Below, in pieces: positions 1-64,000 of a stretch of 64,000 bases of DNA. A model generated the notes under the pieces. That model was not told the DNA's origin. It ran no database searches and saw only the letters and a list, made by a program, of their open reading frames with translations. The position numbers and the translations under genes were made by a program. The DNA lies in the NCBI RefSeq assembly GCF_030815145.1, contig NZ_JAUSWJ010000001.1, forward strand, positions 1,302,001-1,366,000, in the 5' to 3' direction. Numbering within the stretch: the first letter of the stretch is position 1; every line of letters starts with the position of its first letter. The DNA comes from Kaistia geumhonensis. GTDB lineage: Bacteria; Pseudomonadota; Alphaproteobacteria; Rhizobiales; Kaistiaceae.

Positions 1-1995
1 GGCCTGCCGCCGTTCACGCGCGGCCCCTATCCGACCATGTATGTCCAGCAGCCCTGGACCATCCGGCAATATGCCGGTTTCTCGACCGCCGAGGCGTCCA
101 ACGCCTTCTACCGTCGCAACCTCGCCGGCGGCCAGATGGGCCTCTCCGTCGCCTTCGATCTCGCCACGCATCGCGGTTATGATTCCGATCATCCGCGCGT
201 CGCGGGCGATGTCGGCATGGCGGGCGTCGCGATCGACTCGATCCTCGACATGCGCCAGCTGTTCGACGGCATCCCACTCGACAAGATGAGTGTCTCGATG
301 ACGATGAACGGCGCCGTCCTGCCGGTGATGGCGCTCTATATCGTCGCGGCGGAAGAACAGGGCGTGCGGCCCGACCAGCTTTCCGGGACCATCCAGAACG
401 ACATCCTCAAGGAGTTCATGGTCCGCAATACCTATATCTATCCGCCGGCGCCCTCGATGCGGATCGTCTCGGACATCTTCGCCTATACCTCGCGCGAAAT
501 GCCGAAATTCAACTCGATCTCGGTGTCCGGCTATCACATGCAGGAAGCGGGAGCGACCGCCGACCTCGAGCTCGCCTATACGCTGGCGGACGGCCTCGAC
601 TATATCGGCGCCGGCGTCGCGGCCGGCCTCGATGTCGACGCCTTCGCGCCCCGGATCTCGTTCTTCTGGGCGGTCGGCATGGATTTCTTCGCCGAGATCG
701 CGAAGCTCCGCGCCGGGCGGCTTCTGTGGTCGGAACTGGTGGCAGGGCGCTTCCATCCGAAGAGCGCGAAGTCGCTGGCGCTCAGGGCCCACTGCCAGAC
801 CTCGGGCTGGTCGCTGACCGCGCAGGACGTCGCCAACAACATCGTGCGCACCGCCGTCGAGGCCATGGCCGCCACCGAGGGCGGCACGCAGTCGCTGCAC
901 ACCAACGCCTATGACGAGGCGCTCGCCCTGCCGAGCGACGCCTCGGCGCGGATCGCCCGCAACACGCAGCTGATCCTCCAGAAGGAAAGCGGCATCACGC
1001 GCTTCATCGATCCGTTCGGCGGCTCCTATTTCGTCGAGAGCCTGACGGCCGCGCTCGCGGCGCGGGCGCGCGCCCATATTGCCGAGATCGACGCGGCCGG
1101 CGGCATGGCAAAGGCGATCGCCGCCGGTATTCCGCAAAGGCGCATCGAGGAAGCAGCGGCCCGCACGCAGGCGCGCATCGATTCCGGCGAGCAGACCGTC
1201 GTCGGCGTCAACGCGCTGCGCCGCACCGACGAGCCGCCGGTCGAGGTCCTGAAGATCGACAACTCCGCCGTCCGCGCCGCGCAGATCGAGAAGCTGCAGC
1301 GAATCCGCGCCGAACGCGACGGCGCCCGCGTCACGGCGGCGCTCGCTGCGCTGACGGAGGCGGCCGGCTCCGGCGGCAATCTCCTCGCCGCGAGCGTCGA
1401 GGCGGCGCGCGCCGGCGCGACCGTCGGCGAGATGAGCGCAGCGCTCGAGGCGGTGTTCGGCCGGCACCAGGCGGTGCCGAGCGTCGTCGAGGGCGTCTAT
1501 GCACGCGAGAGCGGCGCGGTCGATTCCATCGCCGAAATCAGGGGATTGACGGAGGCCTTTCGCGAGAATGCCGGCCGGCCGCCCCGCATCCTCGTGGCGA
1601 AGGTCGGCCAGGACGGCCACGACCGCGGCCAGAAGGTCGTCGCTTCGGCGCTCGCCGATCTTGGATTCGAGGTCGACATGGGGCCGCTGTTCCAGACGCC
1701 CGGCGAGGCGGCGGCGCAGGCGATCGCCGACGACGTGCATATCGTCGGCGTTTCGTCGCTCGCGGCGGGTCACCTGACCCTCGTCCCGGCGCTCAAGAAG
1801 GCGCTGGTCGAGGCCGGGCGCGGCGACATCATGGTCGTGGTCGGTGGCGTGATCCCGCCACAGGATTTCGCGGCGCTGCGCGAGGCGGGCGCCGAGGCGA
1901 TCTTCCCGCCCGGAACGGTCATCACCGAGGCGGCCGCGGACCTGCTGGAGACCCTGAACAGTCGCCTCGGCTACGCGCAGCGGGCGCCGGGCTGA
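1..1995 (+). CDS. scpA: Methylmalonyl-CoA mutase large subunit, 5' end cut off
   Basis: Adenosylcobalamin-dependent mutase that interconverts (R)-methylmalonyl-CoA and succinyl-CoA in propionate catabolism. The reading frame is already open at base 1 ([19 protein letters not shown]), so the true start lies outside the window and the internal ATG at base 37 is not the start. The catalytic TIM-barrel part is recognised by [17 protein letters not shown] and [19 protein letters not shown]. The C-terminal B12 domain carries the cobalamin-binding signature DGHDRG near base 1614, in the context [15 protein letters not shown]. About 664 codons are present, which suggests that roughly 50-60 residues are missing. 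The gene converges on the fasciclin genes. The family call is secure. Confidence 0.95.
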
Positions 1996-2006
1996 CGACG
2001 CGAAGA

Positions 2007-2033
2007 GCCGCCCCGGTGTGGGTCCGGGACGGC
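2007..2033. terminator. Hairpin between convergent genes, likely shared terminator
   Basis: The arms GCCGCCCCGG and CCGGGACGGC pair with one mismatch around a 7-base loop in the 59-base gap between the mutase and the fasciclin gene, whose stop codons face each other. There is no clear U-run on either strand, so termination is inferred from position and stem strength. Confidence 0.5.
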
Positions 2034-2054
2034 CCCTCAGTTGGCTTCGACGGA

Positions 2055-2654
2055 TCAGGCCTTCGGCACCAGGACGGCATCGATCACATGGATCACGCCG
2101 TTCGACTGGTTGACGTCGGCGATCGTCACCTTGGCCTTGTTGCCGGAGGTATCGGTCACGATCACGTCGTTGCCTTCCTGAGTGAAGGTCAGCACCGCGC
2201 CGTTGACCGTCTTGACCTCGGCCTTGCCGCCGCCCTTCTTGATCGCCGCCACGACATCGGCCGCGGCAAGCTTGCCGGGGATGACGTGATAGGTCAGCAC
2301 CGCGACCAGCTGGTCCTTGTTGGCCGGCATCAAGAGTGTGTCGACCGTGCCGGCCGGCAGCTTGGCGAAGGCCTCGTTGGTCGGGGCGAAGACGGTGAAC
2401 GGACCGGCGCCCGACAGCGTCTCGACGAGACCCGCTGCCTTCACGGCTGCGACGAGCGTCGTGTGGTCCTTCGAGTTGACCGCATTCTCGACGATGTTCT
2501 TGTTCGGATACATCGGCGCGCCGCCGACGGTGACCGCATCCTGGGCGAAGGCCACGGGGGCGGTCATGGCAGCTCCGGCGAGGAGAGCGGCCGAGAGGGC
2601 CACGGCGCGCGACAGCGTAACAAAGGGCGAAGTCTTGGCGTTTCTCGAGATCAT
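2055..2654 (-). CDS. Secreted fasciclin-domain protein, second of a tandem pair
   Basis: A 199-residue protein with a signal peptide (basic start MISRNAK, hydrophobic stretch, cleavage likely after VAFAQ) and one fasciclin (FAS1) domain. The domain is recognised by GPFTVFAPTNEAFAKLP, LTYHVIPGK and NGVIHVIDAVLVP. FAS1 domains mediate adhesion or matrix contacts outside the cytoplasm; the ligand here is unknown. The start at 2654 is preferred over the upstream ATG because it is followed at once by the signal peptide and preceded by GGAG about 10 bases upstream. It lies 81 bases downstream of a close paralogue (shared MYP.KNIV.NAVNSKDHTTLVAA), so the pair is a tandem duplication and probably one transcript. 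An ECF sigma/RskA-type pair 4 kb away may control it. Confidence 0.9.
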   Translation of the reverse strand: MISRNAKTSPFVTLSRAVALSAALLAGAAMTAPVAFAQDAVTVGGAPMYPNKNIVENAVNSKDHTTLVAAVKAAGLVETLSGAGPFTVFAPTNEAFAKLPAGTVDTLLMPANKDQLVAVLTYHVIPGKLAAADVVAAIKKGGGKAEVKTVNGAVLTFTQEGNDVIVTDTSGNKAKVTIADVNQSNGVIHVIDAVLVPKA

Positions 2655-2735
2655 CGGGTGTCTCCGTTTTGGTTCATCGTTGGTTTTCGGGGGGTGACGG
2701 AGCCGGCGCCGTCCGCGACGCCGCTCCGCCATGCG

Positions 2736-3308
2736 TCAGCCAGGCAGAAGAACGGTGTTGATGACGTGGATCACGCCGTTCGACTGCATGACGTTCGGAA
2801 TGGTCACCTTGGCGCGGTCGCCCTTGGCGTCGACGACGGTGATGGACTTGCCGTTGACGTAGAAGGCGAGCGTCTTGCCCTCGACGGTCCTGTATTCGGC
2901 CTTGCCGCCCGTCTTCTTCGCGGCCGCCATGATGTCGGCGGCGGTCAGCCTGCCCGGCACCACATGGTAGGTGAGGATGTCGACGAGCATCTTCTTGTTT
3001 TCGGGCTTCAGCAGCGTCTCGACCGTGCCCGCCGGCAGTTTGGCGAAGGCGGCATTGGTCGGCGCAAAGACGGTGAAGGGGCCCGGGCCCGAAAGGGTAT
3101 CGACGAGCCCGGCAGCCTTGACGGCAGCGACCAGGGTCGTGTGGTCCTTCGAATTGACGGCGTTCTGGACGATGTTCTTCGAGGGATACATGGGCGCGCC
3201 GCCGACCGTCACGGTTTTGGCGAGCGCCGGGGCCTCGAGGGCCACGGTGCCGGTGAAGGCGACGGCTGCGATGGCCGCAGCCTTGAGGGCGGTCCTGAAA
3301 GAACGCAT
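2736..3308 (-). CDS. Secreted fasciclin-domain protein, first of a tandem pair
   Basis: A 190-residue protein with a signal peptide ending near APALA and one FAS1 domain (GPFTVFAPTNAAFAKLP, LTYHVVPGR, NGVIHVINTVLLPG). It differs from the downstream copy mainly in the signal peptide and in the region before the last beta strand (KTGGKAEYRTVEGKTL). A strong ribosome site, AGGAGGA, stands about 7 bases before the ATG. It is the promoter-proximal member of the pair, so the regulatory region should lie in the 347 bases upstream. Single-FAS1 secreted proteins of this size resemble the mycobacterial MPT70/MPT83 group in architecture. That comparison is from general knowledge of the family. Confidence 0.9.
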   Translation of the reverse strand: MRSFRTALKAAAIAAVAFTGTVALEAPALAKTVTVGGAPMYPSKNIVQNAVNSKDHTTLVAAVKAAGLVDTLSGPGPFTVFAPTNAAFAKLPAGTVETLLKPENKKMLVDILTYHVVPGRLTAADIMAAAKKTGGKAEYRTVEGKTLAFYVNGKSITVVDAKGDRAKVTIPNVMQSNGVIHVINTVLLPG

Positions 3309-3655
3309 AGTTGATCCTCCTCAGCGCAGGCCTTGCAGCCGGCGCATCTCAAATCCTGATAAATCTCGACATCGCCAAGTCATGGACTGGCATTCATGGC
3401 GCATATCGAATGCGTCAGGCGCTCATAGATCCAACGGCCCGGTTTGATTTATTCCGCCAATTCACTCGTTCTTGGCGTCGTTGCTTACATGACTTTGTAC
3501 GAGGCGATTGGTAGCTTGGTTTCGTGGATCGGTGTTTTTATCGATCACGAGAGCGTGAACGGCAGGTCGTTGCGCATCCAGCCGTTTCGCGAGCATCGCC
3601 TTGCTTGCGCGGCCCGGACGGCGGACCTAATGTCCGCCGCCGAGCGGAGAATTCC
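3309..3655. other. Divergent intergenic region without a supported gene
   Basis: A 347-base gap between the fasciclin pair (leftward) and the aminotransferase (rightward). It is more AT-rich than its surroundings and probably holds both promoters. I could not pick a convincing -35/-10 pair on either strand. Confidence 0.5.
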
Positions 3656-4834
3656 ATGAAGCCGACAAACCCCGTCTATACCGGCCTGCCCACGACCATC
3701 TTCGAGGTCATGTCGCGGCTCGCCATCGAGCACAAGTCGATCAATCTCGGGCAGGGCTTTCCGGATGTCGACGGACCGGAGGATGTCCGCCGCTTCGCCG
3801 CCGACGCGCTGATGGCCGGCCCCAACCAGTATCCGCCCATGATGGGCGTGCCGGAGCTGCGGCAGGCGGTGGCCGAAGCGAACCGTCGCTTCTATGGTCT
3901 CGACGTCGACTGGAAGAGCGAGGTTCTCGTGACCTCGGGCGCGACCGAAGCGCTCTCCGACATCATCACGGCCGTGATCGAACCCGGCGACGAGGTGGTG
4001 CTGATCGAGCCGCTCTATGACTGCTATCTGCCGCTGGTGCGGCGGGCCGGCGGCATTCCCCGCCTCGTCCGCATCACGCCGCCGGAATGGCGGCTCGATC
4101 TGGCGGCGCTGGAAGCCGCGTTCTCGCCGCGCACCAAGGCGATCCTCATCAACAATCCGATGAACCCGGCCGCCAAGGTGTTCACCCGCGAGGAGCTCGA
4201 GGCCATCGCCGCGCTCTGCGTGCGCTTCGATGCCTATGCGATCTGCGACGAGGTCTACGAGCACATCCTCTTCGACGGCCGTGCGCATATTCCGCTGATG
4301 ACGCTGCCCGGCATGCGGGAGCGGGCGATCCGCATCGGTTCGGCCGGCAAGACCTTTTCCCTGACGGGGTGGAAGGTCGGCTATGTCACGGCCGCGCCGG
4401 CGCTGCTCGACCCGATCGCCAAGGCGCATCAGTTCACGACCTTCACCACGCCGCCCAACCTGCAGAAGGCGGTGGCGTTCGGGCTCGGCAAGGACGACGC
4501 CTATTATGGCGAACTCGGTTCCTCGCTGGCCGCCAAGCGAGACCGTCTGGCCGAGGGGCTCGCGCGCCTCGGCTTCGGGGTCGTGCCCTGCGGCGGCACC
4601 TATTTCGTCACCGCCGACGTGACGCCGCTCGGTCTCTCCGGCGACGACGCCGAACTCTGCCGACGGATGACGGTCGAAGCCGGCGTGACCGCGGTTCCGG
4701 TCTCGGCCTTCTATGCGGGCGAGGCACCGCGCAATTTCGTGCGCTTCTGCTTCTCCAAGCGCGACGAGATCCTCGACGGCGCCGTGGAGCGTCTGGGGAA
4801 CTGGCTTTCGGAGCGGACGCGCGCCGTCGCCTGA
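3656..4834 (+). CDS. Pyridoxal-phosphate aminotransferase, class I/II
   Basis: A 392-residue fold-type I aminotransferase of the aspartate/kynurenine/methionine aminotransferase-like group. Visible signatures are INLGQGFPDVDGPEDVR at the N-terminus, SGATEALSDII for cofactor-phosphate binding, NNPMNPAAKV, and GSAGKTFSLTGWKVGY, which contains the lysine that forms the Schiff base with PLP. The start at 3656 sits behind GCGGAGA and matches the usual family N-terminus. The frame extends upstream without domain content, so longer starts were rejected. The substrate cannot be read from the sequence. It stands alone on the plus strand and converges on the HWE kinase with a 27-base gap. Confidence 0.9.
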   Translation: MKPTNPVYTGLPTTIFEVMSRLAIEHKSINLGQGFPDVDGPEDVRRFAADALMAGPNQYPPMMGVPELRQAVAEANRRFYGLDVDWKSEVLVTSGATEALSDIITAVIEPGDEVVLIEPLYDCYLPLVRRAGGIPRLVRITPPEWRLDLAALEAAFSPRTKAILINNPMNPAAKVFTREELEAIAALCVRFDAYAICDEVYEHILFDGRAHIPLMTLPGMRERAIRIGSAGKTFSLTGWKVGYVTAAPALLDPIAKAHQFTTFTTPPNLQKAVAFGLGKDDAYYGELGSSLAAKRDRLAEGLARLGFGVVPCGGTYFVTADVTPLGLSGDDAELCRRMTVEAGVTAVPVSAFYAGEAPRNFVRFCFSKRDEILDGAVERLGNWLSERTRAVA

Positions 4835-4861
4835 GCGATCAGCGCATAGCCATTGGGCGCC

Positions 4862-6415
4862 TCAGCGGAGAAGCCGCTCGCGGGCCATCGTGAGCCGCAC
4901 CACGAGGCCGGTCTCGAGCCAGTCGAAGGCAATCGAGCCGGCCAGTTGCCCGACGATGCTCATGCTGGCGAGGCGGCTGCCGAAGCCCTGATGGCCGGGC
5001 GGGCCGCTGACGGCGGGACCGCCGGTCTCGGCCCATTCCAGCGACAGCACGTCGCCGTCGAAATGACCGCGCACCGAGAGCAGGCCCTTGGCCGTCGACA
5101 GGGCGCCGTATTTCGAGGCGTTGGTGGCGAGCTCGTGCAGAACGAGGGCGAGGCTCGTCGCGGCCGTCACCCCGAGCTCGACCGGCGGCGCCTCCAGCGT
5201 GAACTGCTCCGGGAAATAGAGATGCGGCGTCAGGATCGCCGTGAAGAGGTCGGCGAGCGTCGTCTGCTCGGTATGCCCCACTTCGGCGGTGATGGCGGGC
5301 CGGATCAGCTCATGGGCCGAGGCGAGCGCCACCAGACGCCCGCGAAGCACCTCGGCCATCTCGCCGACATCCGATGTCGACCGCGCGGTCATCGTGACCA
5401 TGCCTGCAATCACCGCGAAGGTATTCTTGATGCGATGATGCAGCTCGCGGATCAGGAGGCGGCGTGATTCCTCGGCATTCTTCCGGTTGGTGATCTCGAC
5501 GGCGGCGCCTGCGAGGCGCTCCGGCTGTCCCTGGCCGTCGCGGAAACACGTTCCCCGGATCATGACCCACCGGACGCGGCCATCCCCATCCACCAGCCGG
5601 TGCTCGATCGCGAGATCGGCGCCTGTCGCGAAGGAGCGCTGCGTTTCCTCCTCGACATAGGCGCGATCGTCGGGGTGGATGCGCATGCCGAACTCGCGGC
5701 GCGGCACGCCCTGCTCGGCGCGGCCGGAATCGACCTGGAAGAAACTGGCGAACGGCGCGTCGGCGAACATGAGATCGCTGTCGAAATGCCAGTCCCAGAC
5801 GCCGATCACGCCGGCGGCGTTGAGCGACTGGCGAAAGCGCTCCTCGGCGGTGCGAAGCGCCTCGCCGGCATGGTGGTGGGCCGTCGTCTCCGAGACCAGC
5901 GCCAGAACGCCGATGACGCGGCCTGTCTCATCGCGGAACGGGCTGTAGTCGAGGTCGAACCAGGTATCCTCGGGCGCGCCGTTGCGCTGCAGGACCAGAT
6001 GCGTGTCCTTGTAAGTCAGCTTGCCGCCGGCTAGACAGGTCGCGAGCACGTTGCCGTTGAAATCGGCCGCCTCGGGCCAGGCTTCCAGGACGTCCTTTCC
6101 CAGAACGGCCGGATGCCGCGTGCCGCAGATCTCGGCATAGCCCTTGTTGTAGACGAGCGTGCCTTTCTCGCCGCAAAGCAGCGCAACCGGCCGCTCGGCG
6201 GCCAGCATCATCGACACCATCGCCTTGAGGCCGGCGTCCCATTCCGCCATCGGGCCGAGCGGCGTCTCGCTCCAGTCGCGCGCTGCGATCAGGGCACCCA
6301 TCTCGCCGGAATCGACAAGGAACGGTGGGATTTCACTGCCCGATGTCATCCGGAGACCGGCCTCGTCATGCATCCTTGATCCCAACCATTCGCTCCGCGA
6401 GACTGCAGCCTGCAA
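4862..6415 (-). CDS. PAS-domain HWE-family sensor histidine kinase
   Basis: A cytoplasmic sensor kinase of up to 517 residues with two PAS-like sensing regions (about residues 60-180 and 190-310) and a C-terminal HWE kinase module. The phospho-acceptor helix reads IRELHHRIKNTFAVIAG. The ATPase part has LVLHELATNASKYGALS (N box) and SLEWAETGGP, which supplies the W-x-E of the HWE name; the C-terminal G box is GFGSRLAS. No transmembrane segment is evident. Starts at residues 15 and 23 (ATGs at 6373 and 6349) are also possible because the first PAS region begins only near residue 40. No response regulator is adjacent, so it may feed an unlinked regulator, as HWE kinases often do in the general stress response of alphaproteobacteria. 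Confidence 0.88.
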   Translation of the reverse strand: MQAAVSRSEWLGSRMHDEAGLRMTSGSEIPPFLVDSGEMGALIAARDWSETPLGPMAEWDAGLKAMVSMMLAAERPVALLCGEKGTLVYNKGYAEICGTRHPAVLGKDVLEAWPEAADFNGNVLATCLAGGKLTYKDTHLVLQRNGAPEDTWFDLDYSPFRDETGRVIGVLALVSETTAHHHAGEALRTAEERFRQSLNAAGVIGVWDWHFDSDLMFADAPFASFFQVDSGRAEQGVPRREFGMRIHPDDRAYVEEETQRSFATGADLAIEHRLVDGDGRVRWVMIRGTCFRDGQGQPERLAGAAVEITNRKNAEESRRLLIRELHHRIKNTFAVIAGMVTMTARSTSDVGEMAEVLRGRLVALASAHELIRPAITAEVGHTEQTTLADLFTAILTPHLYFPEQFTLEAPPVELGVTAATSLALVLHELATNASKYGALSTAKGLLSVRGHFDGDVLSLEWAETGGPAVSGPPGHQGFGSRLASMSIVGQLAGSIAFDWLETGLVVRLTMARERLLR

Positions 6416-6479
6416 CGCCGATCGGGGCCAAGCGGTTGCGACGCAGCGCCGGCGAATGGTGATTTAGCCGCGATCATCG

Positions 6480-7193
6480 CTATTCCGCTGGCAGAAGCGT
6501 CCCGAGATAGACCACCGGTCCGGTGGCCTGGCCCGTCGGCGAGCCCCCCTTGGGCTCGACGGATATGGCCAGTCGTTCGCCCGGCGAGAGCGCCACGTCA
6601 AGCGGCTTCAGTTCGCGTTCGGAATCGGCGACGCCGAGCGAAACGGTGGGGCCTGTCGCCGGAACCTTCCAGAGTTCGAAGCTCCGGTCGGGCGGCGGCG
6701 GGGAGCCGACGCGGCGCAGGCGGATGGTGCCCTCGGCGGTGTTCACCGAGGCCACGAAGGCCGGCGCACCGCCCTCCCCGCCCAGGATGGCGACATAGCT
6801 CGCCGGCCCCGGCGGCGGGGCAAGAAGCCGCGGCAGCGCAACGGCGGCAACCAGCACGGCAGCGAGCGCGGTCGCGGCCGTCGCCCAGCGCCAGCGCGCG
6901 AGCGAGCGCCGCAATTGAACAGTATCGGCGGCGGGCTGCCCTCCTCTCTTGAGGCCGGCTTCGATGCCGCGCCAGACGCGCTCCGGCGGCGGGACGGGTG
7001 AAAGGCCAGAATCGAGCACCGCGAGGCGCTCGCTCCAGCGCGCCACGGCGCTTGCGAAGGCCGGATCGCGGCGCATGCGCCACTCGGCGGCGCGCCGCTC
7101 CCGCGCGTCGAGCGTGCCGAGGACATATTCCGCAGCCTCGGCTTCGGGCGACGCGTCGTCTCCTTCGTCTCTCTCCTTGCCGTCAGCGGCCAC
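6480..7193 (-). CDS. RskA-type membrane anti-sigma factor
   Basis: A 237-residue predicted inner-membrane anti-sigma factor. The N-terminal cytoplasmic part contains EAAEYVLGTLDARERRAAE, typical of the anti-sigma zinc-finger-like helical domain but without the usual HxxxC pattern. One transmembrane helix lies near residues 103-123 (WATAATALAAVLVAAVAL). The periplasmic C-terminal half has the RskA pattern with PPDRSFELWKVP and SLGVAD. The gene overlaps the end of its sigma partner by 11 bases, which implies translational coupling and stoichiometric production. It would hold the sigma factor at the membrane until an envelope signal triggers release, probably through proteolysis. Confidence 0.85.
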   Translation of the reverse strand: MAADGKERDEGDDASPEAEAAEYVLGTLDARERRAAEWRMRRDPAFASAVARWSERLAVLDSGLSPVPPPERVWRGIEAGLKRGGQPAADTVQLRRSLARWRWATAATALAAVLVAAVALPRLLAPPPGPASYVAILGGEGGAPAFVASVNTAEGTIRLRRVGSPPPPDRSFELWKVPATGPTVSLGVADSERELKPLDVALSPGERLAISVEPKGGSPTGQATGPVVYLGTLLPAE

Positions 7194-7770
7194 CGAGGCA
7201 CTCCTTCAACGCGATCAGGCTGCGGCGAAGCAGCGTCTTCACGGTCGGCACCGGCCGGTCGAAGCGCCGCGACAGCTCCTCGCGGCTCCAGCCCTGGCAG
7301 TAGGCGAGCAGGACCATCTGCCGCCGATCCGGCTCCAGCCCGTCGAGGCAGCGCGAGAGCCCGCGCGCCTCGAGCCCGTCGGCCGGCGCCGGCCCTGCCA
7401 GCCGGTCGGCGAGTTCGTCGTCGATCGCCACCGCCGCCGCCGAGACACGCTCCGGCCCTCTGCGGATGAGGTCGATCGCCGCATGTCGCGCAATCGTCAC
7501 CATCCAGGTCGACGCCGAGGCCAGCGCCGGATCGTAGCGGTCGGCGTGGTTCCAGATTCTGAGGAACGTCTCCTGAAGGGCCTCCTCGGCCGCGGCCTCG
7601 CTTCCTGCGATACGGCGGATGACGGCGAAGAGTTTCCCGGCCATGCGGTCGTAAAGACGGCGGAAGGCAGTTTCGTCGCCCCCCGCAACATCCGCCATCA
7701 GCGCGTCGAGTTCGCCCGGCTGGCTGAGCCGCCCTGCTTCGCTCAATGGATCGCCCCCCCGGCATTGCAC
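7183..7770 (-). CDS. ECF-type sigma-70 factor (SigK-like) paired with RskA-type anti-sigma
   Basis: A sigma factor of about 195 residues with only regions 2 and 4. Region 2 includes LFAVIRRIAGSEAAAEEALQETFLRIW and region 4 includes LAYCQGWSREELSRRFDRPVPTVKTLLRRSL, the helix-turn-helix that reads the -35 element. The longest frame uses GTG at 7770. A TTG about 24 bases in, behind a G-rich stretch, is an alternative. The downstream overlap with the anti-sigma gene marks them as one transcription unit. ECF/RskA pairs in other bacteria control secreted fasciclin-domain proteins, and two such genes lie nearby; that regulatory link is inference. Confidence 0.88.
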   Translation of the reverse strand: MQCRGGDPLSEAGRLSQPGELDALMADVAGGDETAFRRLYDRMAGKLFAVIRRIAGSEAAAEEALQETFLRIWNHADRYDPALASASTWMVTIARHAAIDLIRRGPERVSAAAVAIDDELADRLAGPAPADGLEARGLSRCLDGLEPDRRQMVLLAYCQGWSREELSRRFDRPVPTVKTLLRRSLIALKECLGGR

Positions 7771-7861
7771 TCCGACCTGCGGTTTTTAGGGCGGCAAGAG
7801 CAGGCGTCCATGGGCGGCGCGCAAATTTATCTCCCCCGCGCCACGCGCGCCTTGCCTCGGC

Positions 7862-9706
7862 ATGGCACACACCCTTACATCGCGGCCCATGGCTCCCCCC
7901 CTTCTCCTCCTCCAGGACATCCGCCTCACTTTCGGCGGCCGCCCGCTCATCGAGAGCGCGACCCTGTCCGTCTCGCCCGGCGAGCGTCTCTGCTTCGTCG
8001 GCCGCAACGGCTCGGGCAAGTCGACGCTGCTCAAGATCGCGGCGGGCCTCGTCGAGGCCGACAGCGGCAACCGCTTCGTGCAGCCGGGCGCGACCCTGCG
8101 CTACCTGCCGCAGGAGCCCGATCTCTCGGCCTTCCCCAACACGCGCGCCTATGTCGAGGACGGGCTCGGCCCCGGCGACGATCCCTATCGCGCCAGCATG
8201 CTGCTCGACGCGCTCGGCCTTACCGGCGAGGAGGAGCCGGCGCGGCTCTCCGGCGGCGAGGCGCGGCGCGCGGCGCTCGCGCGGGCGATCGCGCCCGAAC
8301 CCGACATCCTTCTGCTCGACGAGCCGACCAACCATCTCGACCTCCCGGCCATCGAATGGCTGGAGGAGACCCTGGCGGGTCTCAGATCGGCGCTGGTGCT
8401 GATCAGCCATGATCGCCGGTTCCTCGAAAAGCTGTCGCGCGCGACGCTGTGGCTCGATCGCGGCACGACGCGGCGGCTCGAGCAGGGCTTCGCCGCCTTC
8501 GAGGAATGGCGCGACGCGGTCCTTCACGAGGAAGAGAAGGAGCGCGAGCGGCTCGACCGCAAGATCGCGCAGGAGCTGGACTGGGTGCGCTACGGCGTGA
8601 CCGCCCGGCGCAAGCGCAACATGGGCCGGCTGCGCAAGCTGGAGGGCCTCCGGACCGAGAAGCGCGAGCAGCGCGGGCCGACCGGGCAGGTCAAGCTCGT
8701 CGCCAGCGACGGCGAACTCTCCGGCAAGACGGTGATCGAGGCCCGCAACGTCTCCAAGACGTTCGGCGACCGGGCGATCGTGCGCGACTTCTCGATCCGC
8801 ATCCTGCGCGGTGATCGCATCGGACTGGTCGGCGCCAACGGAGCCGGCAAGACGACGCTGCTCAATCTCATGACCGGCACGCTCGCGCCCGACGAGGGCA
8901 CGGTGAAACTCGGCACCAATCTCGAGATGGTCACGCTCGACCAGCGCCGCGACAGTCTCGACCCGACCATGACGCTCTCCGACGCATTGACCGACCGGCG
9001 CGGCGACACGGTGATCGTCAATGGCGAGGCGCGGCACGTCATCGGCTATATGCGCGATTTCCTCTTCCAGCCCGAACAGGCCCGCGCCCCGATCACCGCG
9101 CTTTCGGGCGGCGAGCGCGGCCGGCTGATGCTGGCCCGCGCGCTGGCGCGGCCCTCCAACCTCCTCGTCCTCGACGAGCCGACCAACGACCTCGACCTCG
9201 AGACGCTCGACCTGCTCGAGGAGATGTTGGACGACTATCCCGGCACCATCCTCGTCGTCAGCCACGACCGAGACTTCCTCGACCGCGTCGCGACCTCCGT
9301 GATCGTTTCCGAAGGCGACGGACGCTGGACGGAGTATGCCGGCGGATACACCGACATGCTGGCGCAGCGCGGGGCGGCGGCGCCGGCCCGCACCGCGGCC
9401 AAGGCGGCTGCGAAGGGCGAAGGCAAGCCGGCCAAGGCCGCCGCCGAACCTCGCGCATCGGTCTCGAAGGCGAAGCTCTCCTTCAAGCAGAAGCACGCGC
9501 TGGAAACGCTGCCGGCGCGGATCGAGGCGCTCGACGCCGAGATCGCGAAGCTCGAGACGACGCTGGCACGCCCGAACCTCTTCGCGGCCGACCGTAAGAC
9601 CTTCGACACTGCCACCGCCCGGCTGTCGGCCGCCCATGCCGAAAAGGCCGCGGCGGAGGACGAGTGGCTGACGCTTGAGATGCTGCGCGAGGAAATCGGC
9701 GGCTGA
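7862..9706 (+). CDS. uup: ABC-F family ATPase, Uup type
   Basis: A soluble 614-residue protein with two ATP-binding cassettes in tandem and no membrane segment. The first cassette has Walker A GRNGSGKST and LLDEPTNHLDL; the second has GANGAGKTT, the signature LSGGERGR and LVLDEPTNDLDLETLD. A charged linker follows the first cassette and the C-terminus (about residues 545-612) is a likely coiled coil, as in Uup. ABC-F proteins act on ribosomes or on DNA/RNA structures rather than in transport. Uup is linked to transposon excision and ribosome assembly in other bacteria. A second ATG nine codons in is a possible start. The 91-base gap to the divergent sigma gene should hold both promoters. Confidence 0.9.
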   Translation: MAHTLTSRPMAPPLLLLQDIRLTFGGRPLIESATLSVSPGERLCFVGRNGSGKSTLLKIAAGLVEADSGNRFVQPGATLRYLPQEPDLSAFPNTRAYVEDGLGPGDDPYRASMLLDALGLTGEEEPARLSGGEARRAALARAIAPEPDILLLDEPTNHLDLPAIEWLEETLAGLRSALVLISHDRRFLEKLSRATLWLDRGTTRRLEQGFAAFEEWRDAVLHEEEKERERLDRKIAQELDWVRYGVTARRKRNMGRLRKLEGLRTEKREQRGPTGQVKLVASDGELSGKTVIEARNVSKTFGDRAIVRDFSIRILRGDRIGLVGANGAGKTTLLNLMTGTLAPDEGTVKLGTNLEMVTLDQRRDSLDPTMTLSDALTDRRGDTVIVNGEARHVIGYMRDFLFQPEQARAPITALSGGERGRLMLARALARPSNLLVLDEPTNDLDLETLDLLEEMLDDYPGTILVVSHDRDFLDRVATSVIVSEGDGRWTEYAGGYTDMLAQRGAAAPARTAAKAAAKGEGKPAKAAAEPRASVSKAKLSFKQKHALETLPARIEALDAEIAKLETTLARPNLFAADRKTFDTATARLSAAHAEKAAAEDEWLTLEMLREEIGG

Positions 9707-9711
9707 CGCCC

Positions 9712-10611
9712 TCAGGATCCGGCGGCGCCCTGCAGCGCCTCTGCCCGGATCCAGTCACGGAAGGCGGCAACGCGCGGCAGTGCGAGCCGGTCTGGCGCAA
9801 CGACGACATGGTAGGCGAGCGACGTCTCGGCCGCCGTGGCGAGCGGCTGAACGAGGCGACCGCCCGCGAGGTCGTCGGCAGCGTAGACATCGCGGACCAC
9901 CGCGAGCCCCTGGCCGGCGATGGCCGCCCGGATGAGCAAGGCGTCGTCGCCGAAGCTCGATCCCGCCGATGCTCTGGGGTCAGGGCGGAGGCCCGCCGCG
10001 GCGAACCAGACCGACCAGTCGCGACGGTCCCGGTCCTGCAGCAGCGGAAAGGACAGACAGTCGGCCGCCGTGCGGAGCGGCGCCGCCATGCGCAAGAGCG
10101 CCGGGCTCGCGACCAGGACGAGCCGCGGCGCGAAGAGCCGTTCGCTGACGAGGCCGGCATAGGTTCCTTTGCCATGCCGGATCGCGACATCCGCTTCCCC
10201 GCCCCTGACATCGGCGAGCGCGGCCGTGGTCTGCAGTCTCACCTCGACCGATGGATGGGCCGCCGTGAAGCGCCCGAGCCGCGCGGCGAGCCAGGTCGAG
10301 GCCAGCGACGGCGTCGTGCTGACGGTGACGATGCCCGATCGGTGAGCGGTTCCCGAACGACGAGCCACCGCCTGCTCGATCGCCGCAAAGCTCTCGTCGA
10401 TCTCGGCGAGCAGCCGCGCGCCCTCCGGCGTGAGACGAAGCAACCGATGATGCCTTTCGAAGAGAGGCGTGCCGAGCCTGCGTTCCAGCGCCTTGATCTG
10501 CTGGCTGATCGCTCCGGGCGTCACGCCCAGAGCCGGCGCGGCGGACTTGATCGCCCCTCGGCGCCCGACTTCGACAAAGGCCCGCAGGCCGAGCCACGGC
10601 AATGGACTCAT
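9712..10611 (-). CDS. LysR-family transcriptional regulator (GcvA-like)
   Basis: A 299-residue LysR regulator. The N-terminal winged helix reads RAFVEVGRRGAIKSAAPALGVTPGAISQQIKALERRLG, which places the HTH at about residues 20-40, and the co-inducer domain follows from about residue 90 (GIVTVSTTPSLASTWLAARLGRF). The C-terminal pattern GLAVVRDVYAADDLAGGRLV is that of the GcvA/AmpR-like subgroup. It is divergent from an MFS exporter gene 73 bases away, the classic layout for a LysR protein that controls its neighbour and itself. A TTAG-N5-CTAA element lies just before its own start codon. The effector is unknown. Confidence 0.9.
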   Translation of the reverse strand: MSPLPWLGLRAFVEVGRRGAIKSAAPALGVTPGAISQQIKALERRLGTPLFERHHRLLRLTPEGARLLAEIDESFAAIEQAVARRSGTAHRSGIVTVSTTPSLASTWLAARLGRFTAAHPSVEVRLQTTAALADVRGGEADVAIRHGKGTYAGLVSERLFAPRLVLVASPALLRMAAPLRTAADCLSFPLLQDRDRRDWSVWFAAAGLRPDPRASAGSSFGDDALLIRAAIAGQGLAVVRDVYAADDLAGGRLVQPLATAAETSLAYHVVVAPDRLALPRVAAFRDWIRAEALQGAAGS

Positions 10612-10620
10612 GAACTCACA

Positions 10621-10661
10621 TTAGCCGGCCTAACGCGAAGCTCAAGGCTTATGGTTTGAGC
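10621..10661. promoter_or_regulatory. Candidate LysR operators in the lysR/MFS divergent gap
   Basis: Two dyad elements fit in the 73-base gap. The first, TTAGCCGGCCTAA at 10621-10633, fits the T-N11-A rule for LysR boxes. The second is a 6-base inverted repeat, GCTCAA and TTGAGC, separated by 10 bases at 10640-10661. Assignment to the adjacent regulator is inferred from position. Confidence 0.45.
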
Positions 10662-10684
10662 GATCGCGCGGCGCGCCGCAGAAC

Positions 10685-11854
10685 GTGGCGATGACCAGCC
10701 CGCCCTTCGCCTCCGCCGCCCTTGTCCGTCTGCTCGCCGTCGCCGCCGGCGCCGCTGTCGCCAACAGCTATTACAATCAGGCGATGCTCGGCCATATCGG
10801 GCGCGATTTCGCCATCTCGGCCGCCGGGGTCGCGGCGATACCCGTCGTCACGCAACTCGGAAACGCGATCGGCGTGCTCTTCCTTGCGCCGCTCGGAGAC
10901 CGGCTGGAGCGGCGGTCTCTGATGCTGTTCACCATCGGCGCGCTCGTGCTCGCGCTGCTCGCGGCCGCTGCTTCTCAATCCTTCGCCGCCCTCGCCGTGG
11001 CCAGCGTCGCGATCGGCGGCTTCGCGACCGTCGCGCAGCAGATCGTTCCCTTTGCCGTCACCATCGCGACAGACGACAGGCGGGGGCGGGTGCTGGGTAC
11101 GGTGACCGGCGGCATCCTGCTCGGCATTCTCCTCGCGCGCGTATTCAGCGGCATCGCGTCGGATCTCTGGGGTTGGCGGCTGGTCTTTCTTGTCGCGGCC
11201 GGCGTCATGGCCGCGATCGGAGGGCTGCTCGCCGCCCTGCTGCCGCGTATCCAGCCGACGACGGCTCTCACCTACGGGCGCTTGCTGGCATCGCTCTGGC
11301 ATCTCGTCGCCGCGCATCCGGTCCTGCGCCGGGCGACGCTGATCCAGTGCCTCGTCTTCATGGGCTTCATCGGCTTCTGGTCCAGCCTGGCGCTCGCGCT
11401 CGAGGCTCCGCCCTACCGTCTGGGCGCCAGCGCCGTCGCCCTGCTGGCGCTGGTCGGCGCGGCGGGGGCGCTGGCCGCGCCGCTGGCCGGGCGCTTTGCC
11501 GATCGCGCCGGGTCTCGACGGGTGGTGACGATCGGCACCGGCCTCGCCACGGCCTCGTTCGTTCTGCTGGTCCTCGGCCAAGGCTCCATGGCAGTGATGG
11601 TGACCGGCACGCTTCTTCTCGATCTCGCCGTCCAGACCTCGCAGGTCGCAAACCAGACGCAGGTCTATGCGCTCGACCGCGCGGCGCGCAGCCGGCTGAA
11701 CACCGTCTTCATGGCCGCCATGCTCCTCTCTGGATCCCTCGGAGCGGGCCTCGGCGGCCTCGCATTCGCGACATGGGGCTGGAGCGGAACATGCCTCTTC
11801 GGCGCCCTCTCGTCGCTTCTGGCGCTCATCCTGTCGCTTCGTCCGCCGCCGTGA
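10685..11854 (+). CDS. MFS transporter, drug/sugar efflux type
   Basis: A 389-residue major facilitator with about 12 predicted membrane helices and little soluble sequence. The loop between helices 2 and 3 reads PLGDRLERRSLML, a good match to the MFS GxLaDrxGrr motif. The general look (AraJ/YgaY-like, SYYNQAMLGHIGRDF at the start) points to an exporter. The annotated start is GTG; an ATG two codons later is equally plausible. It is divergent from the LysR gene and probably under its control. Its stop codon abuts that of the convergent LacI gene, together forming TGATCA, so no space is left for a separate terminator. Confidence 0.88.
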   Translation: MAMTSPPFASAALVRLLAVAAGAAVANSYYNQAMLGHIGRDFAISAAGVAAIPVVTQLGNAIGVLFLAPLGDRLERRSLMLFTIGALVLALLAAAASQSFAALAVASVAIGGFATVAQQIVPFAVTIATDDRRGRVLGTVTGGILLGILLARVFSGIASDLWGWRLVFLVAAGVMAAIGGLLAALLPRIQPTTALTYGRLLASLWHLVAAHPVLRRATLIQCLVFMGFIGFWSSLALALEAPPYRLGASAVALLALVGAAGALAAPLAGRFADRAGSRRVVTIGTGLATASFVLLVLGQGSMAVMVTGTLLLDLAVQTSQVANQTQVYALDRAARSRLNTVFMAAMLLSGSLGAGLGGLAFATWGWSGTCLFGALSSLLALILSLRPPP

Positions 11855-12937
11855 TCAGAGGCGGCGGATGCTCTCGCGAAGGACGAGTTCGCAGGGCAGG
11901 CGCACATGGGTCGGCGGCTTCACTCCGCCCTTGCCGGACATGCGGAGCAGCAGATCCTCGGCGGCAAGCCGGCCCATTTCGGTTCGCGGCTGGCGCATGG
12001 TGGTCAGCGCCGGATCGTAGTGCACGGCATATTCGGTGTCGTCGAAGCCGCCCACCGAGACATCGCGCGGCACCGAGACGCCGCCGGTCTTCAGACTGCG
12101 GATGAAGCCGAGTGCGATCTCGTCGGCGGCGGCGAAGACAGCGGTCGGCCGGTCATCGAGCGCGAAATAGCGCGCCGCCGCGCGGTCGCCCGAGACGAAG
12201 TCGAAATTGCCGGCGCCGCGCCATACGAGGCTCTCCTCGACCGCGAGCCCGGCCGCCGTGAGCGCGTCGCAATAGCCGCCGAAGCGCTCGTTGGTCTCGA
12301 TGCTGCCTTCCGGCCCGGTGATATGGGCGATGCGCCGATGGCCCGCCGCGATCATGTGGCCGACCATGGTCGCCGCAGCGGCGCGGTTGTCCACATCGAA
12401 GACGGAGAACCGGTCGCCGCCCGGAATGCCGGCGAACATCAGCGAGATCGGCACCTGGTCGGGCACCGCGACGAATTCCTCGTCGCGCGGCACGTTGCCC
12501 GTCACCACGAGGACGCCGTCGACCTGCCCGGCACGGATCACCCGCGCATAATGCGTCTCGCGCCGGCGGCTCTGGCGCGTATAGCCGACCAGGACACCGT
12601 AGCCCTGGTCGGAAAAAACCTCCTCGAGCGCATTGAGGACAGGCGTGAAGAAGGAGTTGCCGATGCCCGGCAGCAGCACCAGCACCATGCGGGTCGACTT
12701 GGCGCGCAACGACCGCGCTGCAGCATTCGGCGTGTAGCCGGTCTCTCGAATCGCGGACAGGACGGCCTCGCGAGTCGCCTCCGTCACGCGGTCCGGCAGG
12801 GCCAGCGCGCGGCTCACGGTCGCCGTCGATACGCCGGCAAGGCGCGCAACGTCCTGAATCGTCACGGCTCGCGCGCTCGGCGCATGATCCTCTGTCGTCG
12901 TCATCCCGCCCCGCCTTCCTGCCCCGTCGGCCGACAT
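11855..12937 (-). CDS. LacI-family repressor of the adjacent sugar regulon
   Basis: A repressor of up to 360 residues with an N-terminal LacI helix-turn-helix (VTIQDVARLAGVSTATVSRALALPDRV) and a periplasmic-binding-protein-like effector domain (RMVLVLLPGIGNSFFTPVLNALEEVF, then GGFDDTEYAVHYDPALTTMRQP). The ATG at 12904 (MTTTEDHAPS) is an alternative start that gives a more typical length ahead of the HTH. It is transcribed divergently from the sugar ABC operon. A perfect 14-base palindrome of LacI type lies over that operon's promoter, so repression relieved by a sugar or sugar derivative is the expected behaviour. The ligand is unknown. Confidence 0.92.
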   Translation of the reverse strand: MSADGAGRRGGMTTTEDHAPSARAVTIQDVARLAGVSTATVSRALALPDRVTEATREAVLSAIRETGYTPNAAARSLRAKSTRMVLVLLPGIGNSFFTPVLNALEEVFSDQGYGVLVGYTRQSRRRETHYARVIRAGQVDGVLVVTGNVPRDEEFVAVPDQVPISLMFAGIPGGDRFSVFDVDNRAAAATMVGHMIAAGHRRIAHITGPEGSIETNERFGGYCDALTAAGLAVEESLVWRGAGNFDFVSGDRAAARYFALDDRPTAVFAAADEIALGFIRSLKTGGVSVPRDVSVGGFDDTEYAVHYDPALTTMRQPRTEMGRLAAEDLLLRMSGKGGVKPPTHVRLPCELVLRESIRRL

Positions 12938-12981
12938 CCCTATCTTCGGACGTTTCTTTTGCAGCGCAAAATATATTCGCG

Positions 12982-13009
12982 TTGACAGCCGATCCAGGAA
13001 GCATACAGT
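12982..13009 (+). promoter_or_regulatory. Sigma-70-type promoter of the sugar ABC operon
   Basis: A perfect -35 box TTGACA (12982-12987) is followed after 16 bases by TACAGT (13004-13009), a 4-of-6 match to the -10 consensus. The predicted start of transcription, near 13015-13017, falls inside the palindromic operator. Confidence 0.65.
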
Positions 13010-13012
13010 AGA

Positions 13013-13026
13013 TGTAATCGATTACA
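13013..13026. promoter_or_regulatory. Perfect palindromic LacI-type operator
   Basis: TGTAATCGATTACA is a perfect 14-base palindrome with the central CG typical of LacI-family operators. It overlaps the predicted transcription start, so a bound repressor would block initiation. The adjacent LacI gene is the natural partner. Confidence 0.75.
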
Positions 13027-13123
13027 AGAATTCGGCCGGCCCGTTGAGCCAAGAGCACTCGGGCCGTCCGGTGCGATAGGCGTCTGCCCGATGCAGACGT
13101 CTGAACCTGGGAGGGTTTCAAGT

Positions 13124-14371
13124 ATGAAGCAGATGACGAAGGCACTCTTCGGTGCTGCCGCCATGGTCGCGCTGATGGCCGGCCCGGCGCTGGCGCAGGA
13201 GCCGCTGAAGCTCGAAGTGTTCCATTGGTGGACTTCGGGCGGCGAAGCGGCCGCGGTGCAGGAATTCGCCAAGGAGTTCGACGCGGCCGGCGGCCAGTGG
13301 GTCGACACCGCGATCGGCGGCTCGGGCTCGACGGCGCGCCCGATCGGCATCAACCGCATCATTGGCGGTGACCCGCCAGGCGCGATGCAGTTCAACACCG
13401 GCACCCAGATCGACGAGCTCGCCGCTCAGGGTCTGCTGCGCAATCTCGACGACGTCGCGGCCAAGGAAGGCTGGAAGGAAGCCCTTCCGCCGGCCTTCTA
13501 CGAGGCGATCGTCCGCGACGGCCATGTCATGGCTGCCCCGGTCAACAACCATGGCCAGAACTGGCTCTGGTACAACAAGGCGCTGCTGGAAAAGAACGGC
13601 ATCGCCGAGCCGACGACCTGGGACGAGTTCTTCGCCGCCGCCGACAAGCTCAAGGCCGCCGGCGTGATCCCGGTCGCCGTGGGCGGGCAGCCCTGGCAGC
13701 TGAACCTCATGTTCAACTCCATCCTGCTCGGCGAAGGCGGCAAGGACCTCTATATGAAGGTCTACAAGGACCTCGATCCGGCCGCGGTCACGTCGCCCGA
13801 GTTCAAGAAGGTCGCCGAGACCTTCGGCAAGCTGCGCGACTACTCGGACCCCGGCAACGCCAACCGCGACTGGAACGTCGCGACCGGCATGGTCATCTCG
13901 GGCAAGGCCGGCTTCCAGTTCATGGGTGACTGGGCGAAGGGCGAGTTCGTGCTGGCCAATCAGGTCGCCGGCAAGGACTTCGGCTGTATCCTCGGGCCGG
14001 GCGAGAAGAACTTCGTCATGGGTGGCGACGTCTTCATCTTCCCGAAGCTGAAGGATGAGCAGGGCACCAAGGCGCAGGACCTCCTGGCGACGGTCTTCAT
14101 GTCCAAGGACGCTCAGGTGAAGTTCAACGCCAAGAAGGGCTCGGTTCCGGTCCGCCTCGACGTCGACAACTCCCAGCTCGACGCCTGCGCCAAGATCGGC
14201 GTCGAAGTCCTCCAGGACCCGGCGAAGCAGATCCCGGCGACCGACATCCTCGCCTCGCAGGACGTCGTGCAGAGCCTGCAGGACGTGGTCGGCGAATACT
14301 GGGCCACGCCCACGATGACGGCGGACGAGTTCGTCGGCAAGTGGAACGACACGGTCGCCCAGGCCAAGTAG
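13124..14371 (+). CDS. ABC sugar transporter, periplasmic binding protein
   Basis: A 415-residue extracellular solute-binding protein of family 1 (maltose/glucose type). It has a signal peptide (MKQMTKALFG, cleavage near GPALAQE) and then KLEVFHWWTSGGEAAAVQEF, the usual first strand and helix of glucose/mannose-binding proteins. The start at 13124 is chosen over an in-frame ATG 11 codons earlier because it begins the signal peptide and has GGGAGG upstream. It is the first gene of a six-gene unit and is followed by a stem-loop, a common way to keep binding-protein mRNA in excess. The sugar is unknown; family resemblance suggests a hexose or glycoside. Confidence 0.92.
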   Translation: MKQMTKALFGAAAMVALMAGPALAQEPLKLEVFHWWTSGGEAAAVQEFAKEFDAAGGQWVDTAIGGSGSTARPIGINRIIGGDPPGAMQFNTGTQIDELAAQGLLRNLDDVAAKEGWKEALPPAFYEAIVRDGHVMAAPVNNHGQNWLWYNKALLEKNGIAEPTTWDEFFAAADKLKAAGVIPVAVGGQPWQLNLMFNSILLGEGGKDLYMKVYKDLDPAAVTSPEFKKVAETFGKLRDYSDPGNANRDWNVATGMVISGKAGFQFMGDWAKGEFVLANQVAGKDFGCILGPGEKNFVMGGDVFIFPKLKDEQGTKAQDLLATVFMSKDAQVKFNAKKGSVPVRLDVDNSQLDACAKIGVEVLQDPAKQIPATDILASQDVVQSLQDVVGEYWATPTMTADEFVGKWNDTVAQAK

Positions 14372-14386
14372 TCCTCGACGACATCG

Positions 14387-14422
14387 GCCCGGCTGCGCGA
14401 TGATGGCGCGGCCGGGCTTTTC
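14387..14422 (+). terminator. Intercistronic stem-loop after the binding-protein gene
   Basis: GCCCGGC and GCCGGGC, extended by an inner GCGC pairing, form a strong hairpin followed by TTTTC. It sits between the binding-protein gene and the permease genes of one operon, so it probably acts as a partial terminator or mRNA-stability element. Confidence 0.7.
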
Positions 14423-14457
14423 TTGAGTGGCCCGCCAAACTCGGGAGGTCGGGACGC

Positions 14458-15342
14458 ATGAAGACCCGTCGCCGCATGAATGTAGCCACCTATGTGGCGT
14501 TGTTCCCGGCCTTCATCGTAGTCGTCTTCGCCTATCTCGGCACGATGCTCTGGACGGTGCAGATTTCCTTCACCGAATCCAAGCTGCTGCCAACCTTCGC
14601 CTTCTCCGGACTGCGTCAGTACGAGCGGCTGTTCGCCACCTCGCGCTGGTCGATCTCGCTGGAGAACATGGTCATCTTCGGCATCGGCCTGATCGCCGTC
14701 TGCCTCGTGCTCGGCTTTCTCCTCGCCGCGGCGCTCGACCAGAAGATCCGCTTCGAGAACACGTTCCGGACGATCTTCCTCTACCCCTACGCGATGTCCT
14801 TCATCGTGACCGGCCTCGCCTGGCAGTGGATCCTCAACCCGACGCTCGGCCTGCAGCAATATGTGCGCAATCTCGGCTGGACCGACTTCCAGTTCGACTG
14901 GATCATCCGCAATGACCGCGCGATCTATGTCGTGATCATCGCCGGCGTCTGGCAGGCATCCGGCCTCGTCATGGCGCTGATGCTTTCCGGCCTCAGGGGC
15001 ATCGACCAGGAGCTCTGGAAGGCCGCGAAGATCGACGGCATCCCGACCTGGCGCGTCTATTTCAACATCATCATCCCGATGCTGCGCCCGACCATCATCA
15101 CCTCGGTGGTGCTGCTGTCGCTCGCCGTGGTCCGCGTCTACGACCTCGTGCTGGCGCTCACCGGCGGCGGTCCGGGCATCTCCACCGACGTGCCGGCCAA
15201 GTTCATCCTCGACTACCTGTTCGGCCGCGCGAATATCGGCCTCGCCACGGCGGCGTCGTCGATCCTCCTGGTGATCGTGCTCGTGATCATCACGCCCTGG
15301 CTCTACTACGAATATTTCCGTCCGAAGAGGGAGAGGCGCTGA
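14458..15342 (+). CDS. ABC sugar transporter permease, MalF type
   Basis: A 294-residue inner-membrane permease with six predicted membrane helices. The cytoplasmic EAA loop reads LRGIDQELWKAAKIDGIPTW, the site that docks on the ATPase, and the C-terminal side has LTGGGPGISTDVPAKFI, characteristic of first permeases of carbohydrate importers. The last codon overlaps the next permease start (TGATG), which indicates coupled translation. It should pair with the next gene as a heterodimer that carries the sugar delivered by the upstream binding protein. Confidence 0.92.
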   Translation: MKTRRRMNVATYVALFPAFIVVVFAYLGTMLWTVQISFTESKLLPTFAFSGLRQYERLFATSRWSISLENMVIFGIGLIAVCLVLGFLLAAALDQKIRFENTFRTIFLYPYAMSFIVTGLAWQWILNPTLGLQQYVRNLGWTDFQFDWIIRNDRAIYVVIIAGVWQASGLVMALMLSGLRGIDQELWKAAKIDGIPTWRVYFNIIIPMLRPTIITSVVLLSLAVVRVYDLVLALTGGGPGISTDVPAKFILDYLFGRANIGLATAASSILLVIVLVIITPWLYYEYFRPKRERR

Positions 15343-16253
15343 TGGCGACCGCCACCATGACCGCCAGCACCACCGCCCTTGAGCCCTCCGGCCCGCGGCC
15401 AAAACGGCTCACGGCCGACCGTGTCGGGCTCTATGTCTTCCTCGTCATCGCCGCGGCGTTCTTCCTGCTGCCGATGTATGTGATGATCGTGACGTCGCTG
15501 AAGCCGATGTCGGAGATCCGCCTCGGCAACATCTTCTCGCTGCCCGAGGCGTGGACGATCGAGCCCTGGCTGCAGGCCTGGAACTCGGCCTGCACCGGCC
15601 TCAACTGCGGCGGCATCAAGGTCGGGTTCTGGAACTCGATCCGCATCCTGGTGCCGAGCGTCATCATCTCGATCTTCATCGGCGCGCTCACCGGCTATGC
15701 GCTGTCGCTGTGGCGGGCGCGGGGCTCCAACCTCCTCTTCGCCGTGCTGCTGCTCGGCGCCTTCCTGCCCTACCAGGTGTTCATCTACCCGCTGGTGCGC
15801 ATCTATTCGTCGGTCGGCATCTACGGGACGATGGCGGGCATCGTCGTCACGCACACGATCTTCGGCCTGCCGCTGATGACGCTCCTCTTCCGCAACTATT
15901 ATTCGAGCCTGCCGATCGAGCTCTTCAAGGCGGCGCGCGTCGATGGCGGTGGCTTCTGGGCGATCTTCTTCCGCCTGATGCTGCCGATGTCGACGCCGAT
16001 CATCATCGTCGCCGTCATTCTGCAGGTGACCGGCATCTGGAACGACTTCCTGTTCGGCGTCGTCTTCGCCGGCCGCGAGAACCTTCCGATGACCGTTCAG
16101 CTGAACAACATCGTCAATTCGACCCAGGGCGAGAAGCTCTACAACGTCAACATGGCCGCGACGATCCTGACAGCGCTGGTGCCGCTCGTCGTCTATTTCG
16201 TGTCGGGCCGCTGGTTCGTTCGCGGCATCGCCGCCGGCGCCGTGAAGGGGTAA
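15342..16253 (+). CDS. ABC sugar transporter permease, MalG type
   Basis: A 303-residue second permease with six helices after a short cytoplasmic N-terminus. The EAA loop reads PIELFKAARVDGGGFWAIFFRLMLP, and the MalG-like ending WFVRGIAAGAVKG is typical of second permeases. Translation overlaps the preceding permease by one base. The following ATPase gene starts 3 bases after this stop. Confidence 0.92.
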   Translation: MATATMTASTTALEPSGPRPKRLTADRVGLYVFLVIAAAFFLLPMYVMIVTSLKPMSEIRLGNIFSLPEAWTIEPWLQAWNSACTGLNCGGIKVGFWNSIRILVPSVIISIFIGALTGYALSLWRARGSNLLFAVLLLGAFLPYQVFIYPLVRIYSSVGIYGTMAGIVVTHTIFGLPLMTLLFRNYYSSLPIELFKAARVDGGGFWAIFFRLMLPMSTPIIIVAVILQVTGIWNDFLFGVVFAGRENLPMTVQLNNIVNSTQGEKLYNVNMAATILTALVPLVVYFVSGRWFVRGIAAGAVKG

Positions 16254-16256
16254 AGC

Positions 16257-17345
<1,089 letters not shown>

Positions 17346-17352
17346 TTCGCAT

Positions 17353-17373
17353 GCCGGGGATCCCCTCCCCGGC
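17353..17373 (+). other. Small intercistronic hairpin
   Basis: GCCGGGG and CCCCGGC form a perfect 7-base stem with a 7-base loop in the 60-base gap between the transporter genes and the catabolic genes. No U-run follows, so it may be a processing or stability element rather than a terminator. Confidence 0.4.
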
Positions 17374-17405
17374 TTCCGCCCCCACAAAGCTTTCGCGAGA
17401 ATCCC

Positions 17406-18161
17406 ATGCCGAAGCACCTCATCTCCTTCCAGCTCTATTCCGCGCGCAATTTTCCCCCGCTAGAGACCGTTCTCGAGGGCCTGGCGAAGATCGGCTATGA
17501 CGCGGTCGAGCCCTATTACCCGCTCTATGGCGACGACGCCGCCGGCTATCGCGCCAAGGTCGATGCGGCCGGCCTCAAGACGCCTACCTTCCATGCGCCG
17601 CTCGACGGCGTGACCGGCGACACCGCCCGCTTTATCGACATCGCCAAGACGATCGGCGCCCACACCATCGTCATCCCCTATATCGGCGCCGACGACCGGC
17701 CGACCGATGTCGATGGCTGGAAGAAGCTCGGCGAGACGCTGGCCAAGACCGCCGGGACGGCCAAGGCCGCCGGCCTCGGCCTCGGCTACCACAATCACGA
17801 CTTCGAATATGCGACGCTGGCCGACGGCTCGCGCCCGATCGACCACCTGATCGGCAACGGCGTCGCCTCGGAGCTCGACCTCGGCTGGGTGGCGCGCGCC
17901 GGCAAGGACGTCGCGCCGGAGATCGACCGCCTCGCCTCCGAGATCATCGCCTTCCACATCAAGGACATCGCCCCCGCCGGCACGACCGCCGAGGACGGCT
18001 GGGCGGATGTCGGCCAGGGCACCGTCGACTGGGCGGGACTGTGGCCGCATATCGCCAAGGCGCCGAAAGCCGGCGTGCTCGTCGCCGAGCATGACAACCC
18101 GGCCGACTGGAAGCGCTTCGCCGAGCGTTCCTTCGCCGCCATCAAGTCCTTCGCCGTCTGA
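17406..18161 (+). CDS. Sugar phosphate isomerase/epimerase family (xylose-isomerase-like TIM barrel)
   Basis: A 251-residue protein of the AP_endonuc_2/IolE-like TIM-barrel superfamily. Metal-site style motifs are GYHNHDFEY near residue 120, ELDLGWVARAG, FHIKD near residue 182 and VAEHDNPADW near the end; together they supply the acidic and histidine ligands seen in the family. Members isomerise or epimerise keto-sugars or inositol derivatives. It lies in the sugar operon immediately before a Gfo/Idh/MocA dehydrogenase. That pair usually handles oxidised (keto) sugars, so the imported sugar may be processed through a keto intermediate. The exact reaction is not readable. Confidence 0.88.
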   Translation: MPKHLISFQLYSARNFPPLETVLEGLAKIGYDAVEPYYPLYGDDAAGYRAKVDAAGLKTPTFHAPLDGVTGDTARFIDIAKTIGAHTIVIPYIGADDRPTDVDGWKKLGETLAKTAGTAKAAGLGLGYHNHDFEYATLADGSRPIDHLIGNGVASELDLGWVARAGKDVAPEIDRLASEIIAFHIKDIAPAGTTAEDGWADVGQGTVDWAGLWPHIAKAPKAGVLVAEHDNPADWKRFAERSFAAIKSFAV

Positions 18162-18172
18162 GGCCCGCACGA

Positions 18173-19315
18173 ATGTCCACCATCCACAAGATCGGCCTGA
18201 TCGGCGCCGGCAACATCTCGCAGGCCTATCTGAAGCTGGCGCCGCTCTTCCCCGGCACCAAGATAGTCGCCGTGGCGGATATCGCTCCCGAAGCGGCCAA
18301 GAAGCGGGCCGACGAGTTCGGCGTGCGCGCGCTGACGGTCGACGAACTCCTCAAGGACGAGGAGATCGACACGGTCATCAACCTGACCATTCCCTCGGCC
18401 CATTACGAGATCAGCCACGCCATCCTCTCGGCCGGCAAGCATGCCTATTCCGAGAAGCCCTTCGCGCTCAGCGTCGAGGACGGCAAGAAGCTGGTCGCCG
18501 AGGCCGATGCGCGCGGGCTGAAGCTCGGCAGCGCGCCGGACACCTTCCTCGGCGGCGGCGGCCAGACGGCCCGCAAGCTGCTCGACGAGGGCGCCATCGG
18601 CCGCATCGTCTCCGGCACCATGCATGTCATGAGCCACGGCATGGAGCACTGGCATCCCAATCCGGGCTTCTTCTTTCAGCCCGGCGGCGGCCCGATCCTC
18701 GATCTCGGCCCCTACTACATCGCCGCGATGGTCAATCTGATCGGCCCGGTGACGCATGTCGCGGCCTTCGCCTCGAAGGGCTTCGAGGAGCGGCTCGTGA
18801 CCGCCGAGGGGCCGCTCAAGGGCAAGACCGTCCCCGTGGGCACCCCGACGACCATCAACGCCGTCCTAGAGTTCAAGACCGGCGCGCAGGTGACGCTCGC
18901 GGCAAGCTGGGACGTGTGGAAGCACGGCCATGTCAACCCGATCGAGCTCTACGGTACCGAAGGCTCGATGCTGGTCCCCGATCCGAACTTCTTCGGCGGC
19001 ACCGTGCAGTATTCCGAGCGCAGCGGCGACTACATCCCCGTCGACACCTCGACGGCGCCGTTCGGCAAGGGCAACTGGGGCGCCGACCAGGGCCATGCGA
19101 ATTACCGCATGCTCGGCGTCGCCGACATGCTGGATGCCGCCGAGCAGGGCCGCGAGGCGCGCTGCTCGGGCCGGGTCGCACTGCATGCGCTCGACGTGAT
19201 GGTCTCGATCCTCGATGCGGCCGTCAGCCGCAACGTCGTCACGCTCTCGACGACCGTCGAGCGCCCTGCCCCGCTCACGGCCGCCGACGCCGAGCGGCTG
19301 ACTGCCGCGCGCTGA
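18173..19315 (+). CDS. Gfo/Idh/MocA family NAD(P)-dependent oxidoreductase
   Basis: A 380-residue dehydrogenase with an N-terminal Rossmann fold (KIGLIGAGNISQAYLKLAPLF, glycine motif GxGxxxxA) and the family motif EKPFALSVEDGK, whose lysine is catalytic. The C-terminal alpha/beta domain carries GGGPILDLGPYYIAAM, with the conserved aspartate of these enzymes. Substrates in the family are sugars, inositols or their keto forms. It is the last gene of the LacI-controlled operon, 11 bases after the isomerase, and is followed directly by a strong terminator. Confidence 0.92.
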   Translation: MSTIHKIGLIGAGNISQAYLKLAPLFPGTKIVAVADIAPEAAKKRADEFGVRALTVDELLKDEEIDTVINLTIPSAHYEISHAILSAGKHAYSEKPFALSVEDGKKLVAEADARGLKLGSAPDTFLGGGGQTARKLLDEGAIGRIVSGTMHVMSHGMEHWHPNPGFFFQPGGGPILDLGPYYIAAMVNLIGPVTHVAAFASKGFEERLVTAEGPLKGKTVPVGTPTTINAVLEFKTGAQVTLAASWDVWKHGHVNPIELYGTEGSMLVPDPNFFGGTVQYSERSGDYIPVDTSTAPFGKGNWGADQGHANYRMLGVADMLDAAEQGREARCSGRVALHALDVMVSILDAAVSRNVVTLSTTVERPAPLTAADAERLTAAR

Positions 19316-19342
19316 GCCGCCCGAACCGACTTCCTCCGAACT

Positions 19343-19371
19343 GGGGCCGCGCGAGCGGCCCCTTTTCTTTT
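19343..19371 (+). terminator. Rho-independent terminator of the sugar operon
   Basis: A perfect 8-base stem, GGGGCCGC and GCGGCCCC, with a GCGA loop is followed by TTTTCTTTT. It closes the operon that starts near 13.0 kb and may also serve the converging ATP-grasp gene, though the U-run is only on the plus strand. Confidence 0.92.
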
Positions 19372-19394
19372 GCGGTCAGGGTTTTGCCTGCAGC

Positions 19395-20369
19395 TCACGG
19401 TCTCGGCGGCGACCAGTCTTTGTCGGTCAGCGCGTCGCGATGCAGCCGGACGCGCTCGGTCGGCTCCCAGGGGATCGGCGTGCCGTCGCCGCTGTCGATC
19501 GCCCAGAAGGCCTCGGCCATGCGGCGACGGCCGACCGCCAGCGTCTCGTCGCGGATCGGCCAGGATTGCGCCTTGGGCAGCCAGATCGAGGGATTGGTGT
19601 TGATCTCGTAGATGACGGGGCGCCCCGCGACCGTCGCGTGATCGGCGCGGCCATAGTCGATGCCGGCGATGCGAAAGGCCTCGCCGATGACCTCCGGACA
19701 TTCGTTGGCCAACACGCGGCGGTTCTCGTCCCGCGCCAGCCATTCCGGCGGACGAGCGCCACCACGGCCGTATTTCACCATCCAGTGCGGCTCGGTGATG
19801 TGGTGGTCGAGATAGACATGGCCGCCGATATGGAACGATCCGAACTTGCGCCAGAGCCCGTCGCCGGCCGGTTCGCCGCAGAACTCGATCACCACGAGAC
19901 CGCGCCTCGGCCGGCCGGCCCTGACACCCTCGGCGAGGAAGGCGTCGAGTTCCTCCTGAGTCTGGATGAGATCGGAGACGGCGGAGTTGTGGTCGTTGTC
20001 GTTGCGGACGAAAACGGGGAACCGCTCGGGCTGCGGCTCGTCCTCGGCGCGGTAGATGCCGAACGGATTGATGCCGGCGCGCCTCAGCTTGCGCAGCAGC
20101 TCGTAGCGGGTCGGCACGACGGCCGGATCGTTGAGGCATCGCAGCCCCGCCGACCGCAGCGAACGGAAGACATCGGAGGCGAGCAGCAGCTCGAAGGGCG
20201 AGAGGCGTTCGATATCCGTGAAGATCACGGTCGCCGCGGGAACGCGCTGAGCGCGCAGCATCGCGTCATAGCTGAGCGCCATCGTCTTCGGGATCGGGAC
20301 GCCGAGTGCATCGGCGACCAGCGTTCCCACCGTCACCTGGTGACCGCGCGCCGTCAGGAAGAGGATCAT
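19395..20369 (-). CDS. ATP-grasp fold protein, possible peptide ligase
   Basis: A 324-residue protein with an ATP-grasp pattern. It has an N-terminal Rossmann-like part (MILFLTARGHQVTVGTLVADAL), a middle region RFPVFVRNDNDHNSAV where the nucleotide-binding basic residue would lie, IEF, and the metal-binding end GIDYGRADHATVAG then IYEINTNPSIW. The E-I-N-x-N-P run is the ATP-grasp magnesium site. The start at MILF is chosen because the upstream extension has no domain content. ATP-grasp enzymes join a carboxylate to an amine, thiol or hydroxyl through an acyl phosphate. It diverges from a cluster of three short peptide genes and an HExxH peptide-modification enzyme, so a ligase or macrocyclase for those peptides is the working idea. 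It could be an unrelated amino-acid ligase. Confidence 0.7.
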   Translation of the reverse strand: MILFLTARGHQVTVGTLVADALGVPIPKTMALSYDAMLRAQRVPAATVIFTDIERLSPFELLLASDVFRSLRSAGLRCLNDPAVVPTRYELLRKLRRAGINPFGIYRAEDEPQPERFPVFVRNDNDHNSAVSDLIQTQEELDAFLAEGVRAGRPRRGLVVIEFCGEPAGDGLWRKFGSFHIGGHVYLDHHITEPHWMVKYGRGGARPPEWLARDENRRVLANECPEVIGEAFRIAGIDYGRADHATVAGRPVIYEINTNPSIWLPKAQSWPIRDETLAVGRRRMAEAFWAIDSGDGTPIPWEPTERVRLHRDALTDKDWSPPRP

Positions 20370-20547
20370 CGCCGGGCCCCTTGCCGCGCCGACCGGGCGC
20401 CGCGGCGAAGACGATTGCGGAACAGTATGAAGCATGTAACGCTAATCACCGCGGATCGACCGGGGCAAGCTGAGTCATGTCGATTCGCGATCCATCCACG
20501 GCTTGTTCTGTATTGCCGCCACGCATGACTGCAGGGGGAACCGTCAC

Positions 20548-20763
20548 GTGTCCGACATTGCGAAGAATACCCGCGCGAGCCTCGCGGCCGGCAGCCTTTT
20601 CGGCTTTTCCGGCACCGGCCGCAGCACCGCTGCGCGCCGCGCGGGCAAGGAGGCCGGCCTCGACCTTCCAACCGACGAAGGCACGATCCTGGCCGAACTG
20701 AACGGCGTCGAAACGACGCCGGAAGCATCGACGCCGGCCGGCGAGGACCGTTCCGAAGCCTGA
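20548..20763 (+). CDS. Short peptide A, putative RiPP precursor
   Basis: A 71-residue peptide from a GTG start preceded by AGGGGGAA. The start is supported by a gapless alignment of residues 1-38 with peptide B. Shared features at identical positions are T8-R9-A10, L17-F18-G19-F20-S21, R25-S26-T27, A29-R30-R31 and G37-L38. Next comes DEGTILAELN (residues 43-52), a ten-residue block that recurs in peptides B and C, and then a tail rich in Thr, Ser, Glu and Pro (VETTPEASTPAGEDRSEA). There are no cysteines and no signal peptide. The conserved front with a variable Thr/Glu-rich tail fits a leader/core arrangement. The two genes are certainly paralogous; the precursor role is inferred. Confidence 0.75.
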   Translation: MSDIAKNTRASLAAGSLFGFSGTGRSTAARRAGKEAGLDLPTDEGTILAELNGVETTPEASTPAGEDRSEA

Positions 20764-20928
20764 TCTTCGCGGCTGGCGTCCGGTCTTTGCCGGGTCGTCC
20801 GATGACAAGCAATTCGTCTTGCGGGCGTCCATGCAACGTGCCAGCCTGACGAAGTTATCGCGCAATGACGGCCGTGGGGGCTCGGCTGCCATGACATCCC
20901 CGAGACTTTTGAGCATCAGGAGGAAACC

Positions 20929-21156
20929 ATGTCATCCAGGATCGAATCCACCCGCGCCCTTTTGTCGTCTTCGCAGCTGTTCGGCTTCAGCGCCGGCGCG
21001 CGTTCGACGATCGCCCGTCGCGGCATCGACAAAGGCGGCTTGAGCGAAACCCTGCTCGACGAGACGCAGATCCTCGAGACGCTGAACACGGTTCAGACCG
21101 CCGAGGCCGAGCTGCCGGCGAGCGAGGAGCGGCCGGCCTCGACCGAAGCGGCGTAA
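20929..21156 (+). CDS. Short peptide B, putative RiPP precursor, paralogue of A
   Basis: A 75-residue peptide with a strong AGGAGG site 6-7 bases before the ATG. Residues 1-38 align without gaps to peptide A (STRALLSSSQLFGFS, RSTIARR, GGL). The shared block DETQILETLN (residues 44-53) follows and then a divergent tail, TVQTAEAELPASEERPAST. It lies 165 bases after peptide A and before a GC-rich hairpin and peptide C. The strong ribosome site suggests that it is the most abundantly made peptide of the three. Function is unknown outside the inferred precursor role. Confidence 0.78.
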   Translation: MSSRIESTRALLSSSQLFGFSAGARSTIARRGIDKGGLSETLLDETQILETLNTVQTAEAELPASEERPASTEAA

Positions 21157-21167
21157 TCGCATGATCA

Positions 21168-21196
21168 CGCGCGGGATGCTTCGGCGTCCCCGCGCG
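21168..21196 (+). terminator. GC-rich stem-loop between peptide B and peptide C
   Basis: CGCGCGGGA pairs with TCCCCGCGCG around a short TTCG-containing loop. No U-run follows. It probably lowers read-through or stabilises the upstream peptide messages, so that peptides exceed the enzyme downstream. Confidence 0.5.
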
Positions 21197-21281
21197 CCTG
21201 ACGAGAGGCGGCGGCGCGCTGGGCGCTGTCCGCCATTCACATGTGGTCGGTGGACACCGACCGATCCAAAAGGGGCTGAGA

Positions 21282-21404
21282 ATGGAAAAAGTGATGGGGC
21301 TGCCGGTCCAGATGGACGAGGAAGCCGTGATCCTGGCGCTGAATACCGACGCGGCGGAAGAAGCAGCGGTCAACACAGCGGAAGAGACCGCCGCGACTGC
21401 CTGA
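21282..21404 (+). CDS. Short peptide C, putative RiPP precursor lacking the long front part
   Basis: A 40-residue peptide behind AGGGG. Its centre, DEEAVILALN (residues 12-21), matches the block DExx[IV][LI]xxLN of peptides A and B, and the tail NTAEETAATA is again Thr/Glu-rich. It lacks the LFGFS and ARR elements of A and B. It ends 21 bases before the HExxH enzyme gene and should be cotranscribed with it. At 40 codons it would be missed by most gene callers. The recurring block in three separate genes is the main reason to accept it as real. Confidence 0.68.
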   Translation: MEKVMGLPVQMDEEAVILALNTDAAEEAAVNTAEETAATA

Positions 21405-21425
21405 GTCACAGCCTGAAAGCGCGTC

Positions 21426-22445
21426 ATGGTTGAAGAGACGGCAACCGTTCATTTCGGCTATGGCGCGGATCCGATCCGCGCGGCCGCGCTCGACCGGCGC
21501 GTCCGCGGCAATCTCGCGGCGAGCCTCGGCGCAATCGCCGGCGCCCTCGCCAGCAACGGCTTCACCGGCGCTCATGCGCTGCGCGAACTGGCGGACCGGG
21601 TCGAGGCCGGACCTGTCAGGCCGCTCGTCTTCGCGCTCTACACCTCTCTCGTCGATGCGATCCAGTCCGATGACGACGACGCCGTGGCGCGCGGCGTCGA
21701 GAGGCTCGCCGCCGTCGACCGCGACGCGGCGGTGACACTGCGCATCGTCGACCTCTTCGGCGCGGAACTCGGCGCCGAAGCCTCCGAACTCTATGCCATC
21801 CTGCTCGACGACGATCCCGACGCCCCGATCGAAATCAGCGGGGTGGGCAGCGAAGCCTTCGCCTCCGGCCGCGCCCGCGTCCTGGACGCTCTCGCGCTGC
21901 TCGACAGGGCGGCGCCCGAATTCGGAGCCGAAATCCGGGTCTTCTGCAACGAGATCGTCTTCGCCGGCAGCGCGACCGGCTTCGGCGCCAATTCCTTCGC
22001 CAGCGCATCGAGCCCCTATCTGTGGGGCGGCATCCAGCTCGATCCCGCGAGGGCGAACCGGATCGCGCTCGCCGAAACGCTCGTGCACGAGGCTTCGCAC
22101 ACGCTGCTGAACGGCCTCGTCGATGCCGGCGAACTCTCCACAAACCCGAAGGACGCCCGCTATTCCTCCCCGCTCCGGGTCGACGCGCGGCCGATGGACG
22201 GCATCATCCACGCCACCTATGTCCTCGGCCGCATGGGGATGGCGCTTGCCGAGATCGCCGAGGCGGGCGACCTGACGGAGGCGGAGCGGCGGGATGTGGC
22301 GGCGCGCCGGCGCGAGAACGGCATTCTCTTCCAGCAGGGGCTGGCGACGATCCGCGAGCACGGAAAGCTGACGCCGGCAGGCGCGACCGCGCTCGAAGGC
22401 TGCTTCGCGCTCGGAAGCCGCTCCCCCGAAAACGCGGAAGCCTAG
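21426..22445 (+). CDS. HExxH-motif putative peptide-modification enzyme
   Basis: A 339-residue protein with HEASH at residues 221-225, followed by YSSPLRVDARPMDGIIHATYVLG (in two parts, residues 246-268), where H262 is a plausible third metal ligand. The combination of HExxH with a later R-x-x-(S)P-x-R-x-D-x-R-P-x-x-G-x-x-H segment is the pattern of the HExxH putative peptide-modification family. As I recall, that family has recently been described as iron/2-oxoglutarate-linked peptide beta-hydroxylases of RiPP pathways rather than proteases. The N-terminal half (to about residue 130) is helical and acidic. It is the last gene after peptides A, B and C, which are the obvious substrates. Its stop codon interlocks with that of the converging gene (CTAG). 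Confidence 0.8.
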   Translation: MVEETATVHFGYGADPIRAAALDRRVRGNLAASLGAIAGALASNGFTGAHALRELADRVEAGPVRPLVFALYTSLVDAIQSDDDDAVARGVERLAAVDRDAAVTLRIVDLFGAELGAEASELYAILLDDDPDAPIEISGVGSEAFASGRARVLDALALLDRAAPEFGAEIRVFCNEIVFAGSATGFGANSFASASSPYLWGGIQLDPARANRIALAETLVHEASHTLLNGLVDAGELSTNPKDARYSSPLRVDARPMDGIIHATYVLGRMGMALAEIAEAGDLTEAERRDVAARRRENGILFQQGLATIREHGKLTPAGATALEGCFALGSRSPENAEA

Positions 22446-22897
22446 TTCGCCGCCGGCTTCGCCAGCGGGGCGCGGTCGGCCGGCGGCAGCGCCAGCACGG
22501 CATCGAAGGTGCGCGACTGGATCTGCTCCTGCATGGCGCCGACCTCGAGCCGGATCTCGCGCAGATTGGCGTCAATGGCTGCGCGGTCGGGCTCCGGCGC
22601 CGCGGCCAGCGTCGCGAGTTCGGCACGAAGGGTCTTCAGACGGTCGATCCGCGCGACGATATCGGGCTTCAGGCCGCTCAGCGAGGTCTCGATCTTGTCG
22701 ACGGCCTCGGGCGGCAACCGGTCTTTCAGCCAGCGCAGTTCCATGCGCACCACGCGCGGCCCGCCATCGCCCTTGCGCACGCCGATGCGCTCGGTGACGA
22801 AGGCGCCGAGCACGAAGGCGTTGACGGCGAGCGACAGGACGAGCGCCACCCAGAGCCAGGAGATGCGCCGGCGACGCGGCTGAACGGTCCTTGCCAT
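22442..22897 (-). CDS. Membrane-anchored periplasmic sensor, heavy-metal-resistance (CnrX/Spy-like) type
   Basis: A 151-residue protein with a basic N-terminus, one membrane helix (about residues 13-35, WLWVALVLSLAVNAFVLGAFV) and an all-helical periplasmic domain. That domain (ELRWLKDRLPPEAVDKIE and the following heptad-like helices to about residue 135) resembles the periplasmic heavy-metal sensor/Spy-CpxP superfamily. The start codon overlaps the stop of the preceding gene (TGATG). It is third in a sigma/partner/sensor cassette. By analogy with CnrX it may sense a periplasmic signal and control release of the sigma factor. No cluster of His, Met or Cys is visible, so metal sensing is not supported by sequence. 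Confidence 0.78.
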   Translation of the reverse strand: MARTVQPRRRRISWLWVALVLSLAVNAFVLGAFVTERIGVRKGDGGPRVVRMELRWLKDRLPPEAVDKIETSLSGLKPDIVARIDRLKTLRAELATLAAAPEPDRAAIDANLREIRLEVGAMQEQIQSRTFDAVLALPPADRAPLAKPAAN

Positions 22898-23418
22898 CAG
22901 AAGCCGAGCTCGGACGGCCCGAACAGCAGCGGATCGAGCTGAACGATGCTTGCGACGCGCATGTCGTCGTCGCCGGGCGCAAGGAACACGCTCGACGCGC
23001 CGCCGAGCGCGCCGGCGACGAGGACGACCGCGGCCGCTGCCGCGAGCCGCCTTGCCCAGCGCACCGGCTGGGGCGTGATCTGCGCCAGTACGCCGGCGCG
23101 GATGCGGGCCAGCGGTCCGGCCTCGATGCGGGTGTCGAGCGCCGCGGCGGCGACTTCGAGGCGCTGGTCCAGCACCACGGCATCGTCGCGATAGGCACGG
23201 AAGGTGCGATCGGAGAGCAGCGCCGCCCGCGCCCGTTGCGCCAGCGCCGGGTCGGGCCAGAGCGCCGGATCGGGCCCCCACCGGTCAACGGCGTCGCGCA
23301 GGCCTGTCGGTCGCGGGTGAAGCTCCTCGCTCATGTCGCGGCGCGCGTCTGACGCGTCGTCGAAGCCGAACGGGTCCCGGCGATCCCGGGGATGATGGAT
23401 ATCGTCGATGTCGGTCAT
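22897..23418 (-). CDS. Single-pass membrane protein, probable anti-sigma factor
   Basis: A 173-residue protein with an acidic cytoplasmic N-terminal half (RWGPDPALWPDPALAQRARAAL, then helical YRDDAVVLDQRLEVAAAALD). One membrane helix follows near residues 127-146 (LAAAAAVVLVAGALGGASSV), with only a short tail beyond it. The ATG at 23418 is chosen over the TTG four codons upstream because the latter would sit on top of the ribosome site. The gene follows the sigma gene with a 2-base gap. Size, topology and place match a membrane anti-sigma factor of CnrY-like role. No known anti-sigma motif is visible, so this is inference from context. Confidence 0.6.
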   Translation of the reverse strand: MTDIDDIHHPRDRRDPFGFDDASDARRDMSEELHPRPTGLRDAVDRWGPDPALWPDPALAQRARAALLSDRTFRAYRDDAVVLDQRLEVAAAALDTRIEAGPLARIRAGVLAQITPQPVRWARRLAAAAAVVLVAGALGGASSVFLAPGDDDMRVASIVQLDPLLFGPSELGF

Positions 23419-23420
23419 GA

Positions 23421-24149
23421 TCAGGTCCAATCCTCCCCGTCCTCGTCCCTTTGTCCCGCGAGCAGGCCACGCAGGCGCCGCCGGGCTCTTGCGAGCAGGG
23501 ATTCGTAGGCATGTTCGCTCATGCCCATGACGGCCGAGGCTTCCGCCTGGCCGAGTTCCTGGAAATGCGCGAGGACGATCACCGCCCGCTGCCGGTCGGG
23601 CATGCGGTCGAGCGCCTCGTGGACGAGGCGGACATCCTCGATCCGCGAGAGCTGGCGCTCTGGCGACGGCGCGTCGTCCTCTAGCACGTCGTCGAGATCG
23701 TCGATGTCCACATGCGGGCGGCGGCGGCGCAGGCGATCGATCGACAGCCTATAGGCGACCTGGTGCAGCCAGGTGCCGATGCGGGCGCGCGGCTCCCAGG
23801 CGTCGGCATTGCGCCACAGGCGGACGAGCGCCTCCTGCACGACCTCCTCGGCCTCGCCGAGATCGCACAGGACCGCGGCGACGAAACGCGTCAGGCGCGG
23901 CGATTCGGCGGTGATGACGCGGCCGAACGCCTCGTCGTCGCCGGCCGCGACCGCCCGCATCAGCCTGTCGTCGGCGCGGATCGCGGCATCCGCTGCGCTG
24001 TCGCTTCGATCCCCCACGGGTGAATTGTCACCTTTCGTACCGGCCTCTCGGTCGGCCGGATCCACCCTCCCGCCGTCGATCAGACGATAGCGCATCGGCG
24101 GGCTTCGGCCAGCCTCGCTTTTCGCTCCCGATGCGGTGACGGGCGCCAT
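23421..24149 (-). CDS. ECF-type RNA polymerase sigma factor (RpoE-like)
   Basis: A sigma factor of up to 242 residues with regions 2 and 4 only. Region 2 reads VVQEALVRLWRNADAWEPRARIGTWLHQVAYRLSIDRLRR and region 4 reads ELGQAEASAVMGMSEHAYESLLARARRRL. The N-terminal 60 residues before DDRLMRAVAAGDDEAFG are not part of the sigma fold. A later start (ATG at residue 19) is likely. It begins 6 bases after the RND pump gene ends, and the putative anti-sigma and sensor genes follow directly. Pump, sigma, partner and sensor may therefore be one transcript. It is distinct from the SigK-like factor near 7.5 kb. Confidence 0.88.
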   Translation of the reverse strand: MAPVTASGAKSEAGRSPPMRYRLIDGGRVDPADREAGTKGDNSPVGDRSDSAADAAIRADDRLMRAVAAGDDEAFGRVITAESPRLTRFVAAVLCDLGEAEEVVQEALVRLWRNADAWEPRARIGTWLHQVAYRLSIDRLRRRRPHVDIDDLDDVLEDDAPSPERQLSRIEDVRLVHEALDRMPDRQRAVIVLAHFQELGQAEASAVMGMSEHAYESLLARARRRLRGLLAGQRDEDGEDWT

Positions 24150-24155
24150 GGCTGC

Positions 24156-27100
24156 TTACTCAGCCGCGATCTGGAGCGGCCGGTCCGGCCCGGTCTCGGG
24201 CTCGGACCTGGCGAGCGGGGTCGCCGCCGGGGCTTCGGCGCGCCGCCGGCGATCATCGGCCGCGGCTTCGGCGAGTTCGCGCGTCAGCCGCTGTTCCTCG
24301 GCGATGCGCGGCTTGCCGAACCGGGCGAGCAGCAGGAAGGCGACCGGCGTCAGGAACAGCGTCGCCAGCGCCGAGAAGCCGAGGCCGCCGACCATGATCC
24401 AGCCGAGCGCGGCGCGCGCCTCCGAGCCGGCACCACCGGTGAGGATCAGCGGCAGGCCGCCGAGCACGGTCGCGATCATGGTCATCAGCACCGGCCGCAG
24501 GCGGATGAGGCAGGCGTCGCGGATGGCGTCGCGCACCGAGAGGCCCTCGTCGCGCAGCTGGTTGGCGAATTCCACGATCAGGATGCCGTTCTTCGCCATG
24601 AGGCCGACCAGCATCACGAGGCCGATCTGCGTGTAGATGTTGAGCGAACCGCCCGACAGCAGGATGGCGTAGATGCCCGATGCCACGCCGAACGGCACGG
24701 TTGCGAACAGGATCGCCGCCGAGACGAAGCTCTCGAACTGGGCGGCCAGCACGAGCAGGATGATGATGACCGCAAAGCCGAAGGTGGTGGCGACGCCGCT
24801 CGAGGTCTCGTTCAGCGTGGCCGCCTCGCCGGTATAGACGATGCCGAGGCCGGCCGGCAGGCTGGTGGCCGCGACCTCGTCGAGGATCTGCATCGCCGAG
24901 CCGAGATCCTCGCCGGGTGCCAGCGTCGCGGTGATCGGCACGGCGCGGCGCTGCGACTGGCGCGCGAGCGTCGGCGAGGTCGATTCCTCCGAAACCGTGA
25001 CGACGGACGAGAGCGGGATCATCACGCCGCTGGCGGTCCGCACCTGCACGTTCTCGAGGTCGCTCGGCGTGACGATCATGCCGTCGGGCGCCATGGCGCG
25101 GATGTCGATCTTGTCGTCGCCGATGTAGAAATTGCCCATGTCGGCGCCGGCGAGCAGCGTGGAGACGATGGTGCCGATATCGGCCACCGAGACGCCGAGA
25201 TCGGCGGCGCGATCGCGGTCGATATTCACCTTCAGCTGCGGCTGGTTGAGATCGTAGTTGAGCTGGACATTGGCGAAGGCCGGGTTCTGCGACAGCGTGC
25301 CGATCAGGTCGGTCGCGCCCTTGGAGATGCTGTCATAATCGATGCCGGTGACGGCGAAGGTCAGGCCCTGGCCGCCGCCGCGAATGCCGAGGCTGTTGGC
25401 CTGGCGCAGGTTGACGACAGCGCCGGGGATGTTGCGCACCTTGGCCTGGATCTCGGCGGCGATGTCCTGCTGGCTGCGCGTGCGCTCGCTCCAGGGCGCC
25501 AGCGTCACGAACATGAAGCCGCTGTTGGGGCTGTTGAAATTGCCGGCGACGGAGAAGGCGTTGGTCGCCTCGCCGGAATCGAGCAGCGGCTGGATGGCGC
25601 GCTGCACGATCTGCATCTGGCCCTGCGTGTAGTCGACCGTCGATCCCTGCGGGGTGTTCATCGAGATGATGACGGCGCCGCGGTCCTCCTGCGGCGTCAG
25701 CTGCTGCGGCAGGTTCTCGAAGGCGAGGAAGGCGCCGCCGGCGAACAGCACGCTGAGCAGGATCACCACCATGGGCGCGGCGAGCGAAGCGTCGAGCAGC
25801 TTTTCGTAGAGCTTGTGGCCGCGCCGGCCGATGGCGTTCAGCGCGCGGTTGAACAGGTTGCCGCGGCCCTCGCCGCCATGCCCGCCCTCCCCCAGGAAGC
25901 GCGAGGCCATCATCGGCACCAGCGTCAGCGCGACGAAGGCCGAGAGCGCGACCGAGAAGGCGAGCACGAAGCCGAATTCGGAGAAGAGGCGGCCGGCCGT
26001 GCCCTTGAAGAAGGAGATCGGGATGAACACGGCGGCGAGCGTCGCCGTCGTCGAGATCACCGCGAAGAACACCTGCTTGGCGCCAAGCACGGCCGCAGCG
26101 CGCGGGCCCATGCCCTCGTGCCGTCGCCGGGCGATGTTTTCGAGCACCACGATGGCGTCGTCGACGACGAGGCCGGTCGCCAGCACCAGCGCCAGCAGCG
26201 TCAGGATGTTGAGCGAGAAGCCCATCATGTACATCGCCGCGATGGTGCCGAGCAGCGACACGGGCACCGTGATCGCGGGGATGAGCGTCGTCCGGAGCGA
26301 CCCGAGGAACAGGTAGATGATCGCGATGACGATCACGATCGCGAGGACGAGGCTGCGCTCGACCTCCTCGAAGGAGCCGGCGATGAAGTTGGCGTCGTCG
26401 GAGGTCACGCGGATGCTGACATCGGCGGGAAGGCTGGTCTTCAGTTCCTCGACCGCCTTGCGGACACCCTCCGAGATGGTCAGCGTGTTCGAGCTCGCCT
26501 GACGTACGATGCCGAGGCCGATGCCGGTGCGGCCGTTGACCTGCAGCATCGAGGACTTGGCGGCCGGGCCGAACACCACGTCGGCGACGTCGCCGACCCG
26601 CGTGTCGCCCTTGATGCGGATCGCCTTGACGTCGTCAGCGCCCTTCACGCTGGCATCGGCGCGCACGAACATCGCGCGGTTGGTGTCGGTGAGATTGCCG
26701 GCCGGCACGTCGAGCGCCACCGTCGCCAGCGCGTTCTTGAGGTCCGCGACGGTGAGGCCATAGGCGGCGAGCCGCATCGGGTCGATATAGATGCTGATCA
26801 TCGGCGAACGGTCGCCATTGACCTGCACATCGGCGACGCCCTCGACGGATTTCAGGCGGTCGACGACGACGTCATCGACGAGCTGCGTCAGCGTCTCGAT
26901 GTTCTGCTTGGTCGAGGTGACGGCGAGACGCATGATCGCGTCGCCATTGGTATCGGCCTTGGCGATGGTCGGCGGGTCGGCATCTTCGGGGAGATTGCGC
27001 TGCGCATTGCCGACGGCGTCGCGCAGGTCGCTCGCCGCGACATTGATGTCGGTCGAATCCGAGAACTGCACCGTCACGCGGCTGCGGCCGCTCGTCGAGG

Positions 27101-27488
27101 TCGACTGGATGTCCGTCCAGCCCGAGACGCCGGCGGCGGCGTTCTCGATGACGCTCGTGACCTCCTTGTCCATCGTGTCCGGCGTCGCGCCGGTATAGGT
27201 CGTGGTGATGGTCACGACCGGCTGGTCGATGTTCGGCAGCTCGCGGATCTCGACGCCGCCGATCGCCGCGAGGCCGGCGACGACGATCAGGAGATTGGCG
27301 ACGATGGCGAGCACGGGCCGGCGGACCGAAAGCGCCGAGATGCCGGAGGGCGTCGTCCCGGATTCCGGGATCGGGTCGTGCTCCATGTCGTGGCCATGGG
27401 CATCGCGGACATGCTCCCTGGCGAGGCCCTCGCCGGTGCCGTCGCGGGAGGCGTCCTTCGGCGGGGTGCCGGCACTCTTGTCGGTCAT
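24156..27488 (-). CDS. RND-family efflux pump, inner-membrane permease (HAE1 type)
   Basis: A 1110-residue pump protomer with two repeats of six membrane helices and two large periplasmic loops. Recognisable segments are SVRRPVLAIVANLLIVVAGL in the first helix, GLVVDDAIVVLENIARR with the paired aspartates of the proton relay in helix 4, and MVGLMAKNGILIVEFANQLRDEG in the second half. This residue pattern is that of hydrophobe/amphiphile exporters (AcrB/MdtB), not of the heavy-metal HME branch. It has a long charged N-terminal extension (about 50 residues) before helix 1. It lies 3 bases after its adaptor gene. No outer-membrane factor gene is linked. Confidence 0.95.
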   Translation of the reverse strand: MTDKSAGTPPKDASRDGTGEGLAREHVRDAHGHDMEHDPIPESGTTPSGISALSVRRPVLAIVANLLIVVAGLAAIGGVEIRELPNIDQPVVTITTTYTGATPDTMDKEVTSVIENAAAGVSGWTDIQSTSTSGRSRVTVQFSDSTDINVAASDLRDAVGNAQRNLPEDADPPTIAKADTNGDAIMRLAVTSTKQNIETLTQLVDDVVVDRLKSVEGVADVQVNGDRSPMISIYIDPMRLAAYGLTVADLKNALATVALDVPAGNLTDTNRAMFVRADASVKGADDVKAIRIKGDTRVGDVADVVFGPAAKSSMLQVNGRTGIGLGIVRQASSNTLTISEGVRKAVEELKTSLPADVSIRVTSDDANFIAGSFEEVERSLVLAIVIVIAIIYLFLGSLRTTLIPAITVPVSLLGTIAAMYMMGFSLNILTLLALVLATGLVVDDAIVVLENIARRRHEGMGPRAAAVLGAKQVFFAVISTTATLAAVFIPISFFKGTAGRLFSEFGFVLAFSVALSAFVALTLVPMMASRFLGEGGHGGEGRGNLFNRALNAIGRRGHKLYEKLLDASLAAPMVVILLSVLFAGGAFLAFENLPQQLTPQEDRGAVIISMNTPQGSTVDYTQGQMQIVQRAIQPLLDSGEATNAFSVAGNFNSPNSGFMFVTLAPWSERTRSQQDIAAEIQAKVRNIPGAVVNLRQANSLGIRGGGQGLTFAVTGIDYDSISKGATDLIGTLSQNPAFANVQLNYDLNQPQLKVNIDRDRAADLGVSVADIGTIVSTLLAGADMGNFYIGDDKIDIRAMAPDGMIVTPSDLENVQVRTASGVMIPLSSVVTVSEESTSPTLARQSQRRAVPITATLAPGEDLGSAMQILDEVAATSLPAGLGIVYTGEAATLNETSSGVATTFGFAVIIILLVLAAQFESFVSAAILFATVPFGVASGIYAILLSGGSLNIYTQIGLVMLVGLMAKNGILIVEFANQLRDEGLSVRDAIRDACLIRLRPVLMTMIATVLGGLPLILTGGAGSEARAALGWIMVGGLGFSALATLFLTPVAFLLLARFGKPRIAEEQRLTRELAEAAADDRRRRAEAPAATPLARSEPETGPDRPLQIAAE

Positions 27489-27491
27489 GCC

Positions 27492-28682
27492 TCAGCTCCC
27501 CTTGGCGGCCGGCTGGCCGGCGGGCTGGGGCTGATCGCCGCCCTGCCCCGCTTCCGCGATCTTGGCGCCCGGCCGCAGGCGCTGGAGCCCCTCGACCACG
27601 ACCTTGTCGCCCTCGGCGAGATCGCTGCTCGAGACGAGCACGCGGCCGCTCTGGCGCTGAAGGATGGAGATCGGCGCGCGGGCGACACCGTCGCTGCCGG
27701 CGAGCTTCCAGACATAGGAGCCGGTGCGGTCCCACTGGATGGCGAGCGCCGAGACGGCGAGCTGCTTCTCGCCCGGGAAGGGCAGGTCCACCTTCACCGC
27801 CATGCCGGGGCGCACCCCGATTGCCTGCGCCGCCGCGGCATCCAGCGTCGCCTCGACCTTCAGCGTCCGCGCGGTGGCGTCGACGCGGGTGTCGATGGCC
27901 GAGACGGAGCCCTTGATGACGGCGTCGGGCTTCGATTCCGCCGACGCGGTGACGGCCTGCCCGATCTCGACGCGGCCGGCATAGCGCTCGGGGATGAGGA
28001 ACGAGACCTTCATGACCGAGGGATCGTCCAGCGTCGTTATCACGGTCGTGGGCGTCACGAGGTCGCCGACCGAAAGCGTGCTGATGCCGACGACGCCGTC
28101 GAACGGCGCGGAGACGGTGCGCCGGTCGAGCGCGATCTGGGCGCCGAGCAGGCCGATCTCGGCGCGACGCTCCGCGGACTGCGCGTCCTGGAGCGCCGAC
28201 AGCGTGAGATTGTTTGTGCTGGCGAGCTTCTGCGAGCGCTCGAGCGTCTTCTTGGCGTCACTGAGCGCGACCGCGGCGAGATCGAGCGCTGCCTTCTGGT
28301 CGGAATCGTCGAGACGGACCAGCGGCTGGCCCTTCTTCACGGCGTCGCCGGCCTTGAAGAGCACCTCCATGACCTCGGCGGTCACCTGCGGATAGACATT
28401 GATCGACTGCGGCACGAGCACGGTGCCGACGGCGCGCACATCGTCCGTCACGATGTCGCTGCCGACGGGCTCGGTCACGACCAGCGTCGGCCCGCCGAGG
28501 CCGCCGCGGCGATTGCCCCCGGCAGCGCCGCCCTGTCCACCGGCTCCCCCGGGCGCGGCGGCGACAGGTCCTCCCGAGGCATCGCCGCCAGCGGCCTGCT
28601 GGCGATGCTCATAGAAGTACCAGCCGCCTCCTGCGAGGGCGAGCACGAGCAGAGAAAGTAGGAGCTGCTTCCAGAAGGCCAT
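27492..28682 (-). CDS. RND efflux periplasmic adaptor (membrane fusion protein)
   Basis: A 396-residue HlyD/AcrA-type adaptor. An N-terminal membrane anchor (MAFWKQLLLSLLVLALAGGGWYF) is followed by a Gly-rich stretch (residues 40-65), the lipoyl half GTVLVPQSINVYPQVTAEV, a coiled-coil hairpin (about residues 130-185), and barrel and membrane-proximal domains (GVVGISTLSVGDLVTP, VRPGMAVKVDLPF). The start is set at MAFWKQ because it opens the membrane anchor. It connects the inner-membrane pump with an outer-membrane channel encoded elsewhere. It is the first gene of the pump operon, 89 bases downstream of an AraC-family gene on the same strand. Confidence 0.94.
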   Translation of the reverse strand: MAFWKQLLLSLLVLALAGGGWYFYEHRQQAAGGDASGGPVAAAPGGAGGQGGAAGGNRRGGLGGPTLVVTEPVGSDIVTDDVRAVGTVLVPQSINVYPQVTAEVMEVLFKAGDAVKKGQPLVRLDDSDQKAALDLAAVALSDAKKTLERSQKLASTNNLTLSALQDAQSAERRAEIGLLGAQIALDRRTVSAPFDGVVGISTLSVGDLVTPTTVITTLDDPSVMKVSFLIPERYAGRVEIGQAVTASAESKPDAVIKGSVSAIDTRVDATARTLKVEATLDAAAAQAIGVRPGMAVKVDLPFPGEKQLAVSALAIQWDRTGSYVWKLAGSDGVARAPISILQRQSGRVLVSSSDLAEGDKVVVEGLQRLRPGAKIAEAGQGGDQPQPAGQPAAKGS

Positions 28683-28771
28683 GGCCCGTCCCGTAGAGAT
28701 GCGTTCGGCCTCTAACGCCCACGGCAGGCGCGCTCCGTCGCTGCAGCGCATTAAATATCGGTAATGCGGGG

Positions 28772-29668
28772 TCAGCCGGCGATGCTGGCGGCGCGCGTCT
28801 CGCGGAAACTGCGGCGCATGTCGCGCGGCGTGCAGCCATAGCGCTCGCGGAACGCTTCGTAGAAGCGGCTCAGCGAGCCGAAGCCGGCCTCGAAGGCGAT
28901 CTCGGCGATCTCGTCCTCGCTCGCCAGCAGACGGCCATGGGCGAGCATGAGCCGCTGGCGCGTCACATATTCGTTGATCGTCATGCCGAGCGTCCGGCGA
29001 AACAGCGTCATCGCATAATTGGGATGCAGCCCGACCGAGGCCGCGATGTCCGCGACCGCGATCGCCTCGGTCGCGTGCTCGGCGATGTAGCGCGCCATGC
29101 GGTGCACCTTGTCGCGATGCGCCTCGCCACCGTCGGGATCGGCCTCGCGGGCGCGGCGCTCCTCCTCGTCGGAGGCGAGATTGCGCCAGCCGTCGATCTC
29201 GATGCGGCGCAGCCGCGCGGCGAGCTCGTCGCGCACCACCGGCAGCATGGTCGCGCGTCGATGGAGGAGCAGTTCGTGCCAGTCGGCGAACTGGTCCTGC
29301 TCGAAAGCGCGGACGCGGTTCGCCACCAGGAGGCCGCCCTGCAGGAGGGCCGTCTTCAGCGCCTCGCAGCCGGGCATCGCCAGGACCATGTCGATCGGCA
29401 CGTCGCTGCAGATGAAGCTCGTCCCCTCGTCGATGGCGATCACCCGGTGCGGAATCGCCGCCCAGAACATCGCGAGGTCGCCGCGCTTCAGCGTTACGGT
29501 GCGGCCGTTGAACAGATAGGTCATCTGCCCGGCGACGATGAGATTGATCTCGACATGACTATGGACGTGGGCAGAGCGCATGAGACGCACGCCCGTCACG
29601 GCGCCCACGTTGAAGGAGCCCCGTTCCGGCGTCATGTGGTCGGGATCGACGAGAAATTCCTGCTGCAT
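28772..29668 (-). CDS. AraC-family transcriptional regulator with cupin sensor domain
   Basis: A 298-residue protein. The N-terminal cupin-like effector domain has [22 protein letters not shown] with two metal- or ligand-type histidines. The C-terminal double helix-turn-helix (about residues 195-290) reads [39 protein letters not shown] and [30 protein letters not shown]. The start at MQQEFL is chosen over upstream ATGs because the extension has no domain content. It is divergent from a sugar-ABC ATPase gene, with direct repeats in the shared gap, and it also lies just upstream of the RND operon on its own strand. Either could be its target; the cupin-AraC type favours sugar-linked control. 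Confidence 0.9.
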
Positions 29669-29764
29669 GCCTGCGCCCACCGCTGGCCGGATCATAGCCG
29701 AGAGAAGCCGGCTGACCAGTGGGGCACGCCGCCCGGGCACGGGATCGTATCGGTCGCGGGCGAA

Positions 29765-29802
29765 ATCGTACTTTACTCCCGCCTTAGGATCGTGGACTTT
29801 AC
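29765..29802. promoter_or_regulatory. Direct repeats, candidate AraC-family binding sites
   Basis: ATCGTACTTTAC (29765-29776) and ATCGTGGACTTTAC (29789-29802) repeat in the same orientation, with the ACTTTAC parts 26 bases apart. Paired direct half-sites are usual for AraC-type activators. They lie about 75-110 bases before the orphan ATPase gene. The link is inferred. Confidence 0.4.
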
Positions 29803-29876
29803 GCGCCGGAGGAATGTCGCCGTTCTCGGTCCGATGCCCCCAGCGCTCGGGCCGTCACATTTGGGAGATGAATTCA

Positions 29877-30968
<1,092 letters not shown>

Positions 30969-30997
30969 GTCTTCCAGCATTCCCGGATTGATCTGAC

Positions 30998-31026
30998 GAG
31001 GCCCGGAAGCACCGCTTCCGGGCCTC
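30998..31026 (+). terminator. Terminator hairpin after the orphan ATPase
   Basis: A perfect 13-base stem, GAGGCCCGGAAGC and its complement, with an ACC loop. The sequence after it (GGCATTTGTTG) has only a weak T-run, but stem length and position 29 bases after the stop codon support termination. Confidence 0.85.
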
Positions 31027-31147
31027 GGCATTTGTTGACTGGCCGGGAAAGGTTGAATCCGCGCGCCGGAATCCTTAAGACTGACGACATGATCCCGGCC
31101 GGGCAGACGGCTCGCCGGCGAGGTTCCGTGTCAGCAAGGGACGACGC

Positions 31148-31633
31148 ATGCGCCTTACCCAGCAGACCAGCTACTCGATCCGCGTTCTGCTCTATTGCGC
31201 GGCGAACACGACCGACAACAGCCGGATTCGCGACATTGCCGCGACCTACAACATCTCCGAGCTGCATCTCTTCAAGATCATGCATGTGCTCGTCGAGGCC
31301 GGCTTCGTCGAGACGATCCGTGGCCGCAATGGCGGCATCCGCCTGGCGCGGCCGGCTAACGAGATATCGATCGGCGCCGTCGTCCGGGCGACGGAGAGCA
31401 ACTTCTTCCTCACCGACTGCTTCGACACCACGCATCGGGACTGCCCGCTGGTCGATGCCTGCGGCGTCAACCGCATCCTGTCCGAGGCGCTGGCGGCCTT
31501 CTTCGCCGTGCTCGACCGCTATACCGTGGCCGATGTCGCGCGCGATCGCGGGCAGCTGCGCAACCTGCTCGATCTCGGCGCCGACATGCCGCCGCCGATC
31601 GCTGCCGAGGCTCTGCCGGCGGAAGTCGCCTGA
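31148..31633 (+). CDS. rirA: RirA, Rrf2-family iron-responsive repressor
   Basis: A 161-residue Rrf2-type regulator. The N-terminus MRLTQQTSYSIRVLLYCAAN closely follows the rhizobial RirA opening. The winged helix includes RDIAATYNISELHLFKIMHVL and ETIRGRNGGIRLARP. Three cysteines fall at residues 91, 99 and 105 (DCFDTTHRDCPLVDAC), the positions that hold the iron-sulfur cluster in RirA. With the cluster bound, RirA represses iron-uptake genes; without it, repression is lost. A TonB-ExbBD operon 12 kb away is a plausible target, although I found no clear TGA-N9-TCA IRO box there. It is preceded by AAGGGA at a normal distance. Confidence 0.9.
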   Translation: MRLTQQTSYSIRVLLYCAANTTDNSRIRDIAATYNISELHLFKIMHVLVEAGFVETIRGRNGGIRLARPANEISIGAVVRATESNFFLTDCFDTTHRDCPLVDACGVNRILSEALAAFFAVLDRYTVADVARDRGQLRNLLDLGADMPPPIAAEALPAEVA

Positions 31634-31696
31634 CGGCTTGACGGGCTTCGGCCCGGCTTCCACAATCCTTGGTCTCTCCAGGGAGGAGAGCCCAGC

Positions 31697-32191
31697 ATGG
31701 ACATCCGGGACGTCCTCGGCCGGATCAGCCTTTTCGCCGATGCCCTGACACCGTCGCAGCGGGACCAGCTCGCGGCGCGCTGCCGCCTGGTCACCTATCC
31801 GCGCGACGCGGTGGTCATGAGCGAGGGCGATTTCGGCGGGTTCATGCTGGCGATCATCAGCGGACGGCTCGGCGTGACGACCGGCGGCCGCCGCGAACGT
31901 CATCCGGTGGCGACGATCGGCCCGGGCGAGATCGTCGGCGAAATGGCGCTGCTGACCGGCGCACGGCGAGCCGCGACGGTGACGGCGCTCGAATCGACGA
32001 TCGCCGTCGAGATTTCCAAGGTCGCGCTGGAGGCGATGTTCCTGCAGGCGCCGGACCTCTTCGACCGGCTCGGCGCGCTGCTCGCCGACCGCCAGCGCCG
32101 GCTGGGCGAGCCGCAGGCCGCGCATGGCCGCGCCGGCGAGATCATCGACGCGATGAAGCGGCTGTTCGGACGCCCCTCGCTCAGCTCCTGA
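31697..32191 (+). CDS. Cyclic-nucleotide-binding domain protein
   Basis: A 164-residue protein that is essentially one cNMP-binding domain. It has MSEGDFGGFMLAIISGRLGV, ATIGPGEIVGEMALLTGARRAATVTALEST, with the phosphate-binding cassette GEIVGEMALLTGARRAAT, and a C-terminal helix. There is no helix-turn-helix and no membrane segment, so it is not a Crp-type regulator. Proteins like this act as stand-alone sensors or regulatory subunits. It is 63 bases after rirA on the same strand, and its 3' end overlaps the converging DUF3307 gene by 11 bases. The partner is unknown. Confidence 0.85.
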   Translation: MDIRDVLGRISLFADALTPSQRDQLAARCRLVTYPRDAVVMSEGDFGGFMLAIISGRLGVTTGGRRERHPVATIGPGEIVGEMALLTGARRAATVTALESTIAVEISKVALEAMFLQAPDLFDRLGALLADRQRRLGEPQAAHGRAGEIIDAMKRLFGRPSLSS

Positions 32192-32570
32192 GCCAGATCA
32201 GCAGCGCGCAGATGGCGAGATAGGTCATCTGGTGCAGGAATTGGTCGCTGCCGAGGCCGCGCCAGTATTCCTTGTCGCGCACGGTCCAGCCCTTGCGGTC
32301 GCCGATCACGGCCTTGATCCAGTCGACATGGTAGTGCGTGACGAATTCGGCGACGACGATGGCCGCCGCCACGACCGCGCTGACCGGCATCAGCAGGAAC
32401 ACCGGGATGCTGGCCACCGCGTGCTGCGCCGCGTGCGAGAGGCCGGCCGGATGGCCATAGACCCCTTTCATCTCGATCTGACGCGGGGTCTGGAAGAAGA
32501 AATCGCAGAATAGGTGCTTGATCTGAAGCCAGACCAGGACGGCAAGAGCGGCGACGGCGCCTTCGGTCAT
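32181..32570 (-). CDS. DUF3307 family membrane protein
   Basis: A 129-residue integral membrane protein with about four helices. It carries the family pattern LQIKHLFCDFFFQTPRQIEMKG near residues 15-36, HAAQHAVASI, and THYHVDWIKAV with the later FLHQMTYL. Start at the ATG behind GGGGA; the longer frame upstream contains only low-complexity sequence. The function of DUF3307 proteins is not known. The conserved polar residues within helices (H, D, H, Y) suggest a site in the membrane. It lies 112 bases downstream of the fructose-type ABC genes on the same strand, but there is no reason to link the functions. Confidence 0.82.
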   Translation of the reverse strand: MTEGAVAALAVLVWLQIKHLFCDFFFQTPRQIEMKGVYGHPAGLSHAAQHAVASIPVFLLMPVSAVVAAAIVVAEFVTHYHVDWIKAVIGDRKGWTVRDKEYWRGLGSDQFLHQMTYLAICALLIWLRS

Positions 32571-32682
32571 CGATGTCCCCGGCGGGTTCGACGCCCCACA
32601 CGTCCTGCCCATGGGCATCTTAGGCGCAATCGACGCCGCTCCTGTGATCGTGGTCACACCCGCCCGGCCGATGAGCCGCGCC

Positions 32683-33518
<836 letters not shown>

Positions 33519-33522
<4 letters not shown>

Positions 33523-34637
33523 GCCGAGAGCTTCCTGATCCACTGGTCGATGGTGACGGCGACGATGATCAGCACGCCGACGGCGAAATCCTGCCAGAGC
33601 AGTTCGAGGCCCGAGAGGGCGAGGCCGTTGCGGAAGACGCCGACGATGAGCGCCCCCACCAGGGTGCCGATGATCGAGCCGCGCCCGCCGAAGAGGCTGG
33701 TGCCGCCGATCACCACGGCGGTGATCGAATCGAGATTGGCGGTCTGGCCGGCCTGCGGGCTGACGCCGCCGATGCGGCCGATCAAGACCCAGGCGGCAAT
33801 GGCGCAGATGAAGCCGGCAAGCGCGTAGACGCCGATCAGCGTGCGGTTGGTGTTGATGCCGGCGAGACGGGCCGCGTCCGGATCGTCGCCCGTCGCATAG
33901 ACATGGCGGCCGAAGGCGGTCTTGTTCAGGATGTACCACACGGCGAGCGCGACCAGCAGCATCACGATCGAGCCGTAGGTCAGCACCCAGCCCTTGAGGA
34001 AGACCCAGTCGAGGCCCAGCGTCTTGGAGAAGAAGTCGTAGGGCTTGATGATCGTCCCGGTCCATTGCAGGAACGGCGCCGCCTCCTGCATGTCCTGCGA
34101 GCGGATGGTCTCGCTGCGCGAATACCAGACATTGAGCGCGCCGAAGATGCTCCAGGTGCCGAGCGTCACGATGAAGGGCGGCAGGCGCAGCATCGTTACG
34201 ATGATGCCGTTCACGAGGCCGCAGGCGAGCCCGCAGATGAGGCCGAGCGGAAAGGCGATCTCGACCGGCACGCCATAGACCACCGCGGTCCTGCCCATCA
34301 CCACGGAGGCGAGGATCATGATCGCGCCGACGGAGAGATCGATGCCGGCGGTGAGAATGATCAGCGTCTGGGCGACGCCCAGGATCGCGATGATGGTCAC
34401 CTGCTGCAGGATCAGCGAGAAGTTGAACGGCGCCAGGAACTTGCCGGGCGCGGCGATCGAGAAGATCACGATGCCGATCAGCAGCACGATGAAGGGAATG
34501 CTGGTCGGGAATCGATGCAGGAAGGCCTGGGCGCGGCGCACGAAGCCGACATCCCGCTCCTCGAAGCTGGCGAATGTCTCGTCGGCACCCTTGAGACCGC
34601 GCTCGGCGGCCGTCGATCCGGCAGAATTATCACTCAT
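33519..34637 (-). CDS. frcC: FrcC-type permease of a fructose/ribose-type ABC importer
   Basis: A 372-residue BPD_transp_2 (RbsC-like) inner-membrane permease with about ten helices. Signature segments are LIILTAGIDLSVGAIM and ATGDDPDAARLAGINTNRT, followed by GGTSLFGGRGSIIGTLVGAL near the C-terminus. The ATG at 34637 has GGGGAGGAG upstream and is preferred over the in-frame upstream ATG. It lies 89 bases after the binding-protein gene and overlaps the ATPase gene (ATGA). It should form the channel for fructose or a related monosaccharide. Confidence 0.9.
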
Positions 34638-34726
34638 GCGGCGAACTCCTCCCCTCTCGCCCGATGACGGGAGCCGCCGGAGCGGCTCCCGCATGACCAT
34701 GAAGCGCCTTCAGGCGACGCGTCCGC

Positions 34727-35728
34727 TCAGCCCCAGCAGAGCTTCAGACCCTCTTCGACGGTGATCGAGGGGACGCCGTCCGCGGGCTTTGCCGTCACGA
34801 GCTGCGCACCGGTGTCGAAGAAGCCGACGGCCGGGTCGATCTCGGGCAGCGTGCCGGAGTGGATCGCCTCAAGGGCCATGGCGGCCATCTTCAGCGGATA
34901 CTGCTGGCTGGTGGCGCCGATCACGCCGGCCTCCACGTTCTTGACGCCCGGGCAGCCGCCGTCGACCGAGACGATCATGACGCTGCCGTCGTCCTTGCCG
35001 ACCGCCTTCAGCGCCTCCCACGCGCCGGCCGCGGCCGGCTCGTTGATCGTGTAGACGACATTGACGTCCGGGCACTTCTGCAGCGCGTTCTCCATCGCCG
35101 TGCGGCCCTTTTCCTGGTCGCCCTGGCTGATCTCATGCGTGCAGATGCGCGGATCGTCCTCGTCGCCATACTTGTTCGGGTCCTTCACGTCGATGCCGAA
35201 GCCCTGCATGAAGCCCTGGTCGCGCAGATAGTCGACCGTCGGCTGGTTGGTGGCGAGGTCGAGGAACACGATCTTCGCGTCCTTGGCCTTGTCGCCCAGC
35301 GTCTTGTTGGCCCAGGCGCCGATCAGCTGGCCCGCCTTGCGGTTGTCGGTGGCGAAGGTGGCGTCGGCCGCATTCATCGGGTCGAGCGGCGTGTCGAGCA
35401 CGATCACCTTGAGGCCCGCGTCGCGCGCCTTCTGGATGGTCGGCACGATGGCCTTCGAGTCCGAGGGAACGATGGCGAATCCCTTGGCCCCGGCAGCGAT
35501 CAGGTTCTCGATCGCCGCCACCTGGCCGTCATTGTCGCCGTCATACTTGCCGGCGGCGGTCTGCAGCGTGATGCCGAGTTCGGCGGCCTTGGCCTGGGCG
35601 CCCTCGCGCATCTTCACGAAGAACGGATTCGTCTCGGTCTTGGTGATGAGGCCGATGATCTCGTCGGCCAGAACGGGCATGGCAGAGAGCGCCAGAATGC
35701 TTCCGGCGAGCATGATCTTCTTCAGCAT
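34727..35728 (-). CDS. frcB: FrcB-type periplasmic sugar-binding protein
   Basis: A 333-residue Periplasmic_binding_protein_like (RbsB-type) protein with a signal peptide ([23 protein letters not shown]). The mature start [26 protein letters not shown] (in two parts) is very like that of rhizobial fructose-binding protein FrcB. Further marks are [20 protein letters not shown] and [16 protein letters not shown]. It captures a monosaccharide for the FrcC/FrcA importer. The 113-base gap upstream, after the ROK regulator gene, probably contains its own promoter because the binding protein is usually made in excess. Confidence 0.88.
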
Positions 35729-35841
35729 GACTTCTCCTCCCTGGTCGTCGTTCCTCCGGCGCAGCGGGGAGACCAGTCCCCCGAAACGCCTCCGGCAATG
35801 CCGGACCGCATGAAGCTGCCTCCCGCAGCCTCATGAAGCTC

Positions 35842-37095
35842 TCAGGCTTCCGCGACGAGGTCGCGGACGCCCCTTTCGCCGTCGGCGCGCGTCAGGATCG
35901 AGGCGCGCGGCGAGAAATTGAAGAACATCGGCAGGCTGGCGGCCCCGATCGCGCCGGCATTGCGGCCGAAGGAGCCATGCAGAAGGCGCGGCGGCCGCCG
36001 CGCCTCCGGCTTGTCCCGTTCCAGCGCGGCGGCGAGGCGGGCGAGCACCGCGTCGACGAGCCCGCCGTCGATGTCGGAATCGACGACCACCAGCGGAACG
36101 TCGAGCAGCGCGATCGCCGACCACACGGCGGGCGACAAGGCATCGACCATGTCCTCCAGCCACTCGCCGACCGCGGGATTGCCTGACCGCACCGCGGCCT
36201 CGAGCGCGGCACCGCCGGCCGAGGGGACGCCATGCAAGGCGAGATGACGCGCGAGGGCATTCAGCGAGGCGCGCGTGATCAGCAGTTCGCGGCCGTCGGC
36301 GGCGGGCGGGGCCGAGGCCAGGCGGCTCGGCGCCACCGGCAGAACCGCGACATCGGCTGCATTGCCATGGCTGCCATGGAGGCAATCGCCGCCCGTGACG
36401 ATGCCGCCGCCGATGGCCGGTCCGACGAAGAGATAGAGGAAATCGTCCGCTTCGCGTCCGACGCCGTAGAAGAGCTCGGCGATGGCGGCGGCGCTGCCGT
36501 CGTTCTCGCCGAAGACCGGAAGGCCGGTCTCCTCCTCCAGCCGGGCCGGGAAGTCGACGCTGTCCCAGCGCTCGAAGGTGGACGGCGGAAGCCCGAGCCG
36601 CCCCAGCCATGCGCCGAGATTGTAGGGATGGGCGACGCCGATGCCGGCGAAGCGCGTGCGCGCCTGCGGGTCGAGCGTCGCGAGCAGTTCGTCGACGTCG
36701 CGCAGCACGATGGCGAGCGCCTCTTCGGGCGCCGGCAGCACCATGTCGTAGTCGCGGCGGGCCAGAACGCGGCCGCCGAAATCGATGAGGATCGTCTCCA
36801 TGGAGCGGCGGTCGAGACGCACGCCGATGCCATAGGCACCGTCCGCCTTGGTCCGCAGCATCGTCGCGGGCTGGCCGCGCCCGCCGGCATGGCGCTTGCC
36901 GACCGCCTCGATCAGGCCGAGTTCGACCAGCTTCTCGATGATGGCGCCGATGGCGGTGTTGGTGAGGTCGGCCGCCCGGGCGAGATCGGCCTTCGAGGCC
37001 TCGCCGGCACGGCGCAGCCGCTGCAGGACGAGCCGCTCGTTATAGCGCCGCAGCTGCGCGGAATTGCTTCCGCGGCCGTTGCCCAGCCTCTCCAC
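35842..37095 (-). CDS. ROK-family repressor, FrcR-like
   Basis: A 417-residue ROK regulator from a GTG start behind GGGGAGG. The N-terminal winged helix reads RRAGEASKADLARAADLTNTAIGAIIEKLVELGLI and the C-terminal ROK domain has YGIGVRLDRRSMETILIDFGG, GIGVAHPYNLGAWLG, VFGENDGSAAAIAE and PAIGGGIVTGGDCLHG. The usual zinc-binding CxCG cluster of ROK proteins is not obvious. It sits directly upstream of the fructose-type transporter genes in the same orientation, the arrangement of frcR in Sinorhizobium, so it likely represses them until sugar is present. Confidence 0.87.
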   Translation of the reverse strand: MERLGNGRGSNSAQLRRYNERLVLQRLRRAGEASKADLARAADLTNTAIGAIIEKLVELGLIEAVGKRHAGGRGQPATMLRTKADGAYGIGVRLDRRSMETILIDFGGRVLARRDYDMVLPAPEEALAIVLRDVDELLATLDPQARTRFAGIGVAHPYNLGAWLGRLGLPPSTFERWDSVDFPARLEEETGLPVFGENDGSAAAIAELFYGVGREADDFLYLFVGPAIGGGIVTGGDCLHGSHGNAADVAVLPVAPSRLASAPPAADGRELLITRASLNALARHLALHGVPSAGGAALEAAVRSGNPAVGEWLEDMVDALSPAVWSAIALLDVPLVVVDSDIDGGLVDAVLARLAAALERDKPEARRPPRLLHGSFGRNAGAIGAASLPMFFNFSPRASILTRADGERGVRDLVAEA

Positions 37096-37799
37096 CCTCG
37101 CCTCCCCGCGCCCCGTTTGTCCGGGGCAGACGACCTTGTGGCCGTCGATTAATTCATTCTGCTTCAGTTATTCGATCGGGATGCGGTCGAGTCAATCGGG
37201 ATTCGTCGCTGCGCCGCGGCCGCCCGAAGCGCCTGTCCGGTGCGGTGCGGCAGCCGCATCATCGTGCGCGCCGCCTCTTTGCTGCGCATCGGCATCGGCT
37301 TTCGGCGATTCGGCCCGCTCGCCGGGCGGTGATCGTGAAGCGGCGCCGGATCGGCTTTGCGCGTTGCGGAGCCGGCGAAGCCCAAATGCGCTGTCCCACC
37401 CTCGATCTCGGCATCATCCGACCACGATGTGAGGATCGCGGAATCTCATCCGCCGATCCTGTCGCAAAACGGAAATGCATCGCTGGTAGGCAAGCGCTCG
37501 CCGGTGTCCCATGGCGATGTTCGAACGAAGGCGGTTCGCGACATTCACCATTCGTCAACCATGCCGGCCTAGCGTCGAGATTGGCGAAATCTGGAATGAG
37601 GAGATATCCGATGACAGATCTTCGAGCCCGTACCGCCCGCCGATGCGCTGCTGCCACTTGCCTGCGCCGGGCGACGGGAACCCGCTGTCGCAACCGGCAT
37701 TGAAGCGGGCCGGATCGAAAGGTCCGGCATGAATTCATATCTTCAGTCCAATCGCGGCCCGGTCCTTGCATGGCTGGGTATGGCGAAAGGAGGCATTCG
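37096..37799. other. Long intergenic region, mostly non-coding
   Basis: About 700 bases between the ROK gene (leftward) and a small rightward gene. It starts with an AT-richer stretch likely to hold the ROK promoter (TTAATTCATTCTGCTTCAGT around 37148). Apart from one 30-codon frame with a good ribosome site, no supported gene or RNA was recognised. The frames on both strands are Arg/Pro-rich and look non-coding. Confidence 0.5.
37611..37703 (+). CDS. Possible 30-residue basic peptide
   Basis: A 30-codon frame starts 7 bases after GAGGAGA, an unusually good ribosome site for an otherwise empty region. The product is very Arg-rich with three cysteines (MTDLRARTARRCAAATCLRR and a short tail). 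Nothing is recognised. It may be a leader peptide or a chance frame. Only the ribosome site supports it. Confidence 0.25.
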   Translation: MTDLRARTARRCAAATCLRRATGTRCRNRH

Positions 37800-38006
37800 G
37801 TGTTCGACAACTACATCATCGAGATCGACGACAAGGCCGCCGGCATCCTCGTGAGGTCCGACCGCGCCTTCGCGTTCCACGCCCTCGAACGCACCTTCTC
37901 CGTGCTGGAAGGCATGCTGTTTCCCGATGCGATCGCGGCGGAGCGCGCCGCGCGCAAGGTGAGACGCGGCCCGCCGGCCACTGCCCTGGCGGCTGCCGCC
38001 GGCTGA
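37800..38006 (+). CDS. Small hypothetical protein, 68 residues
   Basis: A short soluble protein from a GTG start with a near-consensus AAAGGAGG 6 bases upstream. The sequence FDNYIIEIDDKAAGILVRSDRAF is followed by a helical part (LERTFSVLEGMLFPDAIAAERAARKV) and an Ala-rich tail. There are no cysteines, signal peptide or membrane segment. The type (short, acidic then basic, beta strand then helix) looks like small conserved hypothetical proteins of Hyphomicrobiales, but I cannot name a family. It stands alone, about 90 bases before the aminotransferase gene, and may share a promoter with it. Confidence 0.6.
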   Translation: MFDNYIIEIDDKAAGILVRSDRAFAFHALERTFSVLEGMLFPDAIAAERAARKVRRGPPATALAAAAG

Positions 38007-38097
38007 CGATCGAGGCCCCGCACCTGCTGCGGGGCCTTCTCTTTTGCGCGCCCGGCGCGCTATGGTGATCCCGCTCTGTCGGGGTTCATCTGCGAAA

Positions 38098-39474
38098 GTG
38101 ACGTTGCGCGACGATCTGCATGCGAGAGCCGAGGCCCTCGTCGAACGGGAAACCGCCGCCTTCGTCGCAGCCCATCCGGTGTCCGAGGCCCTGGCGGCCA
38201 TCGCCCGCCAGAACTATCCCGGCGGCGTTCCGATGCACTGGATGCTGGACTGGGAGACGCCCGTCCCGCTCTCCATCGTTTCCGCCAGCGGCGCCACCGT
38301 CGAAGATGCCGACGGGCTCAGCTATGCCGATTTCTGCCTCGGTGACAGCGGCGCGCTGTTCGGCCACTCGCCGCCCGCCGTGGCGCGAGCGATCGCGGAT
38401 CAGGCGAAGCGCGGGCTGACGGCCATGCTGCCCGGTCCCGACACCGCCCTGGTCGGACAGCAACTCGCGCGCCTGTTCGGCCTTCCCTTCTGGCAGACGA
38501 CCGCGACCGCGAGCGACGCCAACCGGGCCGTGATCCGCTGGGCGCGGGCGATAACCGGCCGGCGCAAGCTGCTCGTCTTCGACGGCTGCTATCACGGACA
38601 GGTCGACGAGACCTTCGCGACGCTCGAGGACGGCCGCGTCGTTCCCTCGCGGGGACTGATCGGCCCTATCCCCTCGGCGAGCGACGACACGCTGCTCGTG
38701 CCCTTCAACGACCTTGCCGACGTCGAGGCTGCGCTCGCCGGCAACGACGTGGCGCTGCTGCTCACGGAACCGGCACTCACCAATACCGGCATGGTTCTGC
38801 CGCAGCCGGGCTTCCTCGAAGGCCTGCTCAGGGTGGCGCGCGCGAAGGGTACGCTCGTCGCCTTCGACGAGACGCACACGATTTCGACCGGCCGTGGTGG
38901 ACATACCGGCAGTCTGCGCCTCTCGCCCGATTTCTTCGTGCTCGGCAAGCCGATCGCCGGCGGGCTGCCGGCCGCGGTCTACGGTTTCAGCGCCGCGATC
39001 GAGGCCGCCATGCGGCGGGTCCAGGCCGCGCGGCCGGACGGCTATAGCGGCATCGGCACGACGCTGTCCGGCAATCTCCTGACGATGGCGGCGATGCGCG
39101 CCTGCCTGACGGAGGTGATGACGGACATCAGCTATCTCCACATGACGAGCCTCGCGGCGGCGCTGGCCGACGGCCTCGACGCGGCGATCGCCACGCGGGC
39201 CCTGCCCTGGTGCGTGATCCGCCTCGGCGCGCGGGTGGAACTGGTGTTCCGCGAGACGCCACCCTCGAACGGCGCCGAAGCGCGCGAGGCCCTCGATCCA
39301 CTGATGGAGCGGGCGCTGCATCTCTATCTTCTCAACCGCGGCGTCATCGTGACGCCGTTCCACAACATGATGCTGGTCTCGCCGGCGACATCCGGATTGG
39401 ATGTCGAACGGCTGGTGACGCTGATGGGCGAAGCCTTCGACATCCTGACCGGCCGAGCCGGAGGCATGCCATGA
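38098..39474 (+). CDS. Class III PLP-dependent aminotransferase
   Basis: An omega/ornithine-type aminotransferase of about 458 residues. It shows DADGLSYADFCLGDSGALFGHSPP at the N-terminus, FDGCYHGQVDE, AFDETHTISTGRGG with the aspartate that contacts the pyridine nitrogen, and DFFVLGKPIAGGLPAAVYG, which holds the Schiff-base lysine. The GTG at 38098 is used as start; an ATG at 38062 is possible but has a poorer ribosome site. The variant DETHT instead of DEVQ resembles the glutamate-1-semialdehyde aminotransferase-like subgroup, but no hemL role is implied. It overlaps the next gene by 4 bases, so the two enzymes probably act in one pathway for an amine or omega-amino acid. Confidence 0.87.
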   Translation: MTLRDDLHARAEALVERETAAFVAAHPVSEALAAIARQNYPGGVPMHWMLDWETPVPLSIVSASGATVEDADGLSYADFCLGDSGALFGHSPPAVARAIADQAKRGLTAMLPGPDTALVGQQLARLFGLPFWQTTATASDANRAVIRWARAITGRRKLLVFDGCYHGQVDETFATLEDGRVVPSRGLIGPIPSASDDTLLVPFNDLADVEAALAGNDVALLLTEPALTNTGMVLPQPGFLEGLLRVARAKGTLVAFDETHTISTGRGGHTGSLRLSPDFFVLGKPIAGGLPAAVYGFSAAIEAAMRRVQAARPDGYSGIGTTLSGNLLTMAAMRACLTEVMTDISYLHMTSLAAALADGLDAAIATRALPWCVIRLGARVELVFRETPPSNGAEAREALDPLMERALHLYLLNRGVIVTPFHNMMLVSPATSGLDVERLVTLMGEAFDILTGRAGGMP

Positions 39475-40832
39475 TCCGCCCCGATCCCAGCGAGGCGGAA
39501 GCCTTCCTCGCCGCACACCCGGACGTCCTGCAGTTCGAGGCGTTCATCACCGATCCGAGCGGCGTCCAGCGAGGCAAGATCCTGCGCCCGGAGGAACTCA
39601 TCGGCGCCTTTCGCCACGGCCGCCCCCTGCCCTGCTCGATCCTCTCGCTCGACATCACCGGCGCCGATGTCGAGGAGACCGGCCTCGTCTGGGACGAGGG
39701 CGATTCCGACCGCGACTGCATGCCCGTCGCCGGCACGCTGACCGCCGCGCCCTGGCTGCCGGTACCGACGGCGCAGATGATCCTGACCTCGTTCGAGAAG
39801 GATGGCAGCCCGTCGATCGCCGATCCACGTCATGCGGTCGCCCGCGTCGTCGACGCGCTCGCGGCGCGCGGCCTCTATCCGGTGGTCGCGATCGAACTCG
39901 AATTCTACCTCGTCGATCGCGAAGCGATGCTGGAGGGCCGGCCGAGGCCGCCGAAGGGCAAGGGCGGCTTCCGACAGGAGCAGTTGCAGGCCTATCTCCT
40001 GCAGGATCTCGAGGACTTCTCGCCCTTTCTCGACGACGTCTATGCCGGCGCGAAGGCGATGGGTCTGCCGGCGCGCACGCTGATCTCGGAATATGCGCCG
40101 GGCCAGCTCGAGATCGTGCTCGGCCATCGCACCGATGCGCTGCGCGCGGCCGACGACGCCATCCTCTACAAGCGCCTCGTGAAGGGCGTCGCCGAGAAGC
40201 ATGGCTATGTGGCGACCTTCATGGCCAAGCCTTATGCCGATTATTCCGGCAGCGGCATGCATGTGCATGCGAGCCTCGCCGATGACGACGGCGCCAATCT
40301 CTTCGCCGGCGAGGGCGACGCCAACGCGCTCCTGAAGCAGGCGATCGGCGGCCTCAACGCCACCATGGCCGAGAGCATGGCGATGTTCGCGCCCAACGCG
40401 AATTCCTATCGCCGCTTCCGGCCCAACTCCTATGCGCCGGTCGGCCCGGCCTGGGCCATCGACAACCGCTCGGTGCCGGTCCGCGTGACCGCCGGCCCGC
40501 CCGCCAGCCGCCACCTTGAGCAGCGGGTCTGCGGCGCCGATGCCAACCCCTATGTCGCGCTCGCGACGGTGCTCGCCGGCATGCTGGAAGGCATCGAGCG
40601 CGGCATCGATCCGGGCCCGCCGATCACCGGCAACGGCTACGAGCAGATCGCGCCGAGCCTGCCCACCACCTGGCACGCGGCGCTCGCGGCTGCGCGCGCG
40701 TCCCGCTTCCTGCCGGAGCGGCTCGGGGCCGACTTCGTCGCTCATTACCTCGCGATCAAGGAGGCCGAATGCGCGCGCTTCTTCGCCGAAATTCCCGACC
40801 TCGACTACGCGCTGTATCTGCGGCTCGCTTGA
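39471..40832 (+). CDS. Glutamine-synthetase-family ligase (PuuA/gamma-glutamyl type)
   Basis: A 453-residue GS-like enzyme. It starts with a degenerate beta-grasp part (FEAFITDPSGVQRGKILRPEEL). The catalytic domain has ELEFYLVD and LISEYAPGQLEIVLGHR for metal binding, then HGYVATFMAKPYADYSGSGMHVHASL and NSYRRFRPNSYAP. These are the marks of the GlnA3/PuuA group that joins glutamate to amines such as putrescine or ethanolamine, rather than of ammonia-assimilating GlnA, whose adenylylation tyrosine region is absent. Translational overlap with the aminotransferase gene suggests a gamma-glutamylated amine route. The actual amine is unknown. Confidence 0.88.
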   Translation: MIRPDPSEAEAFLAAHPDVLQFEAFITDPSGVQRGKILRPEELIGAFRHGRPLPCSILSLDITGADVEETGLVWDEGDSDRDCMPVAGTLTAAPWLPVPTAQMILTSFEKDGSPSIADPRHAVARVVDALAARGLYPVVAIELEFYLVDREAMLEGRPRPPKGKGGFRQEQLQAYLLQDLEDFSPFLDDVYAGAKAMGLPARTLISEYAPGQLEIVLGHRTDALRAADDAILYKRLVKGVAEKHGYVATFMAKPYADYSGSGMHVHASLADDDGANLFAGEGDANALLKQAIGGLNATMAESMAMFAPNANSYRRFRPNSYAPVGPAWAIDNRSVPVRVTAGPPASRHLEQRVCGADANPYVALATVLAGMLEGIERGIDPGPPITGNGYEQIAPSLPTTWHAALAAARASRFLPERLGADFVAHYLAIKEAECARFFAEIPDLDYALYLRLA

Positions 40833-40869
40833 AAGAGTAGCTTAATCGCTCGCATCCTAGAGTCGCGCC

Positions 40870-43191
40870 GTGAGCTTGGGGCGGGACCGCATGGTCGAGG
40901 ACTATCTCGAAGGAATCGGGCAGGCGACGCAGTTCTGCGACGTCCGCGACCTTCTTTCCGCCTGGAGCGAGGCGGCCGCGGCGGCTGGCGGCGTTCCCGA
41001 TCACACGACCTTCGTCGCCGGACCGGCCGCCCCGTTCATCGAGCGGCTCCTGCTCCTCAGCGCCGTGGACGAGACCATGGTCTATGACCGCGTGGGCTCG
41101 GCGGTCGTGTCGCTGTTCGGCCATGACCCGACCGGACGCCGTCTCGACGACATCGACAATCCGGGCGTCCGTCCTTTCAAGCACCGCTACCGGGAGGCTG
41201 CGATCGGCGATCGGCCGGTCTTCACGATCCAGCACCAGGTCAGCCTGAACTCGATCGGCACCAACGAAAGGTTGCTGCTGCCGACGCGGACCGACGGGCG
41301 CAAGCGGCTCGCCGTCTATGTGCGCAGCCGCGGCGACGCGCGCGACCTGATGCGCTCCGTCTTCAACGCCAGCAGCGACAGCATCACCGTGATCGAAGCG
41401 GTGCGCGACGCCACCGACGCCATCGCGGATTTCCGCATCGTCGCCGCCAATGCCGAATCGGCGCGGCGCATGAGGCAGGAACCGGAAGGGATGGTGGGCC
41501 GGCTGCTGACGGAGTTCTTCCCGTTCGCCCGAACGAACGGCGTCCTCGCGCGCATGATCCATGCGGTCGAGACGCAGGTGCGCGACGTCGTCGAGACGCG
41601 CTATCCGATGCAGGGCGAGATCGTCGAGCGGGAGCTCCGCCTCGTCCCGAACGGGGACCGGCTGACCGTCACCAATATCGATGTCGGGCCCCATCGCTCG
41701 GCCGCCCGTGCGGTGGAGAGGAACCGAAACGAACTGCTGACGGCCAACCGCCTCCTCGCCTGCCAGGCGGAAGACCTCAGATCCGCCAATGCGGCACTGG
41801 AGGAGACCGCCCGCGAGCTGCGCGCCGAGATCGATCGCAACCGCGCGCTCGAAGCCGAGCTCATCCGCCGCGCCCGCTATGACGGGCTGACCGACCTGCC
41901 CAACCGCAGCTACTTCGAGGCGCGCTTCCACGAGATCATCGACGAGGCGCGGCGCTCGGGACGACGCGTCGCGCTCTGCATCCTCGATGTCGACCATTTC
42001 AAGGAGATCAACGACCGCTTCGGCCACAACACCGGCGACGTCGTCCTGCGCGAAATCTCGGCCCGGCTCACGCGCACCATCCGCTCCACCGACGTCGCCG
42101 GGCGGCTGGGGGGCGACGAATTCGCCGTCCTGCTCATCGACGCGGCGGACGCGGAGGCGGCACGCGCCGCGGTCGCCCGCATGGTCGCCGAAGTGATGCG
42201 GCCGCTGACCGTGCTTCGCCAGGACGTGCCGGTCAGCCTCAGCGCCGGCATCGCGATCTTTCCGCAGGACGCCGGCACCGAGAGCGATCTCATGGCGGCG
42301 GCCGATCTCGCCGTCTATCGCGCCAAGCGGGCCGGCCGCGGACGACCCGTCTTCTTCGCGCCGGAGATGCGCGCCGAGGCCGACCGGCGAACACGACTCA
42401 TGCACTCGCTCGGCCGGGGCGTCGCCAACGGCGAACTCCGCCCGCACTACCAGCCGCTGCTCGACCTGCGCACCGGCCAGCTCGTCGGCTTCGAGGCGCT
42501 CGCCCGCTGGCATCATCCCACCGAAGGGGTGCTGGCGCCGGGGCTCTTCGCCGAGGCCTTCGACGAGCCCGACCTCGCCCGCGCCATCACGACGACGATG
42601 GTCGACGCCGTCGCGTCCGATCTGCGCAGCTGGAGCCACACCGCGGTCCCGGCGCATGTCAGCGTCAACGTCACCGCCTTCGACCTTCGGATGGACGGCT
42701 TCGCGACCGATCTCAGGGACCGCCTGCAGCATCGCGGCCTGACGACGGGCCAGCTGGCCCTCGAAGTCACCGAGACCACCGTGCTCTCGCGCGATTCGCA
42801 GCGCATAGCCGCGACGCTGACCGAGCTGCGCTCCCTCGGCTTTGCCGTGGCGCTGGACGACTTCGGAACGGGCTATGCCTCGCTCAGCCATCTGATCTCG
42901 CTACCCTGCGACACGATCAAGATCGACCGTTCCTTCATCTCCGGTCTCGGGGCCAGCCCGCGTACCGCCGCGGTAGTGCGCTCGATGGTCCAGCTGTCGG
43001 CGGCGCTCGGTCTCGAGATCGTCGCCGAGGGCGTCGAGACGCGGGCCGAACTCGACGCCATCCGCGCGCTCGACTGCCATCTGGTGCAGGGCTATCTCGT
43101 CTCCGAGCCGCTTCCGGGCGAGCGCATTCCCGCCTTCGTCGCGAGCTTCGCCCCGCGGCCGACCGCGTTGCGGAGCGTCCTCAGCGCCTGA
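40870..43191 (+). CDS. PAS-GGDEF-EAL cyclic-di-GMP signalling protein
   Basis: A 773-residue soluble protein. The N-terminal part (to about residue 300) has two PAS-like sensing regions, then a short helical linker (LTANRLLACQAEDLRSANAALEETARE). A GGDEF domain has an intact active site, RLGGDEFAVLL, near residue 412, and an EAL domain has intact GFEALARWHHP, TETTVL, LDDFGTGYASL and AEGVET. Both catalytic motifs are complete, so it could make and break c-di-GMP, with the PAS input setting the balance. There are no membrane helices. Start GTG at 40870 or ATG at 40891. It stands alone between the ligase gene and the TonB operon. Confidence 0.9.
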   Translation: MSLGRDRMVEDYLEGIGQATQFCDVRDLLSAWSEAAAAAGGVPDHTTFVAGPAAPFIERLLLLSAVDETMVYDRVGSAVVSLFGHDPTGRRLDDIDNPGVRPFKHRYREAAIGDRPVFTIQHQVSLNSIGTNERLLLPTRTDGRKRLAVYVRSRGDARDLMRSVFNASSDSITVIEAVRDATDAIADFRIVAANAESARRMRQEPEGMVGRLLTEFFPFARTNGVLARMIHAVETQVRDVVETRYPMQGEIVERELRLVPNGDRLTVTNIDVGPHRSAARAVERNRNELLTANRLLACQAEDLRSANAALEETARELRAEIDRNRALEAELIRRARYDGLTDLPNRSYFEARFHEIIDEARRSGRRVALCILDVDHFKEINDRFGHNTGDVVLREISARLTRTIRSTDVAGRLGGDEFAVLLIDAADAEAARAAVARMVAEVMRPLTVLRQDVPVSLSAGIAIFPQDAGTESDLMAAADLAVYRAKRAGRGRPVFFAPEMRAEADRRTRLMHSLGRGVANGELRPHYQPLLDLRTGQLVGFEALARWHHPTEGVLAPGLFAEAFDEPDLARAITTTMVDAVASDLRSWSHTAVPAHVSVNVTAFDLRMDGFATDLRDRLQHRGLTTGQLALEVTETTVLSRDSQRIAATLTELRSLGFAVALDDFGTGYASLSHLISLPCDTIKIDRSFISGLGASPRTAAVVRSMVQLSAALGLEIVAEGVETRAELDAIRALDCHLVQGYLVSEPLPGERIPAFVASFAPRPTALRSVLSA

Positions 43192-43206
43192 TCGCCGCGG
43201 GCGACC

Positions 43207-43219
43207 TGGAATTATTCCA
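43207..43219. promoter_or_regulatory. Iron-box-like palindrome before exbB
   Basis: TGGAATTATTCCA has perfect 5-base arms around TTA and keeps the GAA-N3-TTC core of the Irr iron-control element known from rhizobia. It lies 3 bases before a perfect TATAAT, so a bound protein would cover the promoter. The outer bases differ from the published Irr consensus as I remember it, so the regulator is uncertain. Confidence 0.45.
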
Positions 43220-43221
43220 AG

Positions 43222-43227
43222 TATAAT
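43222..43227 (+). promoter_or_regulatory. Perfect -10 box upstream of the exbB-exbD-tonB operon
   Basis: TATAAT lies about 145 bases before exbB in a locally AT-rich stretch of the gap. No good -35 box is present at 16-18 bases, which would fit a promoter that depends on or is controlled at the overlapping palindrome. Confidence 0.45.
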
Positions 43228-43373
43228 CTTTCGCTACCAGACAATTACTTCTTGATTCGAACAACGCGCTGCCGCAGTCATCAGCAGCCGCGATCGATAC
43301 TCTTTCGATCCATTATAAACTGAGATCCGGCGCGACCGGTATTTGCCGGATCTCTCGTGATGAGTCTGCTGCC

Positions 43374-44228
43374 ATGACTGGAAGGGCCGTCCCCGCCCCC
43401 TGCCGCATCGCCGCCACCACCTTCGCCCTCGTGCTGCTGGTCGCCCAAGCCGCGCCGGCGCTGGCACAGGGCCTTCCGACGCCGATCGCGTCCATCGATG
43501 TCGATGCCGAACCGCTCTCGCCCTGGACCATGATCCAGCACGCCGATCTCGTCGTGCAGAGCGTGATGGGCGGCCTCGCCTTCGCCTCGCTCGTCACATG
43601 GACGATCTGGCTGGCGAAGACGATGGAGCTCGCGGCCGCGCGGCGGAAGGCCGGCGCAGCGACGCGCCGCCTCGCCGAGGCCGACAGTCTCGATCAGGGA
43701 CTGCGCGCCCTCGACCATGGCTGGACGCGCAACGGGCCGGTCGCCGATCTCGCCCAGGCCGCGGCGATGGAGCTGCGCCGGTCGGCCGATCTTCCGGCGG
43801 ACGGCGTCAAGGAACGGCTCGCCATCGCGCTCGCTCGCATCGAGGCGCGGGCCGGACGCGCCATGGCGCGCGGCACGGGCGTGCTGGCCACCATCGGCTC
43901 GACGGCGCCCTTCGTCGGGCTGTTCGGGACGGTGTGGGGAATCATGAACGCCTTCATCGGCATCAGCGAGACACGGCAGACCAGCCTCGCCGTCGTGGCC
44001 CCCGGCATCGCCGAGGCGCTGCTCGCGACGGCCATCGGCCTCGTCGCCGCGATCCCGGCGGTCATCATCTACAACCACTTCGCCCGGCTCATCGCCGGCT
44101 ATCGCGCACAGCTCGCCGATGCGGGCGCCGAACTGCTGCAGCATGTCTCGCGCGATCTCGACCGCGCGCATGCCGCGGCCCCGCCGCCGGCCGCACGCCG
44201 CGCCCCCCAGCTCGCCGCAGCGGAGTAG
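43374..44228 (+). CDS. exbB: ExbB, TonB-system proton-channel subunit
   Basis: A 284-residue MotA/TolQ/ExbB protein. A signal-peptide-like N-terminus (ending PALAQG) typical of long rhizobial ExbB precedes three membrane helices: about residues 58-80, 158-180 ([27 protein letters not shown]) and 205-228 ([26 protein letters not shown]). The proton-path residues of the last two helices are conserved in kind. With ExbD it uses the proton gradient to drive TonB and so outer-membrane receptors for iron complexes or vitamins. It is the first gene of a three-gene operon. Confidence 0.94.
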
Positions 44229-44231
44229 ACC

Positions 44232-44678
44232 ATGGCTGTCTCGCTCAAGGATTCGTCGGCCGACGATCTCGGCGAAGTCTCGGAGATCAACGTCACGCCG
44301 TTCATCGACGTGATCCTCGTGCTGCTGATCATCTTCATGGTCGCCGCGCCGCTCTCGACCGTCGATGTCGCCGTCGACCTCCCGGTGTCCAATGCGGCAC
44401 CGGCCACGCGTCCCGACAAGCCCCTGTTCCTCACGGTGCGCGAGGACCTGACGCTCGCCCTCGCCAACGATACGGTGCCGCGCGAGACGCTGCAGGCGCG
44501 GCTCGACACGATGACCTCGGGCAACCGCGAGGAGCGCGTCTTCCTCCGCGCCGACGGCGCCGTCGCCTATGGCGAGCTGATGCAGGTCATGAACCTCCTG
44601 CGCTCGGCGGGCTATCTCAAGATCGCGCTGGTCGGGCTGGAGGACCAGGGCGCGGCAGCGCCAGCCGGAACACCATGA
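44232..44678 (+). CDS. exbD: ExbD, TonB-system channel subunit
   Basis: A 148-residue protein with one N-terminal membrane helix containing the essential proton-carrying aspartate (EINVTPFIDVILVLLIIFMV) and a periplasmic domain ending near residue 135 (GELMQVMNLLRSAGYLKIALV). It starts 3 bases after exbB, and its stop overlaps the tonB start (ATGA), so the complex is made in a coupled way. Confidence 0.94.
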   Translation: MAVSLKDSSADDLGEVSEINVTPFIDVILVLLIIFMVAAPLSTVDVAVDLPVSNAAPATRPDKPLFLTVREDLTLALANDTVPRETLQARLDTMTSGNREERVFLRADGAVAYGELMQVMNLLRSAGYLKIALVGLEDQGAAAPAGTP

Positions 44679-45886
44679 GCCGGACAGGCCGCAGGGGATC
44701 CGGCGCCGCGGACACGGCGGCGCGCTGGCTGCTGGCCGGCTCGCTGGCCGTCACCGCGCATGGCGCCGTCGTCTGGGCGGTATCGGAATGGACGACGCGC
44801 GAGGCGGCGGCCAGCGAACCGCCTCCGGCGATGATGATCGAGCTCGCGCCGCTCGCGGTGACGCCGGACAGCGTGCCGATGCAGTCGGTCGCCTCCGCCG
44901 CCAGCGCCGAAGCCGAACCGCAGCCCGAACCCGCCCCGGAGGAGCCGAAGCCGGCCGCCGAGCCGCCGCCGCCCGAGCCGGAACCGACGCCGCCGCCGGA
45001 GCCGCCCAAGGTCGAGCCGCCGCCTGCGCCTCCGCCGCCGGAGCCGACACCGCCGCCCAGGGCAGAGCCGCCTCCGCCTCCGCCCGTGCCGGAGCCGCCC
45101 AAGGTCGAACCGCCCAAGCCCGAGGCGCCAAAGCCCGAGGCGCCAAAGCCCGAGCCGCCCAAGGCAGAGCCGCCGCCCGAGCCCGCGCTGCGCCTTCCCG
45201 AGGCGCCGGCTCCGGAGGCTCTGCCTGCGCCTCCGCCCGCGCCACCCAAGGTCGAGCCCCCGAAGGAGGAGCCCCCCAAGCCGGAGCCGCCGAAACCGGA
45301 GCCGCCCAAGCCGGAACCTCCGAAGCCGGAACCCCAGAAGCCGGAGCCGCCGAAGGTCGAGCCCCCCAAGGCCGAGCCGCCTCAGCCGAAGGTCGAGCCG
45401 CCGAAGCCCTCGCCCGTCGAGCCGAAGAAGGTGGAGCCGGCGAAGCCGAAGGTCGAGAAGCCGCGCAGGCAGGTGGCCGAGAAGAAGCCCGAGGCGAAGA
45501 AGCCGAAGGCGGCCTCGCAGAAGAGCGCGCCTTCACCGAAGGCGGCGGATGCCGCGGCGACGAAGGGAGCGAAATCGGCGGCACCGGTCTCGGGCGCCGG
45601 CGTCCAGTCGGTGTCGCCGGCGACATGGAAGAGCCGCCTGCTCGCCCATCTCAACCGCAACAAGCGGTTCCCGCGCGGCGCGGGCACGGGCACGGCTTCG
45701 GTCGCCTTCACGATCGACCGGGCCGGCCGTGTTCTCGCCGCGAGGCTGGTCGGGTCCACGGGCGATGCGCGGCTCGACGCAGAGGCGGTCAGCCTCCTGA
45801 AGCGCGCGAGCCCGCTGCCGCCGCCGCCCGAGGGCTTCGGCAAGGGCAGGATCGCCCTCACCGTGCCGGTGCGCTTCAGCCGCTGA
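44675..45886 (+). CDS. tonB: TonB energy transducer with very long Pro-rich spacer
   Basis: A 403-residue TonB protein. One membrane helix (residues 18-39, with the conserved histidine in LAVTAHGAVVWAV) is followed by a Pro/Glu/Lys-rich spacer from about residue 83 to 285. The spacer is built of PKPEPP and PKVEPP units, including at least four consecutive PKPEPP-type repeats. A Lys/Ala-rich linker leads to the C-terminal receptor-contact domain (about residues 320-403), where KRFPRGAGTGTASVAFTIDRAG replaces the usual YP motif. The spacer is about three times as long as that of E. coli TonB. The repeats make length changes by slippage likely. The last gene of the operon converges on an epimerase gene. 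Confidence 0.92.
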   Translation: MSRTGRRGSGAADTAARWLLAGSLAVTAHGAVVWAVSEWTTREAAASEPPPAMMIELAPLAVTPDSVPMQSVASAASAEAEPQPEPAPEEPKPAAEPPPPEPEPTPPPEPPKVEPPPAPPPPEPTPPPRAEPPPPPPVPEPPKVEPPKPEAPKPEAPKPEPPKAEPPPEPALRLPEAPAPEALPAPPPAPPKVEPPKEEPPKPEPPKPEPPKPEPPKPEPQKPEPPKVEPPKAEPPQPKVEPPKPSPVEPKKVEPAKPKVEKPRRQVAEKKPEAKKPKAASQKSAPSPKAADAAATKGAKSAAPVSGAGVQSVSPATWKSRLLAHLNRNKRFPRGAGTGTASVAFTIDRAGRVLAARLVGSTGDARLDAEAVSLLKRASPLPPPPEGFGKGRIALTVPVRFSR

Positions 45887-45907
45887 AGCGCACCGCGGAC
45901 GGCCTCG

Positions 45908-46894
45908 TCAGTTGCCGAGGGCGGACTGCTCGGCCGCGATGCGGTCGAAGAGCGCGTCCATCGCGCCGGCGTCCGGTGCGGGCCCCGCGAGGCGACGCTT
46001 CACATGCGCGATGGGCTCTTCGAGGATCGTCTCGAGGTCCTCGGCGCAGGTGAAGTCGCCGGCCACGCTCTTGACCTTGCTGTTGTCGAACAGCGCCGCC
46101 CAGGTCTTGTCGCCCATCAGCGGGCCTTCCCATTCGGCGTGGTAGCGTACGAGCGTGTCGGTCGGCACATGCACGATCTTCGCCTCGACGCCGAGGCCCT
46201 TGGCGATCGTGCGGTAGATCGCGTCCCAGCCATGGCCGCGGTCGGCGGTGATGTGGAAGTCCTCGCCGATCGCCTTCTCCTTGCCGAAGAGGCCGACGAA
46301 CGGCTTGGCGAGGTCGACCGAGCGCGTCAGCGTCCAGGGCGTCGTGCCGTCGCCGCAGACAATGACCGGCTTGCCGGCCAGCATGCGCCGCGCCGAGAGG
46401 TCGCCGTCGTTCATCATGCTCGGAATGCCGTTGCGGACCGTGTGGCTCGGCCGCACGATCGTCCAGGGCAGTCCGCGCGTCGCCCGCAGCTTCTCTTCCG
46501 CCGCGATCTTGGCCTGGCTGTAGAGCCAGTAGGGGTTTACCGCCGGCGTCTTCTCGGTGATCACATAGTGGCGCGCCGGCTTCTCGTAGACGGAGGCCGA
46601 TGAAATGAAGATATACTGGCCCGTCTTGCCGGTGAAGACGCGGATGTCCTCGTCCATCTGGTCGGGCGTGAACAGCATGAACTGGCAGACGACGTCGAAC
46701 CGCTCGTCGCCGAGCCTGCCATAGCTCGCCGGGTCCTTCATGTCGCCGGTGATGGTGCGCACGCCGCCCGGGAGCTCCTCCTCCGAGCGGCCGCGGTTGA
46801 AGACGGTGACCTTGTGGCCGGCCTCGACCGCAAGCTGCACGCAAGGCAGCGAGATCTGGCCGGTGCCGCCGATGAACAGCACGTTGAGCGACAT
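45908..46894 (-). CDS. NAD-dependent epimerase/dehydratase (extended SDR)
   Basis: A 328-residue Rossmann-fold enzyme. The N-terminal GGTGQISLPCVQLAVEAGHKV is the GxxGxxG nucleotide site. FISSASVYEKPARHYVITE contains the serine region, and NPYWLYSQAKIAAEE gives the YxxxK catalytic pair (displaced YSQAK). Members act on nucleotide sugars or similar. A typical GGAAG ribosome site precedes the ATG. It is the last gene of the minus-strand run that includes an enolase paralogue and a kinase, 86 bases after the enolase-like gene. Whether it works in the same pathway is unknown. Confidence 0.85.
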   Translation of the reverse strand: MSLNVLFIGGTGQISLPCVQLAVEAGHKVTVFNRGRSEEELPGGVRTITGDMKDPASYGRLGDERFDVVCQFMLFTPDQMDEDIRVFTGKTGQYIFISSASVYEKPARHYVITEKTPAVNPYWLYSQAKIAAEEKLRATRGLPWTIVRPSHTVRNGIPSMMNDGDLSARRMLAGKPVIVCGDGTTPWTLTRSVDLAKPFVGLFGKEKAIGEDFHITADRGHGWDAIYRTIAKGLGVEAKIVHVPTDTLVRYHAEWEGPLMGDKTWAALFDNSKVKSVAGDFTCAEDLETILEEPIAHVKRRLAGPAPDAGAMDALFDRIAAEQSALGN

Positions 46895-46980
46895 TGTTCT
46901 TCCTCCCGGGGGTTGGGGGAAGAGGCTAACGCGGCCCATGAATCGCTTCAAGCCGCAATCGGCCGGCCCGGCATAGGGCG

Positions 46981-48288
46981 CTAGAGCGTCAGCCGCTCCT
47001 GGCCCCACCAGGTGCGGGCGAGCGGCGCGCCGCCGACGAAGGCGCCGTGCGGCAGCGCGTCGGCGATGCGCAGGCATTCGTTCCACTTCGCCATGCGCTC
47101 GGACCGCGTGAACGAGCCGACCTTGAGCTGGCCGGCGCCGAGCCCCGCCGCGATATGGCTGATCGAGACATCCTCGGTCTCGCCCGAGCGGGCCGAGACG
47201 ATGGCGCGCCAGCCGGCCGCCTCCGCCGCCGCGAAGGTGGCGAAGGCCTGGCTGACCGTGCCGGTCTGGTTGACCTTGATCAGCACCGCGTTGCAGGCGC
47301 CCTCGCGGGCCGCGCGCTCGACCAGCGCGGCATTGGTGACGAGATAGTCGTCGCCGATGATCTGGACGCTCTCGCCGAAGCGCTCGGTGAAGGCGCGCAT
47401 GCCGGCGGTGTCGTCCTCTGCCAGCGGATCCTCGATCGAGGCGATCGGATAGGCGTCGATCCAGCGCCCGAGAAGATCGATCATCGCGCCGGAATCGAGC
47501 TCGCGATCCTCGAGCGCCAGGCGATAGCGGCCGTCCCTGCCGAACTCGGAAGCGGCGATGTCGAGCGAGATCACGACGCGCCCGCTCCTCCCCTCGCCGG
47601 CCCGCTCGATTGCCTCCGCCAGGGTTTCCAGCGCCTCCTCGTTGGACGAGAAGACCGGCCACCAGCCGCCTTCGTCGGCGACACCCGCGAGGCGCCCCTT
47701 CTTCGCCATGAGATCGCCGGCCGCGAAATAGACGGCGCTGGTGACGTCCATCACCTCGTCGAAGCTCGTCGCGCCGGGCACCATGATCATGAAGTCCTGG
47801 ACATCGACGCGACGCCCGGCATGGGCGCCGCCGCCGAAGATCTGGATTTCCGGCAGCGGCAGCGAGGGCGTGCGCGACCAGTGGTCGGCGATGTGGCGCC
47901 AGAGCGGCTTGCGGGCCGAGGCCGCCGCCGCATGCAGCACTGCGAGCGAGACCGCGACGGTCGCGTTGCCGCCGATCGTCGCCTTGAGCGGCGAAGGATC
48001 GAGCCCGACCAGCACGGCGTCGACGCCCGCCTGATCCGCGGCGTCGCGGCCGCGCAGCGCCCCGGCGATCAGCCCGTTCACATGGGCGACAGCGCCGCGC
48101 ACGTCCTTGCCCCGCAACCGCTCGCCGCCATCGCGCAGCTCGATCGCCTCGCGCGTGCCCCGCGAGGCGCCGGCCGGCGCGATCGCGCGGCCGATGGCGC
48201 CGTCGGAAAGCGTCACCTCGGCCTCGACGGTCGGATTGCCGCGCGAATCGAAGACGCGGCGGCCGCGGATCGCGGTGATGTCAGCCAT
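46981..48288 (-). CDS. Enolase paralogue with altered active-site residues
   Basis: A 435-residue member of the enolase family. Most enolase motifs are present: GASRG, the metal ligands D243 (SLDIAASEF), E286 (SIEDPLAEDD) and D313 (IIGDDYLVTN), the bases K338 (LIKVNQTGT) and K389 (GQLKVGS), E206 (ADEGGWWP) and H156 (GGAHAG). Two residues differ. The histidine of the normally invariant SHRSGETED is alanine (A366 in SARSGETED), and the glutamate of QEFMI is aspartate (D165). Both lie near the substrate, so a different phosphorylated substrate or reduced enolase activity is likely. It overlaps a phosphotransferase-family gene by 8 bases, which suggests that the kinase makes its substrate. Confidence 0.85.
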   Translation of the reverse strand: MADITAIRGRRVFDSRGNPTVEAEVTLSDGAIGRAIAPAGASRGTREAIELRDGGERLRGKDVRGAVAHVNGLIAGALRGRDAADQAGVDAVLVGLDPSPLKATIGGNATVAVSLAVLHAAAASARKPLWRHIADHWSRTPSLPLPEIQIFGGGAHAGRRVDVQDFMIMVPGATSFDEVMDVTSAVYFAAGDLMAKKGRLAGVADEGGWWPVFSSNEEALETLAEAIERAGEGRSGRVVISLDIAASEFGRDGRYRLALEDRELDSGAMIDLLGRWIDAYPIASIEDPLAEDDTAGMRAFTERFGESVQIIGDDYLVTNAALVERAAREGACNAVLIKVNQTGTVSQAFATFAAAEAAGWRAIVSARSGETEDVSISHIAAGLGAGQLKVGSFTRSERMAKWNECLRIADALPHGAFVGGAPLARTWWGQERLTL

Positions 48289-49336
48289 GATGGTCGAGGT
48301 CCGTTCCGATGCGGGTGAGGAGATCGTCGAGGCGATGAGGGGGCGACGGGATGAGGGCCGCTGCGATGGCGCGGACGGTGCGGCGCTCGGGCTCCGAGAG
48401 ATATTCGACCGGCGACTTGCCGTCGATGCGGGCGAGCATCAGCGCCGGCAGCAGCGCGGCGATGCGCCGTTCCAGCGTATCGACATCCTCGAAATCGACA
48501 TGCGCCGCATAGCTGCGCCAGAATTCAGCGGCGGACGCGAGGAGCGGCGCCCGCATCGGGCGGACATGGACCGCCTTCAGCACGAGATGGTTGAGACAGA
48601 AGGCGACGTCGAAGGCGGCGTCGCCCATGGTCGCGCATTCCGCGTCGAGCAGGATCGGCCCGGTCGGCGCGAGAAGGATGTTCTTCGGGCTGATATCGCC
48701 GTGCACCAGCACGGTGCGCGCCAGATCGAGTCCCCCGGCCAGCGTCGCGAGCGTCTTCGCGAGGTCCGGATGGCGGCCTGCCGCGAAGAGCAGATAGGGC
48801 TCGATGCGCAGGGCGCGGAAGTCGTCGGCATTGCGGAACGGTGCGTCGTCGAAGCCCGGCCGCGTCGAGGCTGCATGAATACGACCGAGCCGGTCGCCCA
48901 CCGCCTCCGCTTCGCCGGCGGGCGGCGATCCGGCGAGAAGGCACGCCTTCCAGAGCCGCACGCCATCGCCGCCGACATAATCCATGGCGAAGCCGTTCTC
49001 GGCCTCCGACCAGCCGAAGAGCCGCGGGACGGCATCCGGCACGACGCTGCCGGCGAAGGCGAGCCAGGCATATTCGGCCCGGCCGCGGCGCACCGGCGCG
49101 CGCCATTCGGCGGCGACCTTCAGCTTCGCCAGCGCGAACTTGACACAGACTTTCCGGTCACCGAGATCGACCACGCCGATATCGGAGGCGACCCCGCCGG
49201 CGAGCGGTTCGGCGCCGCGAATCTCGTCTTCTCTCGCAAGTCCGAGCCCGACGACGAGCCGGCGCGCGCGCGGCTCGAACGCCTCGACATCGTCACCGGC
49301 GCCGCTGGAAGCCGCGCCGTCCTCATGCCCCTGCAT
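48281..49336 (-). CDS. APH-family phosphotransferase (small-molecule kinase)
   Basis: A 351-residue kinase of the aminoglycoside phosphotransferase/choline kinase fold. The catalytic loop is VLVHGDISPKNILL (HGDxxxxN) and the metal site is ILLDAECATMGDAAFDVAF. The N-terminal ATP lobe has LAGGVASDIGVVDLGDRKVCVKFA with the conserved lysine. Family members phosphorylate hydroxyl groups of antibiotics, choline, homoserine or sugars. The gene lies 30 bases after the P-type ATPase gene and runs into the enolase-like gene, so it likely phosphorylates a metabolite that the enolase paralogue then dehydrates. Antibiotic resistance is less likely from this context. Confidence 0.83.
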   Translation of the reverse strand: MQGHEDGAASSGAGDDVEAFEPRARRLVVGLGLAREDEIRGAEPLAGGVASDIGVVDLGDRKVCVKFALAKLKVAAEWRAPVRRGRAEYAWLAFAGSVVPDAVPRLFGWSEAENGFAMDYVGGDGVRLWKACLLAGSPPAGEAEAVGDRLGRIHAASTRPGFDDAPFRNADDFRALRIEPYLLFAAGRHPDLAKTLATLAGGLDLARTVLVHGDISPKNILLAPTGPILLDAECATMGDAAFDVAFCLNHLVLKAVHVRPMRAPLLASAAEFWRSYAAHVDFEDVDTLERRIAALLPALMLARIDGKSPVEYLSEPERRTVRAIAAALIPSPPHRLDDLLTRIGTDLDHHG

Positions 49337-49366
49337 CCCGCTCCTCCCGCGATCCGCAACTTCTCT

Positions 49367-51994
49367 TTAGCGGCGCGGCAGGTCCCCCGCCAAGGGGGCG
49401 GGCGGCGATGGCACAATCCCGCCGCCGCCCCTCGTCGCCGCCCCCATGGCGAAGCGCTTCAGGACCTCGGCCGATCCGAGATAGAGGGCGGCGATGACGG
49501 CGATGGCGAGAAGGAGCGGCGCCGGCAGGGCGACGAAACCGAACACCGCGCCGAACGGCCCGAGTGCGATGCCGAGCGCGAGCGCCAGCGCGCCCAGCGA
49601 GGTGAGCACGAGGATCGGGTTCGGGCGGCCTTTCCAGAAGGGTCCGGCGGTCCGGATCAGGAAGATCACGAGAATCTGCGTCGCGATGGATTCGACGAAC
49701 CAGCCGGTGCGGAACGTCGCGACATCGGCGTCGAAGCCGTAGAGCAGCACGCCGAAGGTGAGGAAGTCGAACAGCGAGGACAGAGGGCCCATCACCAGGG
49801 TGAAGCGAAGGACCGCGTGCATGTCCCACACCTGCGGACGCGTCTCGTCTCCGCCGTCGTCGCGATCGAACGGGATGCCGATTTCCGAGAGGTCGTAGAC
49901 GAGGTTGTTGAGCAGGATCTGCAGCGGCGCCAGCGGCAGGAAGGGCAGCAGCATCGAGGCGACGGCGACCGAGAGCATGTTGCCGAAATTCGAGCTCGTG
50001 CCCATGCGGACATATTTCATGATGTTCGCATATGTGCGCCGCCCCTCCGCGACGCCGTCGGCGAGGACGCCGAGATCGGGATCGAGCAGGATGATATCCG
50101 CCGCCTCGCGCGCAACGTCGGCGCCGCCATCGACGGAGAGGCCGACATCGGCGGCATGGATCGCCGGCGCATCGTTGATGCCGTCGCCGATGAAGCCGAC
50201 GACATGGCCCCGGCGACGCAGCGCGGCGACGATGCGCGCCTTCTGATCCGGCGCGACGCGAACGAAGAGATCGGTGTCCGGCGCGCGCGTGGCGAGCGCG
50301 GCATCGCTCATCGCGGCGATCTCCGCCCCCGTCAGCATGCCCGTCGCTGGCAGCGACAGCGTGCCGACCAGATGGCTCACCACCGCCTCGCCATCGCCGG
50401 AGATGATCTTGACGCGGATGCCGGCCCGGACGAGCCGCGCGACGGCGGCGGTCGCGGAGGCCTTGGGCGGATCGAGGAACACCGCGAAGCCCGACAGGAT
50501 CAGCCCGGCCTCGCCCTCGGCCGTCAGCGCGCTCGCCTCGGCCGGCCGCCAGCCGACCGCGAGCAGGCGGAGCCCCTCCCTGCCCCTCCCGGCGATCAGC
50601 GCATCGACGGCCGCCCGCCGATCCGCGTCCAGCGGCACGAGCGTTCCATCCGGCTCCTCGCAGTGGGTCGCCCGCGCGAGAACGGCCTCGGGCGCGCCCT
50701 TCGTGACGATGATCCGCTCGCCGCCCCGCTCCAGCAGCACCGAGGCGCGCCGCCGCTCGAAATCGAACGGCAGATCGTCGAGGCGGGTCCAGCCCTCCTC
50801 CTTGGCCGACCGGGCAGCGAGGATGGCCTGGTCGAGATTGTTGCGAAGGCCGCCGACGAAGCGGGCATTGAGCGCCGCAAGGCCGGCGACGCGGGCGCTG
50901 CCGGCGCCGGTCCAGCCAAGGCTCGCGACATGGGCGATGCGCGCCTCGGTGAGCGTTCCGGTCTTGTCGGTACAGAGGATGTCCATGGCGCCGAGGTCGT
51001 GGATCGCGGCGAGGCGCTTCACGACCACCTTGCGCCGCGCCATGCGGGCGGCGCCGCGCGCCAGCGTCACCGTCATCACCATGGGCAGGAGCTCGGGCGT
51101 CAGGCCGACGGCGAGCGCGACGGCGAACAGGAAGCCCTCCAGCGTCAGGCCATGGCGCAGCAGCTGCGCCAGCAGCACGGCCAGCACCAGGAAGCCGGTG
51201 AGGCGAAGGATCAGCATGCCCAGCGCGTGCACGCCCCGCTCGAAGCTGGTCGGCGGGGCGCTCGCCTGCAGCGCCTCGGCGATGGCGCCGAAGCGCGTAT
51301 CGGCGCCCGTTGCGACCACGAGCATCGTCGCGGATCCCGAAACGAGGCTGGTGCCGCCGAAAAGCGCCGAGCCCTCGTCGCAGCCCTCTCCCGGAGCGGG
51401 CGGCGCCGGGTGCTTCTCGACGCCATAGGGTTCGCCGGTCAGCACCGCCTCGTCCGCGACTGCGCCGGCCGCCGCGATCACCAGGCCGTCGGCCGGGACC
51501 AGTTCGCCGGCGCCGATCTCCACGATGTCGCCCGGCACGATCTCGGCGACGGCGATCTCCGCCGCCTCGCCGTCGCGCTGCACGCGGGCCGTCACGGCGA
51601 CGGAGCGCTTCAGCGCCGCGACCGTCCGCGCGGCCTGCCGCTCCTGCGCCATGTCGAGCCCGATGGAGCCCGCGACGATCACGAGAATGACGGCTGCGCT
51701 CTGCCAGTCACCCGTGAGGCCGGTCACGGCCGCCGCGATGAGCAGGATGGCGACCAGCGGCTCGGCCAGCCGGTGCGCCAGGCGGGCGACCAGCGAGCGC
51801 TCGGTCCGCACCACCGCGAGATTGGGGCCGAAGCGCCCGCGCCGCGCATCTGCCTCGCTGCTCGAAAGGCCGGCCGGTGTCGCGCCGAGCCGGCCGGCGA
51901 CGGCATCGAGACCATCCAGCCAGAAGGCCGCCATCCGGGATTTCGCCTGTCCCCGATGGACCGTCCCCGCCCCTCGCCTGCGACCTGCCGTCAT
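49367..51994 (-). CDS. mgtA: Magnesium-type P-type ATPase (MgtA/MgtB family)
   Basis: An 875-residue cation pump. The actuator loop has VLTGEPYGVEKH (TGES-like). The phosphorylation site ILCTDKTGTLTEA is near residue 340, KGAPEAVL contacts ATP, and GDGINDAPAIHAADVGLSVDGGADVAREAADIIL (in parts) is the hinge region. The membrane part includes GLTPELLPMVMTVTLARGA, the class IIIB pattern of Mg2+ transporters, and about ten helices. The first 20 residues are not conserved, so the ATG at 51934 is also possible, but GGAG precedes 51994. It heads a minus-strand run with the kinase, enolase-like and epimerase genes. Enolases need Mg2+, but that link is speculative. Confidence 0.9.
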   Translation of the reverse strand: MTAGRRRGAGTVHRGQAKSRMAAFWLDGLDAVAGRLGATPAGLSSSEADARRGRFGPNLAVVRTERSLVARLAHRLAEPLVAILLIAAAVTGLTGDWQSAAVILVIVAGSIGLDMAQERQAARTVAALKRSVAVTARVQRDGEAAEIAVAEIVPGDIVEIGAGELVPADGLVIAAAGAVADEAVLTGEPYGVEKHPAPPAPGEGCDEGSALFGGTSLVSGSATMLVVATGADTRFGAIAEALQASAPPTSFERGVHALGMLILRLTGFLVLAVLLAQLLRHGLTLEGFLFAVALAVGLTPELLPMVMTVTLARGAARMARRKVVVKRLAAIHDLGAMDILCTDKTGTLTEARIAHVASLGWTGAGSARVAGLAALNARFVGGLRNNLDQAILAARSAKEEGWTRLDDLPFDFERRRASVLLERGGERIIVTKGAPEAVLARATHCEEPDGTLVPLDADRRAAVDALIAGRGREGLRLLAVGWRPAEASALTAEGEAGLILSGFAVFLDPPKASATAAVARLVRAGIRVKIISGDGEAVVSHLVGTLSLPATGMLTGAEIAAMSDAALATRAPDTDLFVRVAPDQKARIVAALRRRGHVVGFIGDGINDAPAIHAADVGLSVDGGADVAREAADIILLDPDLGVLADGVAEGRRTYANIMKYVRMGTSSNFGNMLSVAVASMLLPFLPLAPLQILLNNLVYDLSEIGIPFDRDDGGDETRPQVWDMHAVLRFTLVMGPLSSLFDFLTFGVLLYGFDADVATFRTGWFVESIATQILVIFLIRTAGPFWKGRPNPILVLTSLGALALALGIALGPFGAVFGFVALPAPLLLAIAVIAALYLGSAEVLKRFAMGAATRGGGGIVPSPPAPLAGDLPRR

Positions 51995-52461
51995 GACGCG
52001 CTCCGCCGCCCGCCGCGCCGAGGCGGCCGCCGCGTCCTGACTACGCCGCGCCGCGCTCGGCGTCTTCGATGTCGATCAAACTGCGGATGGGAAGGGCTCA
52101 AAAGCGAACCGCCGCCGGGAGGGGGAATCCCGGCGGCGATTGCTTCAGATGAGTTTCGTGCGAGGGCCGTTTCCGACGAGACGCGACCGTGGGGGAGACG
52201 TCTCCGGCGCTCGGGGGAACCACCGCCTCGCAGTTCCTATTGTTGCTACGCACATCGCGTTTTGCAAAGCAAAAAAACGTAGAGATTGTGCGGAAAGTGC
52301 ATTTCTCCCCGCCAGTCTGCCGCAATAGTGTGCACTAGTCGACATATCGGGTGACCCTCGACGCGCGAGCGCCTGCCCGGAGCGGTTATCGGCAGTTCGG
52401 AACGGGATGAAGCGACGCCGGGTGATTCGCGGCCGGCTGCCGCCATGGGATCGTCGATCTG
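51995..52461. other. Gene-free region between mgtA and an IS remnant
   Basis: About 470 bases with no supported frame. It holds a strong hairpin (52111-52137) in the leader side of mgtA and a small inverted repeat, TTTTGC-AAA-GCAAAA, at 52260-52274 in an AT-rich stretch. The mgtA promoter is probably here. Confidence 0.5.
52111..52137 (-). promoter_or_regulatory. Strong hairpin upstream of mgtA, possible leader element
   Basis: Perfect 10-base arms GCCGCCGGGA and TCCCGGCGGC enclose a 7-base loop about 115 bases before the mgtA start. On the minus strand it is followed by GGTTCGCTTTTG. It could be an attenuator in an mgtA leader or a terminator left from a lost gene. Confidence 0.4.
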
Positions 52462-52800
52462 TGGGCTGCCCCCTGAAAAGTGGTCCTCCGTGAAGTCGGC
52501 TTTTGAGCCTTGGAGGATGCCGCTGGGGCGCAGAAGAAGCATAAGCCTGAAGAGATCGTCGCGAAACTTCGGCAGGTCGACGTGTTCTTGTCGCAAGGTC
52601 GACCAGTTGCCGAGGCGATCCGCACGATCGGAGTGACCGCCTTCACTTATTACCCTTGGCGCAAAGAGTTCGGCGGCCCGAAGAGTGATCAGGTGAAGCG
52701 GTTGAAGGACATCGAGAATGAGAACGAGCGGCTTCGCAAGGCGGTCTCGGACCTGACGCTTGAGAAGCTCATCCTGGCGGAGGCTGCCCGCTGGTTGCTC
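52462..52800 (+). mobile_element. Truncated IS3-family insertion sequence, left end
   Basis: The stretch begins with TGGGCTGCCCCCTGAAAAGT, a typical left end of IS3-family (IS407-like) elements, and runs into an orfA-type frame. The sequence stops matching after LEKLILAEAA, and neither orfB nor a right inverted repeat is found before the next gene. It is a dead remnant. Confidence 0.75.
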
Positions 52801-52953
52801 GAGCGCTGGCCGGCCGGCGCGATCAAGCCCAGAAGCTACGGCGATGCGCTGCAGGCCCGTCTCGGCGCGCTTGAAGGATCATCCTCGGCCGAGAGCGCGC
52901 GAGACGCACTGATCAAGGGCGCAGATGACGCGGGGATCCTCGATCGGTCGTGA
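52510..52953 (+). pseudogene. IS3-family orfA remnant fused to unrelated sequence
   Basis: The frame encodes KKHKPEEIVAKLRQVDVFLSQ, IRTIGVTAFTYYPWRKEFGG and ENERLRKAVSDLTLEKLIL, the helix-turn-helix and leucine zipper of IS3 OrfA proteins. The expected ATG (52517, ATGCCG) is out of frame with this body, so a small frameshift lies near residue 8 and only a TTG is in frame. After residue 95 the product is unrelated (WLLERWPAGAIKPRSYGD) up to a stop at 52953. Without orfB it cannot transpose. The insertion must have lost its 3' part by deletion next to the GGDEF gene. Confidence 0.75.
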
Positions 52954-52980
52954 TCGCCGAAGCGCGCTGCCCGCTGTGGG

Positions 52981-53979
52981 CTAGGCCAGGCTGAAGGTCG
53001 CGCGCCCCAGCGCCTTCGCCGCATATAGCGCTTGGTCAGCGCGTGCCAGCCAGTCGGCATGATCTTCAGGCAAGGCATGATCGGCTATGCCGATGCTGGC
53101 CGTGAGCCGACCGCGCGTCGGGTGCCGTATCTCCGCTTCGTTGAGGCCGTGGAGAAGCCGGCCCGCGACGGTTACGGCACCGTCGGCGCTGCTGCCCGGC
53201 AGGATCAAGGCGAACTCCTCACCGCCGAAGCGGCAGATCACGTCATCCGGCCGCCGGGCGAATGGCGCGAGCAACCTGCCGAACTCGGCAAGCACGCGGT
53301 CGCCGCCAGCATGTCCCAGGCTGTCGTTGATCTCTTTGAAGTGATCGAGATCGATCAGCAGCAGCGAGACCGGCGCAGCGGTACGAACGGCTCGGCGGAC
53401 AGCCCTCGGCAGTTCCTCGTCGAGCTTGCGACGATTGAAGAGCCCGGTCAGACTGTCAGTGTAGCTGTCCGATCGAAGCTTGGCGTTCTGCAGTGTCAGA
53501 TTCAGCTCGTGGCCTGTGATCGCCGCGAGATCGGACAGTATCTCCAGATTGAAATCCGCTGGGGGGCCCGCCTCGGACCGCATCACGCAGAGTGTGCCGA
53601 CGACGGAACTGCTCACGCCCCGGATCGGCACGCTGGCGTAGAATCGCCAGGGCAGGTCAGCCGCCAGCGGATGTCCGGCGAGCTGAGGCGACGAACGCAT
53701 GTCTTCGATCACGAGCGGCTCGCCGGTCGAGATGACATGCGTGCAGACACTGCGATCCCGCTCAATAAAATCGTGCAGAGCATCGGATGTCTTCGACTTC
53801 ATCCACTGTTGGCCAGCGTCGACAAAACTGAGAAAAGCGACGTCGGCGCCATAAACTCGCGACGCGATCCGCGTGATGCGGTCGAACCGTTCCTCCGGCG
53901 GTGTATCGAGCAGCCCGTAGCTGTAGAGCTCGTCGAGCCGGTTGGGCTCGTCGGCGGGCGGGGGAGGCGGTGTCCACAT
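52981..53979 (-). CDS. GAF-GGDEF diguanylate cyclase
   Basis: A 332-residue soluble protein. An N-terminal GAF domain (about residues 20-165) has the pattern ERFDRITRIASRVYGADVAFLSFVDAGQQWMKS and IERDRSVCTHVISTGEPLVIEDMR typical of GAF cyclases. The C-terminal GGDEF domain has DSLTGLFNRRKLDEEL, LLLIDLDHFKEINDSLGHAGGD and the active site FGGEEFALIL. GGEEF is a fully active variant. No RxxD inhibitory site is evident just before it. It makes c-di-GMP in response to an unknown small-molecule or redox signal. It is alone between the IS remnant and a tRNA region. Confidence 0.9.
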   Translation of the reverse strand: MWTPPPPPADEPNRLDELYSYGLLDTPPEERFDRITRIASRVYGADVAFLSFVDAGQQWMKSKTSDALHDFIERDRSVCTHVISTGEPLVIEDMRSSPQLAGHPLAADLPWRFYASVPIRGVSSSVVGTLCVMRSEAGPPADFNLEILSDLAAITGHELNLTLQNAKLRSDSYTDSLTGLFNRRKLDEELPRAVRRAVRTAAPVSLLLIDLDHFKEINDSLGHAGGDRVLAEFGRLLAPFARRPDDVICRFGGEEFALILPGSSADGAVTVAGRLLHGLNEAEIRHPTRGRLTASIGIADHALPEDHADWLARADQALYAAKALGRATFSLA

Positions 53980-54410
53980 TGTCTGTTCCGTCGGGGCGGC
54001 GCAAGGGGCTCCGAGGAGTTTGCTCGGGCTTCACGTCAGCAGCAATATCAGTTGCCGCATTGGGTTCAGAAAGGTCAGTCGATTGCAATCACAGAGGTGA
54101 TTGCCAGCCGCTCACACGCGCCCGTTCGGCAGGCCAGAGGGCGCGATCCGGATCGACGTCGTGCGCCCGGCACATTCCCGACAGACCAGATCGCGACCGG
54201 CGAGCGTGGCCGGAGCTCGTGTTGATGAGCCAATGAGCCGGGCGTCACGCCCATGCCTGTCAGTGAGCGGTGACCGTGTATCCGCCTTCAATGAGGCTGC
54301 CGAGGGTGCCGGTCACGCGATTCGGGGGCGTTTCTGTCCGGTTTCTGTCCGGAGACCGATGCGGCGCCGCGCACGCATCGGGAAAACCTCAAAAAATGCA
54401 AGAGGGTCAA
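53980..54410. other. Gene-free region before tRNA-Pro
   Basis: About 430 bases with no credible frame. It contains the promoter side of the GAF-GGDEF gene and a tandem 11-base repeat (54331-54352). Frames here that run into the tRNA gene are artefacts. Confidence 0.5.
54331..54352. repeat. Tandem 11-base direct repeat
   Basis: TTTCTGTCCGG occurs twice without a gap, about 60 bases from the 3' end of tRNA-Pro. Its role is unknown; repeats beside tRNA genes can be traces of past integration, but no integrase gene is present. Confidence 0.6.
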
Positions 54411-54487
54411 TGGTCGGAGTGGCAGGATTTGAACCTGCGACCCCATCGTCCCGAACGATGTGCGCTACCAGGCTGCGCTACACTCCG
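54411..54487 (-). tRNA. tRNA-Pro (anticodon CGG)
   Basis: Read on the minus strand, the 77-base gene begins CGGAGTGTAGCGCAGCCTGG and folds as a full cloverleaf. The anticodon stem CATCG/CGATG encloses TTCGGGA (anticodon CGG, reading CCG). The T arm is GCAGGTTCAAATCCTGC, the acceptor stem closes with CACTCCG, and discriminator A plus CCA are encoded. Confidence 0.97.
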
Positions 54488-54677
54488 TGACCATCGGCGA
54501 GCGGGGTTATAGCGACGCGTGCTGGGCGCCGCAAGCGCGTAAATCGCGCCTGTGGATGAACGGCCCGGACAATGCCACGGCACGGCCGCAGCCGGCGTCG
54601 CCGCGCGCTTGTCGGCGTTGCGGGAAAGGCCCCTTGCCGCTATAGCACGGGCGTCGTGGCCCAAGAGCCGCGCTGGA

Positions 54678-54752
54678 TGGGGCGTCGCCAAGCGGTAAGG
54701 CAGCGGTTTTTGGTACCGCCATCCGAAGGTTCGAATCCTTCCGCCCCAGCCA
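54678..54752 (+). tRNA. tRNA-Gln (anticodon TTG)
   Basis: The 75-base gene starts TGGGGCGTCGCCAAGCGG. The anticodon stem GCGGT/ACCGC encloses TTTTGGT (anticodon TTG, reading CAA). The T arm is GAAGGTTCGAATCCTTC, the acceptor stem ends CGCCCCA, and discriminator G plus CCA are encoded. Confidence 0.97.
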
Positions 54753-54973
54753 ACCCTCCAGAATGGCCTGAACCTGCCGTTTCATCCGATATCCGGATCG
54801 CGTGTGCACGGCAGTTGTGCCGCTGACTCACGCCTGATCGCGCCTGTTGTCAGTCGCGCGTCCGACGCTCCGACCTGCGGCACCATCTCGGCAATGCGGT
54901 GCGAAATCCCGTCGGCACCGCAAGCCTCACCCGCTCCTCCGGCGACAGGCTGGATCGGCGCGGAAGGTGCGGG

Positions 54974-55200
54974 TCAGGCCTTGCGCCCCGAGGCGACGCT
55001 CGCGCCGGCGTCGGTGAGCTGCAGGCTGCGGTCCTGCTTGCGGAAGAGCGGGCGGCCGACCTGATCCTCGAGCTGCTTCATCTGCAAGCTCAGCGCGGAC
55101 GGTGTGCCGCCGAGCGCCTCGCCGGCGCGTGAGAAGCCGCCAAGCTCGTCGGCCTTCGCCAGCGAGCGCAGCACGTCGTGTCGAGATCGACCGGCCGCAT
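54974..55200 (-). pseudogene. LysR-family regulator remnant, frameshifted and truncated
   Basis: The ATG at 55200 opens MRPVDLDT, the usual start of many rhizobial LysR regulators. The frame then shifts, and the HTH continues in another frame as LRSLAKADELGGFSRAGEALGGTPSALSLQMKQLEDQVGRPLFRK (in parts). It ends at a stop after LQLTDAGASVASGRKA, so the whole effector domain is missing. An insertion of about two bases near residue 9 explains the shift. It lies just beyond the 3' end of the seven-gene peptide-type ABC operon and may be its former regulator. Confidence 0.75.
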
Positions 55201-55263
55201 CGATTGCTACGCCTGCCGGACGGGCAGGACGGGCAACCGATGAACCCGGCGTCTTCGGCGGGC

Positions 55264-56715
55264 TCAGACGCTCATGCAGACATATTTCAGCTCGAGATAG
55301 TCGTCGATGCCGTGGCGGGAGCCCTCGCGGCCGAGGCCCGACGACTTGATCCCGCCGAACGGCGCCTCGGCGGTCGAGATGAGGCCGGTATTGACGCCGA
55401 CCATGCCGAATTCCAGCGCCTCGGCAACGCGCCAGACGCGGCCGAGGTCGCGGGCGTAGAAATAGGAGGCGAGGCCGAATTCGGTGTCGTTGGCCATCGC
55501 GATCACCTCGTCCTCGCTCTCGAAGGCGACCAGCGGCGCGACGGGTCCGAAGGTCTCCTCCTCGAGGATCCGCATGCCGCGCTCGACGCCCGCGAGCACC
55601 GTCGGCTGGAAGTAGTTTCCGCCGAGCGCGGAGCGCGAGCCGCCGACGATCACGCGAGCCCCGAGACGAACGGCGTCCTCGACATGCGCCTCGACCTTTT
55701 CCACCGCGGCGCCGTCGATGAGCGGGCCGATGGCCACGCCGGGATCGCGGCCGTTGCCGACCTCGAGGCGGGCGGTCGCGGCGGCGATCTTGTCGGTGAA
55801 GGCCTCCATCACGCCCTGCTGGACATAGATCCGGTTGGCGCAGACGCAGGTCTGCCCGGAATTGCGGTATTTCGCGATGATCGCGCCCTCGACGGCGGCA
55901 TCGAGATCGGCGTCGTCGAAGACGATGAAGGGCGCGTTGCCGCCGAGTTCAAGCGACAGCTTCTTGATGTCGTGCGCGCACTGGCGCATCAGGATGCGGC
56001 CGACCTCGGTGGAGCCGGTGAAGGTCAGCTTGCGCACCTTCGGATTGGTGCAGAGCTCGAGGCCGAGCGCCTTCGAGTCGGTGCCCGTCACGATGCTGAG
56101 AAGGCCGGGCGGCAGGCCGGCGCGCTCGGCCAGAACGGCCATGGCGAGCGCCGAGAGCGGCGTCTCGCGCGCCGGACGGCCGACAAAGGCGCAGCCCGCC
56201 GCGAGAGCCGGGGCGACCTTGCGCGCGATCATCGCATTGGGGAAGTTCCACGGCGTGATCGCGCCGACGACGCCGATCGGCTGCTTGAGGACGAGGATCC
56301 GCTTGTCGCGCTGGTGACCGGGAACGACGTCGCCATAGACGCGGCGTGCCTCCTCGGCGAACCACTGGATGAAGCTTGCGCCATAGACGATTTCGGCCCG
56401 CGCCTCGGCGAGCGGCTTGCCCATCTCGGCCGTCAGGATTTCCGCGAGATCGTCGGCCTTCTCCAGCATGAGCGCCTGCCAGCCGAGGAGCACGGTGCAG
56501 CGCTCCTTCGCCGTTCGCGCCGCCCAGTCCTTCTGCGCGAGCGCGGCGGCGTCGATCGCCTCCCGCATGGCATCGACGCCGAGATCGGCGACGCGGGCGA
56601 CCAGGTCGCCGGTCGCGGGGTTGCGGACGTCGAACGTCGTCGTCCCCGCCTGCCAGCGGCCGGCCACGAAGGCGCGCGTCTCCAGGAGGACGGGATCGCG
56701 GAGTGCAAGGGTCAT
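55264..56715 (-). CDS. gabD: Succinate-semialdehyde dehydrogenase-type aldehyde dehydrogenase
   Basis: A 483-residue ALDH of the GabD group. The motifs are GVVGAITPWNFPNAM, FTGSTEVGRILM, LSLELGGNAPFIVFDDAD with general base E256, and SGQTCVCANR with nucleophile C290. The C-terminal GMVGVNTGLISTAEAPFGGIKSSGLGREG (in parts) is typical of succinate-semialdehyde dehydrogenases. One oddity is R180 in FVGRPARETPLSAL, where lysine (KPA) is usual and helps bind the cofactor. It starts at MTLALRD, 1 base after the preceding dehydrogenase gene. Together they could oxidise 4-hydroxybutyrate to succinate. The assignment to that exact aldehyde is by family resemblance. Confidence 0.87.
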   Translation of the reverse strand: MTLALRDPVLLETRAFVAGRWQAGTTTFDVRNPATGDLVARVADLGVDAMREAIDAAALAQKDWAARTAKERCTVLLGWQALMLEKADDLAEILTAEMGKPLAEARAEIVYGASFIQWFAEEARRVYGDVVPGHQRDKRILVLKQPIGVVGAITPWNFPNAMIARKVAPALAAGCAFVGRPARETPLSALAMAVLAERAGLPPGLLSIVTGTDSKALGLELCTNPKVRKLTFTGSTEVGRILMRQCAHDIKKLSLELGGNAPFIVFDDADLDAAVEGAIIAKYRNSGQTCVCANRIYVQQGVMEAFTDKIAAATARLEVGNGRDPGVAIGPLIDGAAVEKVEAHVEDAVRLGARVIVGGSRSALGGNYFQPTVLAGVERGMRILEEETFGPVAPLVAFESEDEVIAMANDTEFGLASYFYARDLGRVWRVAEALEFGMVGVNTGLISTAEAPFGGIKSSGLGREGSRHGIDDYLELKYVCMSV

Positions 56716-56716
56716 G

Positions 56717-57883
56717 TCAGAATCCTCGATAGGCGGCGGCATAGATCGCGAGGGCGTCGGCCTCGGTCAGCGGCCGCGGATTGTTGCCGAGCAGCCGCGT
56801 CTGCTTCATCGCGTCGGCTGCGAGGCCGGGAAGGAAGTCCTCGGGCACGCCGGCCTCGCGCAGCGAGCGCGGCAGGCCGCAATCCGCGGCCAGCGCGGCG
56901 AGGCGGTCGCAGAAGGCCGTCGCGCGCTCCGAGAAGGCGACCGCGCCGAGCTCGGGGAAGGCGAAGGGCGCCATCTCGGCATAGGGCTCGGAGACATGCT
57001 CGACGTTGAAGCGCAGCACATGCGGCAGGACGAGCGCGTTCGAGAGCCCGTGCGGGATGTGGAAATGTCCGCCGAGCGGATAGGCGAGCGCGTGGACGGC
57101 GGCGACGGGCGAATTGGCGAAGGCCTGCCCGGCGAGCATGGAACCGAGCAGCATCGCGCTGCGGGCCTCGATGTTGCCGCCGTCACGTACCGCTGTGAGC
57201 AGCGCGCGGCCCATCAGCGCCAGCGCCTCGCGCGCCAGCAGCCTCGAGACGGGATTGTTGTTGGCGTTCAGCGAGGCATAGGCCTCGATGGCATGGACCA
57301 TGGCGTCGATCCCCGTCGCGGCGGTGACATGCGGCGGCAGGCCGAGCGTCAGCTCGGGATCGAGGATGGCGATGTCGGGCAGCAGCACGGGCGAGACGAC
57401 GCCCATCTTCTCGCTCGTCGCCGTCGTGACGATCGAGATCGGCGTGACCTCCGAGCCGGTGCCTGCCGTGGTCGGGATGAGGACGAGCGGCAGCCGGCCG
57501 CCCTTGACCCTGCCGATGCCATAGATGTCCTCGAGCCGTTCCGCGCCGCGCGCCAGCACCGCGACGAGCTTGGCGACATCGAGCGAGGAGCCGCCGCCGA
57601 GGCCGATCACGCCATCGACCGCAGCGCCCCGCGCCGCTTGGGCGGCGGCCTGGATGACCGGCTCGGGCGGGTCGGCCTCGACATCGGCGAAGAGCACGGC
57701 CTCGACTCCCGCCGTGGCGAGCGAGGCAATGGCGCGCTCGACGATCCCGGTGCGGATCATGCCGGGGTCGGTGACGAGCATGACGCGGCGGCCGATGCGC
57801 TCGCTTGCCAGCGCGCCGAGCGCGGCAAGCGCGCCGGTGCCGAACTGGATGCTTCTCGTGGTGCTGAAGATGAAGGGCTTCAT
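56717..57883 (-). CDS. Iron-containing alcohol dehydrogenase
   Basis: A 388-residue group III dehydrogenase. It has GLGGGSSLDVAKLVAV for NAD binding, IPTTAGTGSEVTPISIV, and the metal site built from GIDAMVHAIEAYAS (Asp, His) and HALAYPLGGHFHIPHGLSNA (two His). Family members oxidise lactaldehyde, 1,3-propanediol, 4-hydroxybutyrate or maleylacetate. The gene directly precedes an SSADH-type dehydrogenase in the same operon, which suggests 4-hydroxybutyrate or a similar hydroxy acid as substrate. It follows the ABC ATPase gene after 91 bases. Confidence 0.88.
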   Translation of the reverse strand: MKPFIFSTTRSIQFGTGALAALGALASERIGRRVMLVTDPGMIRTGIVERAIASLATAGVEAVLFADVEADPPEPVIQAAAQAARGAAVDGVIGLGGGSSLDVAKLVAVLARGAERLEDIYGIGRVKGGRLPLVLIPTTAGTGSEVTPISIVTTATSEKMGVVSPVLLPDIAILDPELTLGLPPHVTAATGIDAMVHAIEAYASLNANNNPVSRLLAREALALMGRALLTAVRDGGNIEARSAMLLGSMLAGQAFANSPVAAVHALAYPLGGHFHIPHGLSNALVLPHVLRFNVEHVSEPYAEMAPFAFPELGAVAFSERATAFCDRLAALAADCGLPRSLREAGVPEDFLPGLAADAMKQTRLLGNNPRPLTEADALAIYAAAYRGF

Positions 57884-57974
57884 GCTCTCCTCGCGGCTTT
57901 GAAGACTGTCGGGGATGGGCCGGAGGGCGCTTCGCTGCAGCGCGGCGGCGGCTGGTGCGGGCGGCGCGGACTGA

Positions 57975-59006
57975 TCAGGCGCGGGCGGGATCGAGCACGC
58001 GCGCCACGATCTTCTGGAAGCGCGCGGCGTTGTCGGTCGTCCCGCCGAGTGCCGTGACCCTCTGGTGGTTCACGCAGAAGACGTCGTGCCCGCCGTCGAT
58101 GGCGATGCGCGGCGGAAAGGCGGTGCGGCAGCGCTCCTCCACGAACGGGCAGCGGCCGGCCAGCGGGCAACCCGGCGGCAGGTCGATCGGGCTCGGGATC
58201 TCGCCGGCGAGCGCGAGGCGCGTCTCCGTCTTGAGCGAGGGGTGCGGCAGCAGCACCGAGGCGAGCAGCCCGAGACTGTAGGGATGGCTGGGCTCTGCGA
58301 AGAGGCGCTCCGCCGGGCCGTCCTCCACGATGCTGCCGAGATAGAGCACGATCACGCGGTCGCTGAGGAAGCGCACCGTGGAAAGATCGTGCGAGATGAA
58401 GAGATAGGCGGTGCCGAGTTCGGCCTGCAGCTTCTGCAGCAGTTCGACGATCTCGGCGCGAGCGGTCGGATCGAGCGCCGATGTCGGCTCGTCGAAGACG
58501 ACGAGATCGGGGCGCGTGATGATGGCGCGGCCGATGCCGACGCGCTGCTGCAGGCCGGCGCTGAGCTCTGACGGCAGCTTTTCCAGCATCGCAGGATGAA
58601 GGCCGATCTGCTCTGCCACCTCGACGACCCTCCGGTCGCGATCGGCGCGCGGCATGCCGACATAGATCAGCGGCTCGGCGAGGATGTCGGCCACGCGGTT
58701 GCGGGGGTTGAGGCATTCCGCCGGCTCCTGGAACACCATCTGCATGCGGCCGCGCAGCCCCGGCGAGCGGACATTGAACGATCCGCCGACGGGTTTGCCC
58801 TCGAACAGGATCGTACCGCTCGTCGGCGGCACGAGGCCGAGCAGGCAGCGCCCGACGGTTGTCTTGCCCGAGCCCGATTCCCCGACCAGCGCGACGGTCT
58901 GGCCGCGCTCGATCGAGAAGCTGATGCCGTTGACGGCCTGCACGCGCCGGCGCGAGCCGCCGATCGGGAAATGCTTGACGAGATCGCGCACCTCGAGAAG
59001 CGTCAT
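57975..59006 (-). CDS. Peptide-type ABC importer ATPase (DppF/OppF type)
   Basis: A 343-residue ATPase with Walker A GESGSGKTT, Walker B LVVFDEPTSALDP and the DppF-type C-terminal extension with a cysteine cluster (PPGCPLAGRCPFVEERC). The signature motif is unusual: LSAGLQQRVGIGRA replaces LSGGQQQRV, with two changes in the five-residue core. Because the partner ATPase keeps a normal LSGG, the pair may have one degenerate and one canonical ATP site. The start at MTLLEV overlaps the DppD-type gene by 4 bases. Confidence 0.9.
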   Translation of the reverse strand: MTLLEVRDLVKHFPIGGSRRRVQAVNGISFSIERGQTVALVGESGSGKTTVGRCLLGLVPPTSGTILFEGKPVGGSFNVRSPGLRGRMQMVFQEPAECLNPRNRVADILAEPLIYVGMPRADRDRRVVEVAEQIGLHPAMLEKLPSELSAGLQQRVGIGRAIITRPDLVVFDEPTSALDPTARAEIVELLQKLQAELGTAYLFISHDLSTVRFLSDRVIVLYLGSIVEDGPAERLFAEPSHPYSLGLLASVLLPHPSLKTETRLALAGEIPSPIDLPPGCPLAGRCPFVEERCRTAFPPRIAIDGGHDVFCVNHQRVTALGGTTDNAARFQKIVARVLDPARA

Positions 59007-60016
59007 GTCGCGCCTCCGACAGGAAAGTGGCAGCGGACCGCGGAGCCGCCGGGAAGCTGGCGGAGCGCCGGCCGCTCCATGAGGCAGCGCTGCTGGCGGC
59101 GCACGCAGCGGGCCGCGAAGCTGCAACCGCCCGGCGGCAGCGTCTCTTCCTCGGCCGGGGGCCGCGTCCAGTGCCGGCGCAGCTCCGAGCTGTAGGCGAA
59201 GGCCGCCAGCAGCATGATGCTGTAGGGATGCTGGGGCCGGTCGAAGAAGGTGCCGACGGCGGCGAGTTCCACGATCTCGCCGGCATAGAGCACGGCGATG
59301 CGATCGCAGAAATGCGCCGTGACGGCAATGTCTCGGGTGATGAAGATCGCCGAGGCGTCGTTCGCCCGGATCAGCGCCTTCAGGAGATCGAGGATCTGCG
59401 CCTGGACGGTGACGTCGAGGCCGCTGGTCGCGTCGTCTGAGATGACGAGCGTCGGCGAGCAGGCGAGCGCGATGGCGATCACCACGCGCTGCGCCATGCC
59501 GCCGCTGAGTTCGTGCGGATAGGCGTCGAGCCGGCGCTGCGGGTCGGGAATGGCGACAGCGCGCAGCAGGTCGAGCGCGGCCGTCCGCGCCGCCGCCTTG
59601 TCCAGCCCGCGATGATGGCGCAGCACATTGCCGATATGCTCGCCGACGGTCAGGACGGGATTGAGCTCGCCGCGCGGGTTCGGGATGATCATCGAGAGAT
59701 CGCGGCCGAGGATCGCGCGGCGCGCGTCGTCCTCCAGCTCCGTCATGACCTCGCCGCGGAACGTCACGCGGCCCCGCGTCACGCGGCCCGGTCGCGGCAC
59801 CATGCCGAGGATGGCGCGGGCGAGCGTCGTCTTGCCGGCGCCGGATTCGCCGACGACGCCGACCATCTCGCCGCGCGCGATGGTGAGGTCGATGCCGCGC
59901 AGCGCCTCGACGGCGCTGCCCGTCGGATGCGGGAAGGAGACGTGAAGATCCTCGACGGAGAGCAGCGGGCCGGCGGTGGTCGTCGCGTTCGGCGACGGCA
60001 AGGCGGTTTCGGACAT
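59003..60016 (-). CDS. Peptide-type ABC importer ATPase (DppD/OppD type)
   Basis: A 337-residue ATPase with Walker A GESGAGKTT, signature LSGGMAQRVVIAIALA characteristic of DppD/OppD, and the switch FITRDIAVTAHFCDR. In the latter the usual His of SHD is Arg (TRD), which weakens the gamma-phosphate switch. The D-loop is TSGLDVTVQAQ. The C-terminal oligopeptide-ATPase domain has CSFAARCVRRQQRC. It lies 1 base after the permease gene. Confidence 0.9.
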   Translation of the reverse strand: MSETALPSPNATTTAGPLLSVEDLHVSFPHPTGSAVEALRGIDLTIARGEMVGVVGESGAGKTTLARAILGMVPRPGRVTRGRVTFRGEVMTELEDDARRAILGRDLSMIIPNPRGELNPVLTVGEHIGNVLRHHRGLDKAAARTAALDLLRAVAIPDPQRRLDAYPHELSGGMAQRVVIAIALACSPTLVISDDATSGLDVTVQAQILDLLKALIRANDASAIFITRDIAVTAHFCDRIAVLYAGEIVELAAVGTFFDRPQHPYSIMLLAAFAYSSELRRHWTRPPAEEETLPPGGCSFAARCVRRQQRCLMERPALRQLPGGSAVRCHFPVGGAT

Positions 60017-60017
60017 C

Positions 60018-61028
60018 CTAGCCTCGCGTCCTCGGGTCGAGCATGAAATAGGCGAGGTCGACGAGGAGATAGACGACCAGCGAGAAGACGGCCGAGAACA
60101 CCACGAAGCCGAGTACCGGATTGATGTCGGCGTTCAGCACGGCCTGAACGGCATACTGGCCGGCGCCGCCCCAGCTGAAGACGATCTCGACGAGCACGGC
60201 GCCACCGATCAGGAAGCCGTAGAGCACGCTGACGATGGTGACGATCGAGGGCAGCGAGGCACGGATCGCCTGGCGGCGCACCACCTTGCGCGGCAGGCCG
60301 CAGGTCTCGGCATAGCGGATGAAGTCCGATGCCTGCACCCGCAGCATCGTGGACTGCGTGACCTTGAGGATCGGCCCCGCATTGATGAGGCCGAGCGTCA
60401 CGACGGGCAGCACGAGATGGCTGAGCACGGAGCGCAGCGCCTCGAAGTCGCCCGCGAGGAGGCTGTCGATGATCATGCTGCCGGTGACGAAGGGCGGGTT
60501 CGACAGCGCGATGTCCATGCGCCCGAGCGGCGGCGGCGCGATGCCGAGCACCGAATAAAAGAGATAGATCATCACGAGGGCGAGCCAGAAATCCGGAATG
60601 GCGCCGGCGAGCAGCCCGTAGAGATCGCCGGCCCGGCGCACGGGCCCGCTCCGCTCGGCCGCGGAGGCGATGCCGAGCGGCACGCCGATGACGAGCGCGA
60701 ACCCGAGGCCGAGGGTCACGAGTTCCAGCGTCGCCGGGAAGCGCTCGAGGAGGTCGTCGAGGACCGGGCGCGTCGACTGCCACGAGATGCCGAGATCACC
60801 GCGCAGCACATGGCCGATATAGACGCCGAACTGCGTCACGATCGACTGGTCGAGCCCGAGCGAGGAGCGCAGCGCGGCCACCGATTCCGGCGTCGCGTTG
60901 GGGCCGAGCATCAGCACCGCCGGATCGCCGGGAATGAGCTTCACGAGGAAGAAGCCGACCATCAGGATGCCAAGCAGCTGCGGCACCACGAAGATGAGCC
61001 GGCGCAGGATGTAGCGGGCGAGCGCCAT
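60018..61028 (-). CDS. Peptide-type ABC importer permease (DppB type)
   Basis: A 336-residue permease with six membrane helices. The N-terminus MALARYILRRLIFVVPQLLGILMVGFFLVKLIPGDPA (in parts) is the standard DppB/OppB opening, including the loop LGPNATPESVAALRSSLGLD. The EAA loop reads TMLRVQASDFIRYAETCGLPRK. It is 6 bases from the DppC-type gene and forms the heterodimeric channel with it. Confidence 0.92.
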   Translation of the reverse strand: MALARYILRRLIFVVPQLLGILMVGFFLVKLIPGDPAVLMLGPNATPESVAALRSSLGLDQSIVTQFGVYIGHVLRGDLGISWQSTRPVLDDLLERFPATLELVTLGLGFALVIGVPLGIASAAERSGPVRRAGDLYGLLAGAIPDFWLALVMIYLFYSVLGIAPPPLGRMDIALSNPPFVTGSMIIDSLLAGDFEALRSVLSHLVLPVVTLGLINAGPILKVTQSTMLRVQASDFIRYAETCGLPRKVVRRQAIRASLPSIVTIVSVLYGFLIGGAVLVEIVFSWGGAGQYAVQAVLNADINPVLGFVVFSAVFSLVVYLLVDLAYFMLDPRTRG

Positions 61029-61034
61029 GTCCCC

Positions 61035-62003
61035 TCACCTCGCCTCTGCGCGGCGAACCGCCAGCCGCATCTGCGCCGGATCGGCGAGGATCTCGAGGCT
61101 GCTGCCGACGAGCGCGAAGCCGAACACCGTGATGCCGAGCGCGATGCCGGGCACCACCGAGGGCCACCACTGGCCGGTCGTCACGTTCTGGAAGCCTGTG
61201 GCGATCATCGATCCCCATTCCGGCGTCGGCGCGACCACGCCGGCGCCGACGAAGCTGAGGCCGGCTGTGAGCAGCACTGACCAGCCGATATTGATCGAGA
61301 GCTGGGCGAGCGCCGCGCCGATCGCGTTGGGCAGGATGTGGCGATGGAGGATCGCGAAATCGGAGGCGCCGGCGACAAAGGCGGCGTCGACATAGCGCAT
61401 GCCGCGGATCGAGAGCACCTGGCTGCGCATCAGCCGCAGATAGATCGGGATGTTCACGAAGGCGATGGCGATCACGACGCTGACGATGCCCTGCCCGAAC
61501 ACCGCGACCAGCGCGATGGCGAAGACGAAGACGGGAAAGGCCTGCAGCACGTCGGCCGAGCGCATCACCGCGACGCTGAAGGCCGAGCGCAGGCGCGAGC
61601 GCTGCTCGTAATAGCCGACGACGGCGCCGAGCGGGATGCCGATCAGCGCCGAGAAGCCGGTGCCGAGAAGCGCGATGGTGAGATCGGTGCGCGGCGCGTA
61701 GAGGATGCGGCTGAAGATGTCCATGCCGGTATTGTCGGTGCCGAACCAGTGCTGCCAGCTGGGCGGCTGGAGATAGGCTTCCGGATTGGCGGTGACCGGG
61801 TCATAGGGCGCCAGCCATGGCGCCAGGATCGCGCAGGCCGCGACGGCGATGACGATGACATAGCCGACCGCGAAGAGCGGGCGCCATCGCAGGATCGCCG
61901 CCAGCGCCCGGAGCTGGCGGACCATGCCGGCCCCGGCCCTGCGCTGCGAGACAGGGGCGCCGGCGAAGGAGCCGGCGCCTTTCGATGTCGGGACCGCCGT
62001 CAT
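61035..62003 (-). CDS. Peptide-type ABC importer permease (DppC type)
   Basis: A 322-residue permease with a cytoplasmic N-terminal tail (OppC_N), one helix and a five-helix core. It shows LAPYDPVTANPEAYLQPPSWQHWFGTDNTGMDIFSRI (in parts), which is typical of DppC, and the EAA loop MRYVDAAFVAGASDFAILHRHILPN. The start overlaps the end of the binding-protein gene (ATGA). Confidence 0.92.
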   Translation of the reverse strand: MTAVPTSKGAGSFAGAPVSQRRAGAGMVRQLRALAAILRWRPLFAVGYVIVIAVAACAILAPWLAPYDPVTANPEAYLQPPSWQHWFGTDNTGMDIFSRILYAPRTDLTIALLGTGFSALIGIPLGAVVGYYEQRSRLRSAFSVAVMRSADVLQAFPVFVFAIALVAVFGQGIVSVVIAIAFVNIPIYLRLMRSQVLSIRGMRYVDAAFVAGASDFAILHRHILPNAIGAALAQLSINIGWSVLLTAGLSFVGAGVVAPTPEWGSMIATGFQNVTTGQWWPSVVPGIALGITVFGFALVGSSLEILADPAQMRLAVRRAEAR

Positions 62004-63661
62004 GCCTTGACGGAGAAATCGGCGAAGTTGATCGAGTTCGAGGTGTAGTAGGTGAAGCCCTCGACCTTGTCGCGACGCGCCATGGTGAAGTTCGGCGAGG
62101 CGACGAACACCCAGGGCGCATCGGCCATCACGATCTTCTGGATCTCGAGCATCAGCTCGGTCCGCTTGGCGAGGTCGGTCATCTGCGAGCCGGCCTCGAT
62201 CATCTCGTCGACCTTGGGGTTCGCATAGTTCGAATAATCGACGAAGGACTTCGAATAGAAGTAGAGCCGCAGCGCGAAGACCGGATCGGCGGTCCAGGGC
62301 GCATCGACGAAGAACAGCATCGGCAGCTTCTTCGCCGAGACCTCGTTGAAATAGGTGCCGGCCGGGACCTTCCGCAGCACGAGTTCGACGCCGATCTTGC
62401 GCAGCGAGCTCTGGAACAGGAGCGCGATCGGCTCCTGCACCGGATCGCCGGCATTGTAGGCGATTTCGACCTTGAAGCCGTCCGGCAGGCCCGCTTCCGC
62501 CAGCAGCGCCTTCGCCTTGTCGAGGTCGAGCGAATACTGGTCGAAGGCGTCGCTGTAGCCGGGATAGATCGAGGGCATGCAGCCCTTCATCGGGCTCGCG
62601 ATGTTCTGGAACACCGAGGCGATCACCGCGTCGCGCGGGAAGGCGTAGTTCATCGCCTGGCGCACTTCGGGCTTGTCGAACGGCGCGACCTTGGCGTTGA
62701 GGATGATCCACATCATCGACGAGGCATCGACCGTCTCGATCTTGACGCCGGGTGCCTTGCCGAGCTGCTTGATCTCGAGCGGCTGGAGCGCCTGCGCGAT
62801 ATCGACGGCGCCGCCCTGCAGCAGCGCGGTGCGGGTCGCGGAGGTCGGCACCTCCTTGTAGATGATGGTGTCGATGGCTGGCTTGCCGAGATAGTAGTCC
62901 GGCCGCGCCGTGAAGACGGCCTGCTGGCCGCGCACCAGCGATTTGAGGCTATAGGGGCCGAAGCCGGCCGAGTTGCTCTCGAGGAACTTGCGCGCCCACG
63001 GGTCCTCGGCCGTCGCCATCTCCTTGCACTTCGTCGAGTCGAAGATGTTCGCATAGCGATGCGTCTGGATCTTCAACATGATCGGGTTGGGATGGGTCGG
63101 GTGGAACGAGACCGTGTAGCGGTCCTCGACCTTCACCGCGTCGGGCGAGGCGAGATCCATGAGCCCCACCTGGAAGCCGCCGATCGCGTTCAGCGCGAAC
63201 TTGCGGTCCCAGGTCCACTTGACGTCTTCAGCCGTCAGCTCGTTGCCCCAGTTGCTCTTGACGCCCTTCCGCAGGCGCAGGCGCAGCATCATGCCGTCGG
63301 GCGCGACTTCCCAGCTCTCGGCAAGCCGCCCTTCGAGGTCGGCGTCGCCGGGCAGCGACGGATCGTCGACGATGTTCTCGCGCAGGACACCAGGCACCTT
63401 CGGGTCCGGGATCTTCTTGTAGGCGACGAGACTGTCATAGAGCTGGCCGATGGCGTCGATCGTGCCGAGGCTTCCGTCGAACTCGTTGTCGAGACTCTGC
63501 GGCGTGCCGGGCGCCGCCACGACCAGCGTGCCGGGCGTCGCGGCATGGGCCGCCGAGCCGCCGATCAGGTCGCCCGCCAGCGTGGACGCTGCGAACAGCG
63601 ATGCAAGACGGAGCGTGTCGCGACGGGTGAGCGCCGTCGGCGCATTGGTGCCGTTGGTCAT
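62000..63661 (-). CDS. Peptide-type ABC binding protein with Tat signal
   Basis: A 553-residue family 5 solute-binding protein. The N-terminus carries a twin-arginine signal, TRRDTLRLASLFAAS, with cleavage near AAHAA, so it is exported folded by Tat rather than Sec. The mature part has TLVVAAPGTPQSLDNEFDG, LAESWEVAPDGMMLRLRLRKGVK with the SBP family 5 signature, and DPVFALRLYFYSKSF late in the protein. Such proteins bind peptides, opines, glycosides or other small compounds; the catabolic genes of the operon suggest a small acid or its conjugate. It is the first gene of the seven-gene operon. Confidence 0.92.
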   Translation of the reverse strand: MTNGTNAPTALTRRDTLRLASLFAASTLAGDLIGGSAAHAATPGTLVVAAPGTPQSLDNEFDGSLGTIDAIGQLYDSLVAYKKIPDPKVPGVLRENIVDDPSLPGDADLEGRLAESWEVAPDGMMLRLRLRKGVKSNWGNELTAEDVKWTWDRKFALNAIGGFQVGLMDLASPDAVKVEDRYTVSFHPTHPNPIMLKIQTHRYANIFDSTKCKEMATAEDPWARKFLESNSAGFGPYSLKSLVRGQQAVFTARPDYYLGKPAIDTIIYKEVPTSATRTALLQGGAVDIAQALQPLEIKQLGKAPGVKIETVDASSMMWIILNAKVAPFDKPEVRQAMNYAFPRDAVIASVFQNIASPMKGCMPSIYPGYSDAFDQYSLDLDKAKALLAEAGLPDGFKVEIAYNAGDPVQEPIALLFQSSLRKIGVELVLRKVPAGTYFNEVSAKKLPMLFFVDAPWTADPVFALRLYFYSKSFVDYSNYANPKVDEMIEAGSQMTDLAKRTELMLEIQKIVMADAPWVFVASPNFTMARRDKVEGFTYYTSNSINFADFSVKA

Positions 63662-64000
63662 GTCTGGTCCCTGCTTTTCCTCTTGGCCCGTTGACGGCTC
63701 GATGACGGAAAGCGTCAGCGAAATCCTACAGACTGTCAACAGAAAACATAAATGATCGGACTGTTTGGGCGCCACGCTCTCGGAACCGATCGGTCAACCA
63801 GGCATAGCGATTGGCTTAATATGTTGATTATAATTGGATTTTTTGATTTTCTGTACTCGCGCATCAATGCGAAACAGGATTTCAAGAGCCCAATTTTCTG
63901 TCTACAAAATCGGGTATGTCCGGCTAAAGTGATCCGGCGGGTCCAGGCCCGCTGCCCGGCCAGCGCCAGCCCTCGGCGACGCGCTCCGGCGCGCTCCGGG
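63662..64000. other. AT-rich upstream region of the peptide-type ABC operon, window edge
   Basis: No coding frame is supported. On the minus strand a TTGACA lies at 63739-63734, but no good -10 follows at the right spacing. TATAAT occurs on both strands within 63827-63834 in a clearly AT-rich segment (63811-63860), so a divergent promoter pair is possible, with the rightward gene beyond the window. Confidence 0.5.

Follow-up and report, generated by a model that had tools for sequence, protein, structure and literature searches.

The window, a stretch of 64,000 nucleotides from Kaistia geumhonensis, contains a five-gene cassette that is, with a probability of about 0.9, a RiPP system. It comprises an ATP-grasp ligase, three short peptides and an aKG-HExxH-type enzyme. 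This supports the RiPP pathway proposed by a previous sequence-only reading of this DNA, and the evidence comes from the TIGR04267 domain of the HExxH enzyme and its homology to ChlH (8s5f), the same gene layout in 19 genomes, the gain or loss of the whole gene set together within the genus, and precursor motifs common to several families. All five ORFs listed by that reading were found where it had placed them (Table 1), although an upstream ATG at 20435 would extend the ATP-grasp protein to 346 aa; its 324 aa are counted from the conserved MILF start. Chance ORFs as the identity of the peptide genes were rejected on dN/dS values below 1 together with motif conservation, and dN/dS was 0.12 for each of the two enzymes in the same comparison. 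Inspection by eye also located ribosome-binding-like sequences 5' of all three peptide genes, that of P2 being the strongest.

Table 1. Features of the cassette, in window positions; dN/dS compares the window genome with its nearest relative
Feature	Positions	Strand	Length	Basis
ATP-grasp ligase	19395..20369	minus	324 aa	ORF; GRAD...EINTNP; divergent from the other four genes
P1 precursor (GTG start)	20548..20763	plus	71 aa	P2 paralogue; dN/dS 0.44; motif alignment
P2 precursor	20929..21156	plus	75 aa	AGGAGG 5' of start; dN/dS 0.47; motif
P3 short peptide	21282..21404	plus	40 aa	conserved in the nearest relative (dN/dS 0.29); motif check
aKG-HExxH-type peptide hydroxylase (predicted)	21426..22445	plus	339 aa	TIGR04267 domain, residues 154-326
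Whole cassette	19371..22438	no strand		flank comparison; closest junction 19370/22439 in L112

The HExxH enzyme belongs to the family to which it had been assigned from its motifs, as a profile search against NCBIfam gave 94.6 bits for TIGR04267 (cut-off 40), a model matched by all seven members of A2. Both motifs described previously are present, HEASH at residues 221-225 and the R-P-x-x-G-x-x-H segment as RPMDGIIH at residues 255-262, and H221, E222, H225, R255, P256, G259 and H262 are invariant in the seven aligned enzymes. Among solved structures, its profile matched 22nu (9.4e-10) and 8s5f (ChlH, 9.5e-9), the second segment aligning in full to 8s5f while in 22nu a Gln replaces the last His. 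A plain zinc protease was rejected on the TIGR04267 and 8s5f matches, and family membership predicts an Fe(II)/aKG-dependent peptide hydroxylase. Searches for the enzyme yielded nothing in viral contigs and three distant records in plasmids.

The ATP-grasp protein carries the expected E-I-N-x-N-P site as EINTNP (residues 255-260), and D243, E255 and N257 are invariant across 14 aligned ATP-grasps. It matched no family in Pfam or NCBIfam, RimK/LysX included; Pfam holds a RimK model. A profile search of the PDB matched only D-Ala-D-Ala ligase (0.016), and its identity to RimK and LysX/ArgX is 14-16%. The predicted model (pLDDT 74) has the same fold as RimK and LysX, which were its best structural matches (17.4 and 17.0, respectively), although four of the five models were poor (pLDDT 49 or less) and an earlier model of the ATP-grasp alone reached a pLDDT of 32. 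In plasmids, the ATP-grasp turned up in two records, with no HExxH annotated nearby.

The genome-neighbourhood survey suggested by the sequence-only reading showed that the three parts do co-occur. The divergent ATP-grasp/HExxH pair is adjacent in 19 genomes, and precursor-like short ORFs, numbering 1 to 6 per genome, lie beside it in 19/19; 18 of these genomes belong to the class of the window genome, where nearly all searching took place, and several loci have common flanks, which leaves fewer independent cases than 19. The ATP-grasp occurs without an adjacent HExxH in 16 of the 35 ATP-grasp genomes, 19/35 being a biased sample because G021, G024 and G026 were found via the HExxH enzyme. A further count comes from 248 genomes of one family, in which the ATP-grasp was found in 10, the HExxH enzyme in 9 and both in 6, adjacent in 6/6 (Fisher p 6e-8, kinship ignored); this table is unbiased if both searches drew the identical 248 genomes, the group and number being the same and the lists shown in agreement. 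No further case was found in the families of G373 and G741 (18 and 10 genomes). Within the genus, the cassette is present in the window genome and in G013, the other 12 genomes have neither the cassette nor any HExxH enzyme, and the flank genes are found in 14/14, the cassette having been lost or gained as a unit.

These data also bear on whether the two enzymes work together at all. The ATP-grasp could instead make a separate small molecule or a glycan-linked product while the peptides are modified by the HExxH enzyme alone, the neighbourhood being inherited without joint function. ATP-grasps of this family do occur away from HExxH, in viral contigs and in the vicinity of cytochromes P450, DUF6065 and glycosyltransferases. 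Conversely, of 11 HExxH copies that have no ATP-grasp beside them (excluding the rSAM-fusion-like L029 and L030), 8 are still accompanied by such a peptide; no precursor was found for L025, L159 and the first HExxH of L023. The same count favours the sequence-only reading, which would have been contradicted by HExxH homologues that never neighbour these peptides. Nevertheless, we consider this explanation improbable given the divergent layout in 19 genomes (several with common flanks), the association in the 248 genomes, and the two enzyme trees, which by eye group most paired loci alike (L031, a duplicate of L017, and L063, with a weak ATP-grasp, were left out, and the short pieces of the enzyme from L029 and L030 were dropped). 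Against it stands also the lack of any other widely shared gene, since every other gene family is found in at most 3 of 18 paired loci (excluding G013, 4 to 20 kb each, BLAST E 1e-8) in a comparison whose own simple gene caller missed some genes and which would miss a protease differing between loci. A linked protease or exporter was rejected, as the families recurring in up to 3/18 loci look by eye like housekeeping or ordinary transport.

The peptides of the window are divergent relative to those of the other genomes. P1 has the leader SLFGF and the core region STAARRAGKEAG, followed by TDEGTILAELN and an acidic tail, and P2 has QLFGF and STIARRGIDKGG, followed by LDETQILETLN and an acidic tail. 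Paralogy of the three peptides had been claimed from the sequence, and P1 and P2 are indeed paralogous (48% identity, E 6e-12), but the case is weak for P3, which neither of them matched at E 0.01 and which has in common with them only DEEAVILALN (compare DExxILxxLN) and an acidic tail. In the motif check, both the LLGF-like leader and the K/R-x-G-K core were absent from P3 and its counterpart, which were left out of the motif count and the C-terminus comparison. As P1 and P2 have R-R-[AG] at the position of the K-V-G of relatives, the window cassette is a divergent member of the group.

Most precursors of the relatives combine an LLGF-like leader with a core like KxGxK, which is frequently repeated, and these motifs are common to several families. 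Behind the leader, 29 K/R-x-G-K motifs were observed versus a mean of 2.0 in shuffles, the patterns having mostly been composed after the peptides had been seen, so that a Fisher value for a fitted pattern speaks to its specificity only. In a later sample, the pattern from the first sample fits 9 of 11 peptides, the strict leader pattern only 7/11, and a looser one with any middle residue 11/11 (26 motifs versus 2.9 in shuffles). Of its nine new ATP-grasp genomes, five carry a neighbouring HExxH, and every one of these encodes LLGF-like precursors containing KxG-K; in the other four, which lack that neighbour, no such precursor was seen by eye. Moreover, [KR][VIMLR]G is followed by a Lys within 4 residues in 29/30 motifs of paired loci versus 2/8 of HExxH-only loci, one of these eight (the KMG of G019a) being N-terminal to the leader; the cores of L158 are KRG with no Lys after. 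Presence of the second lysine does not depend strictly on the ATP-grasp, since G168, G025 and L157 have it without that gene adjacent, and the first lysine is missing in G155 (MVGQK).

We infer that both enzymes act on the peptides of the window, and the order, sites and chemistry given here are likewise proposals. P1 and P2, and perhaps P3, would be the precursors, whose LxGF/Y-type leader would dock the enzymes. In each core, a residue of the K/R-x-G segment would be hydroxylated, presumably at the beta-carbon, by the HExxH enzyme, using aKG and Fe. The RimK/LysX-like ATP-grasp would use ATP to activate a carboxylate and couple it to the conserved lysine after the glycine; this carboxylate may come from a small acid such as a free amino acid. 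Unlinked cell proteins would then remove the leader and export the product. We put forward this chemistry, hydroxylation of the K-x-G segment and ligation to the next lysine, only tentatively, at somewhat less than even odds. RimK and LysX, the nearest folds, act on a protein carboxylate, which counts against it. A RimK-like ligation at the peptide C-terminus is accordingly an alternative that we regard as unlikely, because the C-termini are unconserved in 18 precursors (SEA, EAA, KPT, AVR, KID, GSD, TKA, IKP) while the lysine after K-x-G is mostly conserved, and because repeated cores, four in L021, would have no point for such a ligase alone and favour chemistry per repeat. The ATP-grasp could also form graspetide-like lactam or ester crosslinks from Asp/Glu to Lys/Ser/Thr, with the HExxH enzyme hydroxylating beside them in the manner of the corallotide 2OG oxygenase. 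The window peptides themselves contain acids and, taken alone, may have such a partner, but across relatives there is no conserved Asp/Glu partner in the core: of 18 paired precursors, the region behind the leader is free of Asp/Glu in two (G018a and gamma) and contains a single one in G373, and the alignment shows by eye no acid in register. Nor does any NCBIfam model recognise the window ATP-grasp. A classic graspetide was rejected for the family as a whole on the Asp/Glu counts, and we find the crosslinking explanation more doubtful still than C-terminal ligation. Returning to lysine ligation, its extension to a new RiPP class is a shade less probable than the chemistry itself; such a class would have a KxGxK core, lysine side chains acylated or aminoacylated by the ATP-grasp and the neighbouring K-x-G hydroxylated by the aKG-HExxH enzyme in each repeat, and its cassette would combine these two enzymes with as many as six precursors.

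The cassette is a compact and testable RiPP system of two enzymes and small precursors, only 39 aa long in three genomes, and it pairs an ATP-grasp group unrecognised by Pfam and NCBIfam with a simple, frequently repeated core. It could reveal how aKG-HExxH enzymes act when neither radical SAM nor MNIO proteins are their partners, and how a RimK-like ligase acts on a RiPP. No paper on an ATP-grasp/HExxH RiPP was among the literature matches listed, most subscription literature being outside the search. ChlH/ChlBH and the radical-SAM-linked aKG-HExxH hydroxylases (8s5f, 22nu) align with the window enzyme over HExxH and the following R-D-RP..G segment, but their hydroxylation requires, according to PMC12636437, a preinstalled cyclophane, and the window cassette has no radical SAM gene. 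In the available text of PMC13097080, the corallotide graspetide likewise combines an ATP-grasp ligase and a 2OG oxygenase on a Lys-containing ribosomal peptide, although that text classes the enzyme as a divergent 2OG-Fe(II) oxygenase and does not call it HExxH, and graspetide linkage requires the Asp/Glu that is unconserved in the cassette precursors. The nitrilobacillin and biphenomycin pathways also use an aKG-HExxH enzyme as one RiPP tailoring step, but the accessible sections of PMC13060819, PMC12257519 and PMC12707348 give different precursors and, as partners, an MNIO, an asparagine synthetase-like enzyme and B12-rSAM. As for PflC/PosC of Pseudomonas, the accessible portion of PMC12636437 gives an MNIO-nitroreductase fusion as partner in place of the ATP-grasp, and a PflA/PosA precursor with a nitrile-hydratase-like leader, Gln repeats and ARMD, unlike the window peptides (what is available of PMC7726476 describes the pos cluster gene only). 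However, this system resembles the window cassette in having an HExxH enzyme of the same family with no radical SAM fusion, an adjoining small precursor and no protease gene nearby.

The five ORFs of the cassette lie where the sequence-only reading had placed them, with a minus-strand ATP-grasp gene diverging from plus-strand genes for three short peptides (P1, P2 and P3) and an HExxH enzyme; the ATP-grasp start is 178 bp from P1, and the following gaps are 165, 125 and 21 bp. That reading had proposed a RiPP locus, and our analysis supports it: the finding is real, and we consider it highly probable (about 0.9) that the cassette is a RiPP system. Its G+C content (0.677) is about equal to that of the window (0.683), in a genome of one contig (4.59 Mb). 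Residues 154-326 of the HExxH enzyme match TIGR04267 (NCBIfam, aKG-HExxH-type peptide beta-hydroxylase; 94.6 bits, cut-off 40), as do 7/7 members of A2, our alignment of HExxH enzymes; a Pfam search of the enzyme gave no match. Its profile retrieved two solved structures, 22nu (9.4e-10) and ChlH (8s5f, 9.5e-9), and in both the HExxH motif and the R-D-RP..G segment are aligned, the last His being aligned in 8s5f only. In characterised members the hydroxylated residue is Asp, His, Gln or Pro, and backbone cleavage is a further activity of PflC/PosC (PMC12636437; PMC13060819), so the target residue is not readable from this enzyme alone.

A first scan recovered the divergent arrangement, with the ATP-grasp facing away from the precursor(s) and HExxH, in 14 genomes, including a gammaproteobacterial MAG (L032), and a later search added 5 more; precursor-like ORFs lie at the unit in 19/19 (1 to 6 each). 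These are not 19 independent gains, because several have common flanking genes (the window genome and G013, its nearest relative with a 91% match; L020 and L022; L136, L138 and L139; L137, L143 and L144). The ATP-grasp was found in 35 genomes, coming from draws at the level of order (15/397, two weak), class (4 further from 385), phylum (3 further from 398) and family (9 further from 248), together with 3 reached through HExxH and L032; 16 of the 35 have no adjacent HExxH. The fairest table of co-occurrence is the family draw, in which 10 of the 248 genomes have the ATP-grasp, 9 the HExxH and 6 both (0.36 expected), adjacent in 6/6 (Fisher p 6e-8, uncorrected for kinship). No third protein family was found to recur in more than 3 of 18 paired loci, where the two genes adjoin. 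In one family the cassette adjoins what we take from the sequence to be pdxJ-, acpS- and lepB-like genes (L136, L138, L139) or precedes a presumed murA-like gene (L137, L143, L144).

Within the genus, 14/14 genomes have the Gfo/Idh oxidoreductase and sigma-factor genes that flank the cassette. No HExxH match was found in the 12 genomes other than the window genome and G013, and the sequence retrieved for the site from each of these gave no match to any cassette protein. In 7/12 (G001, G002, G003, G004, G005, G007, G009) the distance between the flanks is 1.0 to 1.1 kb vs 4.1 kb in the window, which leaves room for the pair of short genes adjoining the sigma factor; the site is filled by other sequence (1.0 to 2.8 kb more) in G006, G008, G011 and G012, and in G010 this distance is 22 kb, of which 4 kb were read. 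The parts thus come or go together. In a quick tree of the ATP-grasp (33 rows), the 15 paired rows fall inside a set of 22 whose other 7 are unpaired, with 4 label changes vs 11 in shuffles; the HExxH tree (23 rows) has 3 vs 7.4. By eye, the window, L017, L019, L020, L022 and L026 stay together in both trees, as do L032, L073, L081, L082 and L083, and the trees disagree on L021, L057 and L058. Co-inheritance of the two enzymes is supported by these trees, which fall short of proof as near copies make labels cluster.

Features with coordinates, and HExxH copies lacking an adjacent ATP-grasp
Locus	Position	Feature
Window	19370/22439	Closest junction at the cassette site; 40 bp apart in L112
Window	22442-24095	Metal_resist protein (PF13801) adjoining the cassette, probable anti-sigma factor and sigma factor, then RND pump (by eye); outside the cassette
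L019	4041-11501	AMP-binding enzyme, P450, acyl carrier protein and glycosyltransferase around one paired cassette; could be a larger cluster
L020	about 3870-3960	Stop codons near N-terminus of the G024 HExxH frame; gene in that assembly may be damaged or start later
L059	5853-8635	Tandem of three ATP-grasps of the cassette's family, without HExxH
L018, one of two in L023, L024, L027, L028, L157, L158, L160		HExxH-only copies with peptide
Other L023 copy, L025, L159		HExxH-only copies without peptide

Outside the cassette, ATP-grasp relatives (32-37% identical) occur in six IMG/VR viral contigs (L145-L150), in whose fetched stretches no HExxH match was found; L145 and L148 also have a glycosyltransferase-like ORF (by eye). 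The family lies near genes of glycan type in three loci, with a DUF6065 protein in L056 (a similar protein is in L054) and polysaccharide export genes in L064, and the ATP-grasps of these three loci are possibly a carbohydrate-directed branch. A cytochrome P450 adjoins the ATP-grasp in L055 (Pfam) and L062 (by eye), the latter also having a GH3-family protein.

An alignment of 27 ORFs shows that the peptides have in common an N-terminal leader resembling LDxxKLLGF, with LLGY or LFGF among closer kin, and a core in which Lys comes after K-x-G. The 39-aa L057 peptide, for instance, has GAKVGVKPP, and L082 and L083 have GLKMGGK; L021 has four AKIG repeats, G155 and G741 have the variants MVGQK and KEGK, and one genome (G1163) has six precursors. 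The window cores are TAARRAGK and TIARRGIDK, Arg replacing the Lys and Val of relatives. After them comes another block, DExxILxxLN plus an acidic tail, which is the only one of these elements in P3; G013 has four peptides. Such a peptide also lies beside 8/11 HExxH copies examined that have no adjacent ATP-grasp. In 18 precursors of paired loci, a set that excludes P3 and its counterpart, the motif [KR][VIMLR]G is present in 16, and Lys follows within 4 residues in 29/30 motifs vs a mean of 2.0 and a maximum of 7 when the post-leader part was shuffled (2000 shuffles). In 7 HExxH-only peptides it follows 2/8 motifs, one of the 8 preceding the leader, and KVGDIK in L157 is a counter-case to the lysine rule. 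The same pattern fits 9/11 later peptides, or 11/11 with any middle residue (26 motifs vs 2.9 shuffled, maximum 10), and the strict leader pattern fits 7/11. Among 9 new ATP-grasp genomes, such peptides occur in 5/5 with HExxH adjacent, and no listed ORF resembles one in the 4 without an adjacent HExxH, though two L131 ORFs pass a loose filter. The strict leader-plus-core pattern, composed after the gap ORFs and matches were seen, fits 13/76 gap ORFs vs 7/3941 others, all 7 in HExxH-only loci.

RimK and LysX, the nearest folds of the ATP-grasp, use a protein carboxylate, which speaks for ligation at the precursor C-terminus; however, the C-termini vary and the cores repeat, and we therefore prefer Lys as the acceptor. 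It is also preferred to an internal crosslink made by the ATP-grasp, as two precursors lack acidic residues after their leader. The analysis establishes the gene anatomy, the protein families, their co-occurrence and the motifs; in the mechanism proposed, both enzymes would recognise the leader, the HExxH enzyme would hydroxylate within K-x-G and the ATP-grasp would ligate at the following Lys. We hold this chemistry tentatively, at a little under even odds. Unlinked proteins would remove the leader and export the product; unlinked proteins are likewise supposed for leader removal from PflA (PMC12636437). In the literature searched, we found no paper showing this enzyme pairing in a RiPP, and we regard the cassette as a RiPP system that pairs known enzyme superfamilies.
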